A stretch of 35,468 bases of DNA, taken from Lachnospiraceae bacterium. GTDB lineage: Bacteria > Bacillota > Clostridia > Lachnospirales > Lachnospiraceae. Position numbers and translations under genes: made by a program. Shown one piece after another: positions 1 through 35,468 of this stretch; the first letter of the stretch is position 1, and every line of letters starts with the position of its first letter. Under the pieces are notes generated by a model that was given only the letters and a program-made list of their open reading frames with translations, did no database searches and was not told where the DNA came from. The DNA lies in contig JAFYBE010000064.1 in the NCBI GenBank assembly GCA_017540355.1, positions 1 through 35,468 on the forward strand, given 5' to 3'.

Positions 1-1
1 A

Positions 2-493
2 TTTCAGTTACTGGTTGAGAATACTTCAGGTGTACTTAACAGAATATCGGGATTGTTCGCAAGGCGCGGATACAATATCGAGAGCATTACTGCCGGTGTG
101 ACAGCAGATCCGAGAGTAACAAGGATTACGGTTGTGGCTGCAGGTGATGATGAGATACTTGATCAGATTGAGAAGCAGCTCGGTAAGCTTGTGGATGTGT
201 GCGATATCAGGGAACTTAAGCCTGAGAACAGCGTATACAGAGAACTGGCACTTATCAAGATTAAGGTCGGACCTAAGGATCGTTCGGATGTAAGCTCTCT
301 TGCAGATGTGTTTGGTGCAGATATAATTGATGTATCCAAGGAAGGACTTATAATTGAGATGACAGGTAAGCAGAGCAAGATTGATGCTTTCCTTGAACTG
401 CTTGACGGATACGAGATACTTGAACTTGCACGTACAGGTATTGCCGGACTCAGAAGAGGAACTGAGGATATCGTATATCCGAAGCTTGATTAA
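2..493 (+). CDS. ilvN: Acetolactate synthase small (regulatory) subunit, 5' end missing
   Basis: This is the regulatory subunit of acetohydroxyacid synthase, which binds the end product valine and activates the catalytic subunit in the first common step of branched-chain amino acid synthesis. The reading frame is open from base 2, so the true start lies before the window; 163 codons are visible, close to the full family length of about 165. The N-terminal ACT domain is clear from LVENTSGVLNRISGLFARRG and YNIESITAG, which form the valine-binding fold. The C-terminal ACT-like half contains ELALIKIKV and ends RRGTEDIVYPKLD. It ends 67 bases before ilvC, the usual ilvBN-ilvC order, so the catalytic subunit gene ilvB probably lies just outside the window. 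The TTG at 53 is an internal codon and not the start. Confidence 0.93.
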   Translation, partial: FQLLVENTSGVLNRISGLFARRGYNIESITAGVTADPRVTRITVVAAGDDEILDQIEKQLGKLVDVCDIRELKPENSVYRELALIKIKVGPKDRSDVSSLADVFGADIIDVSKEGLIIEMTGKQSKIDAFLELLDGYEILELARTGIAGLRRGTEDIVYPKLD

Positions 494-533
494 GGTGATA
501 AAAGCTATAAGCTGTAATCATATAATATTATGA

Positions 534-1583
<1,050 letters not shown>

Positions 1584-1619
1584 TCATATGATTAATGCGT
1601 GATTAATATGTGGTTATTG

Positions 1620-1656
1620 CGGGCAAGTGTAATATTATGCACTTGCCCGTTGTTAT
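1620..1656 (+). terminator. Rho-independent terminator-like hairpin after ilvC
   Basis: A perfect 10-bp stem (CGGGCAAGTG at 1620-1629 and CACTTGCCCG at 1640-1649) with a 10-nt loop is followed by the short T-rich run TTGTTAT. The U-tract is weak, so termination may be partial. It separates ilvC from ruvA. Confidence 0.6.
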
Positions 1657-1668
1657 AGAGGGAAGACT

Positions 1669-2274
1669 ATGTATGCATATTTTATTGGAAGAGTTGCACA
1701 GATTAACAGTGACAGTATAGTGCTTGAGACGAACGGGATCGGGTATAACATTATCATGTCCGGAAGGGATATGAGTGAGCTGATACCGGGTGATGAATTG
1801 AAGGTATATACATATACGAGTGTTCGTGAGGATGCTATATGGCTCTACGGATTCTTGGATTCTCAATCGCTGGCATTTTTTAAATTGCTCCTTACTGTAA
1901 GCGGTGTGGGACCTAAAGGAGCAATGGGAGTGCTCTCGGGTGCAAGCGTTGATGATATTCAGGTGGCTGTTATTGCACAGGATTCCAAGATGCTTAGTAA
2001 ACTGCCGGGAATCGGTGCGAAGACTGCGGCCAGGATTATCCTTGATCTTAAGGATAAGGTGAACGCAAATGATGTGCTGGCGGGAGTCGTGGGCGACGGC
2101 GGTAATGCAAAAAGTGCGACGGGCGCTGCTTCGGGGGTCAAAGCAGAGGCGGCTGAAGTACTTACAGCCTTGGGTTACAGTGCATCCGAGGCGATGAAAG
2201 CAATTAACAAAGTAGAAATTAATGAAGGAATGAACGCAGAAGATCTGGTGACAATGGCGTTGCGAGAGATGTAG
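1669..2274 (+). CDS. ruvA: Holliday junction branch migration protein RuvA
   Basis: RuvA binds four-way Holliday junctions as a tetramer and loads the RuvB motor during recombinational repair. The 201-residue product has the normal length. It begins with the OB-fold domain (MYAYFIGRVAQI, TNGIGYNI, REDAIWLYGF), followed by two helix-hairpin-helix motifs (VSGVGPKGAMGVL near residue 78 and LPGIGAKTAARIILDLKDK near residue 110). A flexible linker rich in G, A and S leads to the small RuvB-binding C-terminal domain (EVLTALGYSASEAMKAI). A GAGGGAAG Shine-Dalgarno precedes the ATG. The usual partner ruvB is not adjacent: it lies 5.3 kb downstream behind leuCD. The gene stops with TAG, which shows that TAG is a working stop codon here. 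Confidence 0.96.
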   Translation: MYAYFIGRVAQINSDSIVLETNGIGYNIIMSGRDMSELIPGDELKVYTYTSVREDAIWLYGFLDSQSLAFFKLLLTVSGVGPKGAMGVLSGASVDDIQVAVIAQDSKMLSKLPGIGAKTAARIILDLKDKVNANDVLAGVVGDGGNAKSATGAASGVKAEAAEVLTALGYSASEAMKAINKVEINEGMNAEDLVTMALREM

Positions 2275-2318
2275 AGCATTGCACCGGTGTTAAACACTGC
2301 GTGGAATGTGAGGGAAAT

Positions 2319-3686
2319 ATGAAAAGCGTAAAAAGGGAGTATATAAAGAAAATTTTGATGATTGCCGTTCCGATTATGTTGTCGAATCTCATATCGGAAC
2401 TGCAAATGATGATTGACAGGATATTTATCGGAAGGCTCTCGATTGAGAGCATGAGTGCCGTGGGTAATGCGTCCACTCCGATGTGGACTACGATGAGCGT
2501 GATATTCGCACTTACAACAGGTTCAACGATACTTGTAAGTCAGGCATACGGTGCCAATGAGATTGACAGGGCTAAGACGCTTCTGTCGGCTTTGTTTAAG
2601 TATAATAATGTGTTCGGTGTCGGACTGTTTTTATTCTGGCTTCTTTGTCCGAGATTTGCATTCGGTATAACGGGAGTTGATGAGAGTATCATAGATATGA
2701 GTATCGAGTATGCGATGATATTCTCGCCGGTATTCATATTCACGGGCATCGGTGCATCGATAAGCTGTCTGCTTGAAGTGAGTCAGAAAACCAAGATAAT
2801 GATATGGTACGGAGTGTCGAGATCGCTTATCAACGTGGTGCTTGACTATGCAATGATATTCGGACATTTCGGCTTTCCGGCGATGGGAGTAAAGGGTGCG
2901 GCCATAGCTACGACAATAGCTGAATTTATCGGTGACGGTATAGTTCTTATCTATGTGCTTTCGTCTAAGGATCTTATTCTTAAGCCGACATTTGGACAGA
3001 TACTTAAGGCAAAAGTCGGTCTGTATATCGAATCAATAAAGATGGGAGCACCTGCTGCATGTGAGGATTTTGCTTGGAATCTGGGTAATCTCTATCTGCT
3101 TATAATGCTAAATAAGGTATCGATAGAGGCTGCAGGTATTCATGCCATAGTATTCGGTGTTGAACTTATAGCGGTAGTGCTTGTCGGATCGATAGGCACA
3201 GCGACACTGACTTTGTCGGGGTTTGAGACAGGTAAGAAGAATGTTGCCGGGGTCTGGGAAGTTGTGATGAGCTCGGCGTTCTTATGTGTCTGTATATCGG
3301 CAGTTAACCTTATACTGTTTATCCTGTTCCCCAGGCAGATTCTCGGTCTGTTCACAACGGATGAAGCGGTACTTGAAATAGCGCCGATGTATCTGCTTAT
3401 TGTGGGAATCGATCTATTCCCCAAGGGCGGCAATATCATCTTCGGTTCGGGTATCAAGGGATACGGCGAGCCTTCGTGGATGCTTAAGACGCAGTTGTTC
3501 GGAACCGTATTCATCATTGGCTTAAGTTCGCTGATGGTTATGGTGTTCCATATGGGAATACTTGAGATTTTCGAACTTGTAGTCGCGGACGAAGCGATAA
3601 GATTTGTACTTAACAGCGGCAAGTTAAGGCGCGTACGTAAGCAGAACATGGAAAAGGGTGTTGATCTGATGCAGATAATGCAATAA
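2319..3686 (+). CDS. MATE family efflux transporter
   Basis: This is a 455-residue multidrug and toxin extrusion family membrane antiporter, which exports organic compounds in exchange for Na+ or H+. The chain has about twelve hydrophobic segments and the typical N-terminal region with PIMLSNLISELQMMIDRIFIG and ALTTGSTILVSQAYGA, where the family expects its first two helices and the QxxG-like loop. ATG at 2319 is preferred over GTG at 2301 because GAGGG lies 4-5 bases upstream of it and nothing similar precedes the GTG. The gene follows ruvA after 44 bases and precedes the PanE-like gene by 17, so co-transcription is likely. The substrate cannot be read from the sequence. The C-terminal tail (about residue 425 onward) is charged and cytoplasmic. 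Confidence 0.88.
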   Translation: MKSVKREYIKKILMIAVPIMLSNLISELQMMIDRIFIGRLSIESMSAVGNASTPMWTTMSVIFALTTGSTILVSQAYGANEIDRAKTLLSALFKYNNVFGVGLFLFWLLCPRFAFGITGVDESIIDMSIEYAMIFSPVFIFTGIGASISCLLEVSQKTKIMIWYGVSRSLINVVLDYAMIFGHFGFPAMGVKGAAIATTIAEFIGDGIVLIYVLSSKDLILKPTFGQILKAKVGLYIESIKMGAPAACEDFAWNLGNLYLLIMLNKVSIEAAGIHAIVFGVELIAVVLVGSIGTATLTLSGFETGKKNVAGVWEVVMSSAFLCVCISAVNLILFILFPRQILGLFTTDEAVLEIAPMYLLIVGIDLFPKGGNIIFGSGIKGYGEPSWMLKTQLFGTVFIIGLSSLMVMVFHMGILEIFELVVADEAIRFVLNSGKLRRVRKQNMEKGVDLMQIMQ

Positions 3687-3703
3687 AAAAGGAGATTGTA
3701 TAA

Positions 3704-4621
3704 ATGAAGTATCTGATAGTCGGAGCAGGCGGAACGGGCGGTTCCATCGGTGCATATATGGTAAGGGAAGGAATGGATGTCACAATCATTGCGCGTGGTG
3801 AACATCTTAAGGAAATGAGAGAGAAAGGTCTTAAGGTAATACGTCCCAATGACGAATTCGTGGTGGGCCCCGTTAAAGCCTGTGAGATGGATGAATATAA
3901 CGACAAGCCCGATGTTGTATTTGTATGTGTTAAGGGTTATTCGATAGATGAGATAATACCATTCCTGACACGCGTGTCAGGGAAACATACAATTATAATT
4001 CCGATACTTAATATATTCAGTACCGGCAGATATCTGGCAGATAAGATTCCCGGAGTGCTTGTGACGGACGGATGCATATATGTTGCGGCACAGATTGATC
4101 ATCCGGGATGCATTCGTATGAACGGAGATATTCTTCGTGTTGTGTTCGGAGTAAGAGATAAGGCGGATTACAGAACAGAACTTGAGACGGTTGCGGCTGA
4201 TCTTAAATACTGCGGTATAGACGGAGTTTTATCCGATAACATCACACGAGATGCCCTTGTGAAATTCTCTTACGTATCTGCAGCAGGAGCCTGCGGACTT
4301 TATTACAATGTAGCTGCCGGAGATATCAAGAAGCCCGGTGAGTGCAGGGATTGTTTCGTAGAACTTGTTAAGGAAGTTGAACGTCTCGGAGCTGCTATGG
4401 GTATTGAGTTTGAAGAGGATCTGGCAGCACGTAATATTAAGATTCTTAATGACCTTGCGGATGATACTACAACATCTATGCAGCGTGATGTATATGCTGA
4501 ACGTAAGTCGGAGATAGACGGTCTTGTATATGAGGTTGTAAGACTTGGTAAGCAGTACGGTATATCGCTTCCTGAGTATGAGAAGATTGCAAATGAGATG
4601 AAGGCAAGAGGACTTGCTTAG
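3704..4621 (+). CDS. Ketopantoate reductase-like (PanE/ApbA family) oxidoreductase
   Basis: This 305-residue NADP-dependent oxidoreductase belongs to the PanE/ApbA fold. The N-terminal Rossmann domain starts MKYLIVGAGGTGGSIGAYM with the dinucleotide motif G7-A-G-G-T-G12, and residues 71-80 read VVFVCVKGYS, the family's second conserved strand. The C-terminal helical domain contains DALVKFSYVSAA, with K187 at the place of the catalytic lysine. In true PanE a KxxxN pair is expected; here the +4 position is valine and no asparagine follows, so reduction of ketopantoate is doubtful. No panB, panC or panD is nearby. AAGGAG precedes the start. The stop is 22 bases before the next gene, whose Shine-Dalgarno lies in that gap. 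It probably acts on another 2-keto acid or on an unknown substrate. Confidence 0.8.
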   Translation: MKYLIVGAGGTGGSIGAYMVREGMDVTIIARGEHLKEMREKGLKVIRPNDEFVVGPVKACEMDEYNDKPDVVFVCVKGYSIDEIIPFLTRVSGKHTIIIPILNIFSTGRYLADKIPGVLVTDGCIYVAAQIDHPGCIRMNGDILRVVFGVRDKADYRTELETVAADLKYCGIDGVLSDNITRDALVKFSYVSAAGACGLYYNVAAGDIKKPGECRDCFVELVKEVERLGAAMGIEFEEDLAARNIKILNDLADDTTTSMQRDVYAERKSEIDGLVYEVVRLGKQYGISLPEYEKIANEMKARGLA

Positions 4622-4643
4622 CTTTCCGTATGGAGGGAATTAT

Positions 4644-5675
4644 ATGAAGAAAAGAGCGCTTTTTATCGGTGGAACGGGAACCATAAGCACCGCTGTTGTT
4701 AAAAGACTTGTTAATGAACTTAACTGGGAAGTATGGGTGTTAAATCGTGGCAACAGGTCAGGTGTATTGCCTGAAGGCGTTAAGCAGATTGTGGCTGATA
4801 TTAATGATGAGAAGGCTGTGCTTGATAAGATTGGTGATATAACATTTGATGCAGTCTGTGAATTCATCGGATTTACCGTAGATCAGGTTAAGAGAGATGT
4901 CAGACTGTTTGAGGGTAAGACCAAGCAGTATATCTATATCAGTTCCGCATCCGCATATCATAAGCCGGCTGCAAGATATACAATTACCGAGGGAACGGCT
5001 CTTGCCAATCCTTACTGGCAGTATTCCAGAGATAAGATTGAATGCGAAGAATATCTTATGCAGAAGTACAGAGAAGACGGCTTCCCTGTAACAATAGTAA
5101 GACCGAGTCATACTTATGATGAGCGAAATGTTCCGCTTGGTGTGCATGGTAAGAACGGTTTCTATCAGGTCATCAAGAGAATGCAGGAAGGCAAGCCCGT
5201 AATCATACAGGGTGACGGTTCGAGCCTATGGACTCTTACATGGAATGCTGACTTTGCTATTGGATTTACAGGCCTTATGGGTAACCGAGCGGCAATCGGT
5301 GAAGCCTTCCAGATTACATCTGATGAGACTCTTACATGGGATCAGATATATCAGACCATAGCCGATGCGCTAGGCGTTAAGCTTAATGCATATCATGTGG
5401 CAACGGATTATCTGATTGCAGTAGGTGATAAATACGGATACGATTTCACCGGTTCTCTTAAGGGTGACAAGTCTGTATCCGTCGTATTTGACAATACCAA
5501 GCTTAAAAGAGCGGTTCCCGACATGGCTACCAATGTAAGATTCGATATGGGTGTGCGTATAGCGCTTGATTATATACTCAGTCATCCGGATGAATGCCGG
5601 AAGGAAGATCCCGAATTCGATACATGGTGTGACAGAGTCATAGAATCGCTTGAGAAAGCAAAAGAGAACGTGTAA
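4644..5675 (+). CDS. NAD-dependent epimerase/dehydratase-like SDR protein
   Basis: This 343-residue protein is an extended or atypical short-chain dehydrogenase/reductase. The dinucleotide motif is GGTGTIS (residues 9-15), followed by a basic NRGNR after the second strand, which could favour NADP. The conserved serine region YISSASAY (residues 98-105) and the active-site pair Y127-x3-K131 in YSRDK are present, so the catalytic core is intact. The C-terminal half has sugar-epimerase features (VRPSHTYDE, GDGSSLWTLTW). ATG at 4644 is chosen because GGAGGG lies 7 bases upstream; the TTG at 4614 lies inside the preceding gene. It forms a small unit with the PanE-like gene and ends at a terminator. 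The substrate is unknown; RNA-binding relatives of this fold also exist, so an enzymatic role is inferred. Confidence 0.8.
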   Translation: MKKRALFIGGTGTISTAVVKRLVNELNWEVWVLNRGNRSGVLPEGVKQIVADINDEKAVLDKIGDITFDAVCEFIGFTVDQVKRDVRLFEGKTKQYIYISSASAYHKPAARYTITEGTALANPYWQYSRDKIECEEYLMQKYREDGFPVTIVRPSHTYDERNVPLGVHGKNGFYQVIKRMQEGKPVIIQGDGSSLWTLTWNADFAIGFTGLMGNRAAIGEAFQITSDETLTWDQIYQTIADALGVKLNAYHVATDYLIAVGDKYGYDFTGSLKGDKSVSVVFDNTKLKRAVPDMATNVRFDMGVRIALDYILSHPDECRKEDPEFDTWCDRVIESLEKAKENV

Positions 5676-5677
5676 GG

Positions 5678-5716
5678 TAAGGCGGCCGGCGTTTAAGCCG
5701 ACCGCCTTATATTTTG
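5678..5716 (+). terminator. Rho-independent terminator after the SDR gene
   Basis: Arms 5678-5690 and 5697-5709 form a 13-bp stem with one C-A mismatch and a 6-nt loop. TATTTTG follows directly. It starts three bases after the stop codon and separates the ruvA-to-SDR unit from leuCD. Confidence 0.8.
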
Positions 5717-5735
5717 CTCTAAATGCCCAAATTGA

Positions 5736-5764
5736 TTGTAAAAGAAGAGGGCTTGTTGTATAGT
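5736..5764 (+). promoter_or_regulatory. Candidate sigma-A promoter for leuCD-ruvB
   Basis: TTGTAA (5736-5741) and TATAGT (5759-5764) are separated by 17 bases, directly downstream of the terminator and 37 bases before the leuC ATG. The leader is too short for a T-box or leader-peptide attenuator. Confidence 0.55.
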
Positions 5765-5800
5765 ATATAGGATGAAAAAAATGTACGGAGGAGATATATA

Positions 5801-7066
5801 ATGGGAATGACAATGACACAGAAGATCCTGGCCGCGCATGCAGGACTTGCAAGCGTTGAGGCAGGACAACTCATAGAAGCGAAGCTTGACTTGGTACTGG
5901 GTAACGATATCACTTCGCCTGTGGCAATCCATGAGATGGATAAGATGAAGGTGGACGGAGTGTTTGATAAGGATAAGATCGCACTCGTACCCGACCACTT
6001 CGTGCCCAATAAGGATATCAAGTCGGCAGAGCATTGTAAGTGCGTAAGAGAGTTCGCCAAGAGAAACGATATCACCAATTACTTCGAAGTCGGTCAGATG
6101 GGCATAGAACATGCACTTTTGCCTGAGAAAGGCTTAACGGTTGCGGGTGATGTAATCATAGGTGCTGATTCGCATACATGTACATACGGCGCGGTAGGTG
6201 CATTCTCAACAGGTGTCGGAAGCACGGATATGGCTGCAGGTATGGCTACGGGCATGGCATGGTTTAAGGTGCCTTCGGCTATTAAGTTCGTACTTAAGAA
6301 TAAGCCTGCAAAGTGGGTAAGCGGTAAGGATATAATCCTTCACATCATCGGTAAGATAGGTGTGGACGGTGCGCTGTATAAGTCTATGGAATTCACGGGA
6401 GACGGAATACAGTATCTTAGTATGGATGACAGATTCACTATTGCCAACATGGCTATTGAAGCAGGCGGCAAGAACGGTATATTCCCCGTTGATGATCTCT
6501 GCCTTGAATATATTAAGGAACACAGTGACAGAAAGCCTGTCGTGTACGAGGCTGATGCCGATGCGGTATATGATGAAGTTATAGAGATAGATCTTTCTGC
6601 ACTTCGTCCTACAGTTGCTTATCCTCATCTGCCTGAGAATACCAAGACTATAGATGAGGCGGTTAAGGATGACCTTGCGATCGATCAGGTTGTAATCGGG
6701 TCATGTACCAATGGCCGTATGGATGACCTCAGAATTGCGGCTTCAATACTTAAGGGTAAGAAGGTTGCTGACGGAATGAGACTTATCGTTATTCCCGGAA
6801 CACAGAAAATATACCTGGATGCCATGGAAGAGGGACTTATCCGCACATTTATAGAAGCGGGCGGTGTTGTATCAACACCCACATGCGGACCGTGTCTCGG
6901 CGGATACATGGGAATCCTTGCAGAGAACGAGAGATGTGTCTCAACAACGAACCGTAACTTCGTCGGACGTATGGGACACATTACTTCAGAGATTTATCTG
7001 GCCAGTCCCGCTGTAGCGGCAGCCAGTGCCATAGCAGGAAAAATAGCAGATCCTGAGACTGTATAA
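5801..7066 (+). CDS. leuC: 3-isopropylmalate dehydratase large subunit
   Basis: With LeuD it isomerises 2-isopropylmalate to 3-isopropylmalate in leucine synthesis, using a [4Fe-4S] cluster. The 421-residue length fits the shorter HacA-like or bacterial type II large subunit. The aconitase-type cluster cysteines are C302 ([10 protein letters not shown]) and C362/C365 (TCGPCLGG). Conserved active-site stretches include DHFVPNKD (residues 65-72), [15 protein letters not shown] (121-135) and STDMAA. GGAGGAG at 5788-5794 precedes the ATG. It is followed after 17 bases by leuD, the usual pairing. Close methylthio- or dimethylmalate isomerases share the fold, but the ilvNC and leuD context favours leucine synthesis. 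Confidence 0.93.
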
Positions 7067-7083
7067 AAGAGGAGATATGAAGA

Positions 7084-7572
7084 ATGAACAACGCACACGG
7101 TAAAGTGATTAAATACGGAGACAATGTTGATACGGACGTTATAATACCCGCAAGGTATCTTAACAGTTCGGATCCTAAGGAACTGGCCACACACTGTATG
7201 GAGGACCTTGATAAGGACTTCTTAAGCAAGATGAAGCCCGGTGATATCATGGTAGCTGAGAAGAACTTCGGCTGCGGCTCATCAAGAGAGCATGCTCCCA
7301 TTGCCATTAAGGCATGCGGAATCAGCTGTGTAATAGCCGAGACATTCGCAAGAATATTCTACAGAAATGCCATCAACATCGGCCTTCCGATTATAGAGTG
7401 CCCGGAAGCGGTAGCGGGTATAAATGACGGAGACGAAGTATCGGTTGACTTTGACAGCGGTGTGATCACCAATGTGACAAAGGGAACATCATTTAAGGGC
7501 CAGCCGTTCCCCGCATTCATGCAGAAGATTATCGATGCAGAGGGTCTTGTTAATTATATAAACGCCAAATAA
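7084..7572 (+). CDS. leuD: 3-isopropylmalate dehydratase small subunit
   Basis: This is the swivelling small subunit that completes the isopropylmalate isomerase active site with LeuC. The 162-residue size matches the short bacterial form. Visible signatures are [16 protein letters not shown] near the N-terminus, [15 protein letters not shown] (about residues 60-74), which holds the substrate-binding SSREH loop, and [23 protein letters not shown] lies upstream of the ATG. The stop codon is three bases before the ruvB start, so ruvB is translated from the same message and is probably coupled to leuD. Confidence 0.95.
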
Positions 7573-7575
7573 GAA

Positions 7576-8568
7576 ATGGAACGTAAGATACTTAATACAT
7601 CGGTTCAGACCGATGATGTGAAAAATGAGAATATATTAAGACCTAAGAAGCTTGCCGATTATATAGGTCAGGAGAAGATCAAGGAATCTATGAAGATCTA
7701 TATTGATGCGGCTTCAAAGCGAGGCGAGAGTCTGGATCATGTACTTCTGTACGGACCTCCCGGACTCGGTAAGACCACGCTTGCATGCATTTTGGCCAAT
7801 GAGATGGGCGTGAACATTAAGATCACATCGGGACCTGCTATAGAAAAACCCGGTGAACTTGCGGCCATCTTAAGCAAGCTGCGTGACGGCGATATCCTGT
7901 TTATCGATGAGATACACAGACTTAACCGTCAGGTTGAAGAGGTACTGTATCCCGCGATGGAAGACTATGCCATAGACGTAGTTACGGGAGTGGGTCCTGA
8001 TGCCAGAAGCTACAGGCTTAAGCTTGCGCATTTTACTCTTGTCGGAGCGACGACCAGAGCAGGAATGCTTACGGCACCGCTTCGTGACAGATTCGGGATG
8101 ATTCATAAGCTTGAGTTCTATAATCCCGATGAACTTAAGACAATAATAGTTAATTCGGCCGACAGGCTCGGAATAGATATTGATGATAAGGGCGCATATG
8201 AGATGGCTAAAAGGAGCCGCGGTACGCCGCGTATCGCCAACAGACTTTTAAAAAGAGTCAGAGATTACGCCCAGGTTAAGTATGACGGAGTAATAACCGA
8301 GGCTGTTGCGGCGGAAGTTCTTGATATTCTTGAAGTTGATGCGCTTGGACTCGATAAGACAGACAGGAACATACTTGTTACTATCATTGATAAGTTCAGC
8401 GGCGGTCCTGTCGGACTTGATACGTTAGCTGCAACGATCGGAGAAGATTCCGGAACCATCGAGGATGTGTATGAACCCTTCCTTTTGATGAACGGATTTT
8501 TGAATCGTACACCAAAGGGTCGTTGCGTGACCGAAGAAGCTTATAAGCATCTCGGAATCATACAATAA
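7576..8568 (+). CDS. ruvB: Holliday junction branch migration ATPase RuvB
   Basis: RuvB is the hexameric AAA+ motor that drives branch migration with RuvA. The 330-residue product has Walker [10 protein letters not shown] (60-68), Walker B with LFIDEIHR (D111, E112), the sensor and arginine-finger stretch [18 protein letters not shown], and sensor 2 [13 protein letters not shown]. The C-terminal winged-helix domain ends with [13 protein letters not shown]. No Shine-Dalgarno is visible before the ATG, which lies three bases after the leuD stop; translation therefore probably depends on ribosomes ending leuD. The separation from ruvA, and expression with leucine genes, is unlike the common ruvAB operon. 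Confidence 0.96.
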
Positions 8569-8571
8569 GAC

Positions 8572-8600
8572 TTGCATTTATGGCATGTTGTGGGTATAAT
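8572..8600 (+). promoter_or_regulatory. Candidate promoter for zapA
   Basis: TTGCAT (8572-8577), 17 bases, then a perfect TATAAT (8595-8600), 62 bases before the zapA ATG. The same TTGCA-17-TA pattern recurs at 16354 and 22167. Confidence 0.6.
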
Positions 8601-8662
8601 TTATGTTGCGCCGAGCGTAATGAGGGATAGCGTAGTTTGGCTTGGTAAAGCGGGAGATAAGA

Positions 8663-9073
8663 ATGGCTATTAAGACTGATACTGAAGTTATCATAGGCGG
8701 TAAGGTATTCACCATAAGCGGTACCGAGAGTGAAGAGTATCTTCAGAAGGTTGCTTCGTATATCAACGGTAAGTTCAATGAGTACGCACAGGTTGAAGGT
8801 TTCAGACGTGCAAATGCGGAGAATCAGAACGTTCTGATGCAGCTTAACATAGCCGATGACTATTTCAAGGCTATGAATCGCATAAGCTCCATGGAAGAGG
8901 ACATGTCAGCCAAGGAGAAAGAGCTTTACGATCTTAAGCACGATCTGGTCAATGCTCAGATGAAGCTTGAGAACATGGACAAGAGCCTTAAGATACTTCG
9001 CGATGAGGGCGCTGAGAAAGATAAGAAGATAGTCAGACTTGAGACGGAACTTAAGGCATTGAAGAAGTCGTAG
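8663..9073 (+). CDS. zapA: Cell division protein ZapA
   Basis: ZapA crosslinks FtsZ filaments and stabilises the Z ring. The 136-residue product has the ZapA N-terminal domain (TEVIIGGKVFTISGTESEEY, then VASYINGKFNEY near residues 30-41) and a long C-terminal coiled coil (about residues 75-135) rich in K, E, L and M. It is longer than the ~85-residue Bacillus protein because the coiled coil is extended. ATG at 8663 is chosen: GGGAG at 8652-8656 gives normal spacing, whereas TTG at 8642 has no ribosome site. A promoter sits directly upstream and a hairpin follows, so the gene may form its own short transcript. A downstream U32 gene is common for clostridial zapA. Confidence 0.88.
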   Translation: MAIKTDTEVIIGGKVFTISGTESEEYLQKVASYINGKFNEYAQVEGFRRANAENQNVLMQLNIADDYFKAMNRISSMEEDMSAKEKELYDLKHDLVNAQMKLENMDKSLKILRDEGAEKDKKIVRLETELKALKKS

Positions 9074-9098
9074 ACATTACATACATACAGAAGTTACC

Positions 9099-9124
9099 GA
9101 GGGAATCGAACAGATTCCCTCTTT
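9099..9124 (+). terminator. Hairpin after zapA, possible terminator
   Basis: A perfect 9-bp stem (GAGGGAATC at 9099-9107, GATTCCCTC at 9113-9121) with a 5-nt loop is followed by only three to four T residues. Termination is probably incomplete, allowing read-through into the U32 gene. Confidence 0.5.
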
Positions 9125-9148
9125 GCACATATAGGGGAAGAGTGACCT

Positions 9149-11362
9149 ATGATCAAAGCAGACAGAGTGGAACTGCTGTCTCCGGCAGGGAATATGGATT
9201 GTCTTGTTGCTGCGGTTAAAGCCGGAGCCGATGCCGTATACCTTGCGGGCAAGCGTTTCGGCGCCAGGGCAAGCGCGGATAACTTTGATGATAATGAACT
9301 TATAAGTGCCCTTGATTTTGCCCATACATATGAAAAGAAGATATATTTAACACTCAATACCCTTATTAAAGAGAGGGAATGGAGCGATATATACGGTTTT
9401 TTAAAACCGTTATACGAAGCCGGACTTGACGGGATCATCATTCAGGATTTGGGACTTATCGGCTATCTTAAGGAGCAATTCCCGCTGCTTCCTTTGCATG
9501 CAAGTACGCAGATGACGATAACCGATGTCGGAAGCGTAAACATACTTAAGGATATGGGTGTATGCAGAGTGGTGACCGCAAGGGAACTTTCTTTGGATGA
9601 GATTAAAAGGATAAAGCAGGAGACCGGAACGGAAGTTGAAGTCTTCATCCACGGCGCAATGTGCTATTCCTATTCCGGAGCATGCCTCTTCAGTTCGTAT
9701 TTGGGCGGCAGAAGCGGTAACAGAGGAAGATGCGCCGGCCCGTGCAGACTGCCATATAACGGCGGAGATTATCCGCTCAGTATGAGAGATTTATGTCTTA
9801 TAGACAATATCGGCGAGCTGATTAAGGCGGGTGTGGATTCTTTCAAGATAGAGGGCAGACTTAAAAGTCCCGAATATGTCACGGGTGTCACAAGAGTATA
9901 CAGAGAGTGTATCGACAGATACTATGAAAACGGCATAAGTAAAGTAACAAATGAAGACAAAGATAGACTTGATTCGTTATATATAAGAGGGGGTTATTCC
10001 ACGGGATATCTGCATTCGCACAATTCGGCGGATATGATATCGATTAAGGATCCGTCATACAAAGGACCGTCGGATGACAGAGTAAACGAACTTACACAAT
10101 GGGTAAGGGGAAAAGACGCGCGCCTGCAGATAAGCGCCGTTGCAAGTTTTCACGTGAAACAGCCGATGCGTCTTAAGCTGATATATGACAATGATGTCAT
10201 AGTTGAAACGGTCGGCGCAGAGGTGGAAAAAGCCTCAAATAAAGCGGCTTTGTGGGATGAAGTTGCCGACAGATTGCGCAAAACGGGCAACACTCCTTAT
10301 GTGATAAATGACCTTGATATAGACATGGATGAAGACTGCTTCATATCCGTTAAGGCATTAAATGAACTGAGAAGAGAAGCAATCGATCAGCTTACGTCGG
10401 TAAGGCTTGGTGCGCTGCGAAGAGGGGCTTTATCGAAGAAGGACGATGCTGATAATGTGACAGTTCGCCATGCTATTTCATATAAATCTGACGCCGTCAT
10501 GAGAACTGAAGTCCATTCTTTTACGGATGTATCGGTGACACTTCCGTCACAGCTTGACGCTGTAAGCGGTCATGAAGTTGACAGAGTGTATGTGCCGTAT
10601 GACCTTATATATACGGAGAAGATAAGTACTGAGACACTAAAAAATTTTAGTATAAAGAATCCAGGGACAGATATTTTCATAAGTCTTCCGAGGATTGAAA
10701 GACATAGATCAAAGCGGTACATGGATGACCTTACTGCTTTTGTTAATGAGGCGGAATTCTGTAAGGGTCTGCTTGTTAAGAATCTCGAAGAACTTGATAT
10801 TCTGCGCAATGGGCTTAATGAGGACGTTCTTAAAAGCCTGACGCTTACGGCAGACAACAGTCTTTACGCGTGGAATGCGCACAGTTTAAAGACGGTGCTC
10901 GGACTTTTCGATGAGATGACCCTGCCTTATGAGCTTAACATCCATGAACTGGAAGATATGCTTACGACGGATTGCCCTGCGGACAGGATAAGTATTGCCG
11001 TATATGGAAGGGCACCGCTTATGATAAGCGCGGGCTGCGTGAAGAATACTTACGGCAAGTGCGGGGAGAAGAAGGATGCATTCAGCCTGATTACCGACAG
11101 ACAGAGCATGAAGGAACCGGTATATAATAACTGTGTTCACTGCTATAACGTGATATATAATGCGAAGCCGACATCGTATCATAAGTATGCGGACAGGTTA
11201 AGCGCGCTCGGAATCGGAAGATTTAAGATAGAGCTTACAGATGAGGATTCCGCGACTGCGGCCGAAATCATAGATTATTACATAGATCAAAAAAGGGGAA
11301 AAGATATGACTTTTCCGGTGGCTGATTATACCGCCGGCCATATCGTAAAGGGAGCGATCTGA
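9149..11362 (+). CDS. U32 family protein (peptidase U32/RNA hydroxylase type) with DUF3656-like region
   Basis: This 737-residue protein belongs to family U32, first described as collagenase-like peptidases; characterised bacterial members (TrhP, RlhA) instead hydroxylate tRNA or 23S rRNA using prephenate. The N-terminal TIM-barrel region starts VELLSPAGNMDCLVAAVKAG and YLAGKRFGARASADNF. The U32 signature is EVFIHGAMCYSYSGAC (164-179), and the four cysteines C172, C179, C195 and C199 (GRCAGPCR) are the likely iron-sulfur or metal ligands. The C-terminal half is like the DUF3656 extension of RlhA, and a second cysteine group (NNCVHC) lies near residue 665. The stop overlaps the next start by one base, so the following SEDS-PBP gene is coupled to it. 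An RNA-modification role is the better guess, but it is not proven. Confidence 0.85.
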   Translation: MIKADRVELLSPAGNMDCLVAAVKAGADAVYLAGKRFGARASADNFDDNELISALDFAHTYEKKIYLTLNTLIKEREWSDIYGFLKPLYEAGLDGIIIQDLGLIGYLKEQFPLLPLHASTQMTITDVGSVNILKDMGVCRVVTARELSLDEIKRIKQETGTEVEVFIHGAMCYSYSGACLFSSYLGGRSGNRGRCAGPCRLPYNGGDYPLSMRDLCLIDNIGELIKAGVDSFKIEGRLKSPEYVTGVTRVYRECIDRYYENGISKVTNEDKDRLDSLYIRGGYSTGYLHSHNSADMISIKDPSYKGPSDDRVNELTQWVRGKDARLQISAVASFHVKQPMRLKLIYDNDVIVETVGAEVEKASNKAALWDEVADRLRKTGNTPYVINDLDIDMDEDCFISVKALNELRREAIDQLTSVRLGALRRGALSKKDDADNVTVRHAISYKSDAVMRTEVHSFTDVSVTLPSQLDAVSGHEVDRVYVPYDLIYTEKISTETLKNFSIKNPGTDIFISLPRIERHRSKRYMDDLTAFVNEAEFCKGLLVKNLEELDILRNGLNEDVLKSLTLTADNSLYAWNAHSLKTVLGLFDEMTLPYELNIHELEDMLTTDCPADRISIAVYGRAPLMISAGCVKNTYGKCGEKKDAFSLITDRQSMKEPVYNNCVHCYNVIYNAKPTSYHKYADRLSALGIGRFKIELTDEDSATAAEIIDYYIDQKRGKDMTFPVADYTAGHIVKGAI

Positions 11363-14118
11363 TGCTTTACATATTTACTGAGATATCGAAATATCTGATA
11401 CTGGGATTCATGCTTTTGTATGTGCTTGAGTGTATGCTCTATGAAGCAAAGGGTGAGAAATACACAAAATGCACGGGTATATACATCAGACAGGACATCT
11501 ATATCGTGATCATCCAGGCACTCGGCTATGCCACGTTATGCCTTAAGTCGGGAAAGCTTGACTATGCTTTCTTCGGTCTTTTTGTGCAGATTGTGTTGTT
11601 CGGATGCATTATCTTATCGTACATGTTCTATCCGAGAATTGACAGGGTGCTGCTTAACAACATGGCGCTTTTGTTAAGCATCGGTTTTATAATCCTAAGC
11701 AGACTTGATTTTAACAAGGCACTTAAGCAGTTTGCCATTGCTTCGGTATCCATCATCATAGGTATGTTCATACCGCTTATCATGGAAAAACTGGCAGGTC
11801 TTAAGGACCTCGGCTATCTGTATGCCGGAGTGGGCCTGACGATGCTTCTGATTGTGCTTATTTTGGGAAGTACGACGTACGGAAGTAAGATCAATTATAC
11901 GATTGCAGGTATCACGTTTCAGCCGTCAGAGATTGTAAAACTGATATATGTATTCTGTGTGGCCGCACTTTTGGGCAGGGCCAAAAGTTTTGTGGATATA
12001 TGTATAGCCACTCTGATTGCGGCGACTCACGTTATAGTATTGGTTCTTTCGCGTGATTTGGGAAGCGGTCTGATATTCTTTGTTACATATATATTTATGC
12101 TGTTTATTGCGACCAGAAGCTATGTCTTTTTGGGTGCGGGCTTCCTTGTCGGAATTGCAGGCGCGCTGGTATCATATAAGCTGTTTCGACACGTGCAGGT
12201 CAGGGTACAGGCTTTTATCAATCCACTCGGTACAATCGATAATCAGGGTTATCAGATATCTCAGTCGCTATTCGGATTAAGTCACGGAAGCTATTTCGGA
12301 ACGGGACTCTCAAAAGGTATTCCGAGTGATATACCTTTCGTAGATTCGGACTTCATATTCTCGGCCATATCAGAGGAGATGGGTGCGATATTTGCCATAT
12401 GTATGCTCCTTGTATGCATATCATGCTTCCTTATAATGATGCGCACATGCATTAACAGTAACGGAAGATTCCACAGGCTTGTAGCCGGCGGCTTCGGAGT
12501 GATGTATATCTTCCAGGTATTCTTAACGGTCGGCGGCGGCATCAAGTTTATCCCGCTTACGGGTGTAACATTACCGCTTGTAAGTTACGGCGGAACGAGT
12601 ATGCTTGCCAGTGTGATCCTGTTCTATACGACTGAGAGCATAATCATAGATTACAGGGAACAGCGACATAAGGAGTTAAGTGAACATATACAGACCGAGC
12701 ATCGTAAGCCGCGTACCGTAGAGACATGGTTGACGGTAGGGCTTTTCTCTGCGCTGTATCTTGCAATGATAGTATATCTCTCGGTATATGTCGGAACGCA
12801 GAAGCAGCAGATGATAAGCAACTCTTATAACTCAAGGCAGAAGCTTTTGGCCAAGGAGAATATAAGAGGAACGATATATGACAGGGGCGGCAAGGTACTT
12901 GCCAAGACTATGTATGATGAGACGGGAAAGGAATACAGGGATTATCCTTACGGTAAGCTCTTTGCTCATGTGGTCGGCTTTTCTTCCAAAGGAAAGTCGG
13001 GGCTTGAGGCAGCCGAGAACTATTATCTTTTAAATTCCAACGTCAGTCTGTCTGAGAAAGTCGAGAACGATATAGAGGGTGTTAAAAACCCCGGTAATGA
13101 CGTATATACATCGCTTGATTATAATCTGCAGAAGGTTGCAGCGGATGCAATAGGAGTGTGCAAGGGTGCGGTAATTGTATCGGAAGTAGATACGGGAAGG
13201 ATACTTGCGATGGTATCAAAGCCCGACTTTGATCCTAATACGATAGTCGAAGACTGGAATAAATATCTTGAGAATTCGGATAATTCTTCGGTGCTGGTCA
13301 ACAGGGCGACTCAGGGTCTGTATGCTCCGGGATCGACATTTAAGATTGTTACGGCGCTTGAATACATAAGGGAGAATCCCGAGACATACAGTGAATACAG
13401 ATATACCTGTAACGGACGCTATAAAAATGGCGATGACATGATCAACTGTTATCACGGTTCGGTTCACGGTAATGAGGATCTGTATGAATCATTCGCTAAA
13501 TCCTGCAACGCCTCTTTTGCCAATATCGGAATGGAACTTGACAGAACAAGCTACAGCAAGACCATAGATAAGCTTATGTTTAATCAGAAGCTTCCGCTTG
13601 ATATCAATTATTCGATAAGTAAGTTAAGCGTAGATCAGAACACTACGGATTCGGATATGATGCAGATTGCGATCGGACAGGGTAAGGCGACGGTTACGCC
13701 GATGGAACTGCATCTTATAACCAATGCGATTGCCGAGGGCGGAACTCCGATGAAGCCCTATCTGGTTGATTGTATTAAGGACGCTGACGGTAATGTGATA
13801 AAAGAGTACGAACCTGTTAAGCTTAAAGAGTTCATGACCGCCGATGAGGCGAGCGTTCTTACGGAGCTTATGACAGGCGTTGTAAAGGACGGAACCGGAA
13901 GAAGACTTAAGTCGGATTACTATCAGGCTGCCGGCAAGACCGGTTCGGCCGAGTTCGGCGGAGATGCGGCGGATTCGCATGCATGGTTTACCGGTTTTGC
14001 CCCTGCCGATAATCCGAAGATCAGCGTAACCATTGTGATTGAGAGCATCGGATCGGGTGGAGAGTACGCCGTGCCCATAGCAAAGAGAATTATTGACGCA
14101 TATTTTGGAGTATATTAA
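11362..14118 (+). CDS. SEDS (FtsW/RodA) glycosyltransferase fused to class B penicillin-binding protein
   Basis: One 918-residue chain carries both halves of a peptidoglycan synthase. Residues 1-430 are a multi-pass SEDS domain; FINPLGTIDNQGYQISQSL and DSDFIFSAISEE contain D330, which matches the catalytic aspartate of RodA/FtsW, and PLVSYGGTS marks the C-terminal end. A linker and one membrane segment (about 456-477) lead to a class B PBP of PbpA type with RGTIYDRGGKVLA (502-514), a short pedestal (YPYGKLFAHVVGF, GLEAAENYYLL) and a complete transpeptidase: S658-TFK661, S714-CN716, K859-TG861. In most bacteria these are two neighbouring genes. There is no frameshift or internal start signal at the junction. 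The ATG overlaps the U32 stop, with AAAGGGAG upstream. It acts in cell wall elongation or division; which one cannot be told. Confidence 0.93.
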   Translation: MLYIFTEISKYLILGFMLLYVLECMLYEAKGEKYTKCTGIYIRQDIYIVIIQALGYATLCLKSGKLDYAFFGLFVQIVLFGCIILSYMFYPRIDRVLLNNMALLLSIGFIILSRLDFNKALKQFAIASVSIIIGMFIPLIMEKLAGLKDLGYLYAGVGLTMLLIVLILGSTTYGSKINYTIAGITFQPSEIVKLIYVFCVAALLGRAKSFVDICIATLIAATHVIVLVLSRDLGSGLIFFVTYIFMLFIATRSYVFLGAGFLVGIAGALVSYKLFRHVQVRVQAFINPLGTIDNQGYQISQSLFGLSHGSYFGTGLSKGIPSDIPFVDSDFIFSAISEEMGAIFAICMLLVCISCFLIMMRTCINSNGRFHRLVAGGFGVMYIFQVFLTVGGGIKFIPLTGVTLPLVSYGGTSMLASVILFYTTESIIIDYREQRHKELSEHIQTEHRKPRTVETWLTVGLFSALYLAMIVYLSVYVGTQKQQMISNSYNSRQKLLAKENIRGTIYDRGGKVLAKTMYDETGKEYRDYPYGKLFAHVVGFSSKGKSGLEAAENYYLLNSNVSLSEKVENDIEGVKNPGNDVYTSLDYNLQKVAADAIGVCKGAVIVSEVDTGRILAMVSKPDFDPNTIVEDWNKYLENSDNSSVLVNRATQGLYAPGSTFKIVTALEYIRENPETYSEYRYTCNGRYKNGDDMINCYHGSVHGNEDLYESFAKSCNASFANIGMELDRTSYSKTIDKLMFNQKLPLDINYSISKLSVDQNTTDSDMMQIAIGQGKATVTPMELHLITNAIAEGGTPMKPYLVDCIKDADGNVIKEYEPVKLKEFMTADEASVLTELMTGVVKDGTGRRLKSDYYQAAGKTGSAEFGGDAADSHAWFTGFAPADNPKISVTIVIESIGSGGEYAVPIAKRIIDAYFGVY

Positions 14119-14127
14119 AATAGTGAT

Positions 14128-14436
14128 ATGATGCGTTTTCATGAAGACATGTATGTGTCGCCGTCGGTTAAGAATATTGATAAAGTAAAACGCAAGCTCC
14201 GTACGGGAAGCGGAAGCCTTAAGATATATGTATTTGTGCTCAATCATGAGAGTAAGAAGCTTGAGTTTTTCCATAACAGCATGCTTAAGCAGAAGGTTTT
14301 GCATAAGATGGACATGGATGTTGTGGGGCTGGCCAACAGTCAGGGTGAATGCATGTGGCTTACAGAGCTGATGGTTAATGACGCTTTTGAAGATACCGGC
14401 GAATATGACGTATACAAATACTTTATGCAGGAATAA
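14128..14436 (+). CDS. Small conserved-looking protein of unknown function
   Basis: A 102-residue product that I do not recognise. It is basic at the start (VKRKLRTGSGSLKIYVFVLN), followed by a β-type stretch with KKLEFFHNSML and an acidic end (DAFEDTGEYDVYKYFMQE). No signal peptide, membrane segment or metal motif is visible. Two ATG codons in a row (14128, 14131) begin the frame and no good Shine-Dalgarno is seen. It lies 9 bases after the SEDS-PBP gene and 3 bases before the DUF2953 gene, so it is tightly packed in the same operon, which supports it being a real gene. Codon use resembles its neighbours. Confidence 0.7.
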   Translation: MMRFHEDMYVSPSVKNIDKVKRKLRTGSGSLKIYVFVLNHESKKLEFFHNSMLKQKVLHKMDMDVVGLANSQGECMWLTELMVNDAFEDTGEYDVYKYFMQE

Positions 14437-14439
14437 TTT

Positions 14440-15249
14440 ATGGCGACGTTTTTAGCGGTACTTAAGATAATAGGAATAGTACTGGCCTGCATATTGGGCG
14501 CACTTACAGCGATTCTCTTAATCGTACTTTTCGTGCCCGTAAGGTATAGTGTCAAGGGAAGATATAAAGACGACGTATACGTTAAGGCCAATGTAAGTTA
14601 TTTACTCCATCTTTTTGCGTTATATGCCACATATACAGATGCGTTTAAGGTGATATTGCGGATACTCATTATCCCGATAAAGTTACTTCCCAAGAAAGCG
14701 GGCAAAAAAAAGAAGAGTAAGGAAAAAGCTGAAGTTAAGACCGAATCTGAGGCAAAAACCGAGGATAAGAAGTCTGAGACTAAGGCGGAAGAGAAGTCCG
14801 AGGCTAAGGCTGAAGACAGCGGCGAGGGTGACAAGACCGGTAAGCCCGATAAGACTGAAAAGGCCGGTGCTGACGATAAACTTGAACTTATTAAGAAGTA
14901 TATAGATCTGCTTAATGAGGACAGCACGAAGGCGGCTTTTGAGGTATGTAAGGTAAGAATCGGTAAGCTCATTAAGGCCGTTTTGCCGCGTAAGATAAGA
15001 ATCAACGTGACATACGGGCTTAACGATCCGTACGTGACAGCCGTGATAATGTCGGTATATAATGTATTCTATACCTACATAGGCGAGGGGCTTAATATCT
15101 GTCCCGTATATTATGAGAAGACCATAGAAGCGGACGGTTATATAAAAGGAAGAATAATCGCGGCGCCGGTTTTGTGGCAGGCAATCCGGGTGTTGCTTGA
15201 TAAGGATTGCAGGAAGTTTTTAAAGAGATTTAAGAAGATTAACGGTTAA
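14440..15249 (+). CDS. DUF2953 membrane protein (YtfI-like)
   Basis: This 269-residue protein resembles the DUF2953 family. One N-terminal membrane segment (about residues 5-31) is followed by VPVRYSVKGRYKDDVYVKANVSYLLHLFALY, typical of the family in form. Residues 80-145 are a low-complexity linker of K, E, A, S and T in short repeats. The C-terminal domain includes RKIRINVTYGLNDPYVTAV, ICPVYYEKTIEADGYIKGR. Its next neighbour is gerW, the same order as ytfI-ytfJ in Bacillus subtilis, which supports the call. The function is unknown; by context it may help sporulation or germination. AGGA upstream of the ATG and a 3-base gap from the preceding gene indicate an operon. Confidence 0.75.
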   Translation: MATFLAVLKIIGIVLACILGALTAILLIVLFVPVRYSVKGRYKDDVYVKANVSYLLHLFALYATYTDAFKVILRILIIPIKLLPKKAGKKKKSKEKAEVKTESEAKTEDKKSETKAEEKSEAKAEDSGEGDKTGKPDKTEKAGADDKLELIKKYIDLLNEDSTKAAFEVCKVRIGKLIKAVLPRKIRINVTYGLNDPYVTAVIMSVYNVFYTYIGEGLNICPVYYEKTIEADGYIKGRIIAAPVLWQAIRVLLDKDCRKFLKRFKKING

Positions 15250-15279
15250 TCGTATATATAAGATGATTCGGAGGATAAT

Positions 15280-15678
15280 ATGAGTAACTTCAGTAGCACA
15301 ATGGAGACACTGCTTAAGAATGTGGACAGCGTGTTGTCTACCAAGACTGTGGTGGGCGATGCGAAGCAGGTAGGAGATACCGTGATCATTCCGCTTGTGG
15401 ATGTATCGTTCGGAATCGCCGCAGGCGGTAACAGCGGTGATAAGAAGAACGGAGCGGGCGGCGGACTTACGGGTAAGATGACTCCGAGTGCCGTGCTGGT
15501 AATAAAGGACGGCCACACAAAACTTGTGAATATCAAGAATCAGGATACAATAAGCAAGCTTGTAGACCTTGTGCCTGAGGTGCTTGATAAGGTATCGAGC
15601 AGGAAGGCTGATATGCCTGATGCGGATGAGGCAACCGAGATAGCCTTTCCGGAAGGAACCGACGATATAACAGAGTAA
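15280..15678 (+). CDS. gerW: GerW/YtfJ family spore protein
   Basis: This 132-residue protein belongs to the GerW (YtfJ) family, which in Bacillus is needed for germination in response to some nutrients. The diagnostic stretch runs from STKTVVGDAKQVGDTVIIPL through DVSFGIAAGG, a short glycine-rich insert with GGGLTGKMTPSAVLVI, then a strand VKLVNI-like region. The C-terminus is acidic. GGAGGA precedes the ATG. Together with the DUF2953 gene it hints that the ancestor formed spores; related Lachnospiraceae keep this pair even when spores have not been seen, so sporulation cannot be claimed. Confidence 0.87.
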   Translation: MSNFSSTMETLLKNVDSVLSTKTVVGDAKQVGDTVIIPLVDVSFGIAAGGNSGDKKNGAGGGLTGKMTPSAVLVIKDGHTKLVNIKNQDTISKLVDLVPEVLDKVSSRKADMPDADEATEIAFPEGTDDITE

Positions 15679-15705
15679 TTGCTTTCATGGTACGGAGAAC
15701 GGAAC

Positions 15706-16344
15706 ATGGATATGACTTTGCAGGAAGAACTGGATACGCAGGACAGCGAAGCGATCGAGACGGAAGAAAGCTCGGATGGATATGTGACGGTCACGTATGA
15801 GCAGATGCTTGAGATAAGAGACGATCTTCTTAAGCAGTACGACAAGATCCAGGAAGAGAAGGCTGAGCAGGAGCGTATATATAAGGAAGTTCAGGAAGAG
15901 AAAGCCAAGCAACAGGAAGTATATGAAAAGTTCATAGCGGAGAAGACGGCTTTTAACGAAGACATGAAAGCTCTTAATGCGAAGGTGTTACAGGAGAGGA
16001 AGCGTCTAAAGGAAGAGACGATGTTCTTTGATAAGAAGATGCAGATTCTTCAGAATGGTTTCATGCAGCTTGATTTGGACCGTAAGAGACTTGAACGCGA
16101 GAAAGCCGAATTTGAGACAGTCAAGGAAGCAAGGTCTGTTAAGAATGCCAAGGGCGGAACAAGGGTCGGCGGTGTGTTTAACGCCTCCCAGTTCTTTATA
16201 GGCGTTAACAGTTCGCTTGCCGTAAGGAAGAGATATAAGGATCTGCTTAAGATATTCCATCCGGATAATCTCTGCGGAGATGAGTCGATTGTTAAGGCAA
16301 TTAACGAAGAGTATGAGAAGTTAAGGATAGAATTTAACGGGTAA
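15706..16344 (+). CDS. Coiled-coil protein with C-terminal J-domain-like HPD motif
   Basis: A 212-residue protein with an acidic N-terminus, a long coiled coil (about residues 35-145, rich in E, K and Q) and a short C-terminal region resembling helices II and III of a J domain: KRYKDLLKIFHPDNLCGD with H185-P186-D187, followed by VKAINEEYEKL. The HPD motif is the contact with Hsp70 (DnaK), so it may be a DnaK cochaperone with a dimerising coiled coil. Helix I is short, and no zinc or G/F region of DnaJ is present. ATG at 15706 is chosen because GGAG lies 8 bases upstream; TTG at 15679 immediately after the gerW stop lacks a ribosome site. The target is unknown. Confidence 0.7.
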   Translation: MDMTLQEELDTQDSEAIETEESSDGYVTVTYEQMLEIRDDLLKQYDKIQEEKAEQERIYKEVQEEKAKQQEVYEKFIAEKTAFNEDMKALNAKVLQERKRLKEETMFFDKKMQILQNGFMQLDLDRKRLEREKAEFETVKEARSVKNAKGGTRVGGVFNASQFFIGVNSSLAVRKRYKDLLKIFHPDNLCGDESIVKAINEEYEKLRIEFNG

Positions 16345-16353
16345 AAAAAGTTC

Positions 16354-16382
16354 TTGCATTATACCATGATTAGTGTTAGAAT
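16354..16382 (+). promoter_or_regulatory. Extended -10 promoter for rpmB
   Basis: TTGCAT (16354-16359), 17 bases, TAGAAT (16377-16382), with TG at 16374-16375 forming an extended -10. It lies 58 bases before the rpmB ATG and outside any gene. Confidence 0.65.
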
Positions 16383-16440
16383 ACCCGTGTTGCGTTATTT
16401 TAGGCGTTTTTGATTATAATATTTGCTGGGAGGTGTTCAG

Positions 16441-16626
16441 ATGGCAAAGTGTGATATATGCGGTAAAGGTGTTCATTTTGGTAATAATGTGAGCCATTCT
16501 CACAGAAGATCTAACCATATTTGGAAGTCTAACGTTAGAAGCGTTATGTGCAAGGTTGGCGGCAATGCCAAGAGAATGCACGTTTGCACCAAGTGCCTTA
16601 AGTCCGGTGCAGTAGAGAGAGCTTAA
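16441..16626 (+). CDS. rpmB: Large ribosomal subunit protein bL28
   Basis: A 61-residue bL28 of the 50S subunit. The cysteine pairs C4-x2-C7 (MAKCDICGKG) and C49-x2-C52 (VCTKCLKSG) mark the zinc-binding form. Family residues include HSHRRSNHIWKSNVRSV. ATG at 16441 follows a strong GGGAGG at 16428-16433. The gene has its own promoter and terminator, so it is a single-gene transcript, as in Bacillus, where it also borders yloU. Confidence 0.97.
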   Translation: MAKCDICGKGVHFGNNVSHSHRRSNHIWKSNVRSVMCKVGGNAKRMHVCTKCLKSGAVERA

Positions 16627-16642
16627 TTATAAGAAAGCTGTT

Positions 16643-16676
16643 AAGAGTCCTGTATATCAGGGCTCTTTTTTGTTCT
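16643..16676 (+). terminator. Rho-independent terminator after rpmB
   Basis: A 10-bp stem with one G-U pair (16643-16652 and 16658-16667), loop TATAT, then TTTTTGTTC. This is a classical intrinsic terminator. Confidence 0.9.
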
Positions 16677-16744
16677 TTTCTTTTTTGATATTTAATTGTA
16701 TAATGTATCAGAATGTTGCAAAAAATCATCAAGGAGGGATGCTA

Positions 16745-17104
16745 ATGAAGAGTTCTATAATGGATACTCATATGGGTAACATCACTATTGATAAAGAAGT
16801 TATAGGTCAGTATGCCGGCGGAGTGGCTATGGAGTGCTTCGGAATAGTCGGTATGGCGGGTATAAATATGAAGGACGGTTTCGTCAAGCTTCTTAAGCTT
16901 GAGAATGCCGGCAGGGGAATTCAGGTTACAATGAACGACAATAAGCTTACGTTGGACTTCCATGTCATCGTAGCTTACGGTGTGAGCATTCTTGCGGTTA
17001 CCAGTAATCTGATAGACAGTGTTAAGTATAAGATCGAAGAGTTTACGGGAATACCGGTGGAGAAGATCAACATCTTCGTTGAAGGTGTCAGAGTGATTGA
17101 CTAG
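16745..17104 (+). CDS. Asp23/Gls24 family protein (YloU-like)
   Basis: A 119-residue protein of the Asp23/Gls24 family. Segments GNITIDKEVIGQYAGGVAMEC, ending with ILAVTSNLIDSVKYKIEEF and TGIPVEKINIFVEGVRV, are the recognisable family core. In Staphylococcus, Asp23 is a membrane-associated envelope stress protein; YloU lies beside fakA in many Bacillota. ATG at 16745 is chosen because AAGGAGGG (16731-16738) is correctly spaced for it and too close to the ATG at 16739. TATAAT is present at 16699-16704 but I see no good -35 at the right distance. It is 12 bases before fakA. Confidence 0.9.
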   Translation: MKSSIMDTHMGNITIDKEVIGQYAGGVAMECFGIVGMAGINMKDGFVKLLKLENAGRGIQVTMNDNKLTLDFHVIVAYGVSILAVTSNLIDSVKYKIEEFTGIPVEKINIFVEGVRVID

Positions 17105-17116
17105 GAGGATAGATAA

Positions 17117-18871
17117 GTGCCTAATACAATAAATTCATCGGTCTTAAGAAAAATGTTCCTGGCCGGTGCCAAGAATCTTGAAGCTAAGAAGGAATGGATT
17201 AACGAACTTAACGTATTCCCCGTTCCTGACGGAGATACGGGTACAAATATGACCATGACCATCATGTCGGCTGCCAAGGAAGTTTCGGCACTTCCCGAGA
17301 ATCCCGATATGGAAGTGATGGCCAAGGCAATCTCAAGCGGATCTCTTAGAGGTGCCAGAGGTAATTCGGGCGTTATATTGTCACAGCTTTTAAGAGGTTT
17401 CACGAAGGTGATGAAAGAGCATGATGAGCTTGACATCGAACTTCTGGTTGATGCTTGTGACAAGGCCGTGGAGAGTGCTTATAAGGCTGTTATGAAGCCT
17501 AAGGAAGGTACAATCCTTACGGTTGCCAAGGGTATTTGCGATAAGTCGCATGAACTTCATGACAACGGTTGTGAGGACATGCAGGTATTTATAGAAGAAC
17601 TCATCAAAGAAGGCGATATAGTTCTTGCCAAGACTCCCGACCTTCTGCCCGTGCTTAAGCAGGCAGGCGTTGTGGATTCCGGCGGACAGGGCCTTATGCA
17701 GGTCCTTAAGGGTGCATATGATGCCTTCATGGGTAAGGAGATAGACTATTCCATCGATTCTTCTTCGGCAACTCCCGGTTCTGCAAAGCCTTCGGTTGAA
17801 GTTACGGATGTAATGAGTGATGAGGATATTAAGTTCGGTTACTGTACCGAATTTATCATAATGCTTAACAAGACGTTCAATATCAAGCATGAGATGGACT
17901 TTAAGTCCTTCCTTGAGTCTATCGGTGATTCAATCGTGCTTGTTGCGGATGATGAGATCGTCAAGGTTCACGTTCATACCAACGATCCAGGTCTTGCAAT
18001 TCAGCGCGCACTTAAGTACGGCGCACTGTCCAATATGAAGATCGACAACATGCGTCTTGAGCATCAGGAGAAGCTTTTCAAGGCATCCGAGAAGGCAGCG
18101 GCCGGCGTCAATGACGGTACGGGCTTAGCCGAGGATGTGGACGTTACGATAGAGGCATGCGGCGATGCTAAGCAGGGTAACAAAGAGGAGAAAGCCTCAG
18201 ATGAACCCCGTAAGGAAGTGGGCTTTATAGCAGTATCTGTTGGCGAGGGACTTGATGAAGTATTCAACAGCCTTGGCGTTGATATGATCATCTCGGGCGG
18301 ACAGACGATGAATCCCAGTACGGAAGATTTCGTCAATGCGGCTGCCAAGGTCAATGCGGATACACTCTTTGTATTCCCGAACAATAAGAATATCGTGATG
18401 GCTGCGAACCAGGCGCAGTATCTTGTTGAAGATAAGAAGCTTGTGGTTATTCCTACCAAGACCGTTCCTCAGGGTATCACGGCCATGATTAACTATGTGC
18501 CCGATATGAGCGTTGAAGAGAACGAAGCTCATATGAATGAGGAGATAGGCAATGTTAAGACCGGTGAGGTCACATATGCCGTAAGAGACACCACAATCGA
18601 TGATAAGGACATCAAGCAGGGCGATTACATGGGTATCGGTGATGCGGGCATTCTTGCTAACGGAACCGATATGGACGAAGTCGTAATGTCGATGATTGAG
18701 CAGATGGTTGATGATGATGCCGAGCTTATAAGCATCTACTATGGTGAGGATGTCGACGAAGCGAAAGCGACCGAACTGTCCGATCTTGTTGCGGACAAGT
18801 ATTCCGATCTCGATGTTGAACTTCAGCCCGGCGGACAGCCGATCTACTATTACATCGTGTCTGTTGAATAA
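17117..18871 (+). CDS. fakA: Fatty acid kinase catalytic subunit FakA (DAK2 domain, YloV-like)
   Basis: FakA phosphorylates fatty acids that are presented by FakB (DegV) proteins. The 584-residue chain starts with a DAK2 kinase domain: VPDGDTGTNM holds the metal ligands D38 and D40, then SGSLRGARGNSGVILSQ, and GVVDSGGQGLM near residue 186. The middle domain has GYCTEF (C243) and VKVHVHTNDPG (H285, H287), conserved residues that hold zinc in Staphylococcus FakA. A loop of about residues 320-350 is low complexity and acidic before the C-terminal domain (VGFIAVSVGEGLDEVF, QTMNPSTEDFV). The start is GTG at 17117, with AGGAGG at 17103-17108. A DegV protein encoded 2.3 kb downstream may be its FakB partner. 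Confidence 0.93.
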   Translation: MPNTINSSVLRKMFLAGAKNLEAKKEWINELNVFPVPDGDTGTNMTMTIMSAAKEVSALPENPDMEVMAKAISSGSLRGARGNSGVILSQLLRGFTKVMKEHDELDIELLVDACDKAVESAYKAVMKPKEGTILTVAKGICDKSHELHDNGCEDMQVFIEELIKEGDIVLAKTPDLLPVLKQAGVVDSGGQGLMQVLKGAYDAFMGKEIDYSIDSSSATPGSAKPSVEVTDVMSDEDIKFGYCTEFIIMLNKTFNIKHEMDFKSFLESIGDSIVLVADDEIVKVHVHTNDPGLAIQRALKYGALSNMKIDNMRLEHQEKLFKASEKAAAGVNDGTGLAEDVDVTIEACGDAKQGNKEEKASDEPRKEVGFIAVSVGEGLDEVFNSLGVDMIISGGQTMNPSTEDFVNAAAKVNADTLFVFPNNKNIVMAANQAQYLVEDKKLVVIPTKTVPQGITAMINYVPDMSVEENEAHMNEEIGNVKTGEVTYAVRDTTIDDKDIKQGDYMGIGDAGILANGTDMDEVVMSMIEQMVDDDAELISIYYGEDVDEAKATELSDLVADKYSDLDVELQPGGQPIYYYIVSVE

Positions 18872-18887
18872 TCTTTAAGTATGCGAT

Positions 18888-18925
18888 ATGCCGTACAGAC
18901 CCGAATAGTCGGGACTGTGCGGCAT
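18888..18925 (+). terminator. Long hairpin between fakA and recG (attenuator or terminator)
   Basis: Arms 18888-18904 and 18909-18925 pair over 17 positions with one G-U and one A-A mismatch around the loop ATAG. It is followed by TATTATTAT, not a solid T run. The hairpin ends 13 bases before the recG ATG, so it may reduce recG expression. Confidence 0.55.
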
Positions 18926-18938
18926 TATTATTATAAAA

Positions 18939-21023
18939 ATGAGATTGAGTACATCCGTAAGCGAGCTTAAGGGAGTCGGAGAGAAGACCGTTAAGCTCTT
19001 GGACAAACTGAATATTCATACCGTCGGCGATCTCATATACGATCTTCCGAGGGGATTCATGGATCTAAGGCAGCCGATAAGGCCTTCAAAGGATGATGTC
19101 GGAAGGCTTGTTTCCGTATGCGGTCGTATTGTTAAGGGCTCAGTGCACATTATAAAAAAAGGCAGAACTCTGACTTTTGCCAAGATCATGATGCCTGGTT
19201 CTGCGGAAGAAGCATCTAAAGATAAGAAGGATGCCATATCGATCGTATATTTCAACGCTCCGTATATGAAAAAGACTCTGGAAACGATGGATGGAGAGAG
19301 GGTGTTCTACGGGATACTCTCTGACAGTCGCGGTTATATGCTGGCGCAGCCGGCCGTATTTATGCCGGATGACTATGAGCAGATGCTTAAGGTCATGCAG
19401 CCCGTCTATTCTTTGACTAAAGGCATATCCAATAATCAGATCAAAAAGCTTATTAAGAGTGCTTTTGATAATGTGATACTTCCTGATGAATATCTGACGG
19501 ATGAGGAACTGTCAGAATATGATATGCCTGATATGTATCATGCGCTTTTGGACCTTCATTTTCCGAAGGATTTAGAGAGCCATAAGAGAGCAAGAAGGCG
19601 TGTTGCTTTTCATGAATTCCTGACATTCTTTATTGATACTCATGATGATACGACTATGACGCGTTCTTTTGATAAGTTCATGATCCCCGTGGCGGATACC
19701 GGAAGACTTATTGAGGCGCTGCCTTATGAGCTTACAGGTGCTCAGATGCGCACATGGAAAGAGATCGAGGAAGATATGTGCAGTGGTGTATGCATGAATC
19801 GCATGGTTCAGGGAGATGTGGGAAGCGGTAAGACGATCGTTGCTTTCCTTGCGTTATTGCTTAATGCAGCCAACGGCCATCAGGGGTGTATGATGGCTCC
19901 GACAGAAGTTCTTGCCACGCAGCATTACGAAAATCTGTGCAAGTTATCCGAAAAGTACGGACTATGCATCAAGCCTGTCCTTTTGATCGGCGCGGTTACG
20001 GGCAAAATGCGTAAGGAAGTACTTGGATCCATAGAGTCAGGTGATGCCAATGTCATAATCGGAACTCAGGCGCTTATAACCGATAAGGTTACATATAAAG
20101 ATCTGACTCTTGTTATTACAGATGAACAGCACAGATTCGGTGTAAAGCAGAGAGAGGCTCTGGCAGATAAAGGCGCAGACGGAGTGCATGTACTTGTGAT
20201 GAGCGCAACACCCATACCAAGATCTCTTGCCATGACTCTTTATGCAGGTGTTAAGATCTCCGTTATAGATGAACTTCCGGCAGGACGTAAGAAGATACTT
20301 AACAGTGTCGTTGGTAAAGACTACAGACCTGCCGCTTATAAGTTCATAGCCAAAGAAGTGGCTGCGGGACATCAGGCATATGTTATATGTCCTATGATAG
20401 ATGCGGGAGAGGGACTTGATCTTGAGAATGTGATCGATTATACGGCTAATCTAAGAAACATTCTACCGCCTTCTGTAAGGGTGGATTATCTTCATGGAAA
20501 GATGAGCCTTAATGAGAAGAGCAGACTCATGGATGAATTCGCTGCCGGCAATATAGATGTTCTGGTGTCGACTACGGTAATAGAAGTGGGCATCGATGTG
20601 CCCAATGCCACGGTGATGATGATAGAGAATGCAGACAGGTTCGGACTGGCAGCCCTGCATCAGATAAGGGGACGAGTCGGACGAGGAGAGGCACAGAGTT
20701 ATTGCATATTCATTAATTCCGGTAAGAGTGAAGAATCCAAGGAGAGGCTTGATGTAGTCGGCAAGAGTAATGACGGCTTTTATATCGCAAGTGAAGATCT
20801 GCGACTTCGCGGTCCGGGTGAGATCACGGGTATCAGACAGAGCGGAGAATTCGGATTTAAATTTGCAAGTATATATGATGATCATCTGATTCTTGAAAAG
20901 GTAAGAGAATTTGCCGATGATCTGTATGAAAAGCGCGAAAACGGAAGACTTAATGATATAGTTCACTCGATAGAGGATTATTCGATGGGTAGCCTTGCAC
21001 TTAACCTTATGCGCACGGTGTAG
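18939..21023 (+). CDS. recG: ATP-dependent DNA helicase RecG
   Basis: RecG remodels stalled replication forks and branched DNA. The 694-residue product begins with the wedge domain (VSELKGVGEKTVKLLDKLNI) and continues with the helicase: Walker A GDVGSGKT (292-299), motif DEQHRFG (395-401), SATPIPRSL, then the C-terminal helicase half with STTVIEVGIDVPNA and HQIRGRVGRG. The TRG-motif region precedes LRGPGEITGIRQSGE. The start is fixed by family alignment of the first residues. No Shine-Dalgarno is seen before this ATG, and a long hairpin sits just upstream. recG next to fakA is a widespread order in Bacillota. Confidence 0.96.
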   Translation: MRLSTSVSELKGVGEKTVKLLDKLNIHTVGDLIYDLPRGFMDLRQPIRPSKDDVGRLVSVCGRIVKGSVHIIKKGRTLTFAKIMMPGSAEEASKDKKDAISIVYFNAPYMKKTLETMDGERVFYGILSDSRGYMLAQPAVFMPDDYEQMLKVMQPVYSLTKGISNNQIKKLIKSAFDNVILPDEYLTDEELSEYDMPDMYHALLDLHFPKDLESHKRARRRVAFHEFLTFFIDTHDDTTMTRSFDKFMIPVADTGRLIEALPYELTGAQMRTWKEIEEDMCSGVCMNRMVQGDVGSGKTIVAFLALLLNAANGHQGCMMAPTEVLATQHYENLCKLSEKYGLCIKPVLLIGAVTGKMRKEVLGSIESGDANVIIGTQALITDKVTYKDLTLVITDEQHRFGVKQREALADKGADGVHVLVMSATPIPRSLAMTLYAGVKISVIDELPAGRKKILNSVVGKDYRPAAYKFIAKEVAAGHQAYVICPMIDAGEGLDLENVIDYTANLRNILPPSVRVDYLHGKMSLNEKSRLMDEFAAGNIDVLVSTTVIEVGIDVPNATVMMIENADRFGLAALHQIRGRVGRGEAQSYCIFINSGKSEESKERLDVVGKSNDGFYIASEDLRLRGPGEITGIRQSGEFGFKFASIYDDHLILEKVREFADDLYEKRENGRLNDIVHSIEDYSMGSLALNLMRTV

Positions 21024-21085
21024 ATTCATACATTAAACAGTGCGGGTGCGTCAGAATGAGCGGTACATACACAAGATCAGAACTG

Positions 21086-21114
21086 TTGACTAATGAGTCG
21101 ATAAAAAGTAAAAT
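21086..21114 (+). promoter_or_regulatory. Strong candidate promoter for the degV gene
   Basis: TTGACT (21086-21091), 17 bases, TAAAAT (21109-21114), both 5 of 6 matches. It lies 62 bases before the ATG, in the 152-base gap after recG. Just after it, TATGCG/TATGCG/TATGCA repeats at about 21122-21141 could be an operator, but this is speculative. Confidence 0.7.
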
Positions 21115-21175
21115 AAACTTGTATGCGCTTATGCGTATGCATTGAATATGAGGATTGTAAAGAGGGATTCATAAT

Positions 21176-22042
21176 ATGAGCAAGATTGCCGTTGTAACGG
21201 ACAGCAATAGCGGTATCACGCAGGATGATGCAAGGGAATTGGGAGTATATGTACTCCCGATGCCTTTTACTATAGGTGAAGAAGACTATTTCGAGGGGAT
21301 CAACCTTACGCAGGAAGGCTTCTATGAGAAGCTTAAAAGCGGCGAAGATATCATGACATCACAGCCTTCACCCGATGCAGTCACAAGGCTGTGGGATGAG
21401 TTGCTTAAAGATCATGATGAAGTCGTTCATATCCCTATGAGTTCGGGATTGTCAGGCTCGTGTCAGACTGCACTCATGCTTGCCGAGGACTATGACGGCA
21501 GAGTAGAAGTGATTAATAATCAGCGTATATCCGTTACACAGAGACAGTCATGCATCGATGCACTCAGGCTTGCATCAGGCGGTTCTTCCGCTGCAGCCAT
21601 TAAGTCAGTGCTCGAAGAAGATAAGTTCAATTCAAGCATATATATCATGCTCGATACCCTTTTCTATCTTAAAAAAGGAGGCCGTATCACGCCTGCAGCC
21701 GCAGCGCTCGGTACGTTGCTCCGTCTTAAGCCCGTATTGCAGATACAGGGTGAGAAGCTTGATGCATTCGCCAAGGCAAGGACTACATCTCAGGGTAAGA
21801 ATATCATGATCGAAGCTATCCGCAATGATATGGAGAAGCGATTCGGCGGTGCCGATCCTTCGATCTGCAACCTTCAGATGGCTTATACGTATGACAGGGA
21901 TGCAGCAGAGAACTTCAAGACTGAAGTCGAAGCGGCCTTCCCGGGATTTAAGATCCACATGAATCCGTTATCATTAAGCGTAGCCTGTCATATCGGGCCC
22001 GGTGCGTTGGCAGTTGCATGTACGAAGAAACTTAAGTATTAG
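21176..22042 (+). CDS. DegV family fatty-acid-binding protein (FakB-like)
   Basis: A 288-residue DegV protein. DegV/FakB proteins hold a single fatty acid in a hydrophobic tunnel and present it to FakA for phosphorylation. The N-terminal VVTDSNSGITQDDARELGV, the TSQPSPD loop (residues ~61-67), the SSGLSGSC stretch and LDTLFYLKKGGRI are family marks; the C-terminal domain has KARTTSQGKNIM and MNPLSLSVACHIGPGALAV. The promoter directly upstream suggests separate control from fakA-recG. Bacteria often have several FakB copies with differing chain preference; which one this binds is unknown. AGAGGGA precedes the ATG. Confidence 0.93.
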   Translation: MSKIAVVTDSNSGITQDDARELGVYVLPMPFTIGEEDYFEGINLTQEGFYEKLKSGEDIMTSQPSPDAVTRLWDELLKDHDEVVHIPMSSGLSGSCQTALMLAEDYDGRVEVINNQRISVTQRQSCIDALRLASGGSSAAAIKSVLEEDKFNSSIYIMLDTLFYLKKGGRITPAAAALGTLLRLKPVLQIQGEKLDAFAKARTTSQGKNIMIEAIRNDMEKRFGGADPSICNLQMAYTYDRDAAENFKTEVEAAFPGFKIHMNPLSLSVACHIGPGALAVACTKKLKY

Positions 22043-22099
22043 TGCATATAATGTTATGCTTTATGCAATTGTTTAAACAGACAATATGATACCGTAACA

Positions 22100-22168
22100 A
22101 AGGCGGCTGACAGTTCGCCCCGGACACATGGACGTTCGGAGAGAGAATAGGTCAGTCGCTTTCATTTT
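22100..22168 (+). terminator. Structured intergenic hairpin after degV, likely terminator
   Basis: Outer arms 22100-22111 and 22151-22162 pair over 12 bases with two G-U wobbles; CATTTTG follows. The enclosed 39 bases can make a second short stem (CCGGA with TTCGG). It may be a terminator with a large apical loop or a small structured RNA. Confidence 0.5.
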
Positions 22169-22195
22169 GCAGAAAAAAGTATAATAAGATAGAAT
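22167..22195 (+). promoter_or_regulatory. Candidate promoter for the thioredoxin-like gene
   Basis: TTGCAG (22167-22172), 17 bases, TAGAAT (22190-22195). A perfect TATAAT at 22180-22185 also exists but lacks a well-spaced -35. The ATG is 21 bases downstream of the -10. Confidence 0.5.
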
Positions 22196-22215
22196 AAATT
22201 GCAGAGGAGAGTATT

Positions 22216-22995
22216 ATGTTAAAAAAGATCAGAAATGTTGCGATCGCAGTACTTGCGATACTTGGTGTGCTGTTTGTAATACTTATGCTGCTTCCTGATG
22301 ATGAGGAGGGGGCAGATAGTGATGAAGCTCAGTATGCGGTGCAGGAGAGCGTGACGGAAGATGGCGATGAGGTTTCGGATATTGAGGTGACGCAACAACA
22401 GGCGCAGGTTAAACCGGATGAAACGACTTCTGCGAATGCCGTTGATGTAGCGGCAGAAAAAGATGGTGCGACCGAGGATGTTTCGTCAGAAAATACGGAT
22501 GATATATTAGAGGCGACCGCTGAAGGCGGTAATACAGTAAGTGTCAACATTCCGGCTTCCGAGATATCGGATAAGGTACTTAAGTTTAAGACTCTTACGC
22601 TTGATAATAAAGAAATCACGCAGGACATATTTGCAGACTACGATCTGACTGTTGTTCATATGTGGGGGACTTATTGCATGCCCTGTGTAAAGGAAATGGG
22701 TGATTATGCGGCATTCTATAAGGACCTGCCGGATAATATCAATATGATCGCGATCGTTGTGGATGTATATGACGGTATAGACAATAATCTTAATGATGCA
22801 TACAGCATACTGGATGATGCGGGAGCTGAGTTTGTTAATATCCGGACCAGTGATTCACTGTATGATCTTCTTAATTCCATCCAATATGTGCCGTCCTCTG
22901 CCATTGTTGACAGTAAGGGGCATATCGTTGGGCAGGTTATGGACGGAGCATCATTTGAAGAGACCAAGAGCAGATTGGAAGGATATCTGAAATGA
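22216..22995 (+). CDS. Membrane-anchored thioredoxin-like protein (TlpA/ResA type)
   Basis: A 259-residue protein with an N-terminal membrane anchor (about residues 7-27) and an acidic linker of about 85 residues rich in D, E, A, T and V (28-112). The thioredoxin fold follows: LTVVHMWGTYCMPCVKE with the redox pair C154-M-P-C157, and VPSSAIVD with the cis-proline. The active site therefore sits outside the cell membrane, where TlpA/ResA proteins reduce or transfer disulfides. AGGAG precedes the ATG. The next two genes encode a CXXC peptide and a membrane ferredoxin, so the three may make a redox relay. Confidence 0.9.
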   Translation: MLKKIRNVAIAVLAILGVLFVILMLLPDDEEGADSDEAQYAVQESVTEDGDEVSDIEVTQQQAQVKPDETTSANAVDVAAEKDGATEDVSSENTDDILEATAEGGNTVSVNIPASEISDKVLKFKTLTLDNKEITQDIFADYDLTVVHMWGTYCMPCVKEMGDYAAFYKDLPDNINMIAIVVDVYDGIDNNLNDAYSILDDAGAEFVNIRTSDSLYDLLNSIQYVPSSAIVDSKGHIVGQVMDGASFEETKSRLEGYLK

Positions 22996-23042
22996 TCTGT
23001 GGCTTAGTGTGATTGATTCTTTGGTAAGTGAGTTTTGCTGAT

Positions 23043-23183
23043 ATGAAAAATAAGCTATTTATTCGTGTGACAAGCGTTGTGGCTGCAATCATAATGATCG
23101 CATACGGATTAAATTCAGGCGGATTTAAGGACGTCCTCAGTCGTGCTGTCATGATATGCTTAGAGTGTGTCGGTATAGGATGA
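23043..23183 (+). CDS. Small CD1871A-like CXXC motif protein
   Basis: A 46-residue protein. It has one hydrophobic segment (residues 8-21) and ends with AVMICLECVGIG, with C39-L-E-C42. This size, the C-terminal CLEC-x-GIG motif and the position just before a membrane 4Fe-4S protein match the CD1871A family of clostridial CXXC peptides, as I remember it. A weak AAGTGAG lies 11 bases before the ATG. Its stop (TGA, 23181-23183) overlaps the ATG of the next gene by one base, so the two are probably coupled. It is easily missed because of its size. The function of the family is unknown. Confidence 0.8.
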   Translation: MKNKLFIRVTSVVAAIIMIAYGLNSGGFKDVLSRAVMICLECVGIG

Positions 23184-24016
23184 TGAAGAGGTCAAACGTT
23201 GGGATGCACAATATAAAGAGAAGATATGTCCAGTTAATAACTGCGGTAATATATAACTGCAACCTTAAAGGCTTTGTATCCGGCAGGATATATAAGGGAG
23301 AGAGTAAGGGCGTATGCGTCCCCGGGCTTAACTGTTATTCATGTCCGGGAGCCGTTGCGGCATGTCCGCTCGGAAGCTTACAGGGTGCACTGCGCGATTC
23401 TTCTTTTAAACTTGTCTGGTATGTTCTCGGGACGCTTCTTCTGTTCGGAATAATGCTCGGTCGAGCTGTATGCGGCTTCTTATGTCCGTTCGGTTTTTTG
23501 CAAGAGCTTATCTATAAGATCCCCGTTAAAAAGATAAAGAAAAACAGAGTCACGAGGGTGCTGTCATATGTAAAATACGGTGTGCTTGCTGTCTTTGTCA
23601 TCATTATTCCAATAACCTTAAAAGTTCCGGGGTTTTGTAAGTATATATGTCCGGCAGGTACTTTGGAGGCCGGGATTCCGTTAGTGATAAAAGATGAGCA
23701 TCTGCGCGGTATGATAGGTGCGCTGTTCTCGTGGAAAGTTGCTTTATTATGCCTATGCCTGTTCACCTGCATGTTCTGTTTCAGAGCTTTCTGCAGATTC
23801 ATATGTCCCCTCGGGGCTTTCTATTCTTTCTTTAATCCGGTTGCTTTCTTCGGGATAAGCGTTGATAAGAATAAGTGTACGGGATGTAATGCATGCATAA
23901 GCAAGTGTCTGCTCGATGTAAGCAAGGTAGCAGATCATGAGTGCGTTCACTGCGGCGCTTGCATGAAGGTGTGTCCTGAGCAGGCGATAAAATACAGTTT
24001 CAATGTAAAAGATTAA
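23183..24016 (+). CDS. Membrane 4Fe-4S protein (NapH/polyferredoxin type)
   Basis: A 277-residue membrane iron-sulfur protein. The cysteine-rich N-terminal part (C45, C51, C54, C61 in CVPGLNCYSCPGAVAACPLG) is followed by membrane spans near 78-95, 128-148 and 178-200. The CP-repeat motifs C97/C101 (CGFLCPFG), C152/C156 (CKYICPAG) and C204/C208 (CRFICPLG) mark the NapH/NosR-like fold. Two classical ferredoxin clusters close the chain: C232-x2-C235-x2-C238-x3-C242 and C254-x2-C257-x2-C260-x3-C264. It likely passes electrons across the membrane. The start is uncertain: ATG at 23180, 23183 and 23204 are all in frame; 23183 is chosen because it overlaps the preceding stop. Confidence 0.88.
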   Translation: MKRSNVGMHNIKRRYVQLITAVIYNCNLKGFVSGRIYKGESKGVCVPGLNCYSCPGAVAACPLGSLQGALRDSSFKLVWYVLGTLLLFGIMLGRAVCGFLCPFGFLQELIYKIPVKKIKKNRVTRVLSYVKYGVLAVFVIIIPITLKVPGFCKYICPAGTLEAGIPLVIKDEHLRGMIGALFSWKVALLCLCLFTCMFCFRAFCRFICPLGAFYSFFNPVAFFGISVDKNKCTGCNACISKCLLDVSKVADHECVHCGACMKVCPEQAIKYSFNVKD

Positions 24017-24032
24017 AGTTTGGGAGAGACAG

Positions 24033-25706
24033 ATGGGTATAAACAGATTCAGTGAAAAGCCATATACAAAACGATTCATCAGACTGTTGTCGATTCTGCT
24101 TACGATCGCTGTGATAATGATGCTAACAGGCTGCGACGAAGATGAGGCGTATGATGAAGAGAATTATTCAGAGGAAGAAGAGATTAGTAGCGGTCAGTTT
24201 TTATCGCCTAAGCCTTCTGCAGCCATAGATGCCATATCTGTCGGAACAGATGATAAGTCAGCTACGGTTATGATCTATATGAACGGGTCGGATCTGGAAT
24301 CGGAAGCGGGGGAAGCCACAACGGATATCGCTGAGATGTTAAGCTCGGGTATCGGCAGGAACGTCAATGTCATCATCCAGACCATGGGGACCAGGCAGTG
24401 GCAGGACTACGGGATATCGCATAAGACCGCGCAGACATACAAGGTGGAGAAGGGCGAGCTTAAGCTTATAAGAGACGGTTTGGGTCAGCTTGACTGCACA
24501 TCGGGTGAGACGATGGCCGAGTTTATAGATTACTGCAAGAAAGGTTATCCTGCGGATCGGTATCTTTTTTTATTCTGGGATCACGGCGGCGGACCGGTAT
24601 ACGGCTTCGGTTATGATGAGTGGCAGGATGAGAGCTCGGGGCTTACTATAGCGGAGATGTCGAAGGCATTTGCATCTAACAGTGATGTGAGATTCGATAT
24701 CATCGGCATGGATTGCTGCATAATGGCCAGCATGGAGACCTGCTATGCGCTTGCTCCATACTGTAAATATGCGCTTTTATCCGAGGACTTTGAGTCGGGA
24801 CTCGGTTGGAGTTATACGGGATGGATGAGAGCATTCGAAGAAAATCCCGGAATGTCCACACCGCTTTTGGGAAAATACATCATAGATGATATCATCAGCG
24901 ATAATGAGACGAGTCTTGGCGGCGATTCGTCATGTATGGGACTTTTTAATGTATCTACGTCGAATAATCTGTATGCAGCATGGAAGAAATTTGCCTATAA
25001 GAATGAGGCGGCTTTGCTTGGGACCAATTACAGTCGCGAGCATAAGGCCAAGTCGGCCGGAAGAGGATTCTGGGACCTGTGGGGATTAGATGACAGTGAT
25101 GTCACATTATCGGATTACTATATAAGTGACATGCTGGCTCTTATCGAGAGTGTTGATCCTGACAGTGATGAAGCGAAGGATCTTAAGTCCGCGCTTAAGG
25201 CGTCTGTTGCTTACTACGGACATACCTCGGATAAGAATGAGCTTACCGGACTTGCGGTGTCCCTGCCTTACGGCGATGATGAATTCTATGCACAGTTATC
25301 TGACGTCTACAGTGATATCGGATTCGATGATGAATATATAGACTGGCTTGGCGGCTTCGTATCGGAAGACTACGGCGATGATGATTATTTTGACTTCGGC
25401 ATATTCGAGAGTTTATGGAACGGATGGGGTGCTTATGAGGATGACTACGGCTGTAATATAAGCAACGACGGCGGTTCGTGTGAGTACGGCTATGAATATG
25501 AAGACGAATATGATGATGAGTATTCTGACGAGTACGAAGACGACTGGATATATGACTATGAAGAAGATATCTGGTACATGTACGAGGATGATGTCCTGTA
25601 TCTCTATGATGAGGCGACCGATATGCTGTTCTACTACGATGAATACGATGATGAGATCTATTACTATGATGATGATGCGGACGATTGGTTTGTGTATGAA
25701 GAGTAA
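24033..25706 (+). CDS. Clostripain-family (C11) cysteine peptidase lipoprotein with acidic aromatic tail
   Basis: A 557-residue lipoprotein. The signal peptide ends with lipobox LTGC (C34), so it is anchored to the outer membrane face. The C11 peptidase domain begins ATVMIYMNGSDLE (residues 77-89); the catalytic dyad is H184 in FWDHGGGP and C229 in GMDCCIMAS. C11 peptidases cut after arginine or lysine and often self-process. From about residue 480 the chain is almost all D, E and Y, with W and F: it can be read as short repeats of a hydrophobic aromatic core between acidic pairs (for example IWYMYEDDVLYLYDE). I know of no such tail in clostripain itself. GGGAGAG precedes the ATG. It follows the redox genes after 16 bases. 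Confidence 0.9.
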   Translation: MGINRFSEKPYTKRFIRLLSILLTIAVIMMLTGCDEDEAYDEENYSEEEEISSGQFLSPKPSAAIDAISVGTDDKSATVMIYMNGSDLESEAGEATTDIAEMLSSGIGRNVNVIIQTMGTRQWQDYGISHKTAQTYKVEKGELKLIRDGLGQLDCTSGETMAEFIDYCKKGYPADRYLFLFWDHGGGPVYGFGYDEWQDESSGLTIAEMSKAFASNSDVRFDIIGMDCCIMASMETCYALAPYCKYALLSEDFESGLGWSYTGWMRAFEENPGMSTPLLGKYIIDDIISDNETSLGGDSSCMGLFNVSTSNNLYAAWKKFAYKNEAALLGTNYSREHKAKSAGRGFWDLWGLDDSDVTLSDYYISDMLALIESVDPDSDEAKDLKSALKASVAYYGHTSDKNELTGLAVSLPYGDDEFYAQLSDVYSDIGFDDEYIDWLGGFVSEDYGDDDYFDFGIFESLWNGWGAYEDDYGCNISNDGGSCEYGYEYEDEYDDEYSDEYEDDWIYDYEEDIWYMYEDDVLYLYDEATDMLFYYDEYDDEIYYYDDDADDWFVYEE

Positions 25707-25738
25707 AGAAAATGAGATGATTTAGTGTATAAAGCTGG

Positions 25739-26002
25739 AATTTACGGAAGTAATCCGGGAAATAGGCGGAACTTCCGTAAATTTCAGTTTGTAAATATGT
25801 ATAATTCTCATTTATTTACGGAACTATTGGCCCAAATAGCTGATACTTCCGTAAATTTTTATGTGTGAATAAAAATTTCCAGGGGAATTTTACGGAAGTA
25901 ACGATTAAAATGGGCAAAAGTTCCGTAATTTGGGACATCAGAATCAGCAGCATCGAGATATGATTACGGAAGTAACTGCCAAAACAGGCAAAAGTTCCGT
26001 AA
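25739..26002 (+). repeat. Phased array of four 39-bp inverted-repeat units, 74-bp period
   Basis: This is the main content of the 427-base gap between the clostripain gene and gyrB. The 8-mer TTACGGAA occurs at 25742, 25816, 25890 and 25964, and its complement TTCCGTAA at 25773, 25847, 25921 and 25995. Each pair has exactly 23 bases between arms; units are 39 bp and spacers 35 bp, giving an exact 74-bp period. Unit 1 has 13-bp arms and unit 2 has 10-bp arms. The interiors are related (CTTTTGCCC and GTTACTTCC towards one side), with unit 2 in the opposite orientation to 1, 3 and 4. Spacings of 31, 43 and 74 bp are close to 3, 4 and 7 turns of DNA, so all boxes face the same side. The function is unknown. 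Confidence 0.9.
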
Positions 26003-26027
26003 AAACAACAAATTATTGTATCGGTAA

Positions 26028-26055
26028 TTGACGAAGGCACAAAATATGGTAAAAT
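26028..26055 (+). promoter_or_regulatory. Strong extended -10 promoter for the topoisomerase operon
   Basis: TTGACG (26028-26033), 16 bases, TAAAAT (26050-26055), with TG at 26047-26048. It lies 25 bases after the last repeat box and gives a leader of about 70 bases before gyrB. Confidence 0.75.
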
Positions 26056-26067
26056 ATAGAAGATATT

Positions 26068-26103
26068 GTGCAGAGGTGCGCCTATGCACCGGCGGGCGAC
26101 CGG
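26068..26103 (+). promoter_or_regulatory. GC-rich structured leader of gyrB
   Basis: Arms 26068-26076 and 26081-26089 form a 9-position stem with one G-A mismatch and loop TGCG. CCGG at 26089-26092 and 26100-26103 can make a second short stem. This stretch is much richer in G and C than its surroundings. It ends about 16 bases before the ribosome site and could affect translation or be a remnant; no known riboswitch is recognised. Confidence 0.4.
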
Positions 26104-26133
26104 CACGACGTCATTATGTAGGAGAATGGTTAA

Positions 26134-28074
26134 ATGGCAGTTAATACCAATAATAAAGCAAAAGATACATATGATGCGTCCAATATTACGGTTTTAGAGG
26201 GACTTGAGGCTGTAAGAGTGCGCCCCGGTATGTATATCGGAAGCGTATCTACAAAGGGACTTAATCATCTGATATATGAGATTGTAGATAACTCGGTCGA
26301 CGAGCATCTTGCCGGACATTGCAGCAGGATTCACGTAACTCTTGAAGCTGACGGTTCGGCTACGATAGAGGATAACGGACGCGGTATCCCCATTGAGATG
26401 CATGAGAAAGGAATGAGTGCCGAGAGACTTGTGTTCACGACTCTTCATGCCGGCGGTAAGTTTGACGATTCGGCGTATAAGACAAGCGGCGGTCTGCACG
26501 GTGTCGGAAGTTCGGTCGTCAATGCTTTGTCGAACCGTCTGACTGTACGAGTTAAAAAGAACGGTCACATTTACGAGGACTCATATGAGAGGGGTGTGCC
26601 GACCACCGAACTTATTAAGGGCCTTCTGCCCGAAGTTGGCAATACCAGGGAGACCGGTACGACAATCAATTTCCTTCCGGATGATACGATATTTGACAAG
26701 ACCTGGTTCAGGGAAGAGGACGTTAAGTCAAGACTTCATGAGACGGCTTATCTTAATCCCGGACTTACGATAATTTTTGAGGATAAGCGTAAGCCTGAGC
26801 AGGAATATGTTGAGTTCCATGAGCCCGACGGACTTGTGGGCTTTATTCAGGATATGAACAGGGCCAAGGAGATCATCCATGAGCCCGTATATCTTAAGGG
26901 CGAGGCTGAGGGCATCACTGTGGAAGTTGCATTTCAGTATGTGAATGAGTTCCATGAGAATGTTCTCGGATTCTGTAACAACATATATAACTCCGAGGGC
27001 GGAACACATCTGACCGGTTTTAAGACGACTTTTACAACGGTCATGAATAACTATGCCCGTCAGATAGGAATACTTAAGGATAAGGATGCGAACTTTACGG
27101 GTACCGATGTGCGTAACGGTATGACTGCAATAGTATCTATTAAGCATCCCGACCCCAGATTCGAGGGTCAGACCAAGACCAAGCTTGATAATCAGGATGC
27201 GGCCAAGGTTGTAGGTAAGGTAACGGGCGATGAGATGGTGCATTTCTTTGACCGTAATCTCGAGACGCTTAAGGCGGTACTCGGATGCGCCGAGAAGGCA
27301 GCCAAGATCCGTAAGAGCGAAGAGAAGGCCAAGACCAATATGTTATCAAAGCCTAAGTACAGCTTTGATTCTAACGGAAAGTTAAGCAACTGCGAGTCAA
27401 GAGAAGCCGAGAAGTGTGAGATCTTCATAGTCGAGGGAGATTCTGCCGGCGGCAGCGCCAAGACTGCAAGATACAGGATGTATCAGGCAATCCTGCCTAT
27501 AAGAGGTAAGATACTTAACGTTGAGAAAGCCTCCATTGATAAGGTGCTTGCCAATGCCGAGATCAAGACCATGATCAATGCGTTCGGATGCGGTTTTTCC
27601 GAAGGCTACGGCAATGACTTTGATATAAGCAGGTTAAGATATAACAAGATAATAATCATGGCGGATGCCGACGTCGATGGTGAGCATATAAGCACGCTTC
27701 TGCTGACGCTTTTCTACAGATTCATGCCCGAACTCATATACGAAGGACATGTATATCTTGCTATGTCGCCGCTTTATAAGGCGATACCCGCCAAGGGAGA
27801 AGAGGAGTATCTTTATGACGATGCGGCGCTTGAGAAGTACCGCAAGAATCATAAGGGCAGTTTTACGCTGCAGAGATATAAGGGTCTTGGCGAGATGGAT
27901 GCCGAGCAGTTATGGGAGACAACTCTTGATCCCGCAAGACGTAAGTTGAGGCTTGTTGAGATAGAAGATGCGAGAATGGCTTCGGATGTGACCGAGCTTT
28001 TGATGGGCAATGACGTTGCGCCCCGTAAGACATTCATATACGAACATGCCAAGGATGCCTTGCTTGATATATAA
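26134..28074 (+). CDS. gyrB: Type IIA topoisomerase B subunit (GyrB-like)
   Basis: This 646-residue ATPase subunit drives strand passage. The GHKL ATPase domain has E49 and N53 in YEIVDNSVDE, DNGRGIP (80-86) and GGLHGVGSS (119-127). The transducer (ITVEVAFQYVNEFHENV, GGTHLTGFKTTF) is followed by the TOPRIM domain with EGDSAGGSA and DADVDGEH, and the closing LQRYKGLGEMDAEQLWETT. The ending ALLDI, the HPDPRFEGQTKTKL stretch and KILNVEKA are closer to GyrB than to ParE. There is no adjacent dnaA, dnaN or recF, so it is not the usual oriC copy and may be a second pair. AGGAG is correctly placed. The gyrB symbol is a similarity call; gyrase versus topo IV activity is open. Confidence 0.85.
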   Translation: MAVNTNNKAKDTYDASNITVLEGLEAVRVRPGMYIGSVSTKGLNHLIYEIVDNSVDEHLAGHCSRIHVTLEADGSATIEDNGRGIPIEMHEKGMSAERLVFTTLHAGGKFDDSAYKTSGGLHGVGSSVVNALSNRLTVRVKKNGHIYEDSYERGVPTTELIKGLLPEVGNTRETGTTINFLPDDTIFDKTWFREEDVKSRLHETAYLNPGLTIIFEDKRKPEQEYVEFHEPDGLVGFIQDMNRAKEIIHEPVYLKGEAEGITVEVAFQYVNEFHENVLGFCNNIYNSEGGTHLTGFKTTFTTVMNNYARQIGILKDKDANFTGTDVRNGMTAIVSIKHPDPRFEGQTKTKLDNQDAAKVVGKVTGDEMVHFFDRNLETLKAVLGCAEKAAKIRKSEEKAKTNMLSKPKYSFDSNGKLSNCESREAEKCEIFIVEGDSAGGSAKTARYRMYQAILPIRGKILNVEKASIDKVLANAEIKTMINAFGCGFSEGYGNDFDISRLRYNKIIIMADADVDGEHISTLLLTLFYRFMPELIYEGHVYLAMSPLYKAIPAKGEEEYLYDDAALEKYRKNHKGSFTLQRYKGLGEMDAEQLWETTLDPARRKLRLVEIEDARMASDVTELLMGNDVAPRKTFIYEHAKDALLDI

Positions 28075-28127
28075 GTGCGTGCATTAAGAATATGTGTTGC
28101 GAAGAATTATAAAGATAGGATAGATAA

Positions 28128-30389
28128 ATGGCCGGTAAGAACAGTGTTCAGGTAATTGAAGAAGATATAATCAAGACCGAATATTCGGAGATAATGCAGA
28201 AGTCTTTCATAGACTATGCCATGAGTGTCATCGTGGCAAGAGCGCTTCCGGATGTAAGGGACGGACTTAAGCCCGTACAGCGCCGTACTCTGTATGATAT
28301 GTATGAGCTCGGTGTAAGGTATGACAAGCCCTATCGTAAGAGCGCCCGTATAGTGGGTGATACAATGGGTAAATATCATCCTCACGGTGACAGTTCGATA
28401 TATGATGCGCTCGTTAATATGAGCCAGGAATTCAAGAAGGGGCTGCCACTTGTTGACGGTCACGGTAACTTCGGTAATATCGAAGGTGACGGCGCCGCTG
28501 CAATGCGATACACGGAGGCAAGACTTCAGAAGATCACTCAGGACGGTCTGCTTGCAGATCTTGATAAGGATGTGGTCGACTTCGGACCCAACTTTGATGA
28601 GACAGAGAAGGAGCCCTCGGTTTTACCATGTCGCTTCCCGAACCTGCTTGTTAACGGTACCGAAGGTATCGCCGTGGGTATGGCTACGTCCATCCCGCCT
28701 CACAATCTCGGTGAAGTCATCGATGCGATGAAGGCATATATGAAGGATGAGACGATCTCTACGCGTGCGCTTATGAAGTACTGTAAGGGCCCCGATTTCC
28801 CGACAGGCGGAATCATCTCGAACAAAGATGAGCTTCTTGCGATATATGAGACCGGTATGGGCAAGGTTAAGATTCGCGGTAAGGTGGAGACGGAGAAGGG
28901 CAAGAACGGTCATACGAACGTTGTGATAACCGAGATTCCCTTTACGATGATCGGTGCCAATATTACAAAGTTTTTACAGGATGTTGCAGCGCTTGCCGAT
29001 TCCAAGAAAGCTCCCGACATAGTCGATATCTCTAACCAGTCTTCGAAGGAAGGCATAAGAATCGTTATCGAGCTTAAGAAGGACGCGAACGTAGATAATT
29101 TCATCAATCTCTTATATAAAAAGACGAGGCTCCAGGACACCTTCGGCTTTAACATGCTTGCAATCGCAGGCGGACGCCCGGAGACGATGGGACTTAAGAG
29201 AGTACTTAAGGAGTGCGTGGACTTCCAGTATGAGCTGGCGACCCGTAAGTACACCAATCTTTTGCACAAAGAGCAGGAGAAGAAGGAGATACAGGAAGGT
29301 CTTATCAAGGCTTGCAACGTTATCGACCTTATCATAGAGATATTAAGAGGCAGTAAGGACAGAGCGATGGCCAAGGCCTGCCTTATAGAAGGTAAGACCG
29401 AAGGGATCAACTTTAAGTCCAAGGAATCCAAGGTTATGGCGGCTACGTTAATGTTTACGGAGCCTCAGGCCAATGCGATCCTTGATATGCGTCTGTATAA
29501 ATTGATCGGCCTGGAGATTGATGCTTTGATCAAGGAGCATGAAGACACAGTTGCCAATATTTTCCGATATGAGGATATTCTGGATCGTAAGGATTCGATG
29601 GCTCAGGTTATCATGAATGATCTCGATGCAATCAAGAAGGAATTCTCGCGTCCCAGAAGGACGGTTATAGACAATCTTGAGGAAGTTGTGGTCGAAGAGG
29701 TCAAGGTTCCGGAGATGGATGTGATGTTTGCGATGGATCGTTTCGGCTATGCCAAGATCATCGATGTCAGCACATACGAGCGTAACAAAGAGGCGTGCGA
29801 GGAAGAATTCAAGTACCTGTGTAAGTGTAAGAATACGGGTAAGATATGCCTGTTTACGAATACCGGTAATCTGCATACATTCAAGGCTTCAGAACTTCCA
29901 ACGGCGAAGCTTAGGGATAAGGGCGTGCCGATTGACAATGTCAGTAACTTCTCGTCCGCCGAAGAGAATATCATAGCCGTGGCAAGTCAGAGTGATCTTA
30001 ATCTTTACAGGATACTCTTTGTTACGAAGCAATCGATGTGTAAGGTTGTGGACGGCGGAGAGTTTGATGTGGCCAAGAGAACGGTTGCGGCGACGAAGCT
30101 TATGGATGATGATGAAGTCGTATCGGTTGTACCGCTTACGGACCGCAAGTACATCACGATGCTTACGAACAACAGCATGTACATAAGGTTTGAGATAGCT
30201 GAGATACCGGAGAAGAAGAAGGTGGCCGTCGGCGTAAGATGTATGAAGCTTTCAGCCGGTGACTATGTCGATAAGGTTTACTACACGGGTGAGTTTGACG
30301 AGACCGTTATGGAAGCGGGCTCCGGCAAGATTGCGGTTAACAGCCTTAAGCTTTCAAAGCGTGACGGTAAAGGAACGAAGCTTAAGTAG
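28128..30389 (+). CDS. Type IIA topoisomerase A subunit without GyrA box
   Basis: This 753-residue subunit breaks and rejoins DNA. The catalytic tyrosine is Y128 (AAAMRYTEARL), and the quinolone-contact residues S89 and D93 (HGDSSIYDAL) are wild type. Helical breakage-reunion domain marks include SARIVGDTMGKYHPHGD and PPHNLGEVIDA. The C-terminal domain (about residues 520-753) has β-pinwheel-like blades (FAMDRFGYAKII, LFTNTGNLHTFKA), but where the gyrase-specific GyrA box should stand it reads NKEACEEEF. The chain is shorter than GyrA (about 820). It is therefore ParC-like in the part that decides supercoiling, although its B partner looks like GyrB. It lies 53 bases after gyrB. Confidence 0.85.
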   Translation: MAGKNSVQVIEEDIIKTEYSEIMQKSFIDYAMSVIVARALPDVRDGLKPVQRRTLYDMYELGVRYDKPYRKSARIVGDTMGKYHPHGDSSIYDALVNMSQEFKKGLPLVDGHGNFGNIEGDGAAAMRYTEARLQKITQDGLLADLDKDVVDFGPNFDETEKEPSVLPCRFPNLLVNGTEGIAVGMATSIPPHNLGEVIDAMKAYMKDETISTRALMKYCKGPDFPTGGIISNKDELLAIYETGMGKVKIRGKVETEKGKNGHTNVVITEIPFTMIGANITKFLQDVAALADSKKAPDIVDISNQSSKEGIRIVIELKKDANVDNFINLLYKKTRLQDTFGFNMLAIAGGRPETMGLKRVLKECVDFQYELATRKYTNLLHKEQEKKEIQEGLIKACNVIDLIIEILRGSKDRAMAKACLIEGKTEGINFKSKESKVMAATLMFTEPQANAILDMRLYKLIGLEIDALIKEHEDTVANIFRYEDILDRKDSMAQVIMNDLDAIKKEFSRPRRTVIDNLEEVVVEEVKVPEMDVMFAMDRFGYAKIIDVSTYERNKEACEEEFKYLCKCKNTGKICLFTNTGNLHTFKASELPTAKLRDKGVPIDNVSNFSSAEENIIAVASQSDLNLYRILFVTKQSMCKVVDGGEFDVAKRTVAATKLMDDDEVVSVVPLTDRKYITMLTNNSMYIRFEIAEIPEKKKVAVGVRCMKLSAGDYVDKVYYTGEFDETVMEAGSGKIAVNSLKLSKRDGKGTKLK

Positions 30390-30415
30390 GCATAAAATAT
30401 GTAAGGGAGATCCTT

Positions 30416-30961
30416 GTGAGAGTTATAGCTGGAATTGCGAGGTCGATGCCTCTTTACGCACCTAAGGGTGAAGGAACGAGACCTACGACCGACAGGATAA
30501 AAGAGACGCTTTTTAATACAATGCAGGGCTTTGTTCCTGATTCGGTATTTATCGATCTTTTTGCGGGAAGCGGTGCGGTAGGAATCGAGGCCTTAAGCCG
30601 CGGCGCTAAGCATGCGTATTTTGTTGATAACAGCAGAGAAGCCTTGGATTGCATACGTAAGAATCTTGAGTTTACGAAGCTGGCTGAGAATGCGACTGTT
30701 ATCGGCAGAAGTGCGTTTGATGCACTCTATGAGATTAAGGAGCCGGCGGATATAATATTTATCGACCCTCCCTATTCACTCGGCGTGGAATCTGATATAA
30801 TGCAAGTATTAAGGAAGAGTAAGTGCGTATCGGAGGATACGCTGATTGTCATCGAGGCGTATATCGATACGGACTTAAGTGATATACCCGCATTGGGATA
30901 TTCGGTGTACAAAGAGAAGCTGTATAAGACCAATAAGCACATATTCTACAAGGCAGTATAG
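30416..30961 (+). CDS. rsmD: 16S rRNA (guanine-N2)-methyltransferase RsmD
   Basis: It methylates G966 of 16S rRNA (E. coli numbering) with S-adenosylmethionine. The 181-residue product has normal length. It starts [10 protein letters not shown], keeps [14 protein letters not shown], the SAM motif [14 protein letters not shown] (47-60) and the catalytic DPPY (117-120). The start is GTG at 30416 with AAGGGAG upstream. It precedes coaD by 29 bases, a very common pairing in bacteria, and shares the topoisomerase operon. Confidence 0.94.
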
Positions 30962-30990
30962 ATTTTGACGTAATTACGGGAGATGCAGTC

Positions 30991-31479
30991 ATGAAGAAAG
31001 CTATTTATCCTGGAAGCTTTGATCCGCTTACGCTCGGACATCTGGATATCATCAAAAGAGCGGCTGAAATCTTTGATAACCTTACCGTCGGTGTGCTCGA
31101 TAACCACGGAAAAACACCATTGTTTTCAGTAGAGGAACGTGTTAATATACTAAAGGAAGCAACGAAGGATTTGCCTAACGTTAAAGTCGAGTTTTTCAGC
31201 GGTCTTTTGGTCGATTATGCACGTGAGAACGGCTATCATGTTTCGGTAAGGGGACTCAGGGCCATAACGGATTTTGAGTACGAACTGCAGATAGCACAGA
31301 CCAATAAGATGTTAAGCGGCGGAGCTTTGGATACGATGTTTTTGACATCCGATGTGGAGTATTCATACTTAAGTTCATCGGGAGTTAAGGAGATAGCAAG
31401 CTTCGGTGGAGATATAAGCAAGTGTGTACCTGATTTTGTTGTTAAGCCGGTATACGAGAAATATAACATTCATAAGTGA
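30991..31479 (+). CDS. coaD: Pantetheine-phosphate adenylyltransferase
   Basis: This enzyme makes dephospho-CoA from 4'-phosphopantetheine and ATP, the fourth step of coenzyme A synthesis. The 162-residue product begins [14 protein letters not shown] with the nucleotidyltransferase motif T14-x-G-H17, has [18 protein letters not shown] (85-102), and [13 protein letters not shown] (124-136) near the C-terminus. GGGAG precedes the ATG. It follows rsmD, and the next gene starts 8 bases after its stop. Confidence 0.96.
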
Positions 31480-31487
31480 GGGAGATA

Positions 31488-32303
31488 ATGGCCAGCAATA
31501 TTGAACAGATGATAGACGATATCGAGGTATATATTGACAGTTGTAAGTTCAAGCCGTTCAGTAATTCCCAGATTATCGTCAGCAAGGAAGAGATAGATAT
31601 GCTTCTTTCGGATCTTCGTAAGGCAACGCCTAAGGAGATCAAGATGTATCAGAAGATCATCAGCAATAAGGAGCAGATAATCGAAGAAGCCAAGATTAAT
31701 GCGCAGAAGCTCATAGATAAGACCAAGGCAGAGACCAGTGAGCTTATCAGCCAGCATGAGATCATGTTACGTGCTTATGAGCAGGCCGACGAAGTGGTTA
31801 ATGACGCTATAGCAAGAGCTCAGGAGATAATGGACAATGCCACGATAGAAGCCAATGAACTCAAGACATCGGCTATGGCATATACCGATTCGCTCTTAGC
31901 TCAGGTTGAAGATGTTGTGGGCCATTATATGAGCCTTACCAACAATAAGTACGACGAGATGATGGCATCGCTTGCCGAGTGCTACGACGTAGTAAGAGGT
32001 AACAGAGCGGAGCTTATACATACGGCAGTTGATGATACCGGACTTGATGTTGAGAATCTTTTGAACGAGAGTTCACAGGCTGCCGAGGTGGCAAGCGCGA
32101 GATTGTCTTCTCAGACAGGCAAGGGATCCGTTAAGAACAACGTATCTTATAAGACGGCACCGATGCCCGCCGCAGAGACTGTTGCCGCTGCAGCACCTGA
32201 AGCGGTTGCGGAACCTGAACCTGCGACGATACCCGAGACAGCGGATATCAAGCCTGATATAAGCGCAGGCGATGATGATTTTATCAATCTCGATCTTATC
32301 TGA
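31488..32303 (+). CDS. Coiled-coil protein of unknown function (downstream of coaD)
   Basis: A 271-residue protein I do not assign to a function. Residues 1-170 are mostly coiled coil (SNKEQIIEEAKINAQKLIDK, AIARAQEIMDNATIEANELK) of a DivIVA or V-ATPase subunit H type; the C-terminal 70 residues are disordered, rich in A, P and E, and end acidic (DDDFINLDLI). A protein of this kind follows coaD in many Clostridia, often named ATPase or V-ATPase subunit without proof. ATG at 31488 is chosen with GAGGGAG upstream, rather than the GTG at 31476 that overlaps coaD. It closes the operon before a terminator. Confidence 0.75.
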   Translation: MASNIEQMIDDIEVYIDSCKFKPFSNSQIIVSKEEIDMLLSDLRKATPKEIKMYQKIISNKEQIIEEAKINAQKLIDKTKAETSELISQHEIMLRAYEQADEVVNDAIARAQEIMDNATIEANELKTSAMAYTDSLLAQVEDVVGHYMSLTNNKYDEMMASLAECYDVVRGNRAELIHTAVDDTGLDVENLLNESSQAAEVASARLSSQTGKGSVKNNVSYKTAPMPAAETVAAAAPEAVAEPEPATIPETADIKPDISAGDDDFINLDLI

Positions 32304-32314
32304 TATGCGATTAT

Positions 32315-32346
32315 GAGGGCTGTTAATTCAGCCCTCTTATTTTTTC
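32315..32346 (+). terminator. Rho-independent terminator of the topoisomerase-coaD operon
   Basis: A perfect 8-bp stem (GAGGGCTG at 32315-32322, CAGCCCTC at 32329-32336), loop TTAATT, then TTATTTTTTC. This is a strong intrinsic terminator. Confidence 0.93.
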
Positions 32347-32388
32347 TGCCTTTACGGTTTTAACGGACTTAAGGCGAAGTGAGGAATT

Positions 32389-32964
32389 ATGGATTTTTTG
32401 TATAAGAAGCACCCGAAGGGCACATATGAGCATGCGGATTACAAGAAGAAAGCTGATACGCTTGTCATGATATTACTGTTCGCCATGGCCCTCGGATTAT
32501 ATGTGATCGGAAGAGTAACCACGGGCAGTAACCGTAATATCTTAACGATAGTTGCAGTGCTGGGCCTTTTGCCCGCATGCAAGATGGTTGTGGACGTTAT
32601 CATGAGCCTTCGGGTAAAAGCATGCGAGCCGGCATTAAAAGAGAAGATAGACGGGACCGTGGGAAGCCTTGACGGACTGTATAACATGTACTTTACGTCA
32701 TATAACAGGAATTACCTTCTGGCACATCTGGTGATTGCAGGTAATTCGATTATCGGATTAAGTTTAGATAAGGACTTTGATGAGAACGGGTTTAAGGAAC
32801 ATCTTACGGACCTTCTGCTTAAGGAGGGTTTAAAGGATGTGCTTATCAAGGTGTTTACCGATGAGGGTAAGTATCTGGGAAGGCTTGGCGAACTTAATGA
32901 GTCGAAGCCTTCATCGCCTAAGGATGCTGACATTCACAGGCTTATCCATGGCGTGACGCTTTAA
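32389..32964 (+). CDS. Small membrane protein of unknown function
   Basis: A 191-residue protein that I do not recognise. Two membrane segments (about residues 25-43 and 49-72) are followed by a soluble domain with LYNMYFTSYNRNYLLAHLVI, an acidic region (LDKDFDENGFKEHL) and a C-terminus of basic and acidic residues. GAGGA lies upstream of the ATG. It begins a new transcript after the terminator and precedes the radical SAM gene by 28 bases, so the two could be co-transcribed. A promoter is not clear. Confidence 0.7.
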   Translation: MDFLYKKHPKGTYEHADYKKKADTLVMILLFAMALGLYVIGRVTTGSNRNILTIVAVLGLLPACKMVVDVIMSLRVKACEPALKEKIDGTVGSLDGLYNMYFTSYNRNYLLAHLVIAGNSIIGLSLDKDFDENGFKEHLTDLLLKEGLKDVLIKVFTDEGKYLGRLGELNESKPSSPKDADIHRLIHGVTL

Positions 32965-32992
32965 ATTTATTTACGGAGTGTAGCTCTGATTT

Positions 32993-34864
32993 ATGATAAA
33001 ACAGGCATTATCTGACAGGATTTTGATGCAGGTCGACAAGCCTGCGCGATATATTGGTACCGAGATTAACAGCGTGGTAAAGGATAAGGACGCGGTGGAC
33101 GTTCGCTTTGCCATGTGTTTTCCCGATGTATATGAGATCGGGATGAGCCATCTTGGAATGCAGATACTCTATGCCATGCTTAACAGCTTTGAGGATGTAT
33201 GGTGTGAGAGGGTGTTTTCGCCGTGGACGGATCTCGATAAGATTATGAGGGAGGAGAACATCCCTCTTTTTGCGCTTGAAAGCCAGGAACCCGTGAAGAA
33301 CATGGATTTCCTCGGTATAACGCTTCAGTATGAGATGTGTTATACGAATATACTGCAGATTCTTGATCTGTCCGGGATTCCGTATAAGGCCAAGGACAGG
33401 ACATGGGACGATCCGATAGTTATCGGCGGCGGACCCTGTTCGTACAATCCCGAGCCTATATGTGATTTCTTTGATATATTCTATATAGGCGAAGGTGAGA
33501 CCAAGTACAGGGAGCTTATCGATCTTTATAAGGAGTGCAGGGCGGCCGGAGATGACAGGCTGACTTTCCTTAAAAAAGCGGCGGCTCTGGGCGGTATGTA
33601 CGTTCCGATGCTTTATGACGTTAAGTATAAAGAAGACGGTACGATAGAGAGTTTTAAGCCGAACACCGAGGGCGTGCCGGAGAAGATAAGCAAAGAGATA
33701 GTTTATGATCTGTCGGATGCATTTTACATTGAGAAGCCGATAGTCCCCTTTATAAAAGTTACTCAGGACAGGGTTGTGCTTGAGATACAGAGAGGATGCA
33801 TAAGAGGATGCAGATTCTGTCAGGCGGGACAGTTATATCGTCCGGTCAGGGAAAGAGATGTAGACTGGCTTAAGAAGCAGGCGATGACTCTGCTTAACAA
33901 TACGGGACAGGAAGAGATATCACTGAGTTCGCTCAGTTCAAGTGATTATACCAAGCTTGAAGAGCTCGTGGATTTCTTAATTGATGAGTGTAATGACAGA
34001 AGCGTCAATATTTCGCTTCCGTCACTTCGTATAGACAATTTCTCCGTCGATGCGATGAGCAAGGTTCAGGATGTAAAGAAGAGTTCGATTACATTTGCGC
34101 CGGAGGCAGGCTCTCAGCATATGAGGGATGTAATCAATAAGGGTATTACCGAAGAGCATATCTTAAGCGGCGCCCGTATGGCATTCGAAGCCGGATGGAC
34201 AAGAATCAAGCTTTACTTTATGTTAGGACTTCCGGGAGAGAGTTCGGAAGATATAGAGCAGATAGCAGTTCTGTCAGATAAGATAGCGAGGGAGTTTTTC
34301 GATACCGTTCCCAAGGAAAAGAGAGTAAACGGGCCGGTGCAGATAGTCACGAGTGCATCGTTTTTCGTTCCCAAGCCATTCACTCCTTTCCAATGGGCGC
34401 CTCAGGACACGAAGGAATCTTTCAGAGAGAAGGCATATATATTGAGGCAGGCCGTGATGGCACAGCTTAATCAGAAGAGAATTAAGTTTAACTGGCATGA
34501 GACGGATGTGAGCGTGCTTGAGGGAATACTTGCAAGAGGCGACCGCAAGCTTAACGATGCCATACTTACCGCATATAAGAAGGGATGCCTGTATGACGCA
34601 TGGAGCGATACCTACAGGGATGATCTGTGGATGGAAAGTTTTGAAGAATGCGGAATAGATATAGGCTTCTATACTACAAGAGTAAGAGAACTTGATGAGA
34701 TATTCCCGTGGGATTTCATATTCTGCGGAGTTGATAAGGAGTACCTTAAGGCGGAGTGGCTGCGCTCTAAGGAAGCGGTCGTAACTCCGAACTGTGCGGT
34801 CAAGTGCAACGGATGCGGGGCTGCCGGATATGGAACAGGAATTTGTGTTACACCCAGAAAGTGA
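32993..34864 (+). CDS. Radical SAM protein, TIGR03960-type
   Basis: A 623-residue radical SAM protein. The N-terminal domain has the B12-binding-like fold seen in this family (VYEIGMSHLGMQILYAMLN, VIGGGPCSYNPEPICD). The cluster motif is C269-x3-C273-x2-C276 (GCIRGCRFCQAG), followed by SLPSLRIDNFS and FAPEAGSQ, and KLYFMLGLPGE in the barrel. The C-terminal part ends with a cysteine group (CAVKCNGCGAAGYG). The family occurs widely in Clostridia next to DUF2344, as here (3 bases apart). The substrate is unknown; a tRNA or protein target has been supposed from the context with RNase G and ribosomal protein genes. The Shine-Dalgarno is weak. Confidence 0.87.
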   Translation: MIKQALSDRILMQVDKPARYIGTEINSVVKDKDAVDVRFAMCFPDVYEIGMSHLGMQILYAMLNSFEDVWCERVFSPWTDLDKIMREENIPLFALESQEPVKNMDFLGITLQYEMCYTNILQILDLSGIPYKAKDRTWDDPIVIGGGPCSYNPEPICDFFDIFYIGEGETKYRELIDLYKECRAAGDDRLTFLKKAAALGGMYVPMLYDVKYKEDGTIESFKPNTEGVPEKISKEIVYDLSDAFYIEKPIVPFIKVTQDRVVLEIQRGCIRGCRFCQAGQLYRPVRERDVDWLKKQAMTLLNNTGQEEISLSSLSSSDYTKLEELVDFLIDECNDRSVNISLPSLRIDNFSVDAMSKVQDVKKSSITFAPEAGSQHMRDVINKGITEEHILSGARMAFEAGWTRIKLYFMLGLPGESSEDIEQIAVLSDKIAREFFDTVPKEKRVNGPVQIVTSASFFVPKPFTPFQWAPQDTKESFREKAYILRQAVMAQLNQKRIKFNWHETDVSVLEGILARGDRKLNDAILTAYKKGCLYDAWSDTYRDDLWMESFEECGIDIGFYTTRVRELDEIFPWDFIFCGVDKEYLKAEWLRSKEAVVTPNCAVKCNGCGAAGYGTGICVTPRK

Positions 34865-34867
34865 TTT

Positions 34868-35468
34868 ATGGCAGATAAGATTAAGGTGCGCATAAAGTTT
34901 TCGAAGCATGGGGCGGTTAAGTTCGTCGGACATCTGGACTTTATGCGGTATTTTCAAAAGTGCATAAGAAGAGCGAAGACTGACATCGCTTATTCCGAAG
35001 GTTTTTCGCCGCATCAGATAATGAGTTTTGCGACGGCGCTTGGAGTGGGCGTTGAGACGGACGGAGATTATCTTGATATCGAGGTCAATTCGCTTACGTC
35101 GTGCGATGAGCTTAAGGATAAGCTTAATGAGACAATGGCTGAAGGCGTAAGGGTTGAGAATGTTGTGATCCTGCCCGACGGTACGTCCAATGCTATGAGT
35201 TCGGTCGCTGCTGCGGGATATATCCTTTATAAAAGAGACGGAAATGCTTTTGACGATAAGCTGATAAATTCCGCGAAAGAGGTCCTTGAAGCTGACAGTA
35301 TCATGATCCGTAAAGAGAATAAGAAGGCCAAGAAAAAGGGCCGTGCCGTTGAAGGCGTCAATGATTATATAGAGACGGATATCAAAGAGCATATATATGA
35401 GGCATCAATGACAGGAGATAACTTTAAGTGTCTGGTGGATGCTTCGAGTGCGGGCAATATGCGTCCGA
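34868..35468 (+). CDS. DUF2344 (TIGR03936) radical SAM-linked protein, 3' end cut
   Basis: The start at 34868 is the ATG of VRIKFSKHGAVKFVGHLDFM, the conserved N-terminus of the radical SAM-linked DUF2344 family; YSEGFSPHQIMSFATALGVG follows. The frame is open to the window end, so 200 codons are visible and the stop is missing. It is 3 bases after the radical SAM stop, and the two probably work together. Families of this kind often precede RNase G and rpmA/rplU genes, which would lie beyond the window. Confidence 0.85.
   Translation, partial: MADKIKVRIKFSKHGAVKFVGHLDFMRYFQKCIRRAKTDIAYSEGFSPHQIMSFATALGVGVETDGDYLDIEVNSLTSCDELKDKLNETMAEGVRVENVVILPDGTSNAMSSVAAAGYILYKRDGNAFDDKLINSAKEVLEADSIMIRKENKKAKKKGRAVEGVNDYIETDIKEHIYEASMTGDNFKCLVDASSAGNMRP

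Follow-up and report, generated by a model that had tools for sequence, protein, structure and literature searches.

Helically phased inverted-repeat arrays in Lachnospiraceae and an associated family of PD-(D/E)xK-like genes

The closest described relatives of the arrays reported here are the REPtrons, in which dispersed, species-specific REP or REPIN repeats flank a dedicated enzyme gene, RAYT (TnpA-REP), and co-vary with it (PMC2817692, PMC8266576). Our arrays are similar in that an enzyme gene is flanked by cognate, co-varying repeats (52 of 63 loci; of 40 controls, two periodic and none with inverted arms; Mantel p 0.0005). There are, however, two differences. The protein is PD-(D/E)xK-like, and a Pfam search with 16 homologs at E 0.1 found neither Y1_Tnp nor any other transposase domain. 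The repeats are phased by whole helical turns and carry a duplex bend code, whereas REPtron repeats are structured single-strand hairpins. REPtron repeats usually exceed 100 copies per genome; our counts vary, with 167 units in one genome (G010), five exact units in the assembly that prompted this work (G000) and one G010 arm found beside its gene only. Because a HuH/Y1 domain was not seen in the enzyme and the repeats act like phased sites in duplex DNA, we do not regard the arrays as a member of the REPtrons. The BIMEs, described as protein-bound, regularly spaced repeats of alternating orientation (PMC2817692), share the regular spacing and the alternation with our arrays, but here two short inverted arms enclose a degenerate interior, and the associated gene family is another one. 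To CRISPR there is a resemblance only, a regular array adjoining a nuclease-like gene: the repeats are not identical (the 8-bp arms alone are constant), spacer lengths vary between arrays, and the window has no Rfam match. Finally, the C-terminal domain of the protein is homologous to the PADLOC PDC-S68 domain of large AAA ATPases/helicases, but the array-linked protein is a stand-alone one of about 270 aa with its own N-terminus of about 150 residues. Searches of openly accessible literature showed no description of nuclease-linked phased arrays; the system is apparently undescribed, and widespread in gut bacteria.

The starting point was one array in a 35,468-nucleotide contig of a Lachnospiraceae bacterium (JAFYBE010000064.1), the whole of which is called the window. 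An exact-match scan of the window found four TTACGGAA-N23-TTCCGTAA units with a period of 74 bp and 35-bp spacers, thus eight boxes, none of which has a mismatch (Table 1). The box positions, the 23-base gaps, the 35-bp spacers and the identity of the arms had all been read correctly in the original prediction, made from the letters alone, which had also noticed no other copy of the 8-mer in the window: there are eight exact TTACGGAA/TTCCGTAA matches, all within the array. When one mismatch was allowed, the window contained 67 matches vs. 26.3 expected from shuffles (largest shuffle 38). The upstream C11 peptidase gene has its stop codon 36 bp before the array, and the genus possesses a paralog (52-53%) of the GyrB/ParE-like B subunit encoded downstream.

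Table 1. Features in and around the window array
Feature	Position	Strand	Source
Clostripain-type C11 peptidase gene, upstream of array	24033..25706	+	Pfam Peptidase_C11, E 1.1e-25
Unit 1, TTACGGAA-N23-TTCCGTAA	25742..25780	no strand	Exact-match scans of window and assembly
Unit 2, 74 bp after unit 1	25816..25854	no strand	Exact-match scans of window and assembly
Unit 3, 74 bp after unit 2	25890..25928	no strand	Exact-match scans of window and assembly
Unit 4, 74 bp after unit 3	25964..26002	no strand	Exact-match scans of window and assembly
35-bp spacers 1, 2, 3	25781..25815, 25855..25889, 25929..25963	no strand	
Promoter-like TTGACG-N16-TAAAAT, downstream of array	26028..26055	+	By-eye reading
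GyrB/ParE-like type II topoisomerase B subunit gene	26134..28074	+	
Partner A subunit gene (GyrA/ParC-like)	28128..30389	+	

The exact unit occurs five times in the whole of G000 (1.92 Mb in 120 contigs, 80% complete), the reversed control not at all, and loosening the gap to 10-40 yielded no further units. The fifth unit is on contig C4 (C4:660), downstream of a gene that by eye appears glutamate-dehydrogenase-like; a CTACGGAA..TTCCGTAG unit precedes it by 74 bp. With a gap of 20-26, exact units were present in five of 20 genus genomes (five in G000, one in G013, 15 in G014, 17 in G015 and 11 in G019), and the reversed control gave 0 matches; the single G013 unit, with a gap of 20, is probably a chance match. 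Among 397 genomes of the family (gap 21-25) twelve had a match, with more than one copy only in G000 (5) and G300 (4); the reversed control, AATGCCTT..AAGGCATT, matched in eight genomes. Nine of its matches are in G271 (6.2 Mb), where it is perhaps an unrelated dispersed inverted repeat of that genome. Array-bearing records include the MAGs RUG12349 (= G014), RUG12483 (= G015), RUG12161 and RGIG2452, named Lachnospiraceae in the records. The arrays are mainly intergenic, usually about 150 bp or less from the nearest gene, and their neighbours, named by eye from the proteins, are unrelated (tuf, gdhA, groEL-like, amylase/PadR-like and others); some small mechanically called ORFs and, in L133, one long ORF open at the end of the locus overlap arrays. 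The window array belongs to an array family that is dispersed, and mostly intergenic, in rumen and gut Lachnospiraceae. TTACGGAA/TTCCGTAA units at 75 and 106 bp were also seen on a contig binned as Fibrobacter sp. from horse feces (L129, JAKSID010000090.1), which either lies outside Lachnospiraceae or is mis-binned.

Some of the arrays stand beside a particular gene. In G014 (L270:4591-5499) a 302-codon gene ends 57 bp from an array, and in G015 (L280) a 53% homolog of it starts 96 bp from one. Homologs were detected in 124 of the 397 family genomes (E 1e-15). We compared 63 homolog loci with 40 control windows on 20 contigs that carry homologs; the 63 comprise 15 loci of the genus, L133, 27 of the 30 returned by the family search and 20 more among the matches listed there. 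All 63 are high-scoring or genus homologs and no random draw, 20 of them chosen away from contig ends; L319 (a duplicate of L307), L324 (internal stop), L330 (ORF overlapping the array) and the gene fragment L318 were left out, although L330 does have a 62-bp array. The lag scan scored 60 or more within 1.5 kb at 48 of the 63 loci vs. 2 of the 40 controls (Fisher 1e-13); at a threshold of 70 the counts were 43/63 vs. 1/40, and at 55, 52/63 vs. 5/40. Alternating inverted arms were present at 27/63 homolog loci vs. 0/40 controls. Both signals were seen at 23 loci, at least one at 52 and neither at 11. Only 23 of the 48 periodic loci also have at least four alternating inverted arms, and some lag-scan positives are short tandem repeats of a different kind (17 bp in L334, 24 bp in L360). 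Lag scans had replaced counts of inverted 8-mers, which were rejected as a metric for their poor discrimination (9/30 homolog loci vs. 4/39 others). In an early lag scan a first control set of 39 loci included high scorers, namely L293, L294 (which is itself a site of G300 units) and several loci whose lags are multiples of 3; the matched windows took its place. In 39 of the 48 located cases the array is 5' of the gene; in one of these the measured array is 7.8 kb away, with another stretch of that period nearer to the gene. The association between gene and array is firm.

For the TTACGGAA arrays themselves the link to the gene is drawn from G014 and G015 only, because no homolog was detected in G000 (searches at E 1e-8 and E 1e-15; assembly 80% complete) and the sole homolog of G019, a genome with many TTACGGAA arrays, stands at a G018-type locus with a AGTCCTACC box upstream. 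The two TTACGGAA gene loci (L303 and L304) were found by the inverted-arm test and missed by the lag scan at the threshold used. At the site in G000 that corresponds to the array and gene of G014, two flanking blocks align and array and gene are missing, 1.3 kb of G014 sequence being replaced by about 80 bp. The G019 and G018 homologs (L305 and L306) adjoin what is by eye the same peptidase-like gene; L306 retains a 53-bp array, and L305 has just a single AGTCCTACC box close to the start of its contig. In G000 and G019 the TTACGGAA arrays may thus be leftovers of a gene that was lost or is unassembled.

The arms differ from gene to gene. Those at gene loci include TACCGAA, AGTCCTA, CGATGTA, GGCCCAC, CAGTCGG, AACCGTA and TACGTAC, and across 27 loci the more alike the proteins are, the more alike the arms tend to be (Mantel r 0.31, p 0.0005); similar proteins with unlike arms also occur (71% identity, TCCGGAA vs. 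ATACGTA). G010 has three homologs, each with different neighbouring repeats, the one at C21 with direct repeats and without called inverted arms. One G010 pattern, ATACATCG-N24-CGATGTAT with at most one mismatch, occurs 167 times in that genome and not once in 19 other genus genomes; in the loci read, 13 of 70 units lie inside mechanically called ORFs of at least 100 codons. Another, GTGGGCCT-N21-AGGCCCAC, was found there seven times with up to two mismatches allowed, every copy exact and beside the gene, and three other genomes have one two-mismatch match each. Dispersal is therefore optional, since this second pattern occurs in G010 beside its gene only. A second repeat, TTTCCCGCG.., with a period of 63, was observed flanking the G010 homolog that has the ATACATCGG array (L307:3515-3766 and L307:1027-1138).

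The units are spaced by whole turns of the helix. In the arrays of G000, G014, G015 and G019 the unit-to-unit distances are 64, 73-75, 84-86 and 137-138 bp, and a scan of periods from 9 to 12.5 bp gave 10.50 bp as the best common period (R=0.974, n=35 distances from the four genomes, not counting the window array's copy in G019). When each distinct distance was counted once per array (17 values), the observed coherence was reached by none of 20,000 random sets; with the four distance classes only, it was reached by 10 of 20,000 at a fixed 10.5 bp and by 251 of 20,000 with the period free. The placement of all boxes on one face of B-DNA, conjectured at the outset, agrees with this 10.50-bp comb of unit distances. 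At the gene-linked loci the 48 periods cluster at 51-53, 61-64, 71-74 and 86-106 bp; four of them (41, 45, 45 and 48) are off the comb or wrongly read. The raw R at 10.5 bp was 0.77, and 0.81 once six lags had been set by hand, a value reached in 0 of 20,000 simulations, which is not a strict probability because the loci share ancestry; when every integer period was counted once, 4 of 20,000 reached the observed value. No clear 10-bp A/T oscillation was seen in 13 spacers of period-74 arrays. Unit pairs 137-138 bp apart in G014 and G019 (L273, L274, L279 and L287), between which the sequence is partly alike by eye, look like a longer composite element copied several times.

The interior of the unit follows a composition code as well. 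In 41 distinct N23 units, some of which are related by descent, the A/T fraction falls from 1.00 at the central position and 0.95 next to it (±1) to 0.21-0.28 over ±4 to 6 (0.21-0.22 at ±4/5) and rises again to 0.88-0.98 over ±8 to 10. The 71 distinct G010 units (79 read), which have other arms, show the same code, with 0.89-0.90 at the centre, 0.20-0.27 at ±5.5/6.5 and 0.89-0.95 at ±8.5/9.5; in the mean of 27 arm families the code weakens to 0.73, 0.53 and 0.75. Such an alternation of A/T, G/C and A/T is that of DNA bent around protein. In the array units of G000, G014 and G019 whose arms have one or two mismatches at any position, the outermost base accounts for 21 of the 22 mismatches (hand count; binomial p 2e-18), twelve scattered two-mismatch matches outside arrays, three each in G000, G014, G015 and G019, being excluded from this count. 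The arm core is thus nearly invariant, in keeping with the idea in the original prediction that the arms are selected. Its companion statement, that the arms are constant and the interiors differ, holds for the arms; the interiors do vary, but they follow the strong A/T-G/C code and so are not free.

Starting from the arrays, their phasing, the interior code, the association with the gene and the gene-specific arms, all of them established by sequence statistics, we think that the window array is probably a dispersed member of the genome-specific duplex binding-site arrays of a new PD-(D/E)xK-like, array-associated protein family. The cognate protein likely binds the arrays: a dimer would hold both of the inverted 8-bp arms, which lie some three turns of the helix from each other, and the interior, with A/T at the centre, G/C around ±5 and A/T around ±9, would let the DNA bend between them. 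Since neighbouring units are whole helical turns apart, the complexes would stack on one face. The usual position of the array on the 5' side of the gene makes autoregulation of the nuclease-like gene through this array likely. The protein may also cut the arrays, and in some genomes they would have spread through intergenic DNA as non-autonomous repeats, a nuclease-driven spread, via provoked breaks and copying repair, being the most plausible route. We also put forward, more tentatively and as something that we would not yet call probable, a self-spreading architecture in which paired-half-site nucleases recognise their own inverted duplex word, bend the DNA and build or copy arrays on one face, a double-strand counterpart of the REPtron; if so, lineages would come to have repeat words of their own and phased binding arrays across the chromosome. 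Dispersed repeats of bacteria would then have a second class of cognate enzyme, unrelated to the first; its gene family was found in 124 of the 397 sampled genomes of a major gut family. The helical comb makes a clear physical prediction, the many natural pairs of protein and word make DNA recognition directly testable, and these pairs could yield new paired-site DNA-binding nuclease domains.

The phasing and the bend code require some bound protein without naming which, and it could be another one: the arrays might serve the host as sites of a nucleoid or regulatory protein, for chromosome organisation or gene control, with the nuclease-like gene merely travelling along. The persistence of arrays in G000, where the gene was not detected, and the near invariance of the arm core would suit such a role. 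We nevertheless consider it unlikely, because the gene-specific arms track the nuclease-like protein, the three homologs within the single genome G010 have differing neighbour repeats, and 39 of the 48 located arrays are 5' of the gene (one measured at 7.8 kb).

No Pfam or NCBIfam family was assigned to the nuclease-like protein (16 homologs in the Pfam scan, E 0.1), and in its N-terminal part no domain for DNA binding was recognised. At E ≤0.1 the C-terminus matched the PADLOC profiles PDC-S68 in 16 of 16 members and HEAT_CxxC_PDDEXK in 15 of 16, and the phage endonuclease phrog_29037 in 8 of 16. Invariant in all 66 aligned rows (65 genes, one entered twice) are R152-S153-K154, E156, P185-D186-F187, E201-H202 and G204 (L306 numbering). 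Conserved acidic residues surround the PD motif as in the PD-(D/E)xK superfamily; the canonical ExK lysine was not seen in this alignment. A PDB sequence search gave weak matches only, to a carbon-nitrogen hydrolase (E 0.091, N-terminal part) and to endonuclease I (E 1.4). Searches of plasmids and phages mostly hit the C-terminal nuclease-like end: there were eight plasmid matches to this domain, seven of them annotated as AAA ATPase, RecQ or RecD-like, and the one longer match in a phage record had no strong periodic array. Since the PADLOC profiles are candidates for defence, the protein could be an anti-phage or anti-plasmid nuclease that the arrays sequester, or for which they mark self. 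This seems to us quite improbable: the matches of member 1 are limited to the C-terminal part and are mostly to the ends of far larger profiles, no defence partner was recognised by eye among the first-neighbour genes of the arrays, and as many as 167 genomic units would be odd for a mark of self.

The units might instead be hairpin repeats, REP or terminator-like, that work as RNA or single-stranded DNA. Of the four window units, three fold well (z -5.5 to -7.8), and in the 41 units positions 9 and 31 are complementary more often than in shuffled sequences (29/41, p 0.004). Against this, the fold of unit 3 is not beyond chance (z -0.7), the symmetric interior pairs are mostly at or below the shuffled level, with 13/27, 17/23 and 19/21 complementary less often than shuffled, and hairpins would not be expected to show helical phasing. 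The interior does not pair as in a hairpin, and a hairpin function, disfavoured on these grounds, is very improbable. An RNA family was rejected as a reading of the array, the Rfam scan of the window having found none.

The array next to the topoisomerase gene is a passenger. At 18 orthologous loci an array was found upstream of the topoisomerase B gene in three, with four units each in G000 and G019, and in G014 one intact unit followed 73 bp on by a decayed one; in G005, which has the same upstream gene as G000, it is absent. The TTGACG-N16-TAAAAT promoter recurs without an array in G005 and G018, and other relatives retain only part of it (by eye). In a MAFFT alignment of four of these upstream regions, of which the G000, G019 and G014 rows were used and the G005 row, taken from a wrong stretch, was dropped, G000 and G019 differ at 0 of 64 arm bases and 9 of 197 other array bases, a difference which is not significant (p 0.12). 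A conserved topoisomerase operator was accordingly rejected, 15 of the 18 loci being without the array. That the array is a dedicated regulator of the topoisomerase operon is scarcely credible, although in G000 and G019 it stands immediately before the promoter, given its presence at only three of the orthologous loci, the identical promoter sequence without it in G005 and G018, and the unrelated genes that flank arrays elsewhere. The original prediction had offered a repeat-spanning protein complex that perhaps controls supercoiling genes or organises the chromosome and, as the alternative, a dispersed REP-like family; control of supercoiling genes is not supported in view of the 3/18 loci and the array-less promoters, and both alternatives are otherwise partly right, since phased boxes, constrained arms and a dispersed REP-like family are all supported.

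Sites resembling atacTTACGGAAgtat in promoter regions are treated apart from the arrays, because the genes that flank them on viral and other contigs gave no link to arrays. They were seen on the viral contigs L173, L174, L188, L196, L198, L202, L209, L215, L228, L229, L231, L235 and L237 and on the bacterial contigs L048 and L298, and are possibly promoter operators of mobile elements, bound by an element-borne regulator. Often two or three of them stand together at steps near 31 and 38 bp, the 8-mer and a step being shared with the window unit.
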